Below, piece by piece: positions 1 through 64,000 of a DNA stretch of 64,000 nt (positions are counted from its first letter, which is position 1; every line of letters begins with the position of its first letter). The position numbers and the translations under genes were made by a program. The DNA is from Syntrophus aciditrophicus SB (lineage in GTDB: Bacteria; Desulfobacterota; Syntrophia; Syntrophales; Syntrophaceae). The notes beneath the pieces were generated by a model that ran no database searches, had not been told where the DNA came from, and saw only the letters and a program-made list of their open reading frames with translations. The stretch is from contig NC_007759.1 of the NCBI RefSeq assembly GCF_000013405.1, positions 2,667,001 to 2,731,000 on the forward strand, in the 5' to 3' direction.

Positions 1-1759
1 CCAGGAAGCAGGAGTCATGATAGGTGACAGTGCTTGCCAGAGGTTTCTTCAGTGCGATCTTGCCCTTCGCAAGCAGATCGGCCAGAATCTCCGCATGATG
101 ATAGACTTCGAAATTTCCACCGAAGTGCGGATAATCCTTTTTCAGAGCATTGTACCCATGGGGGCAGGTGGCGATGATCTTCTTCACGCCATAGCCGTTC
201 ATGGCCTCGATGTTCATCTGCGCCAGCGTCTGGTACAGATATTCGTTGCCGCCTCTCATGGCCGAGTCGCCGCAGCAGCATTCCTCAGTACCGAGAATAC
301 CGAATTTCACCCCGGCCGCCTGCAGGATCTTCGCAAACGCGATGGTCACTTTCTTGCCGCGGTCATCGAATGAACCGGCACAGCCGACATAGAAGAGATA
401 TTCCACGTCGGGATCTTCCGCCAGCGTCTTGACTCCCAGATCCTTTGCCCAGTCAGCCCGGAGGTGAGCGCCCACGCCCCAGGGATTGGAATTGTTTTCC
501 ATGTTGCGGTAGGTCAACTGGAGTTCCGGCGCGAAATCGGCCTCCGTGAGGACCTTATACTGTCTCATATTGACGATCTTCGGCACATGCTCGATGGCCG
601 CCGAACAGTTTTCCATGCAGTACATGCAGTTCGTACAGGCCCAGAGCTCATGCAGATCGATGACTTCACCCACCATGGCCTTTTCGGCCTCAGGAACCTG
701 CAGTTCACTACCTGCCGCCGCGGCCTTCTGCGCCTCGACAAAGGCCGGAGCACGCTGCTCCCAGTAGGTTTTCAAATCCTGAACCAGTTTCTTCGGGGAA
801 AGCGGCTTGCCGGTCAGATAGGCCGGACAGCCATCCTGGCATCTGCCGCAGCGCGTACAGGCATCCAGGTCGAAAAGCTGCTTCCATGTAAACTCTTCCA
901 GTTGCCCGACACCGAAGGTTTCCGCGTTCTCGAAATCCCGAATGGGCTCGATCGTTCCGGTCGGCTTCAGATCCGTAAAGAAGTGGTTGGCCGACGTCGT
1001 AACGATATGGAGCAACCTTGAGAAAGGAATATATGCGATAAATCCAAGAGCGATGAAGGTATGCAGCCACCAGAAGAATTTATGGGCCGCCTTTGCCGAA
1101 TCCGTTTCAATGCCGGTGAATAAATGTGAAAGGGTCCAGCCCGCGAAAGACCAGTATTCCCAAGGTGTCTCGTCGATTGTAACAGAAATTCTCAAGGCTT
1201 CGATGATGAATCCCGTAACGATAATACCGCCGATAAGAAGCAGAACAATGGCGTCATCGGGCCTGTTGTCCGGAACTCCCTTGTAACCCAGTCGATCCGG
1301 CTTCGACAGATATCGCCTGTCCGCTGCCATAAGCACGCCCACCAGAACAGCCAGGCCAAACAGATCCATGAGAAATGAAAAACCAAGATAAAAATTCCCT
1401 CTCAGGAAAGCCACGCCCAAGGGTTCCGTAATGTGAAATTCCGTCGCATCAAACGCCGCCCCGAAGATAAGCACAAAAAATCCAAAAAAAATCAATCCAT
1501 GCATAATACCGGGATAGGCATCGGCTGAAGTTTTCACCTGCAGCAGCGCATTGCGAAGCAGCAGTTTGACCCTTTCACCCATGTTGTCCATTCTCAGTTC
1601 GGGCTTCCCCAACGCCTTCCACATCTGCCAACGTCGATAAAGTCCGTAGGCAAGGATAAGCAGGGCTACTCCCGTAAAAAGAAAAAGGAAGGGCTCGAAG
1701 TGTTCCGCGTTCCAGAATACTTCCCTTCCTTCATTCCCTATACCTATAGGCTGTACCAT
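1..1759 (-). CDS. EtfAB:quinone oxidoreductase-type membrane Fe-S protein (3' end outside window)
   Basis: The 586 visible residues begin at ATG 1759 and run off the left edge. Several hydrophobic helices fill the N-terminal ~270 residues (cytochrome b/HdrE-like part). Two [4Fe-4S] motifs follow: CTRCGRCQDGCP (Cys 301, 304, 307, 311) and CTNCMYCMENCS (Cys 375, 378, 381, 385). A cysteine-rich CCG-type domain comes next (CCCGDS at ~494), with TCPHGYN at ~526 and the start of a second such domain (HDSCFLG) at the edge. This architecture is that of HdrDE-like oxidoreductases which accept electrons from EtfAB and reduce menaquinone in the cytoplasmic membrane. It lies 99 bp downstream of etfA on the same strand, which supports that role. 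The function comes from family and context; the missing C-terminus should hold the rest of the second CCG domain. Confidence 0.9.
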   Translation of the reverse strand, partial: MVQPIGIGNEGREVFWNAEHFEPFLFLFTGVALLILAYGLYRRWQMWKALGKPELRMDNMGERVKLLLRNALLQVKTSADAYPGIMHGLIFFGFFVLIFGAAFDATEFHITEPLGVAFLRGNFYLGFSFLMDLFGLAVLVGVLMAADRRYLSKPDRLGYKGVPDNRPDDAIVLLLIGGIIVTGFIIEALRISVTIDETPWEYWSFAGWTLSHLFTGIETDSAKAAHKFFWWLHTFIALGFIAYIPFSRLLHIVTTSANHFFTDLKPTGTIEPIRDFENAETFGVGQLEEFTWKQLFDLDACTRCGRCQDGCPAYLTGKPLSPKKLVQDLKTYWEQRAPAFVEAQKAAAAGSELQVPEAEKAMVGEVIDLHELWACTNCMYCMENCSAAIEHVPKIVNMRQYKVLTEADFAPELQLTYRNMENNSNPWGVGAHLRADWAKDLGVKTLAEDPDVEYLFYVGCAGSFDDRGKKVTIAFAKILQAAGVKFGILGTEECCCGDSAMRGGNEYLYQTLAQMNIEAMNGYGVKKIIATCPHGYNALKKDYPHFGGNFEVYHHAEILADLLAKGKIALKKPLASTVTYHDSCFL

Positions 1760-1858
1760 AACTCCTCCCCTGTTCCAGAGCGGCCTGTATCGATTGATTC
1801 AGCCGCCTTATCGGCATGACAAGGCGGCTGAATCGGTAACGCTGACCGCTATATCAAA

Positions 1859-2836
1859 CTAACCAACAAGTTTCTTGCACTCTTTTGCCAATTCGGGGAT
1901 CACCTTGAAGAGATCATCAACGATCCCGTAATCCGCCTTCGCAAAAATCGGGGCCTCTTCGTCTTTGTTGACGGCCACGATAAACTTGGATGAACTCATG
2001 CCGGCCAGATGCTGAATGGCTCCGGAAATACCGCAGGCCACATACAGATTCGGGGAAACAACCTTTCCTGTCTGTCCGACCTGATCCGCCTGGGGACGCC
2101 AACCTGAATCGACGGCCGCTCTGGAAGCACCCACCGTCGCGCCCAGGACATTCGCCAGTTCTTCAAGACAGGCATATCCTTCCGCCCCGCCCATTCCTCG
2201 GCCTCCGGAAACAATGACCATGGCTTCCGTCAGGTCGATCTTGCCGCTGGCGTCTTTCTGAACTTCAACAACCTTGGTCTTCAACTGCGATGCATCCAGT
2301 CCGGCATCAAATTTCGTTACCGCACCGGCCTTTGCATTTTCGACAGCCGGGAAAACATTCGGTCTCAGGGATGCCATCTGCGGAAATGCGGAAAAGACGA
2401 CTTCACCATAGCATTTCCCTGCATACATGGGACGAACAGCAACCAGCTTGCCGCCGTCGATCTTTACTTCCGTGCAGTCCGTGGCCAGTCCGGTAGCCAG
2501 TTTTCCAGCTACGCGGGCGGACAGGTCTTTGCCCTGCGCGGACGCGCCGAACAGCAGGATCGAAGGATCGTTTTCCTTAACGATTTTCGCAACCGCCGCT
2601 GCATGGGCATCCGTCGTGTAGGGTTCCAGGGCTGCGTCATCAGCCACGAAAACCTTATCCACACCGTATTTACCCAGTTCGCCTGCAATTCCTTCCACAC
2701 CTGAACCCAACAGGACGGCGCCTACCTCTTCACCCAGCTCATCCGCCAGCTTCCGGGCAGTGCTCGCAAGTTCAAAAGAAATCTTGCGAAAGGCGCCATC
2801 TCTTTGCTCTGCTACTATCCATACACCTTTTGCCAT
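1859..2836 (-). CDS. etfA: Electron transfer flavoprotein alpha subunit
   Basis: 325 residues, normal for the family. The N-terminal half is the alpha/beta domain. The C-terminal FAD-binding domain starts near residue 208 (VSGGRGMGGAEGY) and contains SRAAVDSGW, the QVGQTGKVVSP stretch and the GISGAIQHLAGM segment that contacts FAD. It pairs with EtfB, 28 bp upstream, to take electrons from acyl-CoA dehydrogenases. Start ATG 2836 has GGAGG about nine bases upstream. Lying between etfB and a membrane Fe-S oxidoreductase suggests electron delivery to the quinone pool rather than a bifurcating Bcd/Etf complex; that last point is inference. Confidence 0.97.
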   Translation of the reverse strand: MAKGVWIVAEQRDGAFRKISFELASTARKLADELGEEVGAVLLGSGVEGIAGELGKYGVDKVFVADDAALEPYTTDAHAAAVAKIVKENDPSILLFGASAQGKDLSARVAGKLATGLATDCTEVKIDGGKLVAVRPMYAGKCYGEVVFSAFPQMASLRPNVFPAVENAKAGAVTKFDAGLDASQLKTKVVEVQKDASGKIDLTEAMVIVSGGRGMGGAEGYACLEELANVLGATVGASRAAVDSGWRPQADQVGQTGKVVSPNLYVACGISGAIQHLAGMSSSKFIVAVNKDEEAPIFAKADYGIVDDLFKVIPELAKECKKLVG

Positions 2837-2864
2837 GTTAATTATCCTCCGTGATCAGTAAATA

Positions 2865-3635
2865 TTAGATGACCTTCGCCTCTTCTCGCAGCAGTTTGGC
2901 CAGTTCCGCAGCCTTAACCGCCGGATCGTCGCCCGCGATAATCTTTCCAGGAGGTCTGGCCGGAGGCGGTACCATTTTGGCGACTTTAGACTTCGATTCA
3001 ACACTGACACCCAGGGCAGCCAGGTTTTTAACGTCAACAGGCTTCTTCTTGGCTTTCATGATTCCAGGCAGGGAGGCATAACGGGGTTCGTTCAACCCTT
3101 TCTGTGCCGTGACCACGGCCGGCAGTGAACTTTCAATGACAAACGCCGCGCCTTCCACCGGACGGACGACCTTGACGGTCTTTCCATCGGTTTCTTCCTT
3201 GGTGACGACGGTCAACTGGGGAAGGCCGAGAAGTTCCGCCAGAATGGCTCCAACCTGTCCGGAGTCGTCATCGATGGCTCTCTGTCCGCAGAAAATGACG
3301 TCATAGGGGATCCCTTTGATCGCCGCGGCCAATGCCGTTGCCGTTGCATAGGCATCCGCGCCTTCAAGAGCGGGATCGTCGATGTGAATGCCTTTGTCGG
3401 CGCCCATGGCCAGGGCAGTGCGGATTGTCTCCATCGCTCTTGCCGGACCTGCGCAGACGATCGTGACGTCTCCACCGAGCTTTTCCTTCAGTTTTAAGGC
3501 TTCTTCCACGCCGTATTCATCATAGGGGTTCATGACCCACTTGATGCCGGATTCATCGATTCCTGAACCGTCCGGCTTTACCTTGATCTGGGCTTCCGTA
3601 TCCGGAACCTGCTTTACACACGCAACAATATTCAC
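2865..3635 (-). CDS. etfB: Electron transfer flavoprotein beta subunit
   Basis: 256 residues, full length. The N-terminus MNIVACVKQVPDTEA is typical of EtfB, and the AMP-site region includes CGQRAIDDDSGQVGAILAE near residues 116-134. The start is GTG 3635, preceded by an excellent GGAAGGAGGACAT; the overlapping ATG two bases upstream is followed at once by a stop and cannot be used. It is the first gene after acs, and the ~130-bp gap holds two stem-loops and no clear T-run terminator, so read-through from acs is plausible. Confidence 0.97.
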   Translation of the reverse strand: MNIVACVKQVPDTEAQIKVKPDGSGIDESGIKWVMNPYDEYGVEEALKLKEKLGGDVTIVCAGPARAMETIRTALAMGADKGIHIDDPALEGADAYATATALAAAIKGIPYDVIFCGQRAIDDDSGQVGAILAELLGLPQLTVVTKEETDGKTVKVVRPVEGAAFVIESSLPAVVTAQKGLNEPRYASLPGIMKAKKKPVDVKNLAALGVSVESKSKVAKMVPPPARPPGKIIAGDDPAVKAAELAKLLREEAKVI

Positions 3636-3659
3636 ATGTCCTCCTTCCGGAATGCTTAC

Positions 3660-3751
3660 ATACCGGATGGATTATCCGGCATATGCATCCAACCTCTTTT
3701 TTTTCTTTTTATAGCGTCCGGTGCAGCGCCGGAAATTCGGTGCTGCACCGG
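3660..3751 (-). repeat. Two stem-loops between acs and etfB
   Basis: One arm pair is CCGGTGCAGC (3718-3727) with GCTGCACCGG (3742-3751), a 10-bp perfect stem with an inner CCG/CGG extension. The second, nearer etfB, lies at about 3660-3683 and folds as ATGCCGGAT/ATCCGGTAT. Neither is followed on the minus strand by a U-run, so they look like mRNA-processing or stabilising structures rather than intrinsic terminators. They could set acs and etfBA message levels independently; that is inference. Confidence 0.55.
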
Positions 3752-3764
3752 TCGTTACCTTGAA

Positions 3765-5735
<1,971 letters not shown>

Positions 5736-6340
5736 TTGTTACCTCCCTTTAAGGTTTTTATAATTTAAACTTCGGTACTTCCTGAACATTTTTTCGAACT
5801 GGGATGTACCCACTCTATTTTCAAAGCAGGACGGGACGTTACGCACGCAAACTGTCCCCCCCTCTCTCTTCTTTTGTTCGGATTTAACATGTCAGAAAAG
5901 ATGCGCGATGGAAATAACACACGAGACACGGAATGTCACCTGAAATTTGAAATTGAATTAAAAAAAAGGATTTTACCCCGGCGAGAATGCACGCGAGGGA
6001 ATTACGGCTGCAAACCACGCTGATACGCGCTTTGCACTATATCAATGTGGCCTTCATGTCAAGCAATATTTTCTGGCGGGAGACCGTGGTAAAACTTCAT
6101 CACTCCGCCGGAAAGTGTGTCTTTTTTGCCACGCATATTTTCGCGGAGGGAAAGAGCGGCAGATCGTGTGTTTTCCGGCAGGCGGCCGGGAGAAGAAGGG
6201 GGGATGACGGCCTTCCCCTACAACGGAAAGTATATGCATTCCTTCATAACCCCCACTATCTGGTAGACCATGGATCGCGCAACAGACAGAGAAGGGAGCG
6301 CGGGAAAGCAGATGATGTGTCATGAGCCGTGACTTTCGAA

Positions 6341-6357
6341 CTGGCACAGTAACTGCT
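6341..6357 (+). promoter_or_regulatory. Sigma-54 (-24/-12) promoter upstream of porin
   Basis: CTGGCACAGTAACTGCT has the GG (6343-6344) and GC (6355-6356) exactly ten bases apart, with a full TGGCAC -24 half and CTGC at -12, close to the RpoN consensus. The predicted start near 6368 would leave a ~335-nt porin leader. No enhancer site was identified. An NtrC-type activator is encoded at 53.2-54.5 kb, but nothing links it to this site. Confidence 0.6.
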
Positions 6358-6473
6358 TAGTGAAAATCAAAGAAGGCATCGTGTTCGTGTTCATTGACCG
6401 TTCGGAGTTCAGGATAAAAAAGAAAATACCGCAATTCGTTTTCCGTTGACAGGCCGCGGCCTGGTGATGGAGC

Positions 6474-6502
6474 TTGACAGTGCAGCACTCCAGTGATACG
6501 AA
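6474..6502 (+). promoter_or_regulatory. Possible sigma-70 promoter upstream of porin
   Basis: A perfect TTGACA (6474-6479) is followed after 17 bases by TACGAA preceded by TG one base upstream, an extended -10 arrangement. The -10 hexamer itself is weak. It would give a ~195-nt leader and could work alongside the -24/-12 site. Confidence 0.35.
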
Positions 6503-6703
6503 TGCCGAAAGATGTTATGAAATAAAGAAGCGAAAGGAGGTACAAATCGGGAGAAAGAATGCAGAAACGGCGTTCCCGGCCGGGCGGAAGGGTGTTGAAC
6601 GCAGTTGACGCAAAGTGTCGCCGTTCAATTCATTCAGGAATGATTTTCCAATGCCCGTTGGAAAGTCAGAACCAGAAAAAAACAATGTTTTCAGGAGGAA
6701 ACA

Positions 6704-8005
6704 ATGAAAAGATTTTGGGTAGCCTTACTCGCTGTCGCGATGGTCGCCGGATTCGCCCTGAGCGCCTCCGCAGCGGATGTAAAGTTCAGCGGCACCTACT
6801 ATGTCCGCGGTCTTCATGCGGACAACTGGGGTCTGTCCAATGACGAAGCCTCAAGGAGCCTTTACGGCCAGAGACTGAGACTGAGCACGGAATTCAAGAT
6901 CGCCGAAGGGTTGACCTTGAACACCCGGTTCGACGCGCTGGAAAGAAGATGGGGAACCACCAAGGAACTGGTTGGAAGTTATGGTTACGGCAACGATGAT
7001 GAGAACATCTCCTTTGACCGCGTCTGGGTCAGCTTTGCCGTTCCCTTCGGCAGATTCGATGTCGGCCGCACGATGACCAACACGAGCTGGGGCACCATCT
7101 TCGGCGACAACGATACCGACACGGACATGATCCGCTATGTGGGCAATTTCGGTCCGTGGGAAGCTGCCGCGTTCACTGAGAAAGTAAAAGATAATTCCTA
7201 TGTTGCGGCTAAAACCGGTACAGCTTGGGCTCCATCTGTCCCCTGGGCCGGGAAAACTGACGGCGACTATGACAATTACGGCGTTTACGGCAAGTACAAG
7301 TGGAATGGCGGCGTGGCCGGTCTCCAGGTCATGTACACCAACGATGCATCGACCACTACTTACAAAGACAGATATTATACCGTTTCTCCCTACGTCCAGA
7401 CCACCTTCGGTCCGGTCTTCGTAGAGGCGGAAGTCAACTATCAGTATGGCGAGAGAGAAAGTGACGTCGCAGGTGGCACTGATGTTGACATCAATGCCTG
7501 GAGCGCCTATGTGCATGGCAAGGGAAATATCGGTCCCGCCTATGTCGGCGCCTTCTATGCGTTTGTCTCCGGTGAGGATGCCGGTGGCGATATAGAAGCA
7601 TATCAAGGTGACGGTGGTGGAACTTTTGATCCGGCTCTGATCCTCTGGGGTGAAAAGAACAACAAGTGGCTCGGCAATTTAGGCGGCAATTCACTCACCG
7701 ATGCCCAGACAGACGGCTACATGAAAAACGCCCATCTGTTCCAGGTTTATGCCGGTTACAAGCCCATGCCGAAACTGGACGTCAAGGCCGCAGTGAGCTA
7801 CGCGATGGCTGATGAAGAAGCTGCCGGTCAGGATGACGAAATCGGCATCGAAGCGGATCTGACCGCTGCTTACAAGATTTACGACAACCTGACCTATACG
7901 GTCGGCTTCGGTTATCTGTGGGCCGGTGACTTCTACAAGGGCACCACAGCCAAAGCAATCGACGATACCTACCTGCTCATGCACAGACTGGATCTCAGCT
8001 TCTAA
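6704..8005 (+). CDS. Outer-membrane beta-barrel porin
   Basis: 433 residues. A classical signal peptide (MKRFWVALLAVAMVAGFALS, cleavage after ASA near residue 23) precedes a chain rich in Tyr, Gly, Asp and alternating hydrophobic strands. It ends in HRLDLSF, the terminal Phe used by the Bam machinery. The FSGTYYVRG start of the mature part, the repeated aromatic strands and the acidic loops suit a diffusion porin. The ligand cannot be told from sequence. Start ATG 6704 follows AGGAGGAAACA, a near-ideal ribosome site. It is followed by a strong terminator, so it is probably monocistronic and highly expressed. Confidence 0.85.
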   Translation: MKRFWVALLAVAMVAGFALSASAADVKFSGTYYVRGLHADNWGLSNDEASRSLYGQRLRLSTEFKIAEGLTLNTRFDALERRWGTTKELVGSYGYGNDDENISFDRVWVSFAVPFGRFDVGRTMTNTSWGTIFGDNDTDTDMIRYVGNFGPWEAAAFTEKVKDNSYVAAKTGTAWAPSVPWAGKTDGDYDNYGVYGKYKWNGGVAGLQVMYTNDASTTTYKDRYYTVSPYVQTTFGPVFVEAEVNYQYGERESDVAGGTDVDINAWSAYVHGKGNIGPAYVGAFYAFVSGEDAGGDIEAYQGDGGGTFDPALILWGEKNNKWLGNLGGNSLTDAQTDGYMKNAHLFQVYAGYKPMPKLDVKAAVSYAMADEEAAGQDDEIGIEADLTAAYKIYDNLTYTVGFGYLWAGDFYKGTTAKAIDDTYLLMHRLDLSF

Positions 8006-8047
8006 GCTGAAGCTTCTCTTCGAGTTACACGGTATCTGCTGAAGTTC

Positions 8048-8089
8048 AAGCGCCCCGAAGGCATGTCCTTCGGGGCGCTTTTATTTTTT
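8048..8089 (+). terminator. Rho-independent terminator after porin gene
   Basis: The 12-bp perfect stem GCGCCCCGAAGG / CCTTCGGGGCGC with a 5-base loop is followed by TTTTATTTTTT. Confidence 0.95.
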
Positions 8090-8183
8090 CATCTCCTTCC
8101 TTGACCGGATGAGACACATCTGATAATTTTTCCCGTCAGCAGGAATAAAATCATTTCCGCAACCGATCCGGGCGCTCATTTCA

Positions 8184-9851
8184 GTGCGTCTTTTCCAGAA
8201 GGAGCTATCGACCATCCAGAAAATATACGGAAATCTAACCGGCTTGAAGCCGATCCAGATCAAACGCCTGGAGCAGTTCTACCGGAGGCGGGTGCCGCCC
8301 GATGCAATCGTCACCCAGGAAATGGCCCGTCAGCTCACGGAACTCTCCCGGGAGCTCAACCGGCAGCTGGGGGTATTGCTCAGCCGGCGGGGCGAAGTGG
8401 CCTGTGTGATCGTCGGCACCCATAAGGGCATCCTCATCCCCAGCCTGGAGGGATTCCGTTCCTCATCGGCCCGTTTCAAGGGGCTCCGCCTGATTCATAC
8501 CCACTTGGGTCCCGACCCCCTGAATGCCGAAGACCTCAGCGACCTGGCGCTTCTGCGCCTCGATCTCATCTGCGCCGTGGAAACGGGCCCCGACGGTCTC
8601 CCCGGCATCGTCCACACTGCCCATCTGATTCCCGAAAATCCCGACGGCGGCTACTGGCGGGTTGAACCGCCCCAACGAATCTCCGATCTGAAGGCGGATT
8701 TCCTTTCCTTCATCGGCGCCCTGGAAAACGAGTTCGCCCGAACCCAGCGTTCCCGCAAGGTGGATTCCGCCGACCGGGCGATTCTTCTTCGCGTCGAAAC
8801 GAATCCCCTCTTCGACAGCGAGGGGTCCCTGGAGGAGCTCAGGGAACTGGCCCACTCCTGCAACGTGGAGGTATTTGACCGGATCATCCAGCACCGCCCC
8901 CAGCTTGACCCGAGGTATCTCCTCGGCAAGGGAAAGCTCGCCGACGTGATCATCAAGGCCCTGCAGATCGGCGCCAACCTGCTCATCTTCGATCACGAGC
9001 TGACGCCCGCCCAGGTTCGTTCCATTGCGGATTTCACGGAGATGAAGGTCATCGACCGGACGCAGGTCATCCTGGACATCTTCGCGCAGCGCGCCCACAG
9101 CCGGGAAGGAAAGATTCAGGTGGAGCTCGCCCAGTTGAAATATCTTCTGCCCCGCCTGGCGACGCGCCATACGGGCATGTCCCGCCTCACGGGGGGAATC
9201 GGCGGACGGGGACCGGGGGAAACGAAGCTGGAAGTCAATCGGCGGCGGGTGAGGGACCGGATTCTGCATCTGGAGGAAGACATCCGGAATATTGAAAAGG
9301 CCCGGGGGCAGCGGCGGCTGAAACGGGAACGGACGGGTCTGCCGGTGATCTCGATTGTAGGCTACACCAACGCCGGAAAATCCACCCTGCTCAACACCCT
9401 CACGAAAAGCCGCGTCTTCACGGAAGACCGTCTCTTCGCCACCCTGGACCCGAAAAGTTCACGGCTGCGCTTTCCCCGGGATGCGGAAGCCGTCATTACC
9501 GATACGGTGGGCTTCATCCGCGACCTCCCGGCGGATCTCTTCGCCGCCTTCAAGGCCACGCTGGAGGAACTCTATGAAGCGGACATCCTCCTCCACGTCA
9601 TCGATGTAAGCAACCCCGGCTTCGAAAGCCACATCGCCGCCGTGGAAAAAATCCTGGAAGAGATCGGCATACAGGGAAAAGCCACCCTCCGGGTCTTCAA
9701 CAAGGCCGACCGCTTTGCCGACAAGGCCCTGCTGTCGACCCTCTGCCGGCGCTTCAACGCCATCGCCGTATCGGCCCTTCAACCGGATAGTCTGGGGCCG
9801 CTCATGGAGCAACTGGAAGAGATCGTTTCCCCCCCAGATGAAACCCGATGA
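8184..9851 (+). CDS. hflX: GTPase HflX (long form)
   Basis: 555 residues: an extra ~180-residue N-terminal domain, then the HflX domain (QHRPQLDPRYLLGKGK, the coiled GPGETKLEVNRRRVRD region) and a TRAFAC GTPase domain. G1 GYTNAGKST lies near residue 393, G3 DTVGF near 440 and G4 NKAD near 506. HflX binds the 50S subunit and splits stalled or dormant ribosomes. The extended N-terminus is common in Clostridia and Deltaproteobacteria. The assigned start is GTG 8184 with no obvious Shine-Dalgarno, so the exact N-terminus is uncertain. Its 3' end overlaps the convergent waaA by 50 bp. Confidence 0.93.
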   Translation: MRLFQKELSTIQKIYGNLTGLKPIQIKRLEQFYRRRVPPDAIVTQEMARQLTELSRELNRQLGVLLSRRGEVACVIVGTHKGILIPSLEGFRSSSARFKGLRLIHTHLGPDPLNAEDLSDLALLRLDLICAVETGPDGLPGIVHTAHLIPENPDGGYWRVEPPQRISDLKADFLSFIGALENEFARTQRSRKVDSADRAILLRVETNPLFDSEGSLEELRELAHSCNVEVFDRIIQHRPQLDPRYLLGKGKLADVIIKALQIGANLLIFDHELTPAQVRSIADFTEMKVIDRTQVILDIFAQRAHSREGKIQVELAQLKYLLPRLATRHTGMSRLTGGIGGRGPGETKLEVNRRRVRDRILHLEEDIRNIEKARGQRRLKRERTGLPVISIVGYTNAGKSTLLNTLTKSRVFTEDRLFATLDPKSSRLRFPRDAEAVITDTVGFIRDLPADLFAAFKATLEELYEADILLHVIDVSNPGFESHIAAVEKILEEIGIQGKATLRVFNKADRFADKALLSTLCRRFNAIAVSALQPDSLGPLMEQLEEIVSPPDETR

Positions 9852-11124
9852 GATCGGCATAACGTCGGGACGCCCCGGCATTGGCGGTGACGGCAAGACG
9901 GCCCTGTTCGCCCCGGCGTCTCAACTCATCGGGATCCGCCAGGAGCGACAGCATCGCCTCCTTCAGTTCCGCTTCGTCGGCAACGGGAATGCCCGCGCCC
10001 GACACTTCCAGCAGAGCCTTCTCCCCTTCAAAATCGTCCATGTGAGGTCCGTAAAAGACCACCTTTCCCCAGGCAGCCGCCTCCAGAATATTCTGTCCCC
10101 CTTTGGGAACAAGGCTCCCCCCGCAATATACCACGGTCGCCAGGCTGTAGATCCTGAACAGCTCGCCGATGACATCCACGAGAACGACGCGTTCCCCGCG
10201 CCGCTGCGTGCCGTCGTTGATCTCCGAAAGCCGGATGACGTCCGCGAAACCGGCCTGCCGGATCTGTTCCGCCACGGATTCGGCCCTCTCGACATGGCGA
10301 GGCGCCAGGATCAATTGAAATTCAGGATTGAACGCCAGCAGTCGCCGGTAAACCGACAGGCAGATTGCTTCCTCGCCTTCATGGGTGCTCCCCGCGACAA
10401 AGACAGGGCTTCCGGGATAAATATTCAGTTTCCGGGCGATTTCCGCCTGCAGAGCGGGGGAGGTCCTGAAAGCCAGGCTGTCATATTTGGCGTTGCCGAG
10501 AATCGAAACCTTTGCCGGCGGTGCACCCAAGGCAAGAACCCGGCAGGCATCCGTCGCTGAAATCATTCCCAGACCGTCGAGACCTTCCAGCAGTCCCTTC
10601 CAGAAAAATCGAGTCCGTCTGTAACGGCGGAATGACCGGGGAGAAATGCGCCCATTGATCACGACGACCCGAATTCCCCTCCTCCGGCATGAAGTCAGAA
10701 AATTCGGCCAGAGTTCCGTTTCCGTCAGGATGAAGATGTCCGGCTGCACCCGCGTCAGCATCCGGTCCACCACAAAGGACAGATCCAGGGGATAATAGAT
10801 GAGGGCCGTCGCCTCGGGAATGAGTCGCTGAGCCATTTCCTGGCCTGTTTCCGTACTCGTGGATACGACTATGCAGGCCCCGGGATAATCCTTTCGCAGT
10901 TCGGCAACCACCGGAGCGGCGGCGGTCACCTCGCCCACGGAAACGGCATGCACCCAGATGCGCGGACTGCCCTTCATCGCGGAAAAAAGTTCTCCCCCGG
11001 AGTAAATACCCAGCTTGGGGCCGAGGCTTTTCCGATACTTGCCGGTCAGGAGCATCCGGATGGCGTAATAGGGAATACCGAAAAGTGCTGCCAGAGGCAG
11101 CAGCAGATTATAAAGAGAAATCAT
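9802..11124 (-). CDS. waaA: 3-deoxy-D-manno-octulosonic acid (Kdo) transferase
   Basis: 440 residues from ATG 11124 (MISLYNLLLPLAALF). The N-terminal membrane anchor is followed by the GT30 domain, with VHAVSVGEVTAAAPVV, the STSTETGQ motif and the TETELWPN motif holding the catalytic acid region. The C-terminal half has FVAGSTHEGEE and the PKGGQNILEAAAWG nucleotide-sugar motif. WaaA adds Kdo from CMP-Kdo to lipid A precursor at the inner membrane, showing lipopolysaccharide synthesis. In-frame starts at 11208 and 11238 would add 28-38 residues before the anchor and look unnatural. The gene ends inside the convergent hflX. Confidence 0.93.
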   Translation of the reverse strand: MISLYNLLLPLAALFGIPYYAIRMLLTGKYRKSLGPKLGIYSGGELFSAMKGSPRIWVHAVSVGEVTAAAPVVAELRKDYPGACIVVSTSTETGQEMAQRLIPEATALIYYPLDLSFVVDRMLTRVQPDIFILTETELWPNFLTSCRRRGIRVVVINGRISPRSFRRYRRTRFFWKGLLEGLDGLGMISATDACRVLALGAPPAKVSILGNAKYDSLAFRTSPALQAEIARKLNIYPGSPVFVAGSTHEGEEAICLSVYRRLLAFNPEFQLILAPRHVERAESVAEQIRQAGFADVIRLSEINDGTQRRGERVVLVDVIGELFRIYSLATVVYCGGSLVPKGGQNILEAAAWGKVVFYGPHMDDFEGEKALLEVSGAGIPVADEAELKEAMLSLLADPDELRRRGEQGRLAVTANAGASRRYADLIGFHLGGKRSLPVAP

Positions 11125-11263
11125 GGGGCGGCCCCGTTTTCCGGAAACCTCCGGCTTTCCCCTTGACGGCCCGGCGGAGATGTTGTAACGGTTTCCGGGT
11201 GATGTCATCTTTAATCTGAAATTGGAATGACCTGACATAATTTAAGGATTGCGGTTTTAACTT

Positions 11264-11950
11264 ATGAAAAAAATTGCCCCTTCAATCCTTTCCGCCGATT
11301 TCAGCCGTCTGGGCGACGAGATCGCCGCCGTGGAGGCTGCCGGAGCGGACTGGATCCATATCGATGTAATGGACGGCCACTTCGTCCCCAATCTGACGAT
11401 CGGACCGCCGGTCGTCAAGTCTCTGCGCAAGGTCACAAGGCTGCCCTTTGATGTCCATCTGATGATCGACAACCCGGATTCTTATCTTGACGCATTCATC
11501 GACGCCGGCTGCGATATCCTGACCGTTCACGCGGAAGCGGCAGTTCACCTGCACCGCACCATCTCCTATATCAGGGAACGGGGCGTTTCGGCCGGTGTTT
11601 CAGTCAATCCGGCAACCCCTTTGAGTCTGCTGGAAGACATCCTGCCCGATCTGGATCTGCTTCTCATCATGACCGTGAACCCCGGTTTCGGCGGACAGCA
11701 GTTTATCCCCACGATGCTGCCGAAAATCCGCAAGGCCAAGGCCATGATTTCGGCGGTTTCCCCCCGGATCGTCATCGAAGTGGACGGGGGGATCAACCTG
11801 GATAACATTTCAACCGTCGCCCAGGCCGGAGCGGATGTCCTCGTTGCGGGCTCCGCCGTTTTCGCGAGCGGCGATTATGGCCTTACCCTGCCGGCCATGC
11901 GCGCCCTGCTGGAAAACAGCCCGGAACCCTGTACATTCCCGACAGCCTGA
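11264..11950 (+). CDS. rpe: Ribulose-phosphate 3-epimerase
   Basis: 228 residues, a TIM barrel. The N-terminal APSILSADF, the metal and catalytic motif DVMDGHFVPN near residue 36, the MTVNPGFGGQ loop near 137 and EVDGGI near 174 are all present. It interconverts ribulose-5-phosphate and xylulose-5-phosphate in the non-oxidative pentose phosphate pathway. The following YacP-family gene starts 16 bp downstream and is likely cotranscribed. Confidence 0.97.
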   Translation: MKKIAPSILSADFSRLGDEIAAVEAAGADWIHIDVMDGHFVPNLTIGPPVVKSLRKVTRLPFDVHLMIDNPDSYLDAFIDAGCDILTVHAEAAVHLHRTISYIRERGVSAGVSVNPATPLSLLEDILPDLDLLLIMTVNPGFGGQQFIPTMLPKIRKAKAMISAVSPRIVIEVDGGINLDNISTVAQAGADVLVAGSAVFASGDYGLTLPAMRALLENSPEPCTFPTA

Positions 11951-11966
11951 ACTTTCTTTTCCCGCC

Positions 11967-12506
11967 ATGCACATTATCATCGACGGCTACAACCTGATCA
12001 GGCAATCCGATTTCCTCCGCCATTTTGAACGCCGAAGCCTGGAAGCCGGGCGGCAGGCTCTGCTTTCGCAGGTTTCCTCATACCGGAAATCGAAGGGGCA
12101 TCGGATCACGGTGGTGTTCGACGGCTGGGAAAACGGCTCGCCCTTCGAGGAGCGGGATCGCCAGGGAGGAATTACCGTCGTTTACTCCCGCAGGGGTGAA
12201 AAGGCCGACGAAGTCATCAAACGCATGGTTTTGCAGAAGGGAGAGGAGATCGTCGTCGTGACGTCTGATCGCGATGTCGCTGACTACATCTCCAGAAAGG
12301 GCGCAACGGCCCTGACTTCTCCGGAGTTCGAAGAGGTGATCGTCCGCGCGGCTGCTTCGGCTGCGGTGACCGCCGTCGCGGAGCGCTTTCCCGAAAAAGA
12401 GGAAGAGGACGATGCCCGCGAATCTGGAAACGCCCGCAAGAAGGGCCCTGCCCACCGGCTTTCCCGTCGTGAAAAGGCGGCCATGACCCGCCGCAGAAAA
12501 CTCTAA
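11967..12506 (+). CDS. NYN-domain (YacP/Rae1-like) ribonuclease family protein
   Basis: 179 residues from ATG 11967; an upstream extension to 11835 lies inside rpe and is ignored. The PIN-like fold carries its acidic residues in IIIDGYNLIRQ (residues 2-12), VVFDGWENG (near 50), GEKADEVI (near 78) and TSDRDVADY (near 97). Bacillus members of PF05991 (Rae1) cleave mRNA on the ribosome; whether this one does is unknown. The C-terminal ~40 residues are charged and low complexity. Convergent with holA, 18 bp apart. Confidence 0.85.
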   Translation: MHIIIDGYNLIRQSDFLRHFERRSLEAGRQALLSQVSSYRKSKGHRITVVFDGWENGSPFEERDRQGGITVVYSRRGEKADEVIKRMVLQKGEEIVVVTSDRDVADYISRKGATALTSPEFEEVIVRAAASAAVTAVAERFPEKEEEDDARESGNARKKGPAHRLSRREKAAMTRRRKL

Positions 12507-12524
12507 TCCGCCTCTAAGTCCCTC

Positions 12525-13907
12525 CTAAGGGCGGCACACATCGATAAGGAACCGTTCCAGCATCAGGTCGGCATCCTTCGCCGTCGACTTCATGGCCAGG
12601 TCCATCGCCAGCAGATCCTCGAGATGGCGCTTCAGCCGCTTTTCCGAAAAGTTTTCCGAATTTCGAAGGATATTGAAGACCACATAAGGGTGCGAATCCG
12701 CCAGCTCAATGTGAACGTCTCCCGCCTGCCCGGCCCAGCCCTTTACGGTCGGATAAATCGATTTTTGAAAGCGTCCGTAATCCATCCGGGGCTGATAACC
12801 CGGCAGCGCCCCCTCGTTCCGGAGCTGCCGCGCATGCAATAGCAGCCGCATCTCCCGGACGATCATGGATAGAATGACAAGGGAATGAATTCCCTGCTCC
12901 CTCAGGCTCCGTAAAACAGACAGCGCCCCCTTCAGGTTCTTTTCCGCCAGGGCCGCGGTGAGGTCGAACACTTTATCCTCCCGCGTCCGGCTGATGACTT
13001 CCTCGACATCGGACACCTCGATGGTTTTTCGCTCCCCCGTATAGGTGATGAGCTTTTCCAGAGCCGCCATGGAGTTCCGCAACTGGAACCCCGTTTTTCT
13101 CCCCAGAACCTCCCACGCGCCGGAGGACATGCGCTTTCCCCGGGTCGCCAGAAGATCCCGGGCAGAATCCATCAAGGTGTTTTTCTGCCGGGCCTCGCCT
13201 TTCTCAACAACAAAGGGCAACACCCTGCCCAGTTCACTGATGGTTTTGAACAGTTTTTTCCGCTTGTCCACGGATTCCGCGGTCAGAAGAAGGACATTGC
13301 CGGCGGGAAGGCCGTCCCGCAGAATGGCCTCCAGATGATCCGTCCCGCCGCCGGTTGCGCTTCTGCCTTTCAGTCCCAGATCGACACAAACCTCGACGAC
13401 CTGGGGGAGCCACTTGATCCGGTCCTCTCCGGCATCTCCCTCCACGGTTGTCTGCCAGTCTTTATCGGAAATGGCTTTCCAGCCGTCGCCCTTGAAATCC
13501 TCGAGATTCCATCCGGCAAGACTCAGGAAGGTCATGAAGGTCTTCGCGGCCTGCTGCGGTTTTCCATTCAGTTGTTCACGGATGCGCTTTACCAGATCTT
13601 TCAGCGTCTTGCGGGAAGAAAAGAGCTGTGTCCGGCGGACCGCAACGACCTTTCTGCCGGGAAGCAGAGGCGGGGTCATAAGATTTTCCCCTATTCGTTC
13701 CGGGTCCTCATCCTCGCCGTCCAGGACGAAGAGATTCAAAGCCTGGTCTTCCGGAGAAAGCAGCGCATCGATGATCTTCGTGAAGGCATCGCTTATTTCG
13801 TATTCCGCATCGCCGTAAAGCAGATAACAGGGAGCCGGCTGCTCCTTCTCGATCTCAAGAAGCGCCTTACTCAAAGAGTTGCCGGATTCTCCCGCTCGGA
13901 TGCCCAT
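12525..13907 (-). CDS. holA: DNA polymerase III delta subunit
   Basis: 460 residues against ~340 in E. coli. The N-terminus has the degenerate AAA+ strand (CYLLYGDAEYEI) and the PGRKVVAVRRTQLF segment. The C-terminus has the family's FQLRNSMAALEKLITYTG, SRTREDKVFDLTAALAEKNL and LARQLRNEG-like helices. Delta loads the beta clamp with gamma/tau and delta-prime. About 85 extra residues, roughly 110-195 and rich in Lys, Asp and Trp, lie between the two halves of the ATPase-like domain; the gene is otherwise intact. Start ATG 13907 has a weak ribosome site. Confidence 0.88.
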   Translation of the reverse strand: MGIRAGESGNSLSKALLEIEKEQPAPCYLLYGDAEYEISDAFTKIIDALLSPEDQALNLFVLDGEDEDPERIGENLMTPPLLPGRKVVAVRRTQLFSSRKTLKDLVKRIREQLNGKPQQAAKTFMTFLSLAGWNLEDFKGDGWKAISDKDWQTTVEGDAGEDRIKWLPQVVEVCVDLGLKGRSATGGGTDHLEAILRDGLPAGNVLLLTAESVDKRKKLFKTISELGRVLPFVVEKGEARQKNTLMDSARDLLATRGKRMSSGAWEVLGRKTGFQLRNSMAALEKLITYTGERKTIEVSDVEEVISRTREDKVFDLTAALAEKNLKGALSVLRSLREQGIHSLVILSMIVREMRLLLHARQLRNEGALPGYQPRMDYGRFQKSIYPTVKGWAGQAGDVHIELADSHPYVVFNILRNSENFSEKRLKRHLEDLLAMDLAMKSTAKDADLMLERFLIDVCRP

Positions 13908-13931
13908 GATTTCATTAAATGTATGGGGAAA

Positions 13932-14585
13932 TTACAGAATGACGAACCGCTGAATGTATCGAACGGCTTCATCGGGGTCGTCGGTGATCCGGATCAGGTC
14001 AAGATCGTCGGACAGGATCATATCTTCTTTCAGCATGGTGTCGTTCAGCCAGTCCATCAAACCTTTCCAGTAATCGCTCCCCAGCAGGATGACGGGAAAA
14101 CTCTTGATGCGTTTTGTCTGAATGAGCGTCAGGGCCTCGAAGAGCTCGTCCAGCGTGCCATACCCCCCGGGGAAAATGACATAGGCCACGGCATATTTGA
14201 CGAACATCACCTTGCGGATGAAAAAGTATTTATAGTCGATGCTGACATTCGAATAGGGATTCGGTTTCTGCTCAAAGGGCAGACGGATATTCATCCCCAC
14301 GGATTTTCCCCCGGCCTCGGCTGCCCCTTTGTTGGCAGCCTCCATGATGCCGGGACCACCTCCCGTAATCACACTGAATCCTTTCTCCGCCAGACGCTTT
14401 GCCAGGTATTCCGCTTTCCCGTACCAGAGATCACCTGGCTTCAGCCGCGCGGAGCCAAAGATGCTTACGGCATTCCGCAATGTGGAGAGCTCTTCAATGC
14501 TTTCCACAAATTCAGCCATAATGCGGAATATCCGCCACGATTCCTCTATCGAAAGGGCATCAACAAGATACTGTCTTTCTATCAT
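13932..14585 (-). CDS. LOG-family nucleotide 5'-phosphoribohydrolase-like protein
   Basis: 217 residues from ATG 14585, preferred over GTG 14591 because GGGAG lies nine bases before it. The Rossmann-type fold carries both family motifs, GGGPGIMEAANKGA near residue 78 and PGGYGTLDE near 140, the second holding the catalytic Glu. LOG proteins hydrolyse AMP-type nucleotides to nucleobase and ribose-5-phosphate; in plants and some bacteria they activate cytokinins. The bacterial substrate here is unknown. It lies 24 bp upstream of holA on the same strand. Confidence 0.88.
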   Translation of the reverse strand: MIERQYLVDALSIEESWRIFRIMAEFVESIEELSTLRNAVSIFGSARLKPGDLWYGKAEYLAKRLAEKGFSVITGGGPGIMEAANKGAAEAGGKSVGMNIRLPFEQKPNPYSNVSIDYKYFFIRKVMFVKYAVAYVIFPGGYGTLDELFEALTLIQTKRIKSFPVILLGSDYWKGLMDWLNDTMLKEDMILSDDLDLIRITDDPDEAVRYIQRFVIL

Positions 14586-14815
14586 TCGCACAAACTCCCA
14601 ACCCGTTCAGAAAGCCGTTAAGCTGCCCGGTCCCTGTTGAAGGATGCATCCCCTGAACTGGCAACATCATTCCGATTCCATATCACAGCGCTATCCGTTC
14701 CGGTTTCGCCGTCGGTTCCCCAGCTTAGAATTTTACGCCCGCACCGTTTTCTGCCTGTCGTCGGGATATCCTCTCTGATCTGGAATTGAAGTATGATGCC
14801 CCGGCAAAGGAGTCT

Positions 14816-15007
14816 TTATGAGCTCCTTCGTCTCTGAACCTTGGCAAACCGACGCCGCGCTTCGATGGCTTTTCTCTTGCGCTTTACGGAAGGTTTCTCA
14901 TAGGCTCTGCGGACCTTCAGTTCCTTGAACAGTCCACTTTTGGAAAGCTTGTTTTTCAAGATTTTCAAAGCCTTTTCCACGTCATTGTCAAATACTTTGA
15001 CTTCCAA
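14816..15007 (-). CDS. rpsU: 30S ribosomal protein S21
   Basis: 63 residues, strongly basic, with the family signature KSGLFKELKVRRAYEKPS and the arginine-rich tail RRRFAKVQRRR. The start codon is TTG 15007, with AGGAGG six bases upstream; no nearby ATG or GTG fits. S21 sits near the mRNA exit of the 30S subunit and helps initiation. It stands alone, ~230 bp from the LOG gene. Confidence 0.97.
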   Translation of the reverse strand: MEVKVFDNDVEKALKILKNKLSKSGLFKELKVRRAYEKPSVKRKRKAIEARRRFAKVQRRRSS

Positions 15008-15340
15008 GTTATACCTCCTTTTTGATTTTCAGAAATTTCCAGAAATTGGTTTGTAATTTAAAACGTCACCCCCATCTCCCGTCCCGCGTTCCACGGTGAG
15101 GGAACCCCCTTGGCAAAAGGGTCAAGGATATATGACGCTTTACACTCTTACAGGAAAACGGAAGGACTGACGCTTATGGTGCTTTTGTTTCGGTTTCGAT
15201 GGACTGAACCGGACATGAAACTTTCAAGAATGAAAGGATGGATCAAAAGACATTTATGAAAAAAACAAGCTGATAATCCGCTCAAACCGGTAAGAGACTT
15301 ACCGGATCAGATGCCCCATCTAGTTTCCCTCCGCTGTATT

Positions 15341-15394
15341 AAAAAAAGGGCAGCACGGCTCATCATGATCTGCTCATGCCGTAGACTACCCTTT
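15341..15394 (-). terminator. Intrinsic terminator of the candidate sRNA / gcvH-like transcript
   Basis: On the minus strand AAAGGGTAG-TCTACGGC pairs with GCCGTGCTGCCCTTT, with an inner CATGA/TCATG hairpin, then seven Ts. The plus strand also reads into a T-rich stretch, so it may act in both directions. Confidence 0.75.
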
Positions 15395-15542
15395 GTTTTA
15401 TCAATATAATTTTACCACACTCCTTACCGGGCAATTATGCCTTTATCTAATATCTTAAATACCTCAAAGTTTTTTATCTTTGTTGCCCCCCGTTTTCAAG
15501 CCTGCCTGATCGGAAGGGATGCGGATCTTACAGTCGCGCAGG
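15341..15542 (-). ncRNA. Candidate structured small RNA (~200 nt), unassigned
   Basis: The unit is bounded by a sigma-70-like promoter (start near 15542) and a terminator (T-run 15341-15347). Inside, GGGCAA and TTGCCC, about 50 nt apart, enclose a CAAAG/CTTTG hairpin, giving a multi-branch fold. There is no ORF with a ribosome site. It matches no riboswitch, 6S RNA, SRP or tmRNA motif that I can recognise. It could also be only the 3' untranslated region of the gcvH-like gene plus its terminator. Family unknown. Confidence 0.5.
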
Positions 15543-15548
15543 AAGGAT

Positions 15549-15577
15549 TGTATACGCAATGTTAATTAAAATTGCAA
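15549..15577 (-). promoter_or_regulatory. Sigma-70-type promoter inside the rpsU/gcvH gap
   Basis: TTGCAA (15572-15577) and TATACA (15549-15554) are separated by exactly 17 bases on the minus strand. Transcription would start near 15542, 75 bp after the gcvH-like stop codon, with no downstream protein gene before the terminator at 15341. Confidence 0.6.
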
Positions 15578-15617
15578 CCTAAAATTGATAACGGCCTGAA
15601 AAAAAAGAATGAAGAAT

Positions 15618-16007
15618 CTATTCTTCCTCGGCAATGTAATCCTGATACCCCTGGATTTCCAAAAGATCATCCAGTTCCTCCGGATCTTTCATTTCGATGA
15701 CCACAATCCAACCCGCATCATAGGGATCACTGTTCAGGATAGTCACATCCTCCATGATGTCTTCGTTGACATTGACGATTTCTCCCGATAAAGGCGAAAC
15801 CAGTTCAAATACGTCATTTGCAGACTCAAGCGTTCCAAAAGGTTCGTCCCTCTCGACAAAGGAGTCCACTTTGGGCAGATCGACCTCGTCCACGTCTCCA
15901 AGTTTTTCCTGGGCGTAATCCGTAATGCCCAGCGTGGCCATATTACCGTCAACGGCAACCCAAATGTGTTCACGACTGTAAAGAAGATCATCTGGAAATA
16001 TTTTCAT
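15618..16007 (-). CDS. GcvH-like protein lacking the lipoyl lysine
   Basis: 129 residues, normal glycine cleavage H-protein length. YSREHIWV, GITDYAQEKLGDV, the ESAND segment and VSPLSGEIVNVNE align along the whole family. Where H proteins have ESVKA with the lipoylated Lys, this one reads ESAND, with Asn64 (codon AAT) in the lysine position. Without that lysine it cannot carry lipoate and so should not work as a standard aminomethyl carrier. No other glycine-cleavage gene lies nearby. It may be a non-canonical paralogue, a decayed copy or a sequencing error. It lies 24 bp downstream of the M24 peptidase gene on the same strand. Confidence 0.85.
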   Translation of the reverse strand: MKIFPDDLLYSREHIWVAVDGNMATLGITDYAQEKLGDVDEVDLPKVDSFVERDEPFGTLESANDVFELVSPLSGEIVNVNEDIMEDVTILNSDPYDAGWIVVIEMKDPEELDDLLEIQGYQDYIAEEE

Positions 16008-16031
16008 AAATCGTCATCCTGTTAATTTAAT

Positions 16032-17117
16032 TTATAAAATAATTAGATCCTTCGGCATTTTCGTAAGGACTTCGCAGCCGGCATCCTGCACCAGAACGGT
16101 ATCTTCAATCCTGATTCCCCATTGCCCGGGGATATACACCCCCGGCTCGATGGTGATCACCATACCCGCTGTCAGGACCGTGTCCGACTTTGCAGATACC
16201 CGCGGAGCCTCATGCACCTCCAAACCGACTCCGTGACCGGTGCCATGAGAAAACAGGGCATCCAGGCCGTATCGTTCAAGAACGCTTCGAGCAACCCGAT
16301 CAATCGAACTGCATGTCACACCGGCCCTGACCGCTTCCAGTGCCCGGTCATGAGCTTCTTTCACGGCGGCGTAAGCTTCCCGTTTTTTTCCGTCCGCATA
16401 TCCGAGGCAGAAGGTGCAGGTTTCATCGGAACAATATCCATCGACTACAAGGCCATAATCTATAACGATCAGATCGCCCTGCTCCAGGTTTTTCAGACCG
16501 GGCTTCGCGTGGGGCAGCGCGGCATTGGCTCCCGAGGCCACAATCGTTTCAAAGGCCATCCGTTCCGCACCGGCCCTTGCTGACCCGAAATCGATCTCCA
16601 GGGCAACATCCCGCTCCGGGACACCCGGACGAATCTTCGAAGTAACGGCTTCGAGCACCCGGCCGGCCAGCTCAGCGGCGCGGCGCATGCAGGATATTTC
16701 CTCGGCGTCCTTGACCGCCCGAATCGAATTCAGCTCTTCCGACAGAGGTTTCAGCCTTTCTTCCCGCAGCCGATCCGACAACCTCAAAAAAAACGTATAA
16801 CTGACTGCAGAAGCCTCAAAGCCGACCGTTTCTCCCGCTTTCAGATCAAGAACGGACTCAAGGCCATCCACTTTGTCCTGGAACAGGAAGAGATCGGCAA
16901 CCTGAACTTCCTTGCGGGCCTGTGTCAAATAGCGGCCATCAACAAGCAGCGTCGCGGATTGCTCTCTCACGACCAGCGCCCCGTCGCTTCCTGTGAATCC
17001 GGTGAAATAGCGGATATTATGGAGGTCAAAAAGGATAAGACCCTGAATATGACTGGAGAGCAGGATCGAGCGCAGCCTGGCCAGCCGGGATTGATACACG
17101 GATGGATCAAATCGCAT
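16032..17117 (-). CDS. M24-family Xaa-Pro aminopeptidase
   Basis: 361 residues from ATG 17117, chosen over 17165 because AGAAGG sits just upstream and the overlap with the TPR gene shrinks to 11 bp. The creatinase N-domain (residues ~1-130) is followed by the pita-bread catalytic domain. All five metal ligands are visible: the two Asp in VIDYGLVVDGYCSDETCTF, His in GTGHGVGLEVHE, and Glu in TIEPGVY and RIEDTVLV. It removes N-terminal residues preceding proline, with Mn or Co as the usual metals, in the cytoplasm. Confidence 0.92.
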   Translation of the reverse strand: MRFDPSVYQSRLARLRSILLSSHIQGLILFDLHNIRYFTGFTGSDGALVVREQSATLLVDGRYLTQARKEVQVADLFLFQDKVDGLESVLDLKAGETVGFEASAVSYTFFLRLSDRLREERLKPLSEELNSIRAVKDAEEISCMRRAAELAGRVLEAVTSKIRPGVPERDVALEIDFGSARAGAERMAFETIVASGANAALPHAKPGLKNLEQGDLIVIDYGLVVDGYCSDETCTFCLGYADGKKREAYAAVKEAHDRALEAVRAGVTCSSIDRVARSVLERYGLDALFSHGTGHGVGLEVHEAPRVSAKSDTVLTAGMVITIEPGVYIPGQWGIRIEDTVLVQDAGCEVLTKMPKDLIIL

Positions 17118-17778
17118 AGGACCTTCTTCTCTGGAGTAGATCCAGCCATTTGCCCAATTTTTCAATCACTTTTTTCTTCTGTCGGGGGTTCATCCCTTTC
17201 GCCGCCTGTACGCCTGTTGCCGACCGGACAGCCGCCAGCTTTTCCCGGAGTGTGGAAGAATCGGGATTGCGTGCCATCATCTGTTCCAGAAGGGCTTCAG
17301 CTTCATCCAGATGCCCCTGCCGAAGATAAAGGTCAACCAGAGTCAGGGTCTGAAAACCTGCCGTCACGGGATGTTCGAAAGTTTCCCGATGATCCGCCTC
17401 CGGCGTAAAATCCGGAGAATCACTTTCAATAAGTTTGAGTTTTCCTGAGATATCCCGGGACAGGTCAGAACCGGGGTTGAGTTCAAGAAACCGGCGATAA
17501 AATTTAACGGCCTCCTGGTTCAAGCCCCCCTTGAAGCAGATATCCCCCATGCTGACAAAAACGCGGGACATCTCCAGAATGGTCTTCTCCACCTCGTCAA
17601 TCACGGCTGAGGCTTCCTCCAGCTTACCCAGCCGCGTGCAGGCATGGCATTGAACGATCAGCGCGTCGATATCTCCGGGATTCCGGTCAAGCCGGCGCTT
17701 CGCCTCATCCAGAGCGCTCTCGAATGCATCCTGTTCCAGCAGGGTTTGCGTTCGGGAAAGAAACTCGGCTCTATCCAT
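17107..17778 (-). CDS. Tetratricopeptide-repeat protein
   Basis: 223 residues. At least three helix-turn-helix repeats are visible: AKRRLDRNPGDIDALIVQCHA near 27, AVKFYRRFLELNPGSDLS near 90 and VDLYLRQGHLDEAEALLEQMMARNPDS near 150. No signal peptide or catalytic motif is seen. It probably acts as a cytoplasmic scaffold; the partner is unknown. Its stop overlaps the start of the M24 peptidase, so the two are co-translated. Confidence 0.75.
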   Translation of the reverse strand: MDRAEFLSRTQTLLEQDAFESALDEAKRRLDRNPGDIDALIVQCHACTRLGKLEEASAVIDEVEKTILEMSRVFVSMGDICFKGGLNQEAVKFYRRFLELNPGSDLSRDISGKLKLIESDSPDFTPEADHRETFEHPVTAGFQTLTLVDLYLRQGHLDEAEALLEQMMARNPDSSTLREKLAAVRSATGVQAAKGMNPRQKKKVIEKLGKWLDLLQRRRSYAI

Positions 17779-17941
17779 TTTATATTCTTACCGTTTCGAA
17801 GACCTTGACTTAATGGGAGTAGAGTTGACTCGGGCAAAAGATGCCGCAAATACGCGTGAGCTATCACAGCCCATGGGGCGTGTCAAGGCAGATCAGATGT
17901 CTTTATTATAAAAAAATACCGGCAGGCCATGGACGTCCCGC

Positions 17942-18382
17942 TTATCTCCCCCGGCCGCCCTGAACGATCCTTGTCAGGACGCCGTCTTCAAAGTGAAGAC
18001 AGTATACGAAATCATTGGGGCCTCGATTGTAATGCCAGGTTTCTGCCTCATTTTCTTGGTATTTTGCCCTGCGGGGCGTCCGTTTCTTCTTTCTGGAAGG
18101 GCTTTCGTTGTTCCGATCCCCGTCGGATTCCCTGCTGCTTTTCCGCTTGGCCGTTCGAGTCTTTCCTCTGGAGCCTGCCGTGTGGCGCCGGGAAGGTTCA
18201 CCGCAGCTCACCAGCACATCCTCCACGCTGTCTCCCAGGGAGACCAGGTCATTTCCGCACCTGAGCGTGGATCGCGACGCACTTCCGTCAGCGCTCCATC
18301 CCGAAACGGGGCAGACAGGAAGAACCAGAAGCGGGACACTAATAGCGGCAACGCATCTCCACAAGGCACAGGAACAATTCAT
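17942..18382 (-). CDS. Secreted DUF2845-family protein
   Basis: 146 residues from ATG 18382 (GTG 18397 would add five). A hydrophobic N-terminus with cysteines (CVAAISVPLLVLPVCPVSGWSA) looks like a signal peptide. The mature part has the DUF2845 pattern LRCGNDLVSLGDSVEDVLVSCGEP near residue 38 and a C-terminal WHYNRGPNDFVYCLHFEDG. Between them is a ~45-residue Arg/Lys/Ser-rich insertion that is low complexity. Function of the family is unknown; members are periplasmic or cell-surface. Confidence 0.7.
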   Translation of the reverse strand: MNCSCALWRCVAAISVPLLVLPVCPVSGWSADGSASRSTLRCGNDLVSLGDSVEDVLVSCGEPSRRHTAGSRGKTRTAKRKSSRESDGDRNNESPSRKKKRTPRRAKYQENEAETWHYNRGPNDFVYCLHFEDGVLTRIVQGGRGR

Positions 18383-18552
18383 TCTTTTCAGGATCACGTG
18401 AGCACCGCAATGTTAAGAAGTTCAGAATATCAATAATGGAAAGCGATTTGTTCATTTTTTACCGCGTCTCTTGCAGGTTGAAGCCTGTGTGATGCGCCTC
18501 CCGTCGCCAGACAGAAGGCCTTTTCTCTTCAGGAGCAGGAGCGCTTCTTCCG

Positions 18553-20325
18553 CTATGAAAGACCTGCAGCGGCGCCGGGTTCGACATCGGGAATGATTTT
18601 CGGCGTAACAAAGATCAACAGCTGCTTTCTGGTTCTATCCGTATTCTCCGATTTGAAGAGCCATCCCAAAACAGGAATCCGGGAAAGCCACGGAACGCCG
18701 CTTGTACTGGTATCATCAGTCGTTTTGGAAACTCCGCCGATGACGATGGTCGTCCCGTCTTCCACGACGACCTTGGAATCCACCTCATTTTTGATGATGG
18801 GAACATTGTCCCCCAGAATCCCGGCTTTCGCATAATCCCCCCGGTCATTGGTCGCGTTGATCTGCATGGAAATCCGGCCATCCGGGGTAATGCTCGGTGT
18901 GACTTCAAGCTTAAGGACGGCTTCCTTGAAATTCACCCGGGGATAGCCCTTGTCATCATATGTCGTATAGGGAATTTCCTCACCCTGCTTTATCTTTGCC
19001 GTGACCCCGTCCATCGTGGTCACTTTCGGCGTGGAGATGATCTTGCCCGAACTCGTGCTCTCCAGAGCGGCGATCTGAACATCCAATACGGCCTTCGACC
19101 CTCCGATCACCACCCCCAGGGTCGGCGTCCCGATGATAGAGCCCGGCATATTGACGGCTGCCTGCGACAGTACCGCGCCAGTCCCCGAAGTCGTATAACC
19201 TATTCCGGCGGGATAGGGATAGGATACGGGATTTGTCTGCCCCTCTGTGGTTCTTGTGTTGGTTCCATAGGCCGCCTGAAAGGGATAGCTTCCCATGCGG
19301 GCGCTGACGGCCCCTCCCCAGGTCACTCCCAGATTTTTAATGAATTCCTCAGAGGCCTCGACAATCTTCGCCTCGATGGAAATTTGCCGGAGCCTGCCTT
19401 TTTCCGCCAGGAGATCCTGCTCGCGTTTCTTTCTGTTCGCCTCAGCTTCGATCTGATCCTTTTCGGCGGCTTTCCTCACCTCTTCATCCTTCTTCTTCTT
19501 TTCCAGGCTCATCACACTGATGACGTTGCCCATTTCCTTTTTGGCCAGACCATGGATATCCAGGATGGTTTCCAGCGCCTGATCCCAGGGGACATCCCTC
19601 ATGTGAACGTTGACGGACCCCTTGACATCGGGGCCGGCCACAATGCTGACCCCGCCTGTTTCCGCCAGGAGACGGAGAACAGCTCGAATATCGGCATCCT
19701 GAAAATCAAGGGATATTTTCTGGCCGGTGTACCTGGCCGTGGAGGACTCATCTGCAACAGGGGCTTTCTTTGCTTTGCGATTCTCCGAAGCCTTTGATCT
19801 CTTTTGGTTTTCAGGGGCAAGGCCCGAGGAGGCTTCAGGCGCCGTTTTCTTTTCCATGGACGGCGTCGCCGCTTCTCCCAAACTGGCCACATTAAAATCC
19901 AGAATGACATTCTGCCCTTCCTGCCGGACACTGTACGGAACGGGCTGCTTCAAATAAACGGCTGCATGAACCCAGGGTTTTCCCTGGACCGTCTTCTGCT
20001 CCGCCACGACCTGCAGGACGTTGATCATGGCCTCGTCACTGAAAGGTCTACGCAGGATTTCCGGCGCCGACAGATTTTCCAGTTTCAGCAGAACGGTGTT
20101 CCCAGCCTCTTCTTCCACCTTGAAGGTGGAAATCCTTGTGGCAACAAAGGTTACTCTCTCTTTCCCCTTCGCCCGATTCAGGATGATATTTTCCAGATTT
20201 CCGGTATCCGCCGCCCCGGTCGCATGCATTTCCGCCACGGCATTCCATGCCGTGAACAGCCCCAGAAGCATCCACAAGAAACCGATCAATAAAGCAATGC
20301 CGTAACGCCGCCCGACTTGTTTCAT
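18553..20325 (-). CDS. pilQ: Type IV pilus secretin
   Basis: 590 residues: a signal anchor, one AMIN-like domain (~40-155), a linker, the STN/N0 domain (KISLDFQDADIRAVLRLLAE near 205), an unusual charged coiled stretch (~285-310, rich in KKKDEEVRKAAEKD), and the secretin barrel. The barrel contains TPKVTTMDG, VVEDGTTIVIGGV and VPWLSRIPVLGWLF near 545-560. PilQ forms the outer-membrane channel through which the pilus passes. Shorter than many PilQ proteins because it has only one AMIN domain. Last gene of pilMNOPQ, 12 bp after pilP. Confidence 0.95.
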   Translation of the reverse strand: MKQVGRRYGIALLIGFLWMLLGLFTAWNAVAEMHATGAADTGNLENIILNRAKGKERVTFVATRISTFKVEEEAGNTVLLKLENLSAPEILRRPFSDEAMINVLQVVAEQKTVQGKPWVHAAVYLKQPVPYSVRQEGQNVILDFNVASLGEAATPSMEKKTAPEASSGLAPENQKRSKASENRKAKKAPVADESSTARYTGQKISLDFQDADIRAVLRLLAETGGVSIVAGPDVKGSVNVHMRDVPWDQALETILDIHGLAKKEMGNVISVMSLEKKKKDEEVRKAAEKDQIEAEANRKKREQDLLAEKGRLRQISIEAKIVEASEEFIKNLGVTWGGAVSARMGSYPFQAAYGTNTRTTEGQTNPVSYPYPAGIGYTTSGTGAVLSQAAVNMPGSIIGTPTLGVVIGGSKAVLDVQIAALESTSSGKIISTPKVTTMDGVTAKIKQGEEIPYTTYDDKGYPRVNFKEAVLKLEVTPSITPDGRISMQINATNDRGDYAKAGILGDNVPIIKNEVDSKVVVEDGTTIVIGGVSKTTDDTSTSGVPWLSRIPVLGWLFKSENTDRTRKQLLIFVTPKIIPDVEPGAAAGLS

Positions 20326-20337
20326 CTCATCCTCTCA

Positions 20338-20835
20338 TCAATCCACGTTTTGAAGCTTCAACGAAATACGCCTCGTCTTGTGTCGCCCTTTTCCTGAAGT
20401 CGCCTTCTCTTCGACGATCACACGATCTTCCAGAATCTGCGTAACCTGCCCCCCATGAAGACCAATGACCGTTCCCACGAATACTGGAAAAGATCTGCCC
20501 TGGGCGTTGGTCACCATTGCTGTCCGCCCTTGTTCGTTGCCCGCGATTCCGATCAGTTTGAACTGCCCGACAGAGGCTCTCTGCAATGGAAAGATCGATA
20601 ACGGTTTGGTTCTCTTTCTGTTCTTCACTTTTTTCCGGCTGAGTTCCTTTTCCACGAAGGGTATAAAAGGATCCGGTTTTCCCAGCGCATGATAGGAATA
20701 ATTGAGCGGAGGAACGGGGGAAGATGGCGCCGTCCATCCCTGACCCGCTGACAGCAGGACAATCAGAAACATGCAGACAAGGATCACGCCTGAAAATCTA
20801 CGGCTTCTTTTCGGTCGTTTTTTTTGCTTGTTCAT
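20338..20835 (-). CDS. pilP: Type IV pilus assembly lipoprotein-like PilP
   Basis: 165 residues. A basic N-terminus (KKRPKRSRR) and hydrophobic anchor (VILVCMFLIVLLSAGQGW) are followed by the PilP signature KPDPFIPF near residue 53, QFKLIGIAGNEQGRTAMV near 92 and a C-terminal beta domain (GTVIGLHGGQVTQILEDRVIV). There is no lipobox cysteine at the end of the hydrophobic stretch, unlike many PilP lipoproteins. PilP links the PilNO inner-membrane complex to PilQ. Its start lies 38 bp inside pilO. Confidence 0.9.
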   Translation of the reverse strand: MNKQKKRPKRSRRFSGVILVCMFLIVLLSAGQGWTAPSSPVPPLNYSYHALGKPDPFIPFVEKELSRKKVKNRKRTKPLSIFPLQRASVGQFKLIGIAGNEQGRTAMVTNAQGRSFPVFVGTVIGLHGGQVTQILEDRVIVEEKATSGKGRHKTRRISLKLQNVD

Positions 20836-21508
20836 CCTTTTTTTCCAGAAACATGTAGGTCTTTATCGTGCATGCCGTGCTCAGGATGCGCCCTTTCCCT
20901 TTGGAATCCCTGGCCTCTTCCATACTGATTTCATCAACGGTTACAATCCGCGGCAACCTGGCCACCTTGTCAAAAAAGAGCACCGTATTGTGAAAACGTC
21001 CGACGACCGTCATCTTCACCGGAATTTCTTCATAGAATTTCTCAGGTTCTGCATCCTTCCCGCCCGGCTTCTTCGCTCCCGGCGGTTTCTGCGCATTGCC
21101 CTTTCCCGCGCCCTGCTTGTTGTCATTCCCCTTCTCATCGGCGGCCTTCACTGTCACCGGCTCAAAAAGGACGGAGTCGACTCCCGCGTTTTTTCCTGCC
21201 AGAGCGATATCGTACAATAGAAGGGGCATATCCTTCTTTTCCGGAAGCTTGGCCATGGCGAGCTCGTATTTCTGTTTCAGAAGCGCCACTTCTTTCATAT
21301 ACTTCTTCTTCTGATCCGCAATACGCTGTTTTTCCTCCACTTTCTGGGAAAGCTCTTCTTGCTTTGTCTTCAGATTGCTCCGTGCTTCCAGGGAGGGGGA
21401 AAGGAAATAAAACCAGTGGAAATAGGCGATCAGAAGAAAAAGCCCCCCCACCAGGAGGGCTTTCTTCTGCGGTGAAAGTTTCTTGATGTCATCCAGCGTG
21501 ATAGCCAT
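20798..21508 (-). CDS. pilO: Type IV pilus inner-membrane protein PilO
   Basis: 236 residues with one transmembrane helix (LLVGGLFLLIAYFHWFYFL near 18-36), a coiled coil (~40-90) and a C-terminal ferredoxin-like domain holding FYEEIPVKMTVVGRFHNTVLFFDKVARLPRIV near 155-186. A Gly/Lys/Ala-rich insert near 130-155 is low complexity. PilO pairs with PilN to align the pilus machine. It begins 3 bp after pilN. Confidence 0.93.
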   Translation of the reverse strand: MAITLDDIKKLSPQKKALLVGGLFLLIAYFHWFYFLSPSLEARSNLKTKQEELSQKVEEKQRIADQKKKYMKEVALLKQKYELAMAKLPEKKDMPLLLYDIALAGKNAGVDSVLFEPVTVKAADEKGNDNKQGAGKGNAQKPPGAKKPGGKDAEPEKFYEEIPVKMTVVGRFHNTVLFFDKVARLPRIVTVDEISMEEARDSKGKGRILSTACTIKTYMFLEKKDEQAKKTTEKKP

Positions 21509-21511
21509 GCA

Positions 21512-22063
21512 TCAGGTTCCTTCTTTTTTGATCCTGCAGGACAGGACAAACGAATAGAGCTTCATACCGGAATAATCTTTCTGCCGGGAGGAAATCAGCT
21601 CGACGGTCTCAAAAATATTGAGGGCTTCGAGGTTTCTCATAAACCGGGACAGAACCATGTTGGTGCGGGCAACGCCTTCCAGCTGCAGCCCCGTCTCCTG
21701 CTGAGAGACTTTGTCGAGCCAGGCATCTTGAGCTGGGACGGCGGAATTCAACCTGTCCAGATAATAAACCGGAGCCAGCCGGTTTTCTTCAAGGCGGGAA
21801 ATGACGGAAAGTTTCTTTTCCAGCGAACTCACATCTTTTTTGAACGTTTCGACTTCCCCGACAATCCGGTTCAGTCTGGTCAGGGTCTCTTCTTTTTCCT
21901 GAATCTCCTTTTCCAGATTGCGGATACTGAAACTTACGTATAACTGGATGCCAGCCAGGACAAGAAGAAAAGCCAGAAACGATCCGGAAAAAATGAGAAC
22001 CTGTTTTTTCAGGCCGGCCTGCTTTCGTTTCTCCTGATAGGGAAGAAGGTTGATCCGGATCAT
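21512..22063 (-). CDS. pilN: Type IV pilus assembly protein PilN
   Basis: 183 residues. The cytoplasmic N-terminus MIRINLLPYQEKRK is the conserved peptide that docks into PilM; one transmembrane helix (VLIFSGSFLAFLLVLAGIQL) and a coiled coil follow. The C-terminal domain carries LEGVARTNMVLSRFMRNLE. The start ATG overlaps the pilM stop by four bases (ATGA), indicating translational coupling. Confidence 0.95.
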   Translation of the reverse strand: MIRINLLPYQEKRKQAGLKKQVLIFSGSFLAFLLVLAGIQLYVSFSIRNLEKEIQEKEETLTRLNRIVGEVETFKKDVSSLEKKLSVISRLEENRLAPVYYLDRLNSAVPAQDAWLDKVSQQETGLQLEGVARTNMVLSRFMRNLEALNIFETVELISSRQKDYSGMKLYSFVLSCRIKKEGT

Positions 22064-23142
22064 TTGTCCCCCACACGGCGCAGGGCCAACCCCAGACTGA
22101 CGGCTAAAGCCGGTCCCATCTGCTCCACCAGGGAAACATCGACGGTTTTGTCGTTGATCGCGATTTTCTGGAAAGGATTGAGTATTTCCGTATCGACACC
22201 GAGCCTCTGCCGGAGTTCCTCCACGATGCCCGGGAGTTTGGCTCCGCCTCCAGACAGCAGAACTTTCCTGATGTAGTCCCCGCCGAAGGTGGAGCGGAAA
22301 AACTCGATGGAACGATCGATTTCCGCACAGATGGGTTCGGCATGTTCGATCAGACTCATCCGGAAAGCATTCGCCTCGAACTCATCTCCCCCAGGTCCCT
22401 CAATCTTGACCCGCTCCGCTTCATCGAAGCTGACACCAAGCCTGTCGACCAGGGACTCCGTCACCGTATTGCCGCCGAGAGTGAAATCACGGGTGAAGAT
22501 GGATGCGTCAGCCTTGACGACATTGATATTGGTTATGCTCGCACCGATGTTGATGAGCGCGACAATGTCCTCTTCCTCAAAGTCGTAGTTTTCTTCGTAT
22601 ACGGTTTCCAGCGCGAAGGAATCCACATCCATGATAACCACAGTCAGTCCCGCCGCCTTGAGCGCGTCCGTGTAACTGTTGATTATATCCTTCCGGGCGG
22701 CGACAAGCAGAACTTCCATCAAGTTGGGATTGTATTCATTCTCGCCCAGAATCTGGAAATCGAAGTTGACCTCGTCCATATTGTCGAATGGAAGATACTG
22801 CGCGGCGTCATCCCGGATCATGTCGCGCATTTCCTCTTCTTCCATGGTTGGGAAATCCACTTTCTTGATTATAACGGAATGACCCGACAGGGAGGTGACA
22901 ATGCCCTTCCGGCGATTGCCCGATGTTTTGAAAAGTTCCTTGACCTTTTCCGTCAAAAGGGATGTTTCATGAAGAATCCCGTCGACAATGATTCCCCGGG
23001 GAAGGGAAAGCTGTGAAAAACGGTTCAGGAGATAGCCGCCCCTGGGATCGTCCACCACCTCTGCAAGCTTCAGCGAACTGGAACCGATATCAAGACCGAC
23101 AACCTGTCTGCTGCCCGATAATAAACTTTTTAAATCCAGCAT
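22060..23142 (-). CDS. pilM: Type IV pilus assembly ATPase-like protein PilM
   Basis: 360 residues from ATG 23142; a GTG at 23163 would add seven. Actin-like fold: VVGLDIGSSSLKLAEV near residue 15, SLSGHSVIIKKVDFPTM near 85, INIGASITNINVV near 202 and LLSGGGAKLPGI near 290. PilM is a cytoplasmic, FtsA-like protein that binds the PilN N-terminus. It begins shortly after an FtsB-like gene. Confidence 0.93.
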   Translation of the reverse strand: MLDLKSLLSGSRQVVGLDIGSSSLKLAEVVDDPRGGYLLNRFSQLSLPRGIIVDGILHETSLLTEKVKELFKTSGNRRKGIVTSLSGHSVIIKKVDFPTMEEEEMRDMIRDDAAQYLPFDNMDEVNFDFQILGENEYNPNLMEVLLVAARKDIINSYTDALKAAGLTVVIMDVDSFALETVYEENYDFEEEDIVALINIGASITNINVVKADASIFTRDFTLGGNTVTESLVDRLGVSFDEAERVKIEGPGGDEFEANAFRMSLIEHAEPICAEIDRSIEFFRSTFGGDYIRKVLLSGGGAKLPGIVEELRQRLGVDTEILNPFQKIAINDKTVDVSLVEQMGPALAVSLGLALRRVGDK

Positions 23143-23165
23143 AACGTTCCCGGGAATTTTCACAT

Positions 23166-23441
23166 TTATCTGGCGAACTGATAGACCATGTCGCCATCCT
23201 TGACCATGCCTAAATCGTTTCTCGCCACCATCTCGATATAGGAGAGATCGTCCTTCAGCAAGGCTATGGTATGTTTTAATTGACTGTTTTCACGAATGAT
23301 CTCCTGATTCTCCTTTTGCAGCGCGGCAAGCCGCTTCTGCATCATGTAGCTGTCTACCAGTCCCCGATCGCCAAAGGTGATCAGCAATCCCATCAGAAAG
23401 ACAAACAGCGCAAGATAACGACCGATCTTCATTTCAGTCAT
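23166..23441 (-). CDS. FtsB/DivIC-type septum formation protein
   Basis: 91 residues: one N-terminal transmembrane helix (YLALFVFLMGLLITFGDRGL), a leucine-zipper-like coiled coil (~33-66) and the family motif VARNDLGMVKDGDMVYQF near residue 73. FtsB bridges FtsL and FtsQ in the divisome. ATG 23441 follows AGAGG very closely; ATG 23432 has better spacing and gives 88 residues. Placed directly before pilMNOPQ, with a candidate promoter upstream. Confidence 0.85.
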   Translation of the reverse strand: MTEMKIGRYLALFVFLMGLLITFGDRGLVDSYMMQKRLAALQKENQEIIRENSQLKHTIALLKDDLSYIEMVARNDLGMVKDGDMVYQFAR

Positions 23442-23613
23442 TTCCTCTTTCGAGATTGGGAAAAAACGGGGATTTCATACCGGATTGTCTTTCTTCGGCT
23501 TACGGCAGCGGCTTTGCCGGCGGTTTCCTGGCGCACAAATCATAAGGATGCCCCGCTTCTCACCTGATAGCCCTTATCACCTGGAATGCAATCGGGTATC
23601 TACAACTACGTTG

Positions 23614-23643
23614 GCTATATCAGAATCCTCTTTCAATATGCAA
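23614..23643 (-). promoter_or_regulatory. Candidate promoter of the ftsB-pilMNOPQ operon
   Basis: TTGCAT (23638-23643) and TATAGC (23614-23619) on the minus strand with an 18-base spacer and an extended TGA before the -10. It lies in the 246-bp gap after the DUF39 gene. Confidence 0.4.
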
Positions 23644-23687
23644 CACCCTATAGCTTTTTTTCGCGGATTCCACCTCTGTGTGAGAAC

Positions 23688-24866
23688 TTATTCAAGGTCT
23701 CCATCGGGCAGAAGCTGCTGCGGTTCCCCCAGAAGGAAATCACCCCGCTCGATCCATTCCTTGAGAATCTCACAGATTTCCCGAGCCTTGTAATAACTGG
23801 AGAGGGGGGCGGTTGAAATCTTCCGGCCCTTGAAATCGATGCTCCCACTGCGGAGTTCCTTGTAACTCACCTCCCCGAGGCTTTTCGCCGCGCCTTTTGG
23901 ATAATCCATGCCGTAATCATAAATCTGGGCATAAAGATCCTCATCCTTCACCGCCGTATAGCGGGCCATGTCTTCGTCGAGAATCGGAATCGGGATGCCG
24001 ATTCCGACGTACAGGGATACCCCATACCCCAGAAAACTCGCCCCGACGAGCCACTCGGGACTCATCTCCTTCAGATTGCCGATAGTGGCTATAGTTCCCG
24101 CCCCTTCCCGGGGCGCGCCGTTTTTTCCTCTGATGACATGGGGATTGTGCTGGGTCCCCGGCCAGGCGACAAAGCCCTGAGCGCCGCCCAGGAAGATTCG
24201 CGTCCCGATGCCGATGGTCCGGTAATATGGATCGTTAAAGAGAGGACTGAGCTGACCCGACGTGGCATAATTCGCATTGGCCATCCGGGGACGGAGCATC
24301 CCCATGTAAGTGTGAATGGTTTTGTCGGACATGTTCACGGCGCAGTTGTAATTCTGATAGGCATTCCGGGGATTGAAGAGCATGGCGTCGCGGAGATCGT
24401 GCAGGGTGATGTTTTTTTCGAACTTCCGCAAAGGGTAGCAATCCGTACCGTAGCCTTCAGCCCGAAGCCGGATGAGATTCCCCGAAACCAGGTCCTGGAT
24501 GACATGTCCGCCACCGTAATTGAATTCACCGGGATAGACACTGTTGAGCGGATCGCCTTCCACGACTTCCGTGGCGCCGATATAGCAGTCGACCGCCGCG
24601 ATGCCTCCGTAGGCCGGAACGTCATTGAGCCACACTCTGGAGGCGCGGATCTTGGGTGAGGTATGCCCGAAATTGAGAAAGGCCCCGGAGGAACACATGG
24701 GGCTGAAGGTGCCCGTCGTTACGACATCGATCCGGCGGGCCGCTTCCACGTCGCCGTGCCGTTCGACAATGTCGATCATTTCTTCCGCAGTGACGACGAC
24801 GGCCTCTCCCTGTTTAATGCGTTCATTGATCTCCTTGAGCGTTTTGTGGACCTTATGCCTTTTCAT
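23688..24866 (-). CDS. DUF39 homocysteine biosynthesis protein (aspartate-semialdehyde sulfurtransferase-like)
   Basis: 392 residues from ATG 24866, with GAGG nine bases upstream; TTG 24875 is a weaker choice. Family PF01837 features include VTTGTFSPMCSSGAFLNFGH near residue 49 with its conserved Cys, GEFNYGGGHVIQDLVSG near 116, RIFLGGAQGFVAWPGTQHNP near 228 and the GIGIPIPILDED stretch near 315. In methanogens DUF39 proteins convert aspartate semialdehyde and sulfide equivalents to homocysteine; the partner NIL-ferredoxin is not seen here. Role by family; substrate not proven. It is the last gene of the rimP-pnp-dut cluster. Confidence 0.85.
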   Translation of the reverse strand: MKRHKVHKTLKEINERIKQGEAVVVTAEEMIDIVERHGDVEAARRIDVVTTGTFSPMCSSGAFLNFGHTSPKIRASRVWLNDVPAYGGIAAVDCYIGATEVVEGDPLNSVYPGEFNYGGGHVIQDLVSGNLIRLRAEGYGTDCYPLRKFEKNITLHDLRDAMLFNPRNAYQNYNCAVNMSDKTIHTYMGMLRPRMANANYATSGQLSPLFNDPYYRTIGIGTRIFLGGAQGFVAWPGTQHNPHVIRGKNGAPREGAGTIATIGNLKEMSPEWLVGASFLGYGVSLYVGIGIPIPILDEDMARYTAVKDEDLYAQIYDYGMDYPKGAAKSLGEVSYKELRSGSIDFKGRKISTAPLSSYYKAREICEILKEWIERGDFLLGEPQQLLPDGDLE

Positions 24867-24877
24867 GTCTTCCAACC

Positions 24878-25330
24878 TCAGGATTCATCCGTATGACCGA
24901 ATCCTCCATCCCCCCGCGTCGTGGTCTCCAGACTGCCGGATTCAGACCATGCAACCCGACAGACGGGGGCGATAACCATCTGCGCAACCCGGCTTCCTCT
25001 GGCAACCACGAAAGGGTCATTGCCGTGATTGATCAGAAGAACGCCTATCTCCCCCCGGTAATCCGCGTCAATGGTGCCGGGCGCGTTGACCAGCGTCACG
25101 CCGTGCTTCAATGCCAGACCGCTGCGGGGCCGGATCTGGGCTTCGAATCCTTCAGGCAGCGCGATGGCAATGCCCGTGGGGATCAGCGCCCTTTCCCCGG
25201 GCAGGATGACCACCTCATCCGCCACGGCCGCGCAAATATCCATTCCCGCGGCATGTTCGCTCATATACCGCGGCAGCGAAAGCCCTTCAAAGTGGGGCAG
25301 CGTCTGGACGGAAATCCGGATCCCGGTCAT
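24878..25330 (-). CDS. dut: dUTP diphosphatase
   Basis: 150 residues with all five trimeric dUTPase motifs: [10 protein letters not shown] (~26), [11 protein letters not shown] (~68), [13 protein letters not shown] (~84), [10 protein letters not shown] (~110) and the C-terminal [11 protein letters not shown] that closes over the active site. It hydrolyses dUTP to dUMP and PPi, keeping uracil out of DNA. The ATG shares one base with the pnp stop codon (TAATG), so it is translationally coupled to pnp. Confidence 0.97.
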
Positions 25331-27447
25331 TAAATGTCGGAACCCAGGGCTTCCTTTCGACTCAATCGAATTTTACCCTGCTTGTCCACTTCAAGGACCT
25401 TCACGATGACTTCATCGCCTTCATTGACGATATCCGTCACCTTGTTGACCCGCTCTTTGGCCAGCTGCGAGATGTGAAGCAGCCCCTCGGTTCCGGGCAG
25501 GATCTCCACAAACGCCCCGAAATCAACGACCTTCTTGACGGTTCCCCGATAGATTTTGCCCACTTCGGCGTCTTCCGTCAACCAGCGGACCATGGCAATC
25601 GCCCGAGCGGACGCCTCCATATCGCTGGACGCAATCGTCACCGTGCCGTCATCTTCCACGTCAATGGTTACACCGGTCTCGCTGACGATCTGGCGGATAT
25701 TCTTGCCGCCGGTACCGATCACGGCGCGCACCTTTTCCGGTTTGACTTTCACCGTAGTGATCCGGGGAGCGTAAATAGACAATTCCTTCCTGGGTTCGGA
25801 AATCGTAGCCAGAATCTTGTCGATGATAAACAGCCTCCCTTCTCTGGCCTGCGCGAGCGCCTTGCGGAGAATATCCTCATTAATCCCGTCTATCTTGATA
25901 TCCATCTGCATGGCGGTAATACCCTTACTGGTTCCGCAGACCTTGAAATCCATATCCCCGGCATGATCTTCATCACCAAGGATGTCGGACAGAATCACCA
26001 CCTGCTCACCCTCTTTCAGAAGGCCCATGGCAATCCCCGCCACCACCCCCTTGACCGGAACGCCGCCATCCATGAGACAGAGGAGGCCTCCGCAGACCGT
26101 GGCCATGGATGAGGAACCGTTCGAGGAAAGGATCTCGGAAACAATTCGGATTGTATAGGGAAATTCTTCCGGAGAAGGAATCACCGGCATCAGGGCTTTT
26201 CTGGCCAGATTGCCATGCCCGATTTCCCGGCGGCCAGGGCTTCGCAACGGCCTGGCTTCACCGACGCAGTAGGGAGGAAAATTGTAGTGAAGAATGAAGG
26301 AACGCGTCTCTTCACCCGCAACATAGTCCAGCCGCTGTTCGTCCGATGACGTTCCCAGGGCGAGAGCGGCAAGAGACTGGGTTTCCCCGCGATTGAAAAG
26401 GGCGGAACCGTGCGCCCGGGGAAGGATCCCCACTTCCGCGCTGATGGCGCGTATCTCCGCATAGGATCGTCCATCGATCCGCTGTTTTTCTTTCAGAATC
26501 ACATCCCGGACAATGCGCTTTTCCAAAGCTTCCAATGCCGCCGCCGTCCGGAGACGCAGTCCGGCTTCATCAGCCGTGACGGCCTTGAGAACGGAATTGC
26601 GGATCTCGTCGAGGGCGGCATGCCGATCCAGTTTTCTCGACATCCGGTACGCCTCGCGCATCCTGACCGCCGCCTTTTCCGAAACCTCCGCCAGCAGAGC
26701 GTCGTCAATTTCAACGGCCTCGAACTCCCGTTTGGGTTTCCCAAGGGCCGAGCGGAGCTGGTCCTGCAATTCGATAACGGGACGCATGCATTCCAGACCG
26801 AAGTCGATCCCGGCGATGACGTGTTCTTCCTCGACCTGCTGAGCTTCTCCCTCCAGCATGACGAGGTTGACATCATAGGGCCTGCCTTCCGTCCCCGGAA
26901 CCACTTTCCTGCCGACAAGATAAAGATTCAGATCTCCTTTTTCCTGCTCTAATTTCGAGGGATTGCAGATGAATTGACCGTCAACCCGCCCGACCCGGAC
27001 GCCGACAATCGGCCCCTTGAACGGAATGTCGGAGATCTCGAGAGCCGCCGATGCGGCCAGAAGGGCGGCAACATCGGAATCATTCTCACTGTCTACGGAC
27101 AGTACGGTGGCCACGAGTTGGGTTTCATAGCAGTACCCCTTGGGGAACAAAGGACGGATGGAACGATCGATGACCCGCGATGTCAGAATCTCGCGTTCAT
27201 TCGGTCGTCCTTCCCGCTTGAAAAACCCGCCGGGGATTTTGCCCGCGGCATAAGTCATTTCCTGATAATCCACCGTCAAAGGCAGAAAATCCACACCCTC
27301 CCGGGCCGTCTTCAGAGAAACCGCCGTCACCATGACAACGGTATCCCCATAAATCACCATAACCGCGCCATCTGCCTGACCAGCAACATACCCTGTCTTG
27401 ATGGATATATTCCTTCCGGCAAACTCCGCACTGAATATTGTACTCAT
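25330..27447 (-). CDS. pnp: Polyribonucleotide nucleotidyltransferase (PNPase)
   Basis: 705 residues from ATG 27447; the open frame extends to 27519 but that part is not PNPase-like. Two RNase PH domains ([20 protein letters not shown] near 20; second with [20 protein letters not shown] near 365), a KH domain ([17 protein letters not shown] near 565) and an S1 domain ([21 protein letters not shown] near 623) are in the standard order. PNPase degrades RNA 3' to 5' with phosphate. The leader between rpsO and pnp contains a very long hairpin, recalling the RNase III-processed pnp leader of E. coli. Confidence 0.98.
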
Positions 27448-27618
27448 TTTTATTACATCCTCTCTTTTGACCCGATATCCGGATACGGGAAAACCCAGGT
27501 ACGCAGCCTCATCAAGCATCCGCCCTTCAGGGGAAGGGAGAAATCATGCAGAGGAAGCAGCCGGGCTCGCCCATCACCAGCCTCAGGCGATTTCCCGGGT
27601 CGGGGCACTGCCGGTCAG

Positions 27619-27712
27619 GGAGTAAGGAGTAAAGCCGGAGGTGTAAAGCCGGAAAAATACGATAAACGGTGAACACCCTCTGCCTTATACCTCAGGCTTT
27701 ACCGCTTACTCC
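27619..27712 (-). repeat. Long imperfect inverted repeat in the rpsO-pnp leader
   Basis: The arm 27619-27650 pairs with 27682-27712. The outer 18 bp match at 16 positions (GGAGTAAG-N2-GTAAAGCC), and a nested GCCGGAGGTGTAAAGCC pairs imperfectly with GCCTTATACCTCAGGC. The loop is ~31 nt. The heptamer-like wording (GTAAAGCC, GGTGAAC) resembles dispersed palindromic repeats, so this may be a REP-like element that now forms the pnp leader structure. Confidence 0.7.
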
Positions 27713-27740
27713 AAACTGATGCCCCACCCGAAGGTGAAAT

Positions 27741-28007
27741 TTATTTTCTCAAGCCAAGACGCTGAATGACCTGTCGATACCGTTCGATATTCTTATTTTT
27801 CAGATAATCCAGAAGCCGCCTTCGCTGACCGACCAGTTTCAACAGCCCCCTTCGGGAATGATGGTCTTTTTTATGGACCTTGAAATGATCCGTCAGGTAT
27901 TCAATCCTTGCACTCAGAAGCGCGATCTGGACTTCCGGGGACCCCGTATCCTTCTCATGCAACTGATAATTTTCAATAATGCTCCCTCTTTGATCAGAAC
28001 TTAACAC
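27741..28007 (-). CDS. rpsO: 30S ribosomal protein S15
   Basis: 88 residues with the S15 hallmarks [34 protein letters not shown] and [12 protein letters not shown]. It binds 16S rRNA in the platform. The start is GTG 28007, with AGGAGG eleven bases upstream. It lies between truB and pnp, the usual bacterial order. Confidence 0.98.
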
Positions 28008-28068
28008 GATTTTCTATCCTCCTAAACAATTTGATCTATGAAATCGACGTTGCACCCGGCTTTTATTT

Positions 28069-29007
28069 TCAGGCTCTGTCGTGAAAAACCCTCAAAATCC
28101 TGACGGCGGGCTGCCCCATGTCACTCACTGCCAACTGGTCCGATGCATACAGGAATCTGGCCACAGCCACCAGTCCGCCGCTCGAGGTGAGGAACTTTAC
28201 CATATCTCCATCCGCAAGGGAAGGAATATGATACTCCCGCAGAGTGCTTCCATCGGGCTGGAAGCCGTCTCGAATCCTGCCTGAAAGTTCCTCACTGATC
28301 TCGATGGCCGCCACATTCCGCAAACCGTCACTCAGGGGAATTACTCTGGACAAAAGCGTCTCTCTACCTTTTCCGTCCGCGATATCCTCAAGAGATACCG
28401 CCGTCTCCAGGGTAAAACAGCCACAGCGCAGCCTGCGCAGCACCGACATGCAGGCCCCGCAGCCCAGGCGCTCTCCGAGATCGGCGCAGAGAGTGCGAAT
28501 ATAGGTCCCCTTTGAACAGGCCACCCTGAAGGTGACGTAGGGAAGCGCAATCTCCTCCAGTATGGAAGAATAAACCTGGACGGTCCGCGGAGGCAGGGCA
28601 ATGTCGACCCCTTTCCTCGCCCAGGAGTAAAGCGGCCTCCCCTTGAACTTGACGGCCGAATAGCGGGGCGGTTCCTGGCTGATTGGACCGGTAAAGAATT
28701 GCAGGGCCTCGCGAATCCGGACCTCATCGACTTCCGGTTCCCGGCGGTCCGTAATCCGCCCCTCGATATCCATCGTTTCCGTCGTTACGCCCAACAGCAT
28801 CGTAGCCCGGTATTCCTTGTCATCCAGAGAAAGAAACTGGACCAGCTTGGTCGCCTCATTCAGGCAGAGGGGAAGCACTCCCGTGGCCAGCGGATCGAGG
28901 GTGCCGGCATGTCCGGCTTTCCGGACCCCCAGAATCCTCTTGACCTCCTGAACCACTTTTTGAGAGGTCTTTCCCGGCGATTTATCAAGGATCAGGATAC
29001 CGTCCAT
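28069..29007 (-). CDS. truB: tRNA pseudouridine-55 synthase
   Basis: 312 residues. Catalytic Asp in GHAGTLDPLATGVLP near residue 38, MLLGVTTETMDIEG near 71, the RYSAVKFKGRPLYSWAR motif near 113 and CSKGTYIRTLCADLG near 163. A C-terminal PUA-like domain covers ~230-312. It converts U55 of tRNA to pseudouridine in the T loop. It begins 4 bp after nrnA on the same strand. Confidence 0.97.
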   Translation of the reverse strand: MDGILILDKSPGKTSQKVVQEVKRILGVRKAGHAGTLDPLATGVLPLCLNEATKLVQFLSLDDKEYRATMLLGVTTETMDIEGRITDRREPEVDEVRIREALQFFTGPISQEPPRYSAVKFKGRPLYSWARKGVDIALPPRTVQVYSSILEEIALPYVTFRVACSKGTYIRTLCADLGERLGCGACMSVLRRLRCGCFTLETAVSLEDIADGKGRETLLSRVIPLSDGLRNVAAIEISEELSGRIRDGFQPDGSTLREYHIPSLADGDMVKFLTSSGGLVAVARFLYASDQLAVSDMGQPAVRILRVFHDRA

Positions 29008-29011
29008 CCAC

Positions 29012-29965
29012 TCAAAAACCGTCCTGTATCACGTCCAGAACCCTGCGCTTGACGGTCTCGAAGTCTCCCCGTATCCGGCAGGCCGACGCATTTCTGTGCC
29101 CCCCGCCGTCAAAGGCACGGGCCACACGCTCCACATCGACTTTCCCTTTGGAACGGAAGCTGACCTTGAAGCCCCCATCTTCCTGTTCACTGAAGAGGGC
29201 GGAAACCTCCACCCCTGAAATCGATCGGGGAAGGTCGACGAACCCCTCGGTGTAATCCGGGATGGCGCCAACAGCCTGCAGAACGCTCCGCCAGACCACC
29301 ATGAACCCGACCCGCCCGTCAAGATCGAAGGCAAGCGTTTCCAGCGCTCTGGCCAGCAGACGGATTTTGGCCAGCGGATTGTTCTCGTAGATTTTTTCCG
29401 ATATTTCCTGGGGATTCGCGCCCCAGCCAACGAGATTCCCGGCGGCGATCAATGTTTCCCTGCCTGTGCTTCCATAATGAAATCCCCCTGTATCGGTCAA
29501 AAGGGCCGCATACAGATTGGTTGCGATATCTCTGGAAACAGGATTCCCCTTCCGGGTGATCAATCGATAAAGTAATTCCCCCGCGGAACTCGCCCGGGGA
29601 TCGACGAAGGAAACCTCGCAGAACCTTGTGTTCGATATGTGGTGATCGATATTGACGAGCGTCCCGATGTCGGCTATCTTTTCATAACCCCTGCCCACCC
29701 GGCTCAGATCGCTGCAATCCACGATAAATGCCGCATCATAGCGACCGACTGCGGGAAGCTCATTGAGAATGACTTCACTTCCCGGCAGAAACTGGTAATT
29801 CTCCGGAGTTGCATCCTGATTGTAAATATCCGCCATTTTCCCCTGTTGACAAAGCCAGGCATAAAGAGCCAGTTCCGTTCCCAAAGCGTCGCCGTCCAGC
29901 CTTTCATGGGAAGTAATGAGAAAGCTCCGGTTGCGCTCTATGATCTCAAGTATCCGATCCATCAT
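29012..29965 (-). CDS. nrnA: DHH-family phosphoesterase (NrnA-like oligoribonuclease/pAp phosphatase)
   Basis: 317 residues. DHH motifs SHERLDGDALGTELAL near 19, VDCSDLSRVGRG near 88 and NIDHHISNT near 107 supply the Mn ligands. The DHHA1 domain ends with GGGHRNASAC near 293, which binds the substrate phosphate. Family members degrade 2-5-mer RNAs and dephosphorylate 3'-phosphoadenosine 5'-phosphate. A second Met at 29962 is an equally good start. Overlaps rbfA by 20 bp. Confidence 0.93.
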   Translation of the reverse strand: MMDRILEIIERNRSFLITSHERLDGDALGTELALYAWLCQQGKMADIYNQDATPENYQFLPGSEVILNELPAVGRYDAAFIVDCSDLSRVGRGYEKIADIGTLVNIDHHISNTRFCEVSFVDPRASSAGELLYRLITRKGNPVSRDIATNLYAALLTDTGGFHYGSTGRETLIAAGNLVGWGANPQEISEKIYENNPLAKIRLLARALETLAFDLDGRVGFMVVWRSVLQAVGAIPDYTEGFVDLPRSISGVEVSALFSEQEDGGFKVSFRSKGKVDVERVARAFDGGGHRNASACRIRGDFETVKRRVLDVIQDGF

Positions 29966-30317
29966 TCTCTTCTTCCCTGTGAATCTCGTTGATGAGCTGA
30001 TCTATTCGGCTTCCGTAGGCAAAGGAGGAATCGGGCTTGAAAATGAGATCCGGCACATAGCGCAGTTTCAATCGCTTTCCAAGTTCCTTCCTGATAAAGC
30101 CGCCGGCTTTCTGCAAACCTTCCAGGGTCTCGGGATGGCAGGAATCCTCACCCATCTCCACGAAGAAAATCCTGGCGGTGCGCAGGTCATCGCTCACCTT
30201 GACACCGGTGACCGTCAGCCTGCTGACCCGGGGATCGCGAATCCGTCGCAGCAGGATATCCGCAATCTCCATTTTCACAAGATCGGCCACCCGATCCGCC
30301 CTCTTAAACTGCGTCAT
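29946..30317 (-). CDS. rbfA: Ribosome-binding factor A
   Basis: 123 residues, type II KH fold with KMEIADILLRRIRDPRVSRLTVTGVKVS near 15-42, FFVEMGEDS and the C-terminal RYVPDLIFKPDSSF near 85. It helps 16S rRNA 5'-end maturation on the 30S subunit. The standard neighbour set (infB, rbfA, nrnA, truB) is preserved. Confidence 0.96.
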   Translation of the reverse strand: MTQFKRADRVADLVKMEIADILLRRIRDPRVSRLTVTGVKVSDDLRTARIFFVEMGEDSCHPETLEGLQKAGGFIRKELGKRLKLRYVPDLIFKPDSSFAYGSRIDQLINEIHREEENDGSDT

Positions 30318-30418
30318 TGCTATTCCCTGCGGATGGATTTTCCATCCTCATATTCTTGTTCAGATATGTTTGCTTTGACAACAATCCAGCACTTCCTGTG
30401 ATGGAAACAGGCAGAGCG

Positions 30419-30757
30419 CTAATCGTGATCATATTTCCCGCTTCGGTCTTCAAAATGAGGCATGGCATCCGAGATGGTCACAATTTCAATCCTGCTGTTC
30501 AACACCTCGGCCAGTTGGAGATCATCGATGAAAGAAAGAATATGATCGACCTTCCCATTTACATAGCGGGAATCGTTGCCCACGATGCAGAATCCGACTT
30601 TTGCCCGTTTCCAGGAGTCATTTTCACCGACCTCCGCGATGGAAACATTGAAGGTATTCCGGGTTCGCTGAAGAATTCGCTTCAGAACCCCTCTTTTTTC
30701 CTTCAGAGACCGGCTCTCTGCAATCCAGAGTTCAATCAGCCCCGACCCGATGACCAT
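30419..30757 (-). CDS. DUF503 (YlxP-like) protein
   Basis: 112 residues. The family pattern IELWIAESRSLKEKRGVLKRIL near 8-29, FNVSIAEVGENDSWKRAKVGFCIVGND near 36-62 and a C-terminal helix are present. YlxP-like proteins sit between infB and rbfA in many bacteria and are thought to assist ribosome assembly, without a proven activity. It starts 7 bp after the infB stop. Confidence 0.9.
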   Translation of the reverse strand: MVIGSGLIELWIAESRSLKEKRGVLKRILQRTRNTFNVSIAEVGENDSWKRAKVGFCIVGNDSRYVNGKVDHILSFIDDLQLAEVLNSRIEIVTISDAMPHFEDRSGKYDHD

Positions 30758-30764
30758 CGCATCC

Positions 30765-33524
30765 TTACAGTTTACGCTCTACTTTCTCGTTGATGTAGGC
30801 CTCGATCATATCGCCCATCCGGAGATCGTTGAAGCCTTCAATGCCGATCCCGCACTCAAAACCGGACAACACTTCCTTGACATCATCCTTGAAGCGCTTC
30901 AGGGAGCCGATCTTTCCATCGAAGACGACCACCCCGTCCCGCACAAGTTTGACATTGGCTTTCCGAGTCACTTTCCCGTCGATTACGAAGCTGCCCGCAA
31001 CGGTCCCCACCTTGGGAACACGGAACAGATCCCTCACTTCAGCCCGTCCCAGAACCACTTCCCGATATTCCGGTTCAAGCAGTCCTTCCATGGCCGCCCG
31101 AACATCGGCAATTACATTGTAAATGATATCATAGAGTTTGATGTCAACACCCTCAGCTTCCGCGATTTCCGCCACCCGGGCATCGGGCCGCACATTGAAA
31201 CCGATGATGATGGCGTTGGATGCCGATGCCAGCATGACATCCGTTTCCGTAATCGCTCCCGTGGAGCCATGAATCACCTTCAACTTGATATCGTCGGTGC
31301 TCAGCTTGGTGAGGGCGTCCGACAGGGCTTCCAGCGATCCCTGCACATCCGCCCGGAGGATCACGTTGAGTTCTTTCACGCCTTCCTTCATTTTTTCATA
31401 CAACTGTTCCAGGGTGATCTTGGAGGTGGCGGAAAGTTCTTTCTCCCTTTCCTTCCGCATCCAGTAATCCCCGATGCTGCGGGCCTTCTTTTCATCCTCG
31501 ACGGCATTGAATTCCGCACTGGCCTGGGGCACCCGGGAGAAGCCGATGACCTCCACAGGGGTGGCCGGTCCGGCTTCCTTGATCCGTCGCCCCTGATCGT
31601 CATTCATGGCGCGGACACGCCCATATTCTGTTTTACTGACAAAGGCATCGCCCTCATGAAGGGTGCCTTCCTGTATCAACACCGTCGCCACCGGCCCGCG
31701 TCCTCGATCCAGCCGGGCTTCAATGACCACGCCCCGGGCGGGACGATCGGGATCGGCCTTCAGTTCCAGAACATCCGCCTGCAGTAGAATCAGTTCCAGA
31801 AGCTCCTCGATGCCGATTTTCTGCTTTGCCGACACCTCGCTGAAGATGGTGTCTCCACCCCATTCTTCCGGGACAAGCTCGTACTCCGTAAGCGCCTGTT
31901 TGATACGCCCCGGATCGGCCTCCGGCTTGTCGATTTTATTGATGGCCACGATAATGGGCACTCCGGCGATTTTAGAGTGGTTGATAGCCTCCACGGTCTG
32001 ATCCATCACCCCGTCGTCCGCCGCTACAACGAGCACCACGATATCCGTGACCTGCGCGCCTCGAGCCCGCATGGCGGTAAAAGCTTCATGCCCCGGCGTG
32101 TCGAGAAACACAATTTCCCGTCCCTTGAGATTGACACGGTAGGCCCCGATGGCCTGGGTTATTCCCCCCGCTTCTCCTTCCGTGACCCGTGTTTTACGGA
32201 TTGCATCCAGCAGAGAGGTTTTGCCGTGATCCACGTGTCCCATAATCGTAACCACGGGAGCCCGGGGCTTCAGATTTTCAACGGAAGATTCGACTTTGAA
32301 CATGGATTCGTCGTACTCCATTCCCGCCGGCTCAACCTGATACTCGAATTCCGTTGCGATGAGCGACGCGGCATCGAAATCAATCGATTGATTTATGGTC
32401 GCCATCAATCCCATCCGCATGAGTTTGTTGATGACCTCTCCGGCCTTGACTCCCATCTTTTTGGCCAGATCTCCAACGGTAATGGCTTCACCAACCCGTA
32501 TTCTTCTCTTGATCGCTTTGGGAACGGTAATCTCCGTTTTCTTCATCTTGACGGGTGCCGCTTTTTTCTCTTCCTTCCAGCGAGGCGGTCTGACTGCACG
32601 TTCGATGATTTCTTCTTCTAAAGTACCGCGAAAATCCGTCTTTTCAGGACCCTTTTTGAGAACCGTCTTTTTTCTGGCAGGAATCTGCTCTCCCTTTCTC
32701 GTTTCATCCGGGAGCTTTATCTTTTTCCTGGGCTTTTCCGCCTCGGTTTTAGGCGCGCCTTTTTCCTGGGGAACGGCACGGCCTGGTGCGGCCGCGACGA
32801 CCTGTTTTCTGGCCATTTCGGGTTGCGGCGCCGGCTTTGCGGGGAATCTTGTTTCTGCAGGACGTCGGGATACCGGCGTTCTCCCTTCTTTTCTGCCGGG
32901 AACAGGTTTGCCTTGCTCTTGTACCCTCTCCGTCCTGGGAAGCGGCTTCGCTTCGCCGGGGACAGCCTTCGGCGCGGCCGCGGCTTTTTCGGGTTCAATG
33001 ACAGCTGGTTTTTTTAAGGGTTCTTCTGCAAATTTTTCAGGAGGTTGAATTTTTTCCTGTTTGAGAATTTCAGCAATCGGCGGGGCAACCGGTTCAGCAG
33101 GTTTTTCCGGAGGAGCCAGGGGTTTTTCACCTGCGGCAGGAATTTTCTTTTCAGGAACAACTGGCCGAGGTTTGACCACCTTGGCAGGCGGTGTTTCCCT
33201 GGAAGGAGCGATCTTCTCAGGAACCTCTTCCGGGAGGGCTTTTCCCATCTCTTTTTCCATTTCTACAGGGACCTTCTCCAGGACAGCTTCCTTTTCAGGA
33301 ACGCGGACAGCCCTCCGTCGAATAACCGTGGTCTTGATCCGCTGTTCAACCATCTCCCTGGAACCCCGGGCATGAAATTCTTTCGTGACACGGTCCACTT
33401 CACTGTCTTCCAGCGTTCCCGAGTGGGACTTCACGGCTATGCCGAGTTTTTCCAGCCGAGAGATAAGCTCCTTGTTGTCGATACCCAACTCCCGCGCCAA
33501 CTCGTAAACCCTTTTTTTTGACAT
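30765..33524 (-). CDS. infB: Translation initiation factor IF-2
   Basis: 919 residues from ATG 33524 ([14 protein letters not shown]), with a G-rich ribosome site. The IF-2 N domain (1-55) is followed by a long Pro/Ala/Glu/Lys-rich linker (~60-330), a second N-terminal subdomain ([18 protein letters not shown] near 342), the GTPase domain (GHVDHGKTS near 427, DTPGHEAF near 475, NKIDKPEAD near 530), then domains II-IV. The C-terminal [18 protein letters not shown] binds fMet-tRNA. It places initiator tRNA on the 30S subunit. No ylxR gene lies between nusA and infB, unlike many bacteria. Confidence 0.98.
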
Positions 33525-33703
33525 GCTTGACCCCCCCAACGCTTCTAATTTTACCCCGCAGATGTTCTTGTTCCCATCCGGATTTCCTGCTCTTTTTTTC
33601 CTGTCAGAGCACCTTCTTCACCGGCTCCCTGACTTATTTCCTCTGTATGCCCTCGTCGCCTCTGCCCTGCCGCCCTGATATCCTGTCTGATCCAGGATGG
33701 AGC

Positions 33704-34966
33704 TTACATCGTCTTTGAGGCCGCGTCCTCCTCATCGATAATTCTGCCGGCCTCTTCGATCCAGAGCGTCGCGGTCCTTTCTTCAACCCCGGGGATAGCC
33801 GACAGCATCTCCGGATCCGCCGCGGCGACCATAGCTACACTTTTGAGCCCCTTATTGAAAAGCCGTTCCGCCATCGCCTCTTCCATTCCGGGAATCTTCA
33901 GCAGGGTTCTGTAATCGGCATTTTCACTTCCGGCATCCACAGATTCGCTTTTGACATCAATTTTCCAACCGGTCAGTTTCACGGCCAGACGGACATTCTG
34001 CCCGTTCTTCCCAATCGCCAGGGACAACTGATCATCTGGAACAACCACTTCCATGGCATGCTCATTCTCGTAAACGGTAACGTGACTCACCTTCGCCGGG
34101 GAAAGGGCACTGATCACATACTGCGAAGGATCTTCGGAATAGGGAATGATATCGATTTTTTCTCCCCGCAGTTCCTGAACGACGCTCTGGACACGCGCCC
34201 CGCGCATACCGACACACGCGCCGACGGGATCAATGTCCTTGTCCTTTGTCCTGACGGCAATCTTGGCCCGCTTGCCCGGCTCCCGGGCGACACCGAGGAC
34301 TTCGATCAATCCCTCGGCAATCTCGGGAACTTCCACTTCAAAGAGGGCCTTCAGGAAATTGGGATGGGTCCGGGAAAGAATGATCTGCGGTCCTTTGGAA
34401 ACCTTCTTCACTTCGCAGATGTAACTGCGAATGCGATCCCCCCGCTTGTAAACCTCCCGGTGAATCTGCTCGGATACGGGAATCACACCTTCCGCCCGGC
34501 CCAGATTGACGATAATGCTCCCCGCTTCGAAACGCTGCACAAATCCGTTGACCAGTTCGCCCTTGCGATCCTTGTATTCATCGTAAACATTGTCCCGCTC
34601 GGCGTCCTTCACCCTTTGAACGATGATCTGTTTAGCGGTCTGAACGGCGATGCGGCCGAACGTGCTTGCATCGATCTTCATACCGAGACTGTCTCCCGGT
34701 TCAGCCTCCTCATCGAGATCCCGGTGCGCCGCCTCGATGGAAATCTGCATGTCCGGATCAACGACCTTTTCGACCACCGTTTTAAACTGGAATACCTCGA
34801 TTTCACCAAGCTCATCGTTATAATGGGCTTCGATATCCACATGAGCCCCGAGCTTTTTGCGTGCAGCCGTCAACATCGCCGTTTCAAGGGCCTCAATAAT
34901 GACACTTTTATCCAGACCTCTATCCTTACCCATCTGTTCGATCAGACGTTTAAGTTCTGGAACCAT
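33704..34966 (-). CDS. nusA: Transcription termination/antitermination factor NusA
   Basis: 420 residues. NTD with LIEQMGKDRGLDKSVIIEALE, an S1 domain (ELVNGFVQRFEAGSIIVNLGRAEGV near 137), and KH1-KH2 with GACVGMRGARVQSVVQELRGEKIDII near 252 and AIGKNGQNVRLAVKLTGW near 325. The C-terminus has one helix-hairpin-helix-like repeat (LLKIPGMEEAMAERLFNKG). It is shorter than the 495-residue E. coli protein because it lacks the full acidic-repeat region. Start ATG 34966 follows GGAGG. Confidence 0.97.
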   Translation of the reverse strand: MVPELKRLIEQMGKDRGLDKSVIIEALETAMLTAARKKLGAHVDIEAHYNDELGEIEVFQFKTVVEKVVDPDMQISIEAAHRDLDEEAEPGDSLGMKIDASTFGRIAVQTAKQIIVQRVKDAERDNVYDEYKDRKGELVNGFVQRFEAGSIIVNLGRAEGVIPVSEQIHREVYKRGDRIRSYICEVKKVSKGPQIILSRTHPNFLKALFEVEVPEIAEGLIEVLGVAREPGKRAKIAVRTKDKDIDPVGACVGMRGARVQSVVQELRGEKIDIIPYSEDPSQYVISALSPAKVSHVTVYENEHAMEVVVPDDQLSLAIGKNGQNVRLAVKLTGWKIDVKSESVDAGSENADYRTLLKIPGMEEAMAERLFNKGLKSVAMVAAADPEMLSAIPGVEERTATLWIEEAGRIIDEEDAASKTM

Positions 34967-35031
34967 TTAATTTTCCTCCACTTCTATATTCAGAACGCTT
35001 TATTGCGGTCACCTTTGCGAAATCCACTCCA

Positions 35032-35514
35032 TCAGAATCGGTAGACCAGATTCGCCTTGACAATCAGATCTCTCGGAATACGATAAAGCTTGGAAGCCAT
35101 CTCAATCACGAGTATTTTCCGGCCGTCTTCCTCGACATATTCAAGGAGCCTGCCCCGGAAATTGCGTATTCCGTCCACTTTCTGTTCCAGCCGGATGCTC
35201 ACTTCACACCCCTGATACCTGACAAAATCCTTGTCCCGGACAAGGGGCCGGTCCAGGCCTGGCGAAGACACCTCCAGCGTATACGGATCCGGAGGCAGAT
35301 CATGAACATCCAGAACATCACCGAGCTGATTGCTGATTTCCGAGCAGTCATCCAGTGTGACCCCGCCTTCCCGATCCATGTAAATCCTCACCAGCCAGCG
35401 GGTCTTCATCCGGAGACATTCGACTTCGACGAGTTCGAGGCCTTCAGATGCGATCACCGGTTCAGCCAGTTGCCAGATGTCTTCCCGGAGTTTTTTTACG
35501 AATTCGTTGACCAT
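35032..35514 (-). CDS. rimP: Ribosome maturation factor RimP
   Basis: 160 residues with the RimP features GLELVEVECLRMKTRWLVRIYMDREGGVTLDDC near 25-57, the LEVSSPGLDRPL motif near 86 and a C-terminal SH3-like domain (NFRGRLLEYVEEDGRKILVI). It assists 30S assembly. First gene of the rimP-nusA-infB operon; no convincing promoter is visible, so read-through past the tRNA terminator is possible. Confidence 0.95.
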   Translation of the reverse strand: MVNEFVKKLREDIWQLAEPVIASEGLELVEVECLRMKTRWLVRIYMDREGGVTLDDCSEISNQLGDVLDVHDLPPDPYTLEVSSPGLDRPLVRDKDFVRYQGCEVSIRLEQKVDGIRNFRGRLLEYVEEDGRKILVIEMASKLYRIPRDLIVKANLVYRF

Positions 35515-35625
35515 GCGCTCAATTGATACGTTTTTCTCTCGAAAACCACGGGAACCCGCAAGAGAAACAAACCGGCTGAAAAGGTTCCCCCCTGCGCTCC
35601 CCCAATCGTAGTTCCGGCCTTCTTG

Positions 35626-35660
35626 AGCTTATAAAACAAAAAAGTGGGCAACAGCCCACT
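35626..35660 (-). terminator. Intrinsic terminator after tRNA-Gly
   Basis: AGTGGGC and GCCCACT form a perfect 7-bp stem with a 4-base loop, followed on the minus strand by TTTTTTGTTTT. It lies ~100 bp downstream of the tRNA. Confidence 0.8.
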
Positions 35661-35757
35661 CACCAAGATTCATCAGCGATTTGCGAGGTTCGTAACACGA
35701 AAACAACGACACTGCAACAGATAAATCCTGCTCTTTCCAAAAGATTCAGTGGAAACT

Positions 35758-35832
<75 letters not shown>

Positions 35833-35859
35833 CTGCAAAATATTGGAAAAAGCGTGTTT

Positions 35860-35887
35860 ATCTTATTCAAGTGGATGTTTTTGTCAA
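35860..35887 (-). promoter_or_regulatory. Promoter of tRNA-Gly
   Basis: A consensus TTGACA (35882-35887) and TAAGAT (35860-35865) with a 16-base spacer on the minus strand, ~28 bp upstream of the tRNA 5' end. The -35 box overlaps the hisD stop codon. Confidence 0.75.
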
Positions 35888-37182
35888 GAATTTTTTCCTG
35901 CCAATCTCAGGGAAATTGAATTTCCGTGAGCATCCAGGCCCTCGAGACGTGCAAAGCGTGCCGCCTTGGGCCCATAGTCCTCCAGAACGTCCCTGCTGAA
36001 GCAAACCACGCTGATCCGCTTCACGAAGTCATAAACTCCCAGGGCCGAGGAAAAACGCGCCGTTCCTCCCGTGGGAAGCACATGGTTGGGACCGGCAATA
36101 TAGTCGCCGATAGCCTCCGGAGTGTAATGACCGAGAAAAACCGCACCGGCGTGTTTTATGCCTTCAAGAAGCTTCCAGGGATCTTCAACAATCAATTCGA
36201 GATGCTCCGGAGCGAAGCGGTTGGCCACGGTCACGGCCCCTTCCAGGTTATCCGTGACCAGTATGGCTCCGAAGGCCTCAAGGGATCGCTCGGCAATCGT
36301 GCGTCGGGGAAGGCGCTCCAGTTGGCGCTTCAGCTCGACCGACACCTCCCGGGCCAGAACCTCATCGGGCGTCACCAGGACGGCACTGGCCATTTCATCA
36401 TGCTCCGCCTGGGACAGAAGATCGGCGGCCACAAAGGCAGGCTGCGCCGTTTGATCTGCAATAATCAGGATTTCACTGGGTCCGGCGATCATATCGATGG
36501 AAACCTGTCCGAAAACCATCTTTTTGGCTGCTGCCACGTAGGCATTTCCCGGACCGACAATCTTGTCCACCCTGGGAATCGTTTCCGTACCGTAGGCCAG
36601 CGCCGCAACGGCCTGGGCTCCTCCGATCTTGAAGATGCGGCTGATGCCGCACAACTTCGCAGTGGCGGCAATCAGCGGATGGATCTGCCCTCCCCGGGAA
36701 GGATTGACCAGGATAATCTCCCCAACGCCGGCAATCTTCGCCGGAACTGCCGCCATCAGGACGGTCGAGGGATAGGAGGCCAGCCCTCCCGGCGCATAGA
36801 TTCCCACCCGTTCCAGAGGAACGATCCGCTGACCGAGGATGATGCCGGGCTCATCGGATACGGTCCAGTTTTCGGCGATCTGATGGCGATGGAAGGCTTC
36901 GATCCGCTGTGCCGCCTGCCGCATAATAGCCAGATCCGAGGCCTCCACCCGAGAGGCCGCCTCTTCCAGTTCTTTCCCGGATACGGCAACCGTCTCTGCC
37001 GTCAGGGCATAACCGTCCAGCCGCTGCGTGTAGTCAAAGAGGGCTTCATCCCCTTTCCGGGCCACGTCGTCGACGATCTTTTCGACCACTTTCCAGAGAT
37101 CTTCGTCAAAAACACGCCCCCGCTGGGTAATCCGCTGATACAATGCTTCAAAGTCAGAATCCGTCGTTCGTGCAATCCTCAT
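35884..37182 (-). CDS. hisD: Histidinol dehydrogenase
   Basis: 432 residues from ATG 37182, with GGAG five bases upstream; GTG 37188 is the alternative. Family motifs are GIYAPGGLASYPSTVLMAAVPA near 131, KIGGAQAVAALAYGTETIPRVDKIVGPGNAYVA near 195, the Zn-binding QAEHDE near 260, and the C-terminal ISVVCFSRD near 395. It oxidises L-histidinol to histidine in two NAD-dependent steps. No other his gene is nearby; the position next to murA is conserved in Deltaproteobacteria. Confidence 0.96.
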   Translation of the reverse strand: MRIARTTDSDFEALYQRITQRGRVFDEDLWKVVEKIVDDVARKGDEALFDYTQRLDGYALTAETVAVSGKELEEAASRVEASDLAIMRQAAQRIEAFHRHQIAENWTVSDEPGIILGQRIVPLERVGIYAPGGLASYPSTVLMAAVPAKIAGVGEIILVNPSRGGQIHPLIAATAKLCGISRIFKIGGAQAVAALAYGTETIPRVDKIVGPGNAYVAAAKKMVFGQVSIDMIAGPSEILIIADQTAQPAFVAADLLSQAEHDEMASAVLVTPDEVLAREVSVELKRQLERLPRRTIAERSLEAFGAILVTDNLEGAVTVANRFAPEHLELIVEDPWKLLEGIKHAGAVFLGHYTPEAIGDYIAGPNHVLPTGGTARFSSALGVYDFVKRISVVCFSRDVLEDYGPKAARFARLEGLDAHGNSISLRLAGKNS

Positions 37183-37184
37183 GA

Positions 37185-38438
37185 TCACTCCGATATTCTT
37201 CGAATTTCGGCGCCCAGTGCCGAAAATTTCTTTTCCAGTTCCTCATAACCCCGGTCAAGATGATAAACGCGCGACAACTCCGTTGTCCCGCGGGCCGCCA
37301 GACCTGCCAGTACAAGGGATGCCGACGCCCTGAGATCCGTGGCCATGACCGGAGCGCCCTTGAGGGCGCCCACGCCTTTGACGATCGCGCTGTTCCCCTG
37401 AATCTGGATGTCGGCGCCCATGCGCATCAGTTCGCCCACATGCATGAATCGATTTTCAAACACCGTTTCCGTCATTACGCTCAGCCCTTCGGCCACGGCC
37501 ATCATGGACATCATCTGCGCCTGCAGGTCCGTCGGGAAACCCGGGTGAGGCAGGGTTGTAATGTCCACGCTCCGGATCGTTCCGGTGCCTGCCGCCCGCA
37601 GCCCTCCATCGAAGGGCTCGATGGTCATGCCTGCGTCGATCAGTTTCTCGATGAGCGCATCGAGGTGGGACAGGCAGCAGCCCAGGACCCGGATGTCTCC
37701 GCCTGTGACTCCCGCAGCGATCATGTAGGTGCCCGCTTCAATCCGGTCGGGAATGATGTCGGCTTCAACGGGATGGAGGCGCTCCACCCCTTCCACGCGA
37801 ATCACATCCGTGCCGGCGCCCGAAACTTTTGCTCCCATGCCGTTCAACACTTCGGCGAGATTGACGATCTCCGGCTCTCTGGCTGCGTTCTTCAGAAGGG
37901 TCACCCCATCAGCCAGGGCGGCGGCCATCATGATGTTTTCCGTTCCACCGACCGTTGGCATGTCAAAGTACAGGTTCGCTCCTTTCAACCGCTTCGCTCT
38001 GGCCTCCACGTAGCCTTCCTTCAGAATCACCTCCGCCCCCATTTCCTGCAGGGCCTTTATATGAAGGTTGACGGGGCGGGCGCCGATGGCGCAGCCGCCG
38101 GGAAGAGATACTCGGGCAATCCCGAGCCGGGCCACAAGAGGCCCCAGAACGAGGATGGACGCCCGCATCGTTTTCACGAGGTCATAGGAAGCCTCGATAT
38201 TCGAAATCTCGCCGGCATTGAGACGGATGGTTCCCGACGTTCCTTCAATGACCACACCGAGACTCTGGAGGAGCTTCCTCGTGGTCCTGATATCCATAAG
38301 ATCCGGTATGTTGTGAAAGGTATTCCAACCCTCCGTCAGGAGTGCTGATGCCATGATGGGCAGTGCGGCGTTTTTGGCGCCGCTGATCTTCACCTCACCC
38401 CGGAGGGGTTTTCCCCCTTCGATGACGATTTTATCCAC
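37185..38438 (-). CDS. murA: UDP-N-acetylglucosamine 1-carboxyvinyltransferase
   Basis: 417 residues. [21 protein letters not shown] near 18, the catalytic Cys in [16 protein letters not shown] near 116, [14 protein letters not shown] near 142 and the [11 protein letters not shown] substrate loop near 300 are present. MurA starts peptidoglycan synthesis by transferring enolpyruvate to UDP-GlcNAc; the Cys is the fosfomycin target. It overlaps prmC by 8 bp. Confidence 0.98.
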
Positions 38439-39297
38439 TCTCTTCCTCTCTTATTTTCGCCTTCACAACCCGCCAACGCCCGGCATAATCCTTCCGGAAC
38501 GCAAGATCCTGATACGCGTCGGATTGCTGGAACAGGCGGTTGAGGTTTTCCTTCTGGCTGTCGCCGATTTCCAGCAGAAGCCATCCTCCCGGTTTCAGTC
38601 GGCAGGCTGCCTGCGGGATAATCGCCGAATAAAAATCCATGCCTTGCTCCCCGGCAAGGAGCGCCTCCCTGGGTTCGAAGTTTCTCACTTCCGCGGAAAG
38701 TCGGGCATAATCCCCGGAATCGATATAAGGCGGATTGGATACGATGACATCAAATTTTCCCATTACCGGATCAAGGAGATTTCCTTCAAGGAAGGTGATC
38801 CGGGAAGCCACGCCATGCCGCTCGGCATTTCCGGCCGACACCGCAAGCGCCTTACGGGAAATGTCCGTCGCCGTAATCCGGGCATGGGGACATTCATGGG
38901 CCAGAGCCACGGCTATCGCTCCGCTCCCCGTCCCCAGGTCGAGAATCTCCGGCCGGGACGCCCTGCCGCTTCCCAGCACCTTAATGACCTCCTCCACCAG
39001 GACCTCGGTATCCGGACGCGGAATCAGGACCCGGGGGTCCACGGCGAAATCGAGGGACCAGAATTCCTTCCGCCCGATAATATAAGCCACGGGTTCGCCC
39101 TTCTGCCGCCTCGCCACCCAGAAGCTGAACCCGTCCATTTCCCGGGCGCTCACGTCCTGCCCGGGATGGGTGTAGAGCCAGGTCCGGTCTTTCTTCAGGA
39201 AAGAGGCCAGAAGAACCTCCGCATCCAGGCGGGGCGTCGCCAGATTTCGGGACATGAAGTCCTTTTCCGTGTTTTCGATCAGTTGTTCGATTGTCAT
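38431..39297 (-). CDS. prmC: Release factor glutamine methyltransferase
   Basis: 288 residues from ATG 39297 ([14 protein letters not shown]); the longer frame to 39381 adds residues not seen in PrmC. The N-terminal helical domain precedes the SAM-binding domain with [13 protein letters not shown] near 115, [15 protein letters not shown] near 138 and the NPPY substrate motif ([12 protein letters not shown]) near 208. It methylates the GGQ glutamine of release factors, and RF1 is encoded directly upstream. Confidence 0.95.
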
Positions 39298-39377
39298 CTT
39301 ATCAAGACCGGTCGAGACGTATCTTATACCACCAGGCTGCCGTTGTATCCCTTTGCATGGAACCCGACGCGGCACGG

Positions 39378-40451
39378 TCAACCCGTCGACTGCTGTTTCA
39401 GGGACTCCGCCTGAAAATAAGCCGTCAGGGCGTCGATAAACTCCTGGATGTCTCCTCCCAGAATGTTTTCCAGACTGTAAAGCGTCAATCCCACCCGATG
39501 ATCCGTCACCCGGCCCTGAGGAAAGTTGTACGTCCGTATTCTTTCGCTGCGATCGCCACTCCCCACCTGACTCTTCCGGGCTTCCGATATCTCGTCGCTC
39601 TGCTTTTTGACCATAATGTCCAGAAGACGGGCACGCAGAACCTTCAGTGCCTTGGCCTTATTCTTGAGCTGCGACTTTTCGTCCTGGCAGCTCACCACCA
39701 GCCCCGTGGGGAGGTGGGTAATCCGCACAGCCGAATCCGTTGTATTGACACTCTGTCCTCCATGACCGCTGGAATGAAAGACGTCGATGCGCAGATCATT
39801 GGGATCGATGGTGACCTCGACTTCATCCGCCTCCGGCATGATCGCCACGGTGACCGCCGAGGTGTGAATCCTTCCCTGGGCCTCGGTCACGGGCACGCGC
39901 TGCACCCTGTGGACCCCGCTCTCGTACTTCAACTGACTGTACGCGCCCTGCCCGGCAATCGAAGCAATGATTTCCTTGAACCCCCCTACGCCGCTGGATG
40001 GCGTGCTGCTGATCACTTCCACCTTCCACCGCCGCATTTCCGCGTAACGGGCATACATACGGAAGAGATCGCCCACGAACAAACCGGCCTCGTCGCCTCC
40101 CGTTCCCGCGCGGATTTCCAGAAACACGTTCCGATCATCGTTGAGGTCCCGGGGGAGCAGGAGCACTTTCAGTCTCTCTTCCAACCCGGCCAAGTGCTGA
40201 CGAAGTTCCGGCAATTCTTCCCTGGCGATTTCCTTCAGTTCCTCATCGTCGCCACGCAGCAGCTGCTGAGCTTCCTCTATGGCGGCGCCGACTTTCTCAT
40301 ATTTCCGGAAAACCTCGACAAGATCGCGCAGATCCGCATGTTCCTTCGCATACTTCTGATAGAGGCTCTGCCTGGTAACGACAGTCGGGTCACTCAAAAG
40401 TTTTTCCAGTTCCAGATAGCGGGATTCCACTTCTTTAAGCTTGCTAAACAT
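39378..40451 (-). CDS. prfA: Peptide chain release factor 1
   Basis: 357 residues. The codon-recognition tripeptide region ([16 protein letters not shown]) near 180 and catalytic GGQ in [16 protein letters not shown] near 228-243 are present, followed by [20 protein letters not shown] near 285. RF1 reads UAG and UAA. It lies between rpmE and prmC, with a strong hairpin upstream. Confidence 0.98.
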
Positions 40452-40626
40452 AATTTCCGTTTCTTTTTATATATTCGGGACGCCATCCTGCGGTACAGAA
40501 GCAATCTCTCGCATGAACGGCCTCTCCTTGAAGGTCATTTTTCGATAAATCCAAGAAAAATCAGGAGGCGGGCTTTTTTATCCAAGGGGGGAAACCTGAT
40601 GGCGTCATGACGCATTCCCGTAATGT

Positions 40627-40663
40627 TTCAGAAGCCGGAACGGGAAACGCTCCGGCTTCTGAA
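40627..40663 (-). repeat. 13-bp perfect stem-loop between rpmE and prfA
   Basis: TTCAGAAGCCGGA (40627-40639) and TCCGGCTTCTGAA (40651-40663) pair perfectly around an 11-base loop. There is no T-run on either strand, so it is not a classical intrinsic terminator. It may protect the rpmE message 3' end or reduce read-through into prfA. Confidence 0.65.
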
Positions 40664-40679
40664 GGGTGAAATGTCACGG

Positions 40680-40895
40680 CTACGCTTTTTTATTGTTGAC
40701 TCCGGCATATTTCTGATTGAAGCGTTCCACGCGGCCGGCGGTGTCGATGATCTTCTGTTTTCCAGTGATAAACGGATGACACTGGGAACAGATTTCCACC
40801 TTGATGTCCTGCTTTGTTGACCGGGTTGTAATCACGTTCCCGCAAACGCAGGTAATGGTTGTTTCTTTATACTCAGGATGAATTCCTTCCTTCAT
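40680..40895 (-). CDS. rpmE: 50S ribosomal protein L31 (zinc-binding type)
   Basis: 71 residues. [20 protein letters not shown] and [16 protein letters not shown] carry the four cysteines (16, 18, 37, 40) of the zinc-type C+ form. The tail VERFNQKY is standard. Preceded by an unusually long leader with its own promoter just after rho. Confidence 0.98.
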
Positions 40896-41140
40896 GATCC
40901 TTTACGAACCTCCCTCATAGTATGATCAGGTTTTATACTGTATTTCCGATTCTACATTCAGGCGCTTCCTGCGCTGGATTCTTAAGCGGCTCCTGGATGT
41001 GCCGCTTCGAACTCCAGTATTGCCTCTGCCTGGCCGTCCTGCCCGGAGCCTCTGATCCGAATCTGAAACGGGACAGAGCATTTCTCCGTTTCTTGCGATT
41101 TTACTTCTATTCCAAATGATCCACGCCTCTGCCGGATTGG
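40896..41140 (-). promoter_or_regulatory. Long structured 5' leader of rpmE
   Basis: About 245 nt lie between the predicted start near 41140 and the rpmE ATG. Two stem-loops are visible near the gene: AAGCGGC/GCCGCTT (40984-41007) and GCGC/GCGC (40962-40974). Families of autoregulatory L31 leaders are known in other phyla; whether this belongs to one cannot be told by eye. Confidence 0.4.
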
Positions 41141-41146
41141 AGAGGG

Positions 41147-41174
41147 ATTATAATCATCCCGCTTATAAATTCAA
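41147..41174 (-). promoter_or_regulatory. Promoter of rpmE between rho and rpmE
   Basis: TTGAAT (41169-41174), a 16-base spacer and a perfect TATAAT (41147-41152) on the minus strand, ~25 bp after the rho stop codon. Confidence 0.7.
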
Positions 41175-41198
41175 GGATTTTTAACAGCCCCTGCCGAC

Positions 41199-42446
41199 CT
41201 ACTGATTCATGGAATCCAGAAAGGCCTGGTTGGTCTCGGTCTTGCGCATCTTGTCGATAATGAATTCCATGGCGTCCACCGGATTCATTTCCTGGAGAAT
41301 TCTCCGCAGAATCCATATCCTGTTGAGATTCTCCTTCGGGGTGAGGAGCTCCTCTTTGCGGGTCCCGGAACGGATCAGATCGAAGGCGGGGAAAACCCTC
41401 CGGTCCGCTATCCGTCGATCCAGATGAAGTTCCATGTTACCCGTCCCTTTAAATTCTTCGAAGATCACCTCGTCCATGCGGCTGCCGGTGTCGATCAGCG
41501 CCGTGGAAATAATGGTCAGACTGCCGCCGTTTTCGATGTTCCGGGCAGCCCCGAAAAAACGCTTCGGTTTATGAAGCGCATTGGAATCCACACCGCCGGA
41601 CAGCACCTTGCCGCTGGGAGGTACAACGGTGTTGTACGCCCTGGCCAGCCGAGTGATGCTGTCCAGGAGGATGACCACATCCCGTTTGTGCTCGACCAGC
41701 CTTTTCGCCTTCTCGATGACCATCTCGGCAACCTGGACATGACGGGTTGCCGGCTCGTCGAAGGTGGAGGAAACGACTTCTCCCTTGACGCTGCGCTGCA
41801 TGTCGGTCACTTCTTCCGGCCGCTCATCGATGAGCAGCACCATGAGAATGACCTCTTTATGATTTGCCGTGATGCTGTGGGCAATGTCCTGAAGAAGAAC
41901 GGTCTTGCCAGCCCGGGGAGGCGAAACGATCAGCCCCCGCTGACCCTTGCCGATGGGTGTGAAGAGATCCATGATCCGTGTCGAGTAGTTTTCCGGATTG
42001 CTTTCCAGGTTCAGTTTATCATGGGGATAAACAGGAATGAGATTATCGAACAGGATTTTATCGCGGGCCAGTTCGGAAGCTTCAAAGTTGATGGTGTCGA
42101 CTTTGAGGAGAGCGAAATACTTTTCCCCTTCCTTCGGTGGCCTGACCTCCCCGGAAATCGTGTCCCCGGTCCGGAGATTAAACCGCCGGATTTGAGAAGG
42201 AGAAATGTAGATATCATCGGGGCTGGGCAGATAATTGTAATCCACGGCCCTCAGGAACCCAAAGCCATCGGGAAGAATCTCCAGTACGCCCGACCCCGAG
42301 ATCATCCCGTTTTTCTCCGCCTGAGCCTGAAGAATCGCGAAAATCAGATCCTGCCTTCTCATTCCCCCCGCGCCCGGCACATTCAGATCTTTCGCGAGAT
42401 GAGCCAGTTCGTTAATGGGCTGTCTTTTAATCTCTTCAATATTCAT
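41199..42446 (-). CDS. rho: Transcription termination factor Rho
   Basis: 415 residues, standard length. N-terminal RNA-binding domain with the cold-shock-like [14 protein letters not shown] near 53 and [18 protein letters not shown] near 72; Walker [12 protein letters not shown] near 174; Walker [17 protein letters not shown] near 257; the R-loop and Q-loop region [20 protein letters not shown] near 285. Rho is the hexameric helicase that ends transcription. It heads the rho-rpmE-prfA-prmC-murA-hisD string. The 233-bp upstream region contains no obvious structure. Confidence 0.98.
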
Positions 42447-42679
42447 AGTCTATCCTTAAATAACCCCCGGGAAATACGTGTCATACACGGGTACACCACA
42501 GGATCCGCAGTGCGCCGACACTTCACAGGCAAAACATCTCTCTTGGGAAAAGTGCAACTTTATTTGCAACGAACGAAAAATGAGGAACTTGGATTAATGT
42601 AATAGATTGCTATTCTGAACTCTGGAAATAATCCATGCGGAAGGGTTTGAATACATTCCTTTCTCAGAGCGTTGCATTA

Positions 42680-43528
42680 TTATAATCCCTTTGTGATGTC
42701 AAGAAGAATTTTATCTTGCGATTTTTTACCTTTGAGCAGAATGAAGTTCACATGGCGACCGGTTTTCCCCGCATCCCGCCGGTGCGAAAAGAACAGATCG
42801 GGACGGCAGACGGTACAGAAACCGGACAACTCAATATTGTCGTTCGCCAGCCCCCTTCCCAGGAGCTGATATCGGTTGGCCAGGGGCAGATCCAGGGTCC
42901 ACTTTCCCGGAGCGCCCGCAGGGGAAAAAAAATGTTCCGCTCCATGGTGATCGCGCATTGCCAGATAGACCCGGCTGTCCACCTCATAACAGCAAGGCCC
43001 GATGGAAGGTCCGATGGCCGCACGGATATCCGCGGGACGGCATTGAAACTCCCGAACCATGACGTCAACGACCCTGGCTGTAATCTGCAGAGCAGTTCCT
43101 CCCCAGCCCGCGTGGACCGCTCCGATGACCCGCTGATGGACGTCCACAAGAAAAACCGGCACACAGTCCGCTGTTTTAATGCAGAGGGCCACTTCCGGAA
43201 GCTGTGTGACACAAGCGTCACCGGCGGGAATCCCTCCACTTTGCTGTCCCGGAGGATTTTCCCTGATGACGAGAACCTCGTCGCTGTGCACCTGATTCAT
43301 GACGAAAAAGGATCTCTCCGGCATATCGAAGGAGCGGCTGAGGATTCGCCAGTTTTTCCGGACCCGTTCTTTGGCGTCCCCATGCCCGGCTGTCATGTTC
43401 AGCGATGCAAAAGCACCCTGGCTGACACCGCCCCGGCGGGAACAGAAGGCATGAGTGACAAATTTGAACTCAAGCAGTTTCGGAGCCTGCAGAAAACTTA
43501 CCTCACCGCTCCGGACGATCTGAAACAC
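42680..43528 (-). CDS. pgeF: Peptidoglycan editing factor PgeF / multicopper polyphenol oxidase family
   Basis: 282 residues from GTG 43528, with AGGAGG four bases upstream. CSRRGGVSQGAFASLNM near 28, MNQVHSDEV near 77, ALCIKTADCVPVFLVD near 112, and HAGWGGTALQITARVV near 137 include the conserved metal-site His and Cys residues; GPSIGPCCYEV lies near 168. PgeF (YfiH) corrects L-Ser misincorporation in peptidoglycan precursors in E. coli; older annotations call it laccase. Separated from the rluD-like gene by ~150 bp. Confidence 0.93.
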   Translation of the reverse strand: MFQIVRSGEVSFLQAPKLLEFKFVTHAFCSRRGGVSQGAFASLNMTAGHGDAKERVRKNWRILSRSFDMPERSFFVMNQVHSDEVLVIRENPPGQQSGGIPAGDACVTQLPEVALCIKTADCVPVFLVDVHQRVIGAVHAGWGGTALQITARVVDVMVREFQCRPADIRAAIGPSIGPCCYEVDSRVYLAMRDHHGAEHFFSPAGAPGKWTLDLPLANRYQLLGRGLANDNIELSGFCTVCRPDLFFSHRRDAGKTGRHVNFILLKGKKSQDKILLDITKGL

Positions 43529-43675
43529 GATTCCTCCTCGATTTCCTTTTCAACCCCATCCGCCTTCCCTTTTATTTCCCCTCGCGCAAGCTCGGGCCGC
43601 AAAAAGCCGGTCCCGAACGGGTTATGGCTTCGATCCGAAGGCAACAACCACTCCCGCCTCTCAATCCCCCCGTGT

Positions 43676-44677
43676 TCAGAACGCCTGGAGAACCAATTGG
43701 GAATCAGGACAGCAATGCTTCCGCAGGAAGGCGCATAGATCCTCCATGTCCGCCGGAAGCGGCGCGTGAAATTCCAGAATCTTATGGGTCACGGGATGAG
43801 TGAAAGAGAGACGCGCGGCATGGAGGGCCTGCCTGCTCATTTCTTTCAGGCGGCCCTTGACGGCAGGATCCGTGAGGGTAGTGGCCCGTTTTGAACTTCC
43901 ATAGACCGCGTCTCCGACAACAGGATGACCAATCGCCGCCAGGTGCACTCGGATCTGATGAGTCCGCCCGGTTACGATATCCACGTTTAAAAGCGTCGCG
44001 ACGCCGAAACGCTCGGCGATCCGCCAACGGGTTGCCGCCTCTTTGCCCCGCCGGCTCTTTGTCGACATTTTTTTCCGCTCTACGGGATGCCGTCCCACAG
44101 GCAGGTCGATCTGTCCAGTCTTTTCCCGGGGATCACCATAAACGAGCGCCTGATAGGTTTTACCCACCTGGTGCTTTTTAAACTGCAGGGCAAGCCCCTG
44201 ATGTGCCGCATCCGTTTTGGCCACCACGAGCAGACCGGAAGTATCCTTGTCCAGGCGGTGGACGATTCCCGGACGCATCACCCCGCCGATACCCGCCAGA
44301 TCCCGGCAATGGAAAAGGAGGGCATTGACGAGGGTACCCGAGACGTGACCCGCCGCCGGATGGACGACCAGACCGGCAGGCTTGTCCAGAACGAGGAGGT
44401 CATGGTCCTCATACAGAATGGAAAGAGGGATATCCTGAGGGATAAGTTCCAGAGGGGTTGCCGGGGGTTCTTCAAGCATCACGATATCGCCGGTTCGAAG
44501 CTTCTGACTCGCCCGGATTGCCGCCTTCCCACTGATGGTCACCCGGCCGCTTTCAATAAGACGCTGCAACCGGGCTCTGGAAAAGCCGGATTCATGGCTG
44601 GCAAGAAAGAGATCCAGCCGCAGGCCACTCTCCGTCGCAGTTACCCTGTACTCCCTGAGTGGCGCAACACCCTTCAT
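43676..44677 (-). CDS. RluA/RluD-family pseudouridine synthase
   Basis: 333 residues. N-terminal S4 domain (LRLDLFLASHESGFSRARLQRLIESG) and the RluA catalytic domain with HRLDKDTSGLLVV near 139 (catalytic Asp 142), GRTHQIRVHLAAIGHPVVGD near 240. It modifies uridines in 23S rRNA in the RluD subgroup, judged by the S4 domain; the exact sites are not determinable. It lies 5 bp downstream of selA on the same strand. Confidence 0.93.
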   Translation of the reverse strand: MKGVAPLREYRVTATESGLRLDLFLASHESGFSRARLQRLIESGRVTISGKAAIRASQKLRTGDIVMLEEPPATPLELIPQDIPLSILYEDHDLLVLDKPAGLVVHPAAGHVSGTLVNALLFHCRDLAGIGGVMRPGIVHRLDKDTSGLLVVAKTDAAHQGLALQFKKHQVGKTYQALVYGDPREKTGQIDLPVGRHPVERKKMSTKSRRGKEAATRWRIAERFGVATLLNVDIVTGRTHQIRVHLAAIGHPVVGDAVYGSSKRATTLTDPAVKGRLKEMSRQALHAARLSFTHPVTHKILEFHAPLPADMEDLCAFLRKHCCPDSQLVLQAF

Positions 44678-44682
44678 ATCGA

Positions 44683-46107
44683 TTAATCTCCGGAGGGCAG
44701 GGCCAGAGACAGAAACCCATCGCGGATCAGCTTCAGCTCTTCTTCTTCAATCGTCCGGAAATCCAGCAGGATCTCGTCATGGGCCACCCGAACGATAATC
44801 GGAATTTCCAGCCGCCGGAGGCCGGCCTCCAGCCGGCCGGCGGAAAGTCCGGCAAACCGGACTGCCATCAGCATTGTCGGGATGCTCACTTCGGGAAGGG
44901 CTCCTCCGCCTACCATCGATACCCCCGGCTTCAGAGCCAGGGAGAAAGACGTCGACAAAGCCCTCCTCAACAGCCGCAGACACTTTTTCGCCCGCCGGGT
45001 CACCTCACTCAACGGTTCTGTCAGAGCCTTGAGAATCCGCAGACGGTTCACGGCTTCCTTCGGATCAAGATAGACCCTGAGGGTTGCCTCCAGTGCCGCC
45101 AGGGTCAGTTTGTCGATCCGCAGGGCACGGTTGAGAGGATTGCGTTTGATATTCTCGAGAAGGTTGCGTCTTCCCAGGATGATTCCCGCCTGCGGCCCAC
45201 CCAGCATCTTGTCGCCGCTGAACGTCAACACATCCACACCATGGGCGGCAACATCCCTGACCACGGGCTCTCCGGGCAGTCCATAAGCAGTCAGATCGAT
45301 AAAACAGCCGCTGCCCACATCATACATGACCGGAATTGAATGTTTTTTCCCCAGAGCCACCAGATCTTCCAGGGGAGTCTCTTCCGTAAAGCCCACCATC
45401 CTGAAATTGCTGGAATGAACTTTGAGAATCAATCCCGTCTCTGAAGATATGGCCCGTTCATAATCAACCAGACGGGTCCGGTTGGTCGCTCCCACTTCCC
45501 TCAGCCGGGCGCCGCTTTTTTCCATAATCTCCGGAACACGGAACTCTCCGCCGATTTCAACAAGTTCTCCCCGGGAAACGACCACTTCCCGCCCTTCCGC
45601 CAGTGTGTTGAGTGTGAGAAGCACCGCGGCGGCGTTGTTATTGACCACCAGGGCGTCTTCCACGCCTGAAAGGAGACAGAGGAGTTCCCGAACATGATCG
45701 TAGCGCAGTCCCCGCTCTCCCCGATCCAGGTCAAATTCCAGATTGGAGTACCCTTTTCCGACGGCCGTCAACTGATCCCTCGCCTCCAGACAGAGTGGCG
45801 CCCGCCCCAGATTCGTGTGCAGGATCACGCCTGTCGCGTTGATCACTCGGCGAAGCCGGGGTCGGTGCAGCGCTTCAATCCGGTTTTCCACGACTGTGGC
45901 GATCTCCTCTGCCATGGGGAGGCGTATCGTCCCCGCATCGCCTTTCCTGCGGAGAATGGAGCGGCGCAGTTCGTCTACGGTCTCCCGGCAGACACACCGG
46001 ATCACTTCGCGGGGAGCTCGGCTCTCCGGATTACGTTTCTCAAGAATCAGCAGAATTTCATCGATTTTCGGAAGTCCGCGCAATAAGGTCTGCATCTGTT
46101 CATTCAT
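44683..46107 (-). CDS. selA: L-seryl-tRNA(Sec) selenium transferase
   Basis: 474 residues. INATGVILHTNLGRAPL near 88, the PLP region with AVVNNNAAAVLL near 152, KVHSSNFRMVGFTEE near 228 and the Schiff-base Lys in FSGDKMLGGPQAGII near 298 are typical. SelA converts Ser-tRNA(Sec) to Sec-tRNA(Sec) with selenophosphate. Its presence implies selenoproteins in this genome. selB, selD and selC are not in this window, so the Sec genes are dispersed. Confidence 0.97.
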   Translation of the reverse strand: MNEQMQTLLRGLPKIDEILLILEKRNPESRAPREVIRCVCRETVDELRRSILRRKGDAGTIRLPMAEEIATVVENRIEALHRPRLRRVINATGVILHTNLGRAPLCLEARDQLTAVGKGYSNLEFDLDRGERGLRYDHVRELLCLLSGVEDALVVNNNAAAVLLTLNTLAEGREVVVSRGELVEIGGEFRVPEIMEKSGARLREVGATNRTRLVDYERAISSETGLILKVHSSNFRMVGFTEETPLEDLVALGKKHSIPVMYDVGSGCFIDLTAYGLPGEPVVRDVAAHGVDVLTFSGDKMLGGPQAGIILGRRNLLENIKRNPLNRALRIDKLTLAALEATLRVYLDPKEAVNRLRILKALTEPLSEVTRRAKKCLRLLRRALSTSFSLALKPGVSMVGGGALPEVSIPTMLMAVRFAGLSAGRLEAGLRRLEIPIIVRVAHDEILLDFRTIEEEELKLIRDGFLSLALPSGD

Positions 46108-46216
46108 GGGTTTTGCTCCTGATTCCAGGTCTTTTTTATTCGACTGATGCTGTCGGCTGTGCCTTCGGCTCCCTTAAACATGATCCATACGCCTATGCTG
46201 TTTCCTTCCCGCCGCC

Positions 46217-47515
46217 TTACAATTCTTCCACAGGCAACCGCGTCTGCATCGCAGGCAGGTCGCCACCCGACAAGCCGGCTTCCGCGCGGCAGAAGTCACG
46301 GAAGTTATTTACCGCCGTGAAGAATTCCCTCATGATGACCACCCAGAGATAGCAGCCCCGCTGGGTGAGGCGCCAATCCGGCGATTCGTACCGCAAGGCG
46401 CCGGCCAGCTGGAAGAGAAGAAAATCCAGCCAGAGTCTCGGGGAAAGCCGGCCTCCGTATTTTTCCCGCAAACTCGAAAGGTTCAGTTTCGTGCCGAAAA
46501 ACCTCATCACCAGATCATAACGCATCCGCTCCTGCAAGGTGAATGTCCGGGAGGCCATCAGCGGCAGTTCATCCCGGCTCAAGCGCTCGCAATATTCAGC
46601 GATATCGAAGGTATTGGCATAGCAGACTCCGTCAAGATAGCCGATGGAACCGCTCCCCAATCCGGCATACTCGTCATAATCCACGATGTATTCATCGATC
46701 ATGGTCCCTTTGCGGGAAAAACACCAGGCGGAAGAAAACCGGTATTCCGGGCCGAGTCTTTCCCGTATCCGGTCGTAAAAAGCCTTTTCCCGTCCTTTAT
46801 CGAGCCGGCCCAGCGTCCGCGTCACGGCTTGACGCGTCGAGTCCGAAACCATGAGGGGGTACCAGGTGATCTGGTCCACGCCCAGCTCCAGAAGGATATC
46901 CAGATCCCGGTCCAGCATGGCCATTTCCTGGGAGGGAAAATTGAAGATCATATCGGCGTTCAGGGTGTCGAAACGTCCCTGGGCCTGCCGCAGCCTCTCG
47001 ATGATCTCGGCGCCGCTGCCGTATTTGTCATGCCGATCCATGGCCTTGAGCAGACCATCGTTGAAGCTCTGAATGCCCACCGACAGGCGGTTGATCCCGG
47101 CCGAACTCAATCGTTCCAGTTTTTCGGGGACAAGATGGTTGGGATTGGTTTCGACGGACACCTCCCGAATTGAAAAACACCGGCGGACCAGATCCAGGGT
47201 TTCCTCCAGTTCATCCAGAAGGATTGTGGGTGTTCCCCCGCCCACATAGACGCCGCCGAAGTCATAACCTTTTTCCCGATAGAGCCGGATTTCCCGCCGA
47301 AGGGCGGAAAAGTAGTCGCGGCACCGCCCTTCCTCAAAGACAAAGCGGTTGAAAGAACAGTAAGGGCAGAGACGTTCACAAAAAGGGACATGGAGGTAAA
47401 GGAGACGGGGCTGCCCTGACTGAACAGCGGGCAGAAAAGGTGTCTTACCTTCCTGAAATTGCATGACCCGCGAAAAATTCCGACGGGCCATATAACCGAC
47501 AAGGGTTGAAATCAC
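46217..47515 (-). CDS. HemW/HemN-like radical SAM protein
   Basis: 432 residues. LYLHVPFCERLCPYCSF near 39 has the CxxxCxxC radical SAM motif, with Ser then Phe after the third Cys as in HemW rather than the CxC of true HemN. GVYVGGGTPTILLDELEE near 88, ETNPNHLVPEKLERL near 120 and INRLSVGIQSFNDGLL near 140 follow. The C-terminal HemN domain is present. HemW proteins are heme chaperones; a coproporphyrinogen dehydrogenase role is less likely on the Cys pattern. No other heme gene is adjacent. Confidence 0.85.
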   Translation of the reverse strand: MISTLVGYMARRNFSRVMQFQEGKTPFLPAVQSGQPRLLYLHVPFCERLCPYCSFNRFVFEEGRCRDYFSALRREIRLYREKGYDFGGVYVGGGTPTILLDELEETLDLVRRCFSIREVSVETNPNHLVPEKLERLSSAGINRLSVGIQSFNDGLLKAMDRHDKYGSGAEIIERLRQAQGRFDTLNADMIFNFPSQEMAMLDRDLDILLELGVDQITWYPLMVSDSTRQAVTRTLGRLDKGREKAFYDRIRERLGPEYRFSSAWCFSRKGTMIDEYIVDYDEYAGLGSGSIGYLDGVCYANTFDIAEYCERLSRDELPLMASRTFTLQERMRYDLVMRFFGTKLNLSSLREKYGGRLSPRLWLDFLLFQLAGALRYESPDWRLTQRGCYLWVVIMREFFTAVNNFRDFCRAEAGLSGGDLPAMQTRLPVEEL

Positions 47516-47636
47516 GTTGATTTTCCTGATGTGCTGATTTTTCTGATGGAGGGTATGAAACTCCGTAGTTCTTTACGCGCGCAAACGCTAACAAATTTAT
47601 AAGATATTATCAAGGATATTGTCATCATGCAAATCC

Positions 47637-47665
47637 TTGAAATGGGCAGGTCAACATGTTATAGA
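47637..47665 (+). promoter_or_regulatory. Promoter of def
   Basis: TTGAAA (47637-47642), a 17-base spacer and TATAGA (47660-47665), with an extended TG one base before the -10 box. The def start codon is 33 bp downstream. Confidence 0.65.
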
Positions 47666-47697
47666 GCTTTGAAAAAGATTATTAGAGGCTGTATTTC

Positions 47698-48267
47698 ATG
47701 TCTTATCGTCACAAAGTATTAACCCTCTGGAGCGAAATTTCCGTCAACGATGAAGAAACGCGCATTCTGCGGACCCCCTCCAGGGATCTCCCGATTCCGC
47801 TGAGCCGCGAGGCCAGAGACCAGATACAAACTCTGGTTGACGCCTTTCTTGAGCGGGATGACGCACTGGGATTGGCAGCGCCTCAGATCGGAATAAACCG
47901 GAGGATCGTAATCTTCCGCAACAAGGGATTTGATGAGGAAGGGTGGTCCAAAAAAGAAAAAGACTATGATCTGCTGATCAACCCCCGTATCACCCAGACC
48001 AGGGGAGAGCTTGTCAAAGGAGCGGAGGGATGTCTCTCCTGCCCGAGTATTCAGGTGGAAGTCAACCGTTTCCCGGAAGTTAAAGTTCGGGCCTTCGATC
48101 GTCACGGCAACCGGATCAGCAAACGGTATGCCGATTTTCTCGCCCGCGTCGCTCAACACGAACTCGACCATCTGGAAGGAAAATTGATTGTGGATTGTGA
48201 AGGCCCGGTCTACTTTCCTCGAGAGAAAAAAGCCTTCTTTGAACGGATTTTTGCGCAGATTCCCTGA
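47698..48267 (+). CDS. def: Peptide deformylase
   Basis: 189 residues. Motif 1 GLAAPQIGI near 60, motif 2 EGCLSCPS near 109 (metal-binding Cys) and motif 3 QHELDHLEGKL near 151 (two His and catalytic Glu) are intact. It removes the formyl group from new proteins. A ~15-residue N-terminal extension before the usual start (near ETRILRTPSRDL) makes the start at 47698 slightly uncertain. Confidence 0.95.
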   Translation: MSYRHKVLTLWSEISVNDEETRILRTPSRDLPIPLSREARDQIQTLVDAFLERDDALGLAAPQIGINRRIVIFRNKGFDEEGWSKKEKDYDLLINPRITQTRGELVKGAEGCLSCPSIQVEVNRFPEVKVRAFDRHGNRISKRYADFLARVAQHELDHLEGKLIVDCEGPVYFPREKKAFFERIFAQIP

Positions 48268-48427
48268 CACCGGGCTGCATTTTCAAAGGATAACAAAGCG
48301 GCGGAGAATAAGCGTCGCAGGCATATGAGAGCATATGCCGTGAAACCAATGCGAAACCGATGAAAGTTCAGCTGAACAAAGGTAATTGGGCATAATGCCC
48401 GAAACTCGATTTTGAAAGCCTGCAGAT

Positions 48428-49471
48428 GTGTATTCCGCCCTGCTGATCAATGAACCTTTCGGCGACCCCGCCGTATTAATCAAAAGCAAATACCGTCACG
48501 AGTCCGTTCTTTTCGATCTCGGCGATCTTCATAAACTCGCACCGCGGGAAATTCTCAAAATCGGGCATATTTTCGTCTCTCACACCCATGTGGACCATTT
48601 CATCGGCTTCGATACAATCCTGAGAATCTGCCTGGGAAGAAACCGTCGAATCCGCCTCTTCGGGCCACCCGGCTTCCTGTTCCAGGTCGAAAGCAAGCTC
48701 CACAGCTATACATGGAACCTCGTGGAAAATTATTCCAACGATTTCGAGCTGCTGGTTACGGAAATTCACCCATCCCACCGGATGTCCAGGCTCTATCGCT
48801 GCCGCGCCGCGTTTCGGGGGGAGCCGGTCACCGAAGAAAAAATTTCATCGAACCAACCCCTTGTGGAAGAGACCTTTTTTTCCATCCGCTGCATCTTTCT
48901 TGACCATCTTATCCCGTATCTGGCCTTTCGTTTTGAAGAAAGAAGCCGCATCAACATCATGAAGAACGCATTGGAAACCCTCGGCCTACCCACCGGGCGC
49001 TGGTTGATGGATCTCAAGGAAGCTATCCTGCAGGGCCGACCCGAATCCTGCCCCATCCGGATCAGCGATAAATCCAGCGGCGACAGGCCTGCCAACCGAG
49101 TGCTTCCCCTGGGTTTTTTAAAGGAAAAAGTGGTCAGGATCACCCGGGGACAGCGGATCTGCTATGTAACAGACGCGATTTACAGTCCTGAAAACATAAA
49201 GCGGATTCTCCTCATTGCGGATTCCGCCGATCACCTTTTAATTGAAGCAACCTTCCTCCATGAAGACCATGAAAAGGCCGCCGCGAAGTATCATCTGACC
49301 GCCAGGCAGGCGGGTCTTCTGGCCCGGCAGGCATCGGTGAAGCGTTTTTCGCTCTTTCACTTTTCTCCCAAGTACAAGGGTGCAGCCGCCGCCCTCCAGC
49401 ATGAGGCCAAGGAAGCTTTTGAGCGCCCGCTTTCCGATCCACTGTCGCCCTTCGATGCTGCAACCCGATGA
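48428..49471 (+). CDS. RNase Z-like metallo-beta-lactamase-fold hydrolase
   Basis: 347 residues from GTG 48428; the overlapping ATG at 48426 is in a dead frame. The metal motif HTHVDHFIGFD near 54, a later His in FLDHLIP near 158, TDAIYSPEN near 240 for the bridging Asp, and FHFSPKYKG near 318 resemble the RNase Z core. A ~60-residue stretch in the middle is unlike ElaC. RNase Z matures tRNA 3' ends; the fit is by motif only, and another MBL hydrolase activity is possible. Confidence 0.75.
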   Translation: MYSALLINEPFGDPAVLIKSKYRHESVLFDLGDLHKLAPREILKIGHIFVSHTHVDHFIGFDTILRICLGRNRRIRLFGPPGFLFQVESKLHSYTWNLVENYSNDFELLVTEIHPSHRMSRLYRCRAAFRGEPVTEEKISSNQPLVEETFFSIRCIFLDHLIPYLAFRFEERSRINIMKNALETLGLPTGRWLMDLKEAILQGRPESCPIRISDKSSGDRPANRVLPLGFLKEKVVRITRGQRICYVTDAIYSPENIKRILLIADSADHLLIEATFLHEDHEKAAAKYHLTARQAGLLARQASVKRFSLFHFSPKYKGAAAALQHEAKEAFERPLSDPLSPFDAATR

Positions 49472-49721
49472 ACCCCCAACAGGCGACCTGACCCCAAGTC
49501 CGAATCCGGAGCGGCTGTCCAGGCGGCAAGGCAAACGGACGTTGAGAGGCAGATAGCGGATAGCACCGTGATATCCAGTCTATCCAGGACAATCGGCGAT
49601 TCGTTCTGTTTCCGGAAAAGATTCAACCGCGATCGAATTCTTGTGCCCAATGCCGGTCTGTGTTATGGAAGGTGTCTTGTGGATTGTCTTAAATTCCCCT
49701 TTTTTATGAGGAGCAGGCTGT

Positions 49722-50810
49722 TTGAAGGTTCCAACCCATCTTTCAACGTTGACCACAAGAATTTTTCTGCAGGTCCGCCCCAGGGTCAAACATTACCTGC
49801 AAGGCTGGCGGCAGCGCGCCGAGTCAATTCCGGATCCGGAGCTGCGCCGGCAGGCCGTCATGAGTATACAGACAAAGATGTTTCACTGCGAAGGAGGCGC
49901 AATATATGCCCTCCTGGCCGGCTCCCATTTCGATGAAGCGGCCCGTTTCATCATTGCTTACCAGACCATCAGTGATTATCTGGACAACCTCTGTGACCGG
50001 AGCACTTCCCTGAATCCTTCGGACTTCCGTGCACTCCACCAGTCCATGCTCCATGCCCTGACTCCCAGTGCCCGCCTCGGCAATTATTATCACCTCCGGC
50101 AGGAACAGAACGACGGGGGATACCTGGCTGGTCTCGTCAGAACCTGCCAGGATGTTCTGGCCAAACTTCCCGCGTATCTGGCCATCGCCCCCGCCCTGCA
50201 TGAGCTAGCGGGCCACTACTGCGAGTTGCAGGTCCATAAACACGTACGGGAAGATCAGCGGATTCGTCGATTGAGTTCATGGTTCCGGCGTCATCAGGAG
50301 CACCTCCCACCAATGACCTGGTATGAGTTTTCCGCCTGCACAGGATCGACCCTGGGAATCTTCTGCCTCATCTCTCATGCCTTTCAGCGGAACTTCAGCA
50401 GAGATCTTCCTCAGCTCATTAAAAAGGCCTATTTCCCCTGGGTTCAGGGTCTGCACATCCTTCTGGATTATCTCATTGATCAGGAGGAAGACCGGTATGG
50501 CGGGGATCTGAATTTCTGCTCCTTTTACCCGACCACAGCAGAATTGGAAAAACGTCTGACACACTTTTATACGAGTGCGGATAAAAGCATCGCCCACCTT
50601 CCTTACGCTTCCTTTCATCGACTGATCAATCGCGGCCTTCTGGGCATCTATCTTGCCGATAGAAAGGTCGATTGTCAGAAAGAGGTTCGAAAAATCGCCC
50701 GCAGGATGATCCGTCACGGCGGCGGCATCGCGTTCTTCTTTTTTCTTCACTGTCTGATCTATCGACGTATTCATGAAAAACAGGATCCCGTGCCGCCTTC
50801 TGATTCATAA
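49722..50810 (+). CDS. DUF2600 (tetraprenyl-beta-curcumene synthase YtpB-like) protein
   Basis: 362 residues from TTG 49722, with GAGGAGCAGG just upstream; no ATG or GTG fits the frame better. The family pattern is strong: IPDPELRRQAVMSIQTKMFHCEGG near 33-56, IAYQTISDYLDNLCDRS near 78-94, NDGGYLAGLV near 129, GSTLGIFCLISHAF near 209, FPWVQGLHILLDYLIDQEEDR near 238-258. The paired Asp-rich motifs DYLDNLCD and DYLIDQEED suggest Mg-diphosphate binding. In Bacillus the family makes C35 terpenes from heptaprenyl diphosphate; the product here is unknown. The ~250-bp region upstream shows nothing else. Confidence 0.85.
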   Translation: MKVPTHLSTLTTRIFLQVRPRVKHYLQGWRQRAESIPDPELRRQAVMSIQTKMFHCEGGAIYALLAGSHFDEAARFIIAYQTISDYLDNLCDRSTSLNPSDFRALHQSMLHALTPSARLGNYYHLRQEQNDGGYLAGLVRTCQDVLAKLPAYLAIAPALHELAGHYCELQVHKHVREDQRIRRLSSWFRRHQEHLPPMTWYEFSACTGSTLGIFCLISHAFQRNFSRDLPQLIKKAYFPWVQGLHILLDYLIDQEEDRYGGDLNFCSFYPTTAELEKRLTHFYTSADKSIAHLPYASFHRLINRGLLGIYLADRKVDCQKEVRKIARRMIRHGGGIAFFFFLHCLIYRRIHEKQDPVPPSDS

Positions 50811-51166
50811 TTCCTCAGGATTTGCGAATGATATTCAACTATTTCCGCTTCTTCTCAAACTGCTCCCGGTAAATATTCTTTTATTACCCTCGAAGAAGTA
50901 AAACCTCAGCACTCATCACGGCTTATTCCGAAGGAATGGCACATCCAGTGCATAGAACAATCGGAATTAATCAGGAAGATAACCATGCGTGAAGCAATTA
51001 ACCACATGGATTATCAACCTGGCCATGCTTGTCTGTGCCCCGGCTCATGCACGTGATCAGGCAGCCACGGAAATCTCCGTATAAGAGCCGGCAAAGGTGA
51101 CTTTCCCATGAGAAATCCCACTCCTGGAAGGAGAGGGCAAATTAAAAAGTGAAAAGGAGAAGGTTT
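50811..51166. other. Intergenic region before the small exported protein
   Basis: 356 bp with no credible gene. It contains a -24/-12 element at 50937-50953 and ends in a good ribosome site for the gene at 51167. Confidence 0.6.
50937..50953 (+). promoter_or_regulatory. Sigma-54 (-24/-12) promoter candidate
   Basis: TGGCACATCCAGTGCAT keeps GG (50938-50939) and GC (50950-50951) ten bases apart, with a perfect TGGCAC half and GTGCA at -12. It lies ~215 bp upstream of the small exported protein gene. Confidence 0.5.
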
Positions 51167-51436
51167 ATGAAGAAGGCAGTGTTGTTTGTCGCTGGTTTGG
51201 CTTTTCTGTTCAGCACGTCGGCATTCGCAGTAGAAAAGGCCGCCCCGGCGGTGGATCCGGCGGAACAGGTGAAAGCTGAAGAGGTAAAACCGGAAGTGGG
51301 AAAGAAAGAGGTTAAGAAAGCCAAAAAGAAGAAGACCACGAGGAAGAAGGCTGCAAAAAAGGCTGCAAAACCGGCGGAAGAACAGAAAGCTGCTCCGGCG
51401 GAAGAAGCCGCCCCTGAAGCTCCAGCTGCAAAATAG
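51167..51436 (+). CDS. Small secreted Ala/Lys/Glu/Pro-rich protein
   Basis: 89 residues from ATG 51167, which follows AAGGAGAAGG; an earlier in-frame ATG (51149) has no ribosome site. A signal peptide (MKKAVLFVAGLAFLFSTSAFA) precedes a mature chain made almost only of Ala, Lys, Glu, Pro, Val and Thr, with a histone-H1-like basic core KKAKKKKTTRKKAAKKAAK and an acidic tail. It lacks cysteine and aromatic residues. I do not recognise a family; such tails often bind polyanions or peptidoglycan. A strong terminator follows, and a possible sigma-54 promoter precedes it. Confidence 0.75.
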   Translation: MKKAVLFVAGLAFLFSTSAFAVEKAAPAVDPAEQVKAEEVKPEVGKKEVKKAKKKKTTRKKAAKKAAKPAEEQKAAPAEEAAPEAPAAK

Positions 51437-51463
51437 TCTCCTGGCTTCAAGGATAATGTGTTT

Positions 51464-51506
51464 AAAGAGGCGCGAGGGAAATTTTTCCTTCGCGCCTCTT
51501 TTTTTT
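51464..51506 (+). terminator. Rho-independent terminator after the small exported protein
   Basis: AAAGAGGCGCGAGGGAAA pairs with TTTCCTTCGCGCCTCTTT (one mismatch or bulge), followed by a run of eight Ts. Confidence 0.93.
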
Positions 51507-51596
51507 CATGAAAATCATTTTTGTTTCCTGTAGAGAAAGGATCGTCGGGCAGAGAAAAAAGATTTCTCCGCCAATAATTCGGCTGAGGACAAAACC

Positions 51597-53108
51597 ATGA
51601 CACTGAAAACACGACTGATGATCATCACTCTGTTCGGCCTGGCCATCACCATGGCGCTGTGGGGCTGGATTCAGCTCAGTGTTCTGGACAGAATTCTGCG
51701 GGAACAGCAATATAAAAGACTCGATAACATCGCGGAGACCTTGAGCGCCTTCTATCAGCGTTTCCCCTCCGCCCGCGGCCTGTCCGCGCTGGACACCGCG
51801 CTGAAAGATCATATCCAGACGGATGTCCGCCTGGCCCGCATCGATATCATTTCCCTGTCCGGAGACGACGTTGATTATATTGCCGGAGCCGGACGCGTAC
51901 CCTACGAATGGCCGGAGAATCTGATTATCCGGACAGACGGAAAAATGGAGAAGCACCATTATGCCCTGCAGACGGAAGCCGGTTCGGCGATTGGTCTTCT
52001 TTATCCTGTTCATCCCGAAAAAGGCTCATCGGCAAAAACCATGATCGGCGTCATTCTTTTTTCCCAATCCGATATGGAGATTTTGAGCCGGGCCCGGTGG
52101 ATGCTTTTCTTCAGCACGCTGGGGCTTCTCGTCATTATCCTGCTCGTGATGGCCGTCGGCTACGATTTTCTCATCGGCAGGCCTCTCCGACGGATTATCG
52201 AAACGATCGATCACTTTCGTACGGGAAAGCAGGCCAGCCGTATTCCCATTGACCGTTCCGATGAATGGGGACAGCTGGCTGATCATTTCAACGTAATGGC
52301 CGGAGAGATAGAAAATTTCATAGCCCAGAACCAGGAATTGAACAGGGGATTGGAACTCCGGGTCAAGGAAGCCACTCTCAAGGTGGTTCAGCTGCAGAGA
52401 CAGGTCAATCAACTTCAGCAGTTGAAAGCCCTGGGATATCTGACGGCCACACTGGCCCATGATTTAGGCACGCCTTTGCATTCCATCGCCGGCATGACCC
52501 AACTCCTCCTGGAACGGGACGAATGGCCGCCTGATACCGCCCGCAAACTGGAATTGATCCTGCAGCAAACTCAAAGGCTCAACACGGTGATTCAGAATGT
52601 CCGCCGCGCAACCCGTCTGCCGGAGCCTCATTTCGAATCGATCCCGGTACAGAGACTGCTCGACGATACCCTGCCGCTTGTTGAACCGGTCATTCAGAAA
52701 TCGAAAGTGGAACTCCTTGTCCAGATCGCCCCGGACACGCCCCCGTTATATGTAGATAACTACCGTGTTCAGACAGCCCTGTTCAATCTCATCCAGAATG
52801 CCCTGGAAGCCATGCCGCATGGGGGGAAAATTTTTGTTTCCGCCCGGGTTTCCAATGACCGCCAGGCGATCGCCGTAACCGTTCAGGACACCGGTCCAGG
52901 CATCCCTCCATCCATGATGGGAAAGATATGTGAACCCTTCTTCAGCACCCATCCGGGCGAAGGCATCCGCGGCCTGGGACTGGCTATCGTCCAGGACATT
53001 GTCAAGGCCCATGCCGGTTCAATTGATATTCAAAGTCAGCCTCACAAGGGAACATGCATTACGCTCTTTTTCCCGATCGCTTGCAGGCTGCAGGAAATCC
53101 CCGGGTAA
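51597..53108 (+). CDS. Membrane sensor histidine kinase
   Basis: 503 residues. Transmembrane helix 1 (~9-30), a periplasmic sensor region of ~130 residues, transmembrane helix 2 (~165-188), HAMP (~190-245), a coiled coil, then HisKA with phospho-acceptor His288 in LAHDLGTPLHSIAG. HATPase_c shows N box FNLIQNALEAM near 397, G1 QDTGPGIPPSM near 428 and G2 GLGLAIVQDIV near 460. The signal is unknown. It starts 90 bp after a terminator and converges on an NtrC-type regulator 105 bp away, the natural candidate partner. Confidence 0.93.
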   Translation: MTLKTRLMIITLFGLAITMALWGWIQLSVLDRILREQQYKRLDNIAETLSAFYQRFPSARGLSALDTALKDHIQTDVRLARIDIISLSGDDVDYIAGAGRVPYEWPENLIIRTDGKMEKHHYALQTEAGSAIGLLYPVHPEKGSSAKTMIGVILFSQSDMEILSRARWMLFFSTLGLLVIILLVMAVGYDFLIGRPLRRIIETIDHFRTGKQASRIPIDRSDEWGQLADHFNVMAGEIENFIAQNQELNRGLELRVKEATLKVVQLQRQVNQLQQLKALGYLTATLAHDLGTPLHSIAGMTQLLLERDEWPPDTARKLELILQQTQRLNTVIQNVRRATRLPEPHFESIPVQRLLDDTLPLVEPVIQKSKVELLVQIAPDTPPLYVDNYRVQTALFNLIQNALEAMPHGGKIFVSARVSNDRQAIAVTVQDTGPGIPPSMMGKICEPFFSTHPGEGIRGLGLAIVQDIVKAHAGSIDIQSQPHKGTCITLFFPIACRLQEIPG

Positions 53109-53213
53109 ATAAGGAAGGGATCAACATGAAGGGATAAAAAGACTGCAGGAAGGAGACGCACGGAAGGCTCCCGGCTGTTTTTCAGGAACAGGATCGTGAT
53201 GGCGGGAAATGAT

Positions 53214-54545
53214 TTAATTAGACTCTTCGCGGACGAAACCATAACGCTGGATTCTGGCACGCAGCGTTTTGCGATCGATTCCCAGAAAGGCGGCCGCCCG
53301 GCTTTGATTCCAATCCGTCGTCTTCAAAGCCTGGAGAATCTGATCCCGCTCCGCGCCTTCCAGTGGAGTCAGGGCCGATTCCTTCCCGCCGGCAGGGGTT
53401 TTCAGCCGCATGCGCTCCGGCAGATGCTCAGGCAGGATGATCAGAAAAGGAGATAAAAGAAGGGTCTGCTGCAGAACATTTTCCAGTTCCCGCACATTCC
53501 CCGGCCAGTTGTAGGCCATCAGACATTCCATGGCTTCATCGGAAATCCGTACCGTCGGATATCCCATCTTCTTAAGAAGGGATTCCATCAACTGAGGCAG
53601 ATCTTCCTTATGCTCCCGCAGGGCAGGCATATGAAGGCGAACGACAAAGCGATAGAGCAGATCCGCGCGGAAGCGATCGCTCGCCGTCTCTTCATCAATA
53701 TTGCGGTTCGCGGCGGCTACGACGCGCACCTGGATCCGGCGGACCTCATGCCCTCCGAGATGGCGAACCTCCCCGTTCTGCATGAAGCGGAGAAGCTTTC
53801 CCTGCAAGGCGGTCGACATCTCTGTGATTTCATCGAGAAAGATGGTCCCAGCCTCCGCAGATTCCAGCAGTCCGCGGTGGGAATGATCAGCCCCCGTAAA
53901 GGCCCCTTTTTCGTAACCGAAGAGTTCGGATTCGAGAAGATTGTCCGGGATGGCCCCGCAGTGGACCACCACAAAGGGTTTGTCCCTGCGGGAACTCAGC
54001 TGGTGAAGGGAGCGGGCGGTCAGTTCTTTACCTGTGCCGCTTTCTCCCTCAATAAGAACACTGGCCCAGGCATCCGCGACCCGGACCAGTTGTTTGTAGA
54101 ATTCCACCATAGTTGCCGAGGAACCGATGAAGCGGGGTTCCTCCTTTTCCGCCGGACTCCCCTGACTGCGGTGACGCTGCAGTTCCCGCATACCCAGCAC
54201 CTTCTTCACCATGTTGCGGATCGCCTCCGGTGAAAAAGGTTTGCTGATATAGTCCCAGGCGCCGAGCTGAAGGGCCTCCATGGTGCTTTCCAGAGACCCG
54301 TAAGCCGTCATCAGGATCACCGGCAGGGCGGGCCACTGTTGATGAATCCGCCGCAGCAACTGCAACCCGTCCATATCCGGCATCCGGATATCGGAAATCA
54401 CCAGATCGTAACGGGACAAATCCCCCTTCAGGACATCCCGTGCGGATGTGCAGATATCCACATCGTAATCGGCGCGCCGCAGGGCTTCCTGCAGGAACTC
54501 ACAGGCTACGGCATCGTCATCAATGACGATGATCCGGATGGACAT
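53214..54545 (-). CDS. NtrC-family sigma-54-dependent response regulator
   Basis: 443 residues. Receiver domain with phospho-acceptor Asp52 (VISDIRMPDMDG); AAA+ domain with Walker A GESGTGKE near 170, the sigma-54 contact loop GAFTGAD near 213, Walker B GTIFLDEITEM near 230 and the sensor II region NWPGNVRELENV near 345; a Fis-type helix-turn-helix near 415-440 (NQSRAAAFLGIDRKTLRARI). It would activate RpoN promoters. It begins 17 bp after gap on the same strand and so may be cotranscribed with it, although its likely kinase is on the opposite strand. Confidence 0.95.
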   Translation of the reverse strand: MSIRIIVIDDDAVACEFLQEALRRADYDVDICTSARDVLKGDLSRYDLVISDIRMPDMDGLQLLRRIHQQWPALPVILMTAYGSLESTMEALQLGAWDYISKPFSPEAIRNMVKKVLGMRELQRHRSQGSPAEKEEPRFIGSSATMVEFYKQLVRVADAWASVLIEGESGTGKELTARSLHQLSSRRDKPFVVVHCGAIPDNLLESELFGYEKGAFTGADHSHRGLLESAEAGTIFLDEITEMSTALQGKLLRFMQNGEVRHLGGHEVRRIQVRVVAAANRNIDEETASDRFRADLLYRFVVRLHMPALREHKEDLPQLMESLLKKMGYPTVRISDEAMECLMAYNWPGNVRELENVLQQTLLLSPFLIILPEHLPERMRLKTPAGGKESALTPLEGAERDQILQALKTTDWNQSRAAAFLGIDRKTLRARIQRYGFVREESN

Positions 54546-54562
54546 CGCTTTTATCTACCCCG

Positions 54563-55630
<1,068 letters not shown>

Positions 55631-55734
55631 TTACCAGATTGCCGGCAAACAAGCAATCCGTCTTCGTTGCCAAGATGCGAAATGTTCCGATTAAAAATTG
55701 ATGAAGCGATACCCCCGTGGATCGACAGATTGTT

Positions 55735-56388
55735 TCAATCGATCCACCGCACGAACTGCTCCAGAGATTCCCGGGGCGCCTTGAACGCGTTGACGGGGCT
55801 GTCCCAATCCGGATGACCCAGAGCAACGGCGATCACGATATCCTTCTGCTCCGGAATATTGAGTAGATCCTTGACTTCCTCTTCATAGGCGCTGATCAGG
55901 CCGATGGGACAGGTTCCCAGACCGAGATTATGGGCTGCCAGCATCAGATACCCCAGGAGTATCCCCATGTCCACGAGGCGAGCCCGGGGAAAGGCATTAT
56001 CCAGACAAAGGATAATCCCTGCCGGCGCGCCATAGAAATTGCAGCTTCCTTCGTTGATAAAGGTCCCGAAGTCCTTTCCCCTCCCGAAAAGGACGGGATT
56101 CATCAACTTGAAGGATTCCGCACCGCGTCTGCTGAAGGTCTCTGAAAGCGGCTTGACATTTCCCGGACTGCAGGATATCTGTTTCTCCCGGTAAGCCTTG
56201 ATCAACCTCCGGCTCAGCCTTGCCTTCTCTTCTCCCATTACGATCGTGAATTCCCACGGTTGAAGGTTGATCGCCGAAGGAGCAAGAATCGCCATGGACA
56301 GGATTTCTTCAATCTCCCGGCGGGAAACTGGATCCGGCTTGAAGGCCCGGATGCTTTTCCGTTCCCGGATGGCCTGGAAGAGATCCAT
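55735..56388 (-). CDS. Nitroreductase-family flavoprotein
   Basis: 217 residues from ATG 56388 (MDLFQAIRERKSIRAF), with GAGGAGG ten bases upstream; the longer frame to 56415 lacks a ribosome site. FMN-binding residues are suggested by RERKSIRAF near 8, LAPSAINLQPWEF near 33 and LAAHNLGLGTCPIG near 150. Family members reduce nitroaromatics, quinones or flavins using NAD(P)H; the substrate cannot be predicted. It lies ~170 bp upstream of gap. Confidence 0.85.
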   Translation of the reverse strand: MDLFQAIRERKSIRAFKPDPVSRREIEEILSMAILAPSAINLQPWEFTIVMGEEKARLSRRLIKAYREKQISCSPGNVKPLSETFSRRGAESFKLMNPVLFGRGKDFGTFINEGSCNFYGAPAGIILCLDNAFPRARLVDMGILLGYLMLAAHNLGLGTCPIGLISAYEEEVKDLLNIPEQKDIVIAVALGHPDWDSPVNAFKAPRESLEQFVRWID

Positions 56389-56576
56389 GATGCCTGATCC
56401 TCCTCTGAAATCCAATGACTGCTCAAGTTTTTATTGAAAAGAGAGTACCGCAGCCCCAGGGTAATGTCAAGAATTCGGACTGAGGAAAATGGCGGCAATC
56501 CATTCCTTGACAGGGCAATGTCCCGTAAAAACGCATCGATCCGTTGCCCCGGACCGCACTCAGGAGGTTTTTTCTT

Positions 56577-56924
56577 ATGATCCGCGCCAGATTATGGTTC
56601 CGCTGCGCCGCAATGCACGACCCCGTCACTCCGATCGTCGTTCAACCGGCGGTTATCGGCTGGGAAGCCAGAAGACGGCGGGTGGATCTGACTCTTGAAC
56701 GGGCATTTGACGGTGAGGAGCTTGCGCGCCGGATGAAAGGATGGGTTACGGCGGATCCCCTGAAGGTCATTGAAGTCATCAAGCCCTATGGCAGGTTGAA
56801 AGTCCTGGACGATCGGGAACTCGTCGTGGAGATGGAAAAGCCGGAAGACCTTGAATCGCTCCAGAAGATCCTGGCGGAGAGTTTCGAAGGGGAAGTGGAT
56901 CTGGAACTCATCCCCAAACGCTGA
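56577..56924 (+). CDS. Hypothetical protein, unknown family
   Basis: 115 residues from ATG 56577, with CAGGAGG nine bases upstream; a longer frame to 56544 has no ribosome site. The chain has a basic, cysteine-containing start, a middle segment with GEELARRMKGWVTADPLKVIEVIKPYG and an acidic C-terminus (EKPEDLESLQKILAESFEGE). There is no signal peptide or membrane helix. I do not recognise it. It sits 35 bp before a DUF362 gene and may be cotranscribed with it. Confidence 0.6.
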   Translation: MIRARLWFRCAAMHDPVTPIVVQPAVIGWEARRRRVDLTLERAFDGEELARRMKGWVTADPLKVIEVIKPYGRLKVLDDRELVVEMEKPEDLESLQKILAESFEGEVDLELIPKR

Positions 56925-56959
56925 ATCCGCACATTGCTTATTTTAAAGGTGTTCAGGCC

Positions 56960-58078
56960 ATGCCCCTCGTTTTGATCAGAAAATCCGATTATTCTTATGA
57001 GACGCTGAAACCTCTGATATTCGGCATGCTGGACCGTCTGGGCGGGCATCGCATGGCCCCGGGGAGCCGGGTTCTGATCAAACCGAACCTGCTGACGCCC
57101 GCCACCCCCAGGCAGGCCATATTGACTCATCCATTCATCGTCAGGGCAGCCGTGGAATACGCTCTGAATCAGAACGCACGCCCCCTTGTTGCCGACAGTC
57201 CTGCGATGGGATCTTTCAGCAAAATACTCCGGGACAGCGGCATTCAGGAAGCGCTGGCGCCGCTGAAGGTTGATTACCGTCCCTTTCAGGATTCCCTGAA
57301 AATCGACATCGGGGAACCTTTCGGCTCCATCGATATCGCCAGGGAAGTAATCGAGGCGGATTTCATCATCAATCTGCCCAAGTTCAAAACCCACAGCCAG
57401 ATGCTCCTCACCCTGGGAGTCAAAAATCTCTTCGGCTGCATTGTGGGATACCGCAAACCGGAGTGGCACATGAAGACGGGCGTCAATCGCCCGTTGTTCG
57501 CTCGGCTGCTGGTACAGCTTTATCATAGAATCTCGCCGGCCTTCACGATCCTTGACGGCATCCTGGCCCTGGAAGGCGAAGGACCGGGGAAACGGGGAAC
57601 GCCGAAAGGAGGTTGGCCTGCTCCTCGGCAGCGACAACGCCCTGGCCCTCGACAGGACCGTTTGCCGGATACTTGATCTGGAACCGGATCACGTGCCCAC
57701 GCTGAGAGCCGCCCGCGAACTGGAACTGCTGGACGATTCTTTCACCATCGACGGTCCCCTGGACCCCGTCCGTCCGTTCCGCCTGCCTCAATCAGCGCCT
57801 TCTCTGCTTTACGGCCCCCAGAGCCTGCAACGCCTCATCCGCCTTCATTTCCTGCCCCAGACCCCGTCGTCGATGCCGATCTCTGCCGACAGTGCGGGGC
57901 CTGCTGGACAATCTGCCCGGCCAGGGCCATCGACGAATCCGCCCGGCCTCTTGAATTCGACTATGACCGGTGCATCCGCTGCTGCTGCTGCATCGAGGTT
58001 TGTCCCTACGGCGCGCTGCATACGGTGGATCCGCTGCCGGGCCGCATGATTCGGAAACTCATAGCACGCTTTTCATGA
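56960..58078 (+). pseudogene. DUF362 protein with C-terminal 2x[4Fe-4S] ferredoxin domain, two frameshifts
   Basis: Conceptual reading gives ~372 residues. The first frame (56960-~57607) carries VLIKPNLLTPATP, ADSPAMGSF, INLPKFKTHSQM and VKNLFGC, typical of DUF362. After TPK an extra base near 57605-57612 moves the frame, and EVGLLLGSDNALALDRTVCRILDL continues the family pattern. Near 57850-57866 one base is missing; the original frame resumes with ADLCRQCGACWTICPARAI and CIRCCCCIEVCPYGAL, two ferredoxin motifs, ending at TGA 58076-58078. The two shifts compensate. DUF362 proteins are Fe-S proteins of unclear function. Either a broken gene or two sequence errors. Confidence 0.8.
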
Positions 58079-58209
58079 CGGAAAAAAGACCTGCCGGCGA
58101 AAACCGCGTCAACGAAAATCCGTCAGCTTCCCTTGACCGGAAGACCGCTTCATGCGATAAATTTTACAAACGTTGTGTGAATTAAAGACAGAGGAGAAAG
58201 GGGATCAGG

Positions 58210-58599
58210 ATGGAAAAGAAATGGGTTCATGCCGCAGAGGCCCCTCGGCCGGTGGGTCCCTATGCCCAGGCGGTAAAAGCCGGGGGATGGCTTTATGTCT
58301 CGGGACAGATTCCTCTGGATCCTCAGACAGGTCAACTCTTGACAGGCTCCTTTGCCGAACAGGCTGAAAAAACGCTTGACAACCTGGCCGCCATCCTGAA
58401 AGCGGGCGGCTCCAGTCTCGATTCCGTCGTCAAGGTTACCATCTATCTCGCCGATATGGCTTATTTCAATGAATTCAACACGGTTTACGCCTCCTATTTC
58501 GAGAATTCCCGTCCCGCCCGATCCTGCGTCGCGGTCAGTCGGCTGCCCAAGGATGCCCTGCTGGAAATCGAAGCGGTCGCCCTGTGTGAGGATTCATGA
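58210..58599 (+). CDS. ridA: RidA/YjgF-family enamine/imine deaminase
   Basis: 129 residues, normal length. APRPVGPYAQAVKAGGWLYVSGQIPLDP near 10-37, VVKVTIYLADMAYFNEFN near 77 and RPARSCVAVSRLPKDALLEIEAVA near 104 (conserved Arg and Glu of the active site) are all present. RidA hydrolyses reactive enamines from PLP enzymes such as threonine dehydratase. AGGAGA lies upstream of ATG 58210. Its stop overlaps the next start by four bases. Confidence 0.95.
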   Translation: MEKKWVHAAEAPRPVGPYAQAVKAGGWLYVSGQIPLDPQTGQLLTGSFAEQAEKTLDNLAAILKAGGSSLDSVVKVTIYLADMAYFNEFNTVYASYFENSRPARSCVAVSRLPKDALLEIEAVALCEDS

Positions 58600-59312
58600 T
58601 CGACTCTTTACTGAACAACCTGAGCGGCTACATGGCGGACTCCAGTTTCGCCGCTTACCTGGCTGCGTATCTGGGGGGGCTTCTGGTCAGTTTCACCCCC
58701 TGCGTTTACCCGGTCATGCCGCTCGTAATCGCCTACATCGGCGCCCGGGGCTCCCGATCCCGTCTTTACGGGTTTCTCCTTTCTTTAACCTATGTTCTTG
58801 GTCTGTCCCTGACCTATGCCGTTCTCGGCGGCATATCCGCGTTGACAGGACGATTGTTCGGGACCATACAGAGCAGTTTCTGGGTTGCTTTTCTGGTGGC
58901 CAATGTCTGCATTCTCATGGGGCTGGCCATGCTGGATGTCTTCACGATTCAAATCCGGATTCCCGGATTCGCGACTTCGCCACAGACGGGCGACATGCAT
59001 AAAAGCGTTATCGGCAGTTTCCTGGTCGGCATCACCTCCGGGTTGCTTATAGGGCCCTGCTCGGCCCCGGTATTTTCCGTTCTGCTCGCCTATGTCGCCA
59101 CCCGGCAGAATCTCTTTTTCGGTATGAGTCTTCTGTTTGTTTTTGCTCTGGGCATGGGGACCCTGCTGGTTGCCATCGGCTCTTTCGCAGGTCTGATGGC
59201 CAGCCTCCCCAAGTCGGGCATGTGGATGGTGCGGATCAAACACGGTTGCGGCTGGATACTCATCGCCACGGGAGAATATTTTCTGATTCAGGCCGGGAAA
59301 TCTCTGGTCTGA
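58596..59312 (+). CDS. CcdA/DsbD-type transmembrane thiol-disulfide transporter
   Basis: 238 residues, six hydrophobic helices. The redox cysteines lie in SFTPCVYPVMPL near 33 (helix 1) and GPCSAPVFSVLLAYV near 148 (helix 4), as in the DsbD membrane domain. It passes electrons from cytoplasmic thioredoxin to periplasmic partners, for cytochrome c maturation or disulfide reduction. Its probable partner, a TlpA-like lipoprotein, is encoded 32 bp downstream but is frameshifted. Coupled to ridA by an ATGA overlap. Confidence 0.92.
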   Translation: MIDSLLNNLSGYMADSSFAAYLAAYLGGLLVSFTPCVYPVMPLVIAYIGARGSRSRLYGFLLSLTYVLGLSLTYAVLGGISALTGRLFGTIQSSFWVAFLVANVCILMGLAMLDVFTIQIRIPGFATSPQTGDMHKSVIGSFLVGITSGLLIGPCSAPVFSVLLAYVATRQNLFFGMSLLFVFALGMGTLLVAIGSFAGLMASLPKSGMWMVRIKHGCGWILIATGEYFLIQAGKSLV

Positions 59313-59344
59313 TCCAAAAAGACAGAAACAGGAGGGTTCAAACC

Positions 59345-59892
59345 ATGAAGTTTCCCCGTATTCTTTTCCGGCTTGCCGGAATGATTCTTTTGATTTTCTG
59401 TCTGGAAGGCTGTACGGAACCTGCCGATCAAAAAGAAGACGGACCCCTCAGCGGCAGTCCGTCCCAGTTCGAGGTCACGGAAGCGGGTGGATTTCGAGCT
59501 TCCCGACCTGGAAAAACGTCCCTTTCGTCTCAGTCAACACCGGGGCAAACCCGTGCTGCTGATCTTCAGCACGACCTGGTGCGCCTATTGCCGTTCCGAA
59601 CTGCCCCGTTTCCGGGACATTCATGAACGCTACGCTTCCGGCGGGCCTGGTGGTCGTTCAGATCTTCATTCAGGAATCCCAACGGAAAGTCTCATCCTTT
59701 GCCCGCCAGAACAATCTCCCCTATCGCGTCCTGCTGGACGAAAAGGGCGAGGTCTCTGAAGCCTATGGAATTCGGGGCGTTCCCGACATGATTCTCCTTG
59801 ACCGCAACGGCAAACTGGTTTGCCGGCACTGCCCGGACCTCGATGCCACCCTGGGAACCCTCCTCGATAAACCACGGCAGGGCAAGGGTTAA
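59345..59892 (+). pseudogene. TlpA-like thioredoxin lipoprotein with two frameshifts
   Basis: The first frame starts at ATG 59345 with a lipoprotein signal (ILFRLAGMILLIFCLEGC, lipobox LEGC). An extra base near 59485-59487 shifts to VDFELPDLEKRPFRLSQHRG and STTWCAYCRSELPRF, a thioredoxin WCxxC active site. A second extra base near 59643-59647 shifts to LVVVQIFIQES and YGIRGVPDMILLDRNG, with the cis-Pro loop, ending at 59892. The joined product (~181 residues) would be a complete periplasmic TlpA/ResA-like reductase, partner of the upstream CcdA-like protein. Both shifts fall in G/C runs, so sequence error is possible. Confidence 0.8.
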
Positions 59893-59914
59893 GCCAGCCC
59901 CTTTGCCGATTCCT

Positions 59915-60652
59915 CTACTTAGATTTCAACAGACTCTCGATCCGGGGAATATCCGCCCCGAAAACAGCTTCATCTCCGATCAGAAAGAAGGGCGTTCCGG
60001 ACAACCCGAGCCGGGAAACAATCTCCCTGTGATTCTTGAGGGTTTCCTCCGCCCTGGCATCCTTGCAGGGTTTAAATTTCATGTCGTCCAGCTTTCCCTT
60101 CATGGCTTCCTCATAAGCCTTCCCCTGATCCACGGCACAGAGAACATACATCACCTTAGCCTCGGCGTCTTTATGGTATGACAGGGGATAGAGAAAGACA
60201 TAACGCGTTACGTCGGACCGTCCTGAAAAAAAGGCCGAAGCCTTTCGGCAGTATGGACAGTCCAAATCCGTTATTTCAATAACGCGATGCGGCCCTCTGC
60301 CGATTTTGATCGCCGAATCCAGAGGCAGGTCCTTCGCCTTGGCGGCAATAACCTTTTCTATTTTCTCCTCAGTCAGGTTTTTTCCATCCTTCGTGACCAT
60401 CGCCCCGATGATCAGGCAATCCGATTCCGGTGCGTAATAAAGGATCTGATTGCCAACAAGCACTTCATAAATCCCCTTGACGGGAGTTTCTGAAATCTGT
60501 TCCGCCGGAATCTGAGGAAAGCTTTTCTTAAAGGCTTCTTCGACCGATCCCGCCGCGGCGGAGCTTACAGCGCAGGCAAGAAGCATGACCAGCGCCATGA
60601 AGAGGATTTTTGTTCGCCTTGCGGCTGCCATTCTGTTCGTGAACATCTCCAT
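59915..60652 (-). CDS. DsbC-like periplasmic thiol:disulfide isomerase
   Basis: 245 residues. Signal peptide (TKILFMALVMLLACAVSSAAA), an N-terminal dimerisation-type domain with SVEEAFKKSFPQIPAEQI and GIYEVLVGNQILYYAPE, then a thioredoxin domain with the CPYC site (~131-134, DLDCPYCRK) and cis-Pro loop GTPFF near 218. It shuffles or reduces wrong disulfides in the periplasm and would need a DsbD/CcdA-type electron donor, present nearby. Convergent with the TlpA-like gene, 22 bp apart. Confidence 0.9.
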   Translation of the reverse strand: MEMFTNRMAAARRTKILFMALVMLLACAVSSAAAGSVEEAFKKSFPQIPAEQISETPVKGIYEVLVGNQILYYAPESDCLIIGAMVTKDGKNLTEEKIEKVIAAKAKDLPLDSAIKIGRGPHRVIEITDLDCPYCRKASAFFSGRSDVTRYVFLYPLSYHKDAEAKVMYVLCAVDQGKAYEEAMKGKLDDMKFKPCKDARAEETLKNHREIVSRLGLSGTPFFLIGDEAVFGADIPRIESLLKSK

Positions 60653-60726
60653 AATGATTAATGTACCTTTCCTTTTTTTAAGAGAAAAACCATTGTTCCC
60701 TTATGATGTCAAGCGACAATTCCCCC

Positions 60727-60755
60727 TTGCAAGAGCCTGACCTGAAGGATAAGAT
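60727..60755 (+). promoter_or_regulatory. Promoter of thiM-thiE
   Basis: TTGCAA (60727-60732), 17-base spacer, TAAGAT (60750-60755). The start near 60762 would leave a ~30-nt leader, too short for a TPP riboswitch. Confidence 0.55.
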
Positions 60756-60791
60756 ACCCCCCTGTTTCAAACCCTCAAGAGGAGTACAGCC

Positions 60792-61604
60792 ATGCAGATC
60801 ACCCCTGAAAACACTTGGGCCGCGGTGAAGGCGATTCGCAGCAGAGCGCCCCTGATCCACAACATCACCAATTATGTCGTGATGAACAGCACCGCCAACG
60901 CCCTGCTGGCTCTTGGCGCGTCACCCGTCATGGCCCACGCGCAGGAAGAGGTGGAAGAAATGGTCGGCATCGCCCAGGCTCTCGTGGTCAATATCGGAAC
61001 CCTCAGCCCGTCCTGGGTCCGGGCCATGGCCAGCGCCGCGCTGAAAGCGGCCGACCGCGGAATTCCCATCATTCTGGACCCGGTCGGCGCCGGCGCCACA
61101 GCCTACCGGACCCGCACGGCCTTTCAACTCCTGGAAACGGTTTCCCCGACAATCATCCGGGGCAACGCATCGGAAATCCTGGCGTTTGAGAGTGTCGAAA
61201 CAATGGAAACCAGGGGAGTGGACAGCACGGAACTCTCACAGAACGCCGTCGACGCCGGACGTCGGCTGAACGATTCCTACGGCAGTACCGTCTGTATCAG
61301 CGGGGAAACAGATTTCATCATCGGAGACCGTGCCATCCTCGGGATCAGGAACGGCCACCCCCTGATGACCCGTGTGACAGGCCTCGGCTGCACGGCCTCC
61401 GCACTGTGCGGCGCCTTCGCCGCCGTTAATTCCTCCTTTACACTGGCCGCCGCGCAGGCCATGGCGGTCATGGGCATCGCGGGTGAAATGGCAGCGGAAA
61501 TCTCTCCCGGGCCGGGCAGTCTTCAGCTTCACTTCCTCGACATCCTTTACCGGCTTACGGAAGAGGACATTGCACGCCGTCTGCGGATCGTAGCGGGAGA
61601 ATGA
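60792..61604 (+). CDS. thiM: Hydroxyethylthiazole kinase
   Basis: 270 residues. HNITNYVVMNSTANALLALG near 22-41, VNIGTLSPSWV near 66, ILDPVGAGATAYRT near 94, IRGNASEI near 119 and GLGCTASALCGAFAAV near 197 (catalytic Cys in the kinase anion hole) are standard. It phosphorylates the thiazole moiety for thiamine salvage. AGAGGAG precedes the ATG. Ends with an ATGA overlap into thiE. Confidence 0.97.
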   Translation: MQITPENTWAAVKAIRSRAPLIHNITNYVVMNSTANALLALGASPVMAHAQEEVEEMVGIAQALVVNIGTLSPSWVRAMASAALKAADRGIPIILDPVGAGATAYRTRTAFQLLETVSPTIIRGNASEILAFESVETMETRGVDSTELSQNAVDAGRRLNDSYGSTVCISGETDFIIGDRAILGIRNGHPLMTRVTGLGCTASALCGAFAAVNSSFTLAAAQAMAVMGIAGEMAAEISPGPGSLQLHFLDILYRLTEEDIARRLRIVAGE

Positions 61605-62299
61605 CCATGATCCAGCCCAGGGCTCATTCCCGGAAAAAAATTGCCGGTCTGTATCTGGTCACGGACCGCGCTCTCTGCGGTAACAGGGGTCTCGAAGAGG
61701 TCGTTTCCCTGGCCGTCCAGGGCGGAGCGGCCTGCGTGCAACTCCGGGAAAAGGATCTGCCGACCAGGCCTTTTGTCGAAGAAGCAAAACGACTGAAAGC
61801 CCTCCTTTCCCCACTGCGCGTTCCTCTGATCATCAATGACCGGCTCGATGTGGCCCTGGCTGCCGAAGCCGACGGCGTCCACATCGGCCAGGAGGATATG
61901 CCCTGTGACATTGCCCGCCGTCTGCTCGGGCCGAACGCCGTCATCGGCCTTTCCGTGGAAACCTGGGAAGACGTGGAAGCGGCGGAACTTATGGATGTCG
62001 ATTATCTGGGAGTGAGCCCTGTTTTTGCCACGCCGACAAAAACGGACACCAAAGCCCCCTGGGGCCTGGAAGGGCTGACTCGAATCCGAGCTTACTCCAG
62101 TCATCCCCTCGTCGCCATCGGTGGGATTTCCCGGGACAATGCGGCCGATGTCATCCTGGCCGGCGCTGACTGCGCCGCTGTCGTCTCGGCCATCTGCGCC
62201 GCTTCCGACCCCCGGATGGCTGCTGCAGATATCCAGGCGGAAATATCATGGGCACTGAAGAAGAAACAGAGAAACAAGCAGCATCTCATCCACCCTTAG
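61601..62299 (+). CDS. thiE: Thiamine-phosphate synthase
   Basis: 232 residues, TIM barrel. GLYLVTDRALC near 14, GGAACVQLREKDLPTR near 42, IINDRLDVALAAEADGVHIGQEDMP near 78-102, SVETWEDVEAAELMDVDYLGVSPVFATPTKTD near 119-150 and VAIGGISRDNAADV near 170 are present. ThiE joins HMP-PP and thiazole phosphate to thiamine phosphate. Translationally coupled to thiM. The tail (~15 residues, KKKQRNKQHLIHP) is extra. Confidence 0.97.
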   Translation: MTMIQPRAHSRKKIAGLYLVTDRALCGNRGLEEVVSLAVQGGAACVQLREKDLPTRPFVEEAKRLKALLSPLRVPLIINDRLDVALAAEADGVHIGQEDMPCDIARRLLGPNAVIGLSVETWEDVEAAELMDVDYLGVSPVFATPTKTDTKAPWGLEGLTRIRAYSSHPLVAIGGISRDNAADVILAGADCAAVVSAICAASDPRMAAADIQAEISWALKKKQRNKQHLIHP

Positions 62300-62328
62300 A
62301 TAACACTATCCCGCAGGTTCCGTAATCC

Positions 62329-63165
62329 ATGAAACCGGACAAGCTGATCATCCTTGACTACTCGGGCACACTCAGTCTTCAGGCCGTACTGTTCGGCCGT
62401 CAGGAATCTCTGCAGGCTGCGCTGGAACAAAGCGGGCTTTCCCGTCTGGGCGTAACGCCTTCCCTTTTCTGGAACGAAATCGTCAATCCGACCTGGAGAG
62501 AAGGCAGCACGACCCGGGTGGGCTACAAACGGGTCATGATAAAGCGCCTCAGGAAAAGGGCCGCGTTCCGACACCCGGGAGCGACGCCGTTGACCGGGGC
62601 CGGTCTGGAAAAGGCGGTGGCGGATTTTGTGGATGCCTATCTGGCCGCCTCCCGCATGGAAAAATCCTGGCGCTCCATCCTGCGGATTCTCGCCGATCGA
62701 CGGGATGTCTGTACGATCATTGCCACGGATCATTATGCGGAAGCCACCCCGGCCATCCTGAATTTTCTGGCGGAATGGAACATCCCGGCCCTTCCTGCTG
62801 AAAAGGCCTTCAGCTCCCGACGGCCGGCGGTGATCATCGTGGCCAATTCCGCCGATCTGGGGATGCACAAAACCACTCCCTACTTCTGGCTTACCTTGAA
62901 GTCAGGGCTTGAACTTCAGAATTTACGGGAGATTCTGCTTCTGGATGATTTCGGATACAACGAGCAGGCGGGCGACGCCTACGGTGAGAAAACATGCGTT
63001 GAAATACGGCAGGAGCAGACGTCCCGACTGCTCAGAGACGTGTTTTCCGCCAAGCTTGACGTTTTCCCCTTTTTCCTGGACAGGCGGAACAATCCTGAGG
63101 CTTACGAACGCCTTATGATTCAGGTCGGCCTCTGTATCGATCGCTTTCTGGGTAAAAAAATCTGA
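62329..63165 (+). CDS. HAD-like protein with an atypical DxS catalytic motif
   Basis: 278 residues. Motif I reads LIILDYSGTLS (Asp9), with Ser where most HAD phosphatases have the second Asp; a helical cap occupies ~30-120. Motif IV-like LLLDDFGYNEQAGDAYG lies near 203, and TDHYAEATPAILNFL near 139 fits motif II. The nucleophile is kept but the general acid is not, so activity may be weak, altered or absent. It starts 29 bp after thiE and may be cotranscribed, but no thiamine role can be shown. Family assignment is by motif only. Confidence 0.6.
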   Translation: MKPDKLIILDYSGTLSLQAVLFGRQESLQAALEQSGLSRLGVTPSLFWNEIVNPTWREGSTTRVGYKRVMIKRLRKRAAFRHPGATPLTGAGLEKAVADFVDAYLAASRMEKSWRSILRILADRRDVCTIIATDHYAEATPAILNFLAEWNIPALPAEKAFSSRRPAVIIVANSADLGMHKTTPYFWLTLKSGLELQNLREILLLDDFGYNEQAGDAYGEKTCVEIRQEQTSRLLRDVFSAKLDVFPFFLDRRNNPEAYERLMIQVGLCIDRFLGKKI

Positions 63166-63176
63166 CGATGGGTTTT

Positions 63177-64000
63177 TTAAAAAATCCAGAGCAACCCGGA
63201 AGGTTCCTCGTAGAAATTCATGTACGCCAGAAAACCGGATGCGAGCACAGATGGCGCCATCATTGCCCGATCACCGCCCCCCGGCTTCACGGGAAAAACC
63301 ACGAAGTCTCCGCTCGGCTCACCGGGCGTCCGCGCACTGACGATGGGATTTACCCCCCCACCGACCCTCAGCGGCAAACCGGCCTCGATTTGACCAGCCT
63401 GAACCGGCTTTCCACTGAAATCCGCTTCCTCAGGAACGAGGAGGGCATACTGAATCTTCTGTTCCGGAACGGACGTATGACGAAGATCGCTGTAAAGGTC
63501 CATCCCGAGGGTCTTCCCGTTTTCGGCCGTAATACGGGCCTCTGAGGTCAGAACGGTTTCAATCCTCTTGGATTTCTTTTTCACACAAAGTCGACCCCTG
63601 GCCGTCAGCATAGCAATCTCATTGAGATCCGAAACCGACCCCGGAAAAATCCCGTCCCGTACATGATCCAGAAGCGCCTTGAAGGCATGGCAATAAATCA
63701 ACGGTTCGATGAAAAACATCTCGGCAGCAAGCAATTGCAGGCCCGAGTCCTCCCAGAGCTCATAGAGCACCTGCTTTGGACTGAGCCGCTGTCCATGGCT
63801 GGCCACCATGATTCTAGGTTCCCGGGGAATTTTATAATAGCCGGAGCCGGAAAGGTCGAATCCCGCGTTCCGCGCCGCCATCCCGATCAGACCATCCGGA
63901 TCGGGGCATACATAAGGATCTTCCACTTCCAGCATATCGGGTCCAAAGCGGAACAGAGAATCACTGACAACCTGGACAGCGCTTCGCAGGACGCACCGCC
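63177..64000 (-). CDS. Unrecognised protein, 5' end outside window
   Basis: About 274 C-terminal residues are visible; the frame stays open to the right edge, so the start lies beyond it. An internal ATG at 63935 begins the fragment MLEVEDPYVCPDPDGL but is probably not the true start. The chain is globular with mixed alpha/beta character, containing EPRIMVASHGQRL, FFIEPLIYCHAFKALLDHV and a glycine-rich VGGGVNPIVSARTPGEPSGDF. The tail reads GFLAYMNFYEEPSGLLWIF. No signal peptide or clear membrane helix is in view. I cannot name a family. Convergent with the HAD-like gene, 11 bp apart. Confidence 0.6.
   Translation of the reverse strand, partial: RCVLRSAVQVVSDSLFRFGPDMLEVEDPYVCPDPDGLIGMAARNAGFDLSGSGYYKIPREPRIMVASHGQRLSPKQVLYELWEDSGLQLLAAEMFFIEPLIYCHAFKALLDHVRDGIFPGSVSDLNEIAMLTARGRLCVKKKSKRIETVLTSEARITAENGKTLGMDLYSDLRHTSVPEQKIQYALLVPEEADFSGKPVQAGQIEAGLPLRVGGGVNPIVSARTPGEPSGDFVVFPVKPGGGDRAMMAPSVLASGFLAYMNFYEEPSGLLWIF

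Follow-up and report, generated by a model that had tools for sequence, protein, structure and literature searches.

Most of the Syntrophales genomes that we examined carry a leader element of rpsU, the gene of ribosomal protein bS21, which is absent from Rfam and would be a new variant of ribosomal-protein leader. In the window, the whole stretch of 64,000 nt of the Syntrophus aciditrophicus SB genome that was analysed, the element occupies 89 nt of the minus strand (15340..15428), as delimited by alignment and by a covariance model (R1). It consists of an extended Shine-Dalgarno (SD)-like motif complementary to the 3' tail of 16S rRNA (15414..15425), an A/T-rich spacer whose sequence varies among unique elements (15392..15413), and an intrinsic-terminator hairpin with a nearly invariant stem and a T-run (15341..15391). 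On the same strand, it lies between its upstream neighbour gcvH (15618-16007; PF01597) and the proposed target gene, rpsU (14816..15007; PF01165, 1.9e-20), which has a TTG start codon. Judging from sequence, we hold with moderate confidence that the element is a 5' leader of rpsU that would work as a transcription attenuator, in which an extended SD devoid of a start would bind the 30S subunit.

A sequence-only reading had proposed here an independent small RNA of about 200 nt, running from a TTGCAA-17-TATACA promoter on the minus strand to a T-run terminator and encoding no protein. The promoter-like block, read directly from sequence, is present (15549..15577; TTGCAA at 15577-15572, TATACA at 15554-15549) and would place the start of transcription near 15542. 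The block, TTTTAGGTTGCAATTTnAAnnAAnATTGCnTATAnA, is preserved in both Syntrophus congeners that match, but it agrees with the consensus at only 8 of 12 bases, and our promoter scan did not report it. A third congener (G003) yielded no match, nor any rpsU. The terminator is there as described: the sequence shows a hairpin of 12 pairs that includes a 2-nt bulge (GGGTAGTCTACGGC / GCCGTGCTGCCC) and is followed by seven T (15347-15341), which the simple terminator scan did not report, probably because it accepts only loops of 3-8. When the 216 nt between 15550 and 15335 were shuffled 200 times, only three of the shuffled sequences folded at least as well (z = -2.74), and there is indeed no ORF of at least 40 aa on the minus strand from the gcvH stop to the terminator. 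The proposed inner structure, GGGCAA/TTGCCC around CAAAG/CTTTG, fared less well: the TTGCCC arm is kept, whereas both matching congeners lack the GGGCAA arm as well as the CAAAG/CTTTG pair, and we rejected this hairpin. The strongly conserved part is 15428-15340. A second hairpin, CCGGTAAG-TCT-CTTACCGG, lies 3' of the terminator on the same strand (15287..15305); by-eye comparison within Syntrophus shows its pairing preserved through two-sided changes in two congeners.

The small-RNA proposal depended on conservation in relatives, and the element is conserved across the order. A plain DNA search of the Syntrophales gave recurrent matches to query positions 191-277, and model R1, built from an alignment of 27 copies with 30 invariant columns, matched 126 of 155 genomes and 42 of 53 genera, with one false match. 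There was one match in 123 genomes and two in 3. The false match (L157, in G106) stands beside unrelated genes; the copy before rpsU in the same genome has kept the motif and lost the hairpin. We discarded this match and two low-score antisense ones (L087, L048) from the 131 model matches, which left 128 true copies in 125 genomes. Ten of the 29 genomes without an R1 match also lack a match to rpsU, and another (G037) has a copy of the element disrupted by a run of N. In a phylum sample of 395 genomes, searched with stricter filters under which weak matches can be lost, all 14 matches fell within the order. One strict pattern run over the genome contigs of 84,980 species retrieved 65 stretches, from records filed as Syntrophus, Smithella, Syntrophaceae and the like, or only as 'Deltaproteobacteria', with the exception of one 'Paludibacter'. 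The latter contig (L233) has gcvH, the element, rpsU and LOG in the order of the Syntrophales, and its bS21 is 90% identical to that of the window; it is probably mislabelled.

The claim that no known RNA family is involved held: at the gathering threshold, Rfam returned only tRNA elsewhere in the window and nothing on the element, and at E<=10 the stretch 15000-15650 gave only two snoRNA matches (E 0.08 and 1.9), which we judged to be due to chance. We thus rejected a known family. Literature searches, mostly conducted without opening the full texts, returned no description of an rpsU leader in Syntrophales or in other Desulfobacterota. Covariation, with two-sided changes in 1 of 13 predicted pairs of the stem, leaves little to judge, because the stem hardly varies.

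The element is associated with rpsU. The gene lies within 500 nt downstream and on the same strand for 119 of the 128 true copies (in L047 its start falls in an N run), while the gene upstream varies, being gcvH in Syntrophus and hisC in most other genomes; hisC precedes 97 of the 131 model matches. Six more copies (L038, L043, L060, L124, L129 and L137, in G009, G010, G112, G113, G130 and G131) are followed by carA and, 4-5 kb further along the same strand, by carB and rpsU, the interval between these two genes being free of the element. The extra first copies of two genomes (L083 and L097, in G080 and G081) are arranged as hisC-element-carB-element-rpsU, and one of the 128 copies, in G016, ends at a contig break. 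NCBIfam names hisC, carA and carB in L038, and carB in L083 and L179. All 128 true copies are in the hisC/carAB/rpsU neighbourhood. Since carA or carB stands directly behind the element in eight genomes, sometimes only 20-40 nt away, an attenuator would govern carbamoyl-phosphate synthase there too. Among the 65 named loci from the strict pattern, rpsU lies within 600 nt in 60, carA is next in three (L207, L245, L247), and two (L236, L242) are cut off by the end of the sequence before the downstream gene. The element thus keeps the 5' leader position of a ribosomal-protein leader across genomes (119/128 copies within 500 nt; 60/65 named loci within 600 nt), and its conservation exceeds that of a plain terminator (30 invariant columns in 27 sequences; 126/155 genomes, one false).

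The distances behind the terminator bear on how rpsU is transcribed. In 30 loci the T-run and the rpsU start are 24-60 nt apart, the 24 nt of L120 including the ribosome-binding site, so that a separate promoter would fit barely or not at all; transcription of rpsU therefore probably passes through the terminator in these loci. Four of the 31 shortest gaps do have a promoter-like sequence, matching at 9 or 10 of 12 bases. Over all gaps between T-run and rpsU, a sigma-70 scan reached 9/12 or better in 19 of 119 loci (12.5 in shuffles), near the shuffled level. Just upstream of the element, the same scan found no match of at least 10/12 bases in 119 loci, and 14 with 9 (19.5 in shuffles). The scan missed promoters that are visible by eye, and for this reason we counted TTGACA instead, a choice made after that inspection: it occurs within 300 nt upstream of rpsU in 9 of 119 loci with the element and in 11 of 13 without it (Fisher p 3e-9, a value that overstates independence because the 13 loci come from few families, 7 from f14 and 3 from f18). 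These 13 are what remains of 20 rpsU loci after exclusion of L173 (own genome), L166 and L172 (carB upstream), L167 (N run), L168 (degenerate match), L177 (rpsU start unplaced) and L178 (element with an N run).

These data weigh on the hypothesis of an independent trans-acting RNA of 90-200 nt, whose 5' end, complementary to the tail, would bind free 30S as a sponge or as an inhibitor of initiation, whose hairpin and T-run would be an ordinary terminator of small RNAs, and whose position would simply be inherited. In Syntrophus, the promoter block and the terminator do delimit some 200 nt, the distance to rpsU is about 240-470 nt from the terminator (about 400 nt from the motif to the rpsU start in the window), and the primary sequence of the motif is conserved like a seed. 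Small RNAs of the Hfq type have a 5' seed and a 3' terminator, and the element resembles them in having a conserved 5' motif followed by a terminator; it differs from them in that the motif is complementary to 16S rRNA and tied to one gene neighbourhood. A free RNA fits less well with copies that remain close to rpsU while the upstream genes change, that never leave the hisC/carAB/rpsU neighbourhood, and that in 30 loci leave rpsU hardly any room for its own promoter. We consider this hypothesis unlikely. A conserved RNA-like element with a promoter block and a terminator stands as first proposed, its independence is less well supported given the linkage to rpsU, and a cis-acting leader or attenuator of rpsU fits better. 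Under the latter, Syntrophus would still make a terminated RNA of about 200 nt.

The motif is AAGGAG-N-GUGRU, at positions 4-15 of the element. The pattern [AG]GG[AG]GNGTG[AG]T is found in 122 of 124 unique elements, and the strict form AAGGAGNGTG[AG]T, with AAGGAG, in 77. In the window the motif is GTAAGGAGTGTGGT, i.e. AAGGAG-T-GTGGT, and the inserted base is at 15419. The 16S rRNA gene of Escherichia coli ends in GGATCACCTCCTTA, the complement of which is TAAGGAGGTGATCC, and the motif is this complement plus one inserted base; an ordinary SD is without the inserted base seen in the element's tail complement. All our pairing figures were computed with the tail of E. coli, which may not be that of Syntrophales, because a pattern search for the 16S 3' tail located none in the 155 Syntrophales genomes. 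The motif is predicted to pair with this tail at a mean of -16.0 kcal/mol, whereas motifs with shuffled bases have a mean of -6.6 (sd 2.6). In an analysis with ViennaRNA duplexfold on 118 loci (the 119 less L047), the threshold of -13 kcal/mol for extended SDs, which was derived with free_scan (PMC9976891), is passed by 116/118 leaders and by 12/118 rpsU initiation regions with the same tail, so the extended SD does not generally coincide with the translation start site of rpsU. The leader motif pairs better than the initiation region in 109/118 loci; it is the best tail-pairing site within 1 kb in 80/118, and another 18-mer equals or beats it in 38/118.

The way the motif varies can be followed on a tree of 108 taxa, those of 126 copies with a LOG gene of at least 140 aa, the first copies of G080 and G081 being left out. 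The five sites facing C changed once in total and the two facing A never did. The four sites facing U changed 29 times, 22 of them between A and G, which both pair with U, the other 7 involving T at positions 4-5, at the end of the helix. At the two sites facing G, 17 of 25 changes were between C and T, both of which pair with G. For the inserted base we counted 12 changes, and it was never G. Transitions also dominate outside the motif (39 of 41 changes at positions 1-3), so their excess alone proves nothing, and the argument rests on which sites are invariant. The pattern is compatible with pairing to an invariant 16S tail. Constraint from the upstream gene might account for the same conservation, since an upstream ORF of at least 70 codons has its stop codon at motif position 3 or 12 in 77/128 loci. 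We rejected it because the motif is intact in 40/40 loci where no ORF end overlaps it. No intramolecular partner of the motif is evident (mean unpaired probability of 0.37-0.81 at positions 4-15), and we found no antiterminator helix.

A leader bound by a protein would also conserve sequence. The consensus of CsrA is ANGGA, and one can conceive that CsrA, or free bS21 as in a classical ribosomal-protein leader, binds the GGA motif or the stem and controls termination, in line with the near invariance of both. Known leaders of ribosomal protein genes can use conditional terminators (PMC7247131), and the Syntrophales element resembles them in being a conserved 5' leader of such a gene with an intrinsic terminator; unlike them, it shows complementarity to rRNA instead of mimicry of a protein-binding fold, and the main text of that work mentions neither S21 nor rpsU. 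We regard control by a bound protein as distinctly unlikely, because the choice of variable sites in the motif, and of the bases that replace one another there, is that of a sequence paired with a fixed partner.

Finally, the element could be a strong terminator that serves the gene before it, gcvH in Syntrophus and hisC elsewhere; its SD-like motif would then be kept by descent, and rpsU and carA would use other promoters. This is very unlikely: the conserved hairpin and T-run, the frequent overlap of the motif with the end of the upstream ORF, and the position after hisC that is kept even when carAB lies behind speak for it, but terminators are not generally known to preserve the same stem throughout an order. 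In Syntrophus, moreover, the element still accompanies rpsU although hisC is no neighbour; the motif persists wherever no ORF overlaps it; and the T-run can be followed by the start of rpsU or carA after only 20-60 nt.

If the motif attracts 30S subunits, they would find nothing to translate nearby. There is no ATG, GTG or TTG starting at element positions 12-23. A GTG at positions 11-13 occurs in 123/124 unique elements, one base 3' of AAGGAG, and is followed by a stop within six codons in 114/124; a start codon, mostly TTG, is at position 26 in 36/124, 16 nt after AAGGAG, which we judged too far. We rejected a leader peptide for lack of a conserved start codon at a usable distance. The spacer, in spite of its variable sequence, separates the end of AAGGAG from the stem by 23-31 nt in the 119/124 unique elements where this is measurable, which would put the hairpin at the front of a bound 30S or slightly past it.

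The start site of rpsU has its own peculiarities. The start codon is TTG at the aligned position in 133 of 134 genes across the order and CTG in the other, and 120/134 genes have no in-frame ATG in the preceding 90 nt; with such a weak conserved start, translation of rpsU would lean on its SD. In family f15, the initiation region carries GGAGGTGA[TC] in 9 of 17 loci (L135, L139, L144, L145, L147, L149, L151, L152 and L154), with energies of -16.4 to -21.4 kcal/mol against the E. coli tail. Eight of these nine genomes also retain the leader motif, and the exception, L152, has the one broken leader motif (-6.9 kcal/mol) together with the strongest start-site pairing. Family f15 supports a link to bS21. 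A start-site extended SD (-18.7 kcal/mol) is also present in G106 (L188), the genome in which the leader hairpin is broken.

Extended SDs have been associated with rpsU before. In Flavobacterium johnsoniae and other Bacteroidota, bS21 is described as regulating its own synthesis through an extended SD at rpsU: in Flavobacterium, a ribosome devoid of bS21 has its 16S tail free and translates rpsU by way of this SD (PMC9976891). A 2024 review presents the Flavobacterium case as unique, in that a ribosomal protein regulates as part of the ribosome, and states that the regulation of rpsU in E. coli remains unknown (PMC10931766). The Syntrophales element shares with the Bacteroidota system an unusually long complement of the 16S tail on the rpsU mRNA, predicted below -13 kcal/mol, and the nine f15 genomes also carry it at the start site. 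In Bacteroidota the translation start site itself is formed by the extended SD, which works at initiation (PMC9976891); in most of the order, by contrast, the motif precedes a terminator, contains one inserted base and lacks a conserved start codon.

Our favoured reading, a leader that attenuates transcription of rpsU, would work as follows. Transcription would come from an upstream promoter, the conserved block in Syntrophus and presumably the upstream operon in relatives linked to hisC. The nascent RNA would first expose AAGGAG-N-GUGRU, which could pair over 11-13 bp with the 16S tail and thus capture a 30S subunit; with no start codon at a usable distance, this capture would not initiate translation. 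The terminator hairpin would then form, about 26-28 nt further on, where the captured particle ends, so that capture might set the read-through into rpsU. What is sensed may be bS21: since this protein neighbours the 16S tail and controls how accessible the tail is, the output of rpsU would follow the ribosomes' need for it. The direction could be either of two: 30S lacking bS21 might raise read-through, or 30S bearing it might enforce termination. Ribosomes without bS21 favour rpsU in Flavobacterium, while for E. coli SD pairing has been attributed to bS21 (PMC10931766, citing work of 1981), and both signs are therefore conceivable here. We propose only tentatively that 30S capture, depending on the state of the tail and hence on bS21 occupancy, switches the terminator, such that the composition of ribosomes would be sensed by attenuation instead of initiation, with a translational version added at the start site in nine genomes of one family.

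If this is true, the sensing of ribosome composition would extend to another phylum and move to the level of transcription, and the element would provide a defined RNA for in vitro tests of 30S capture.
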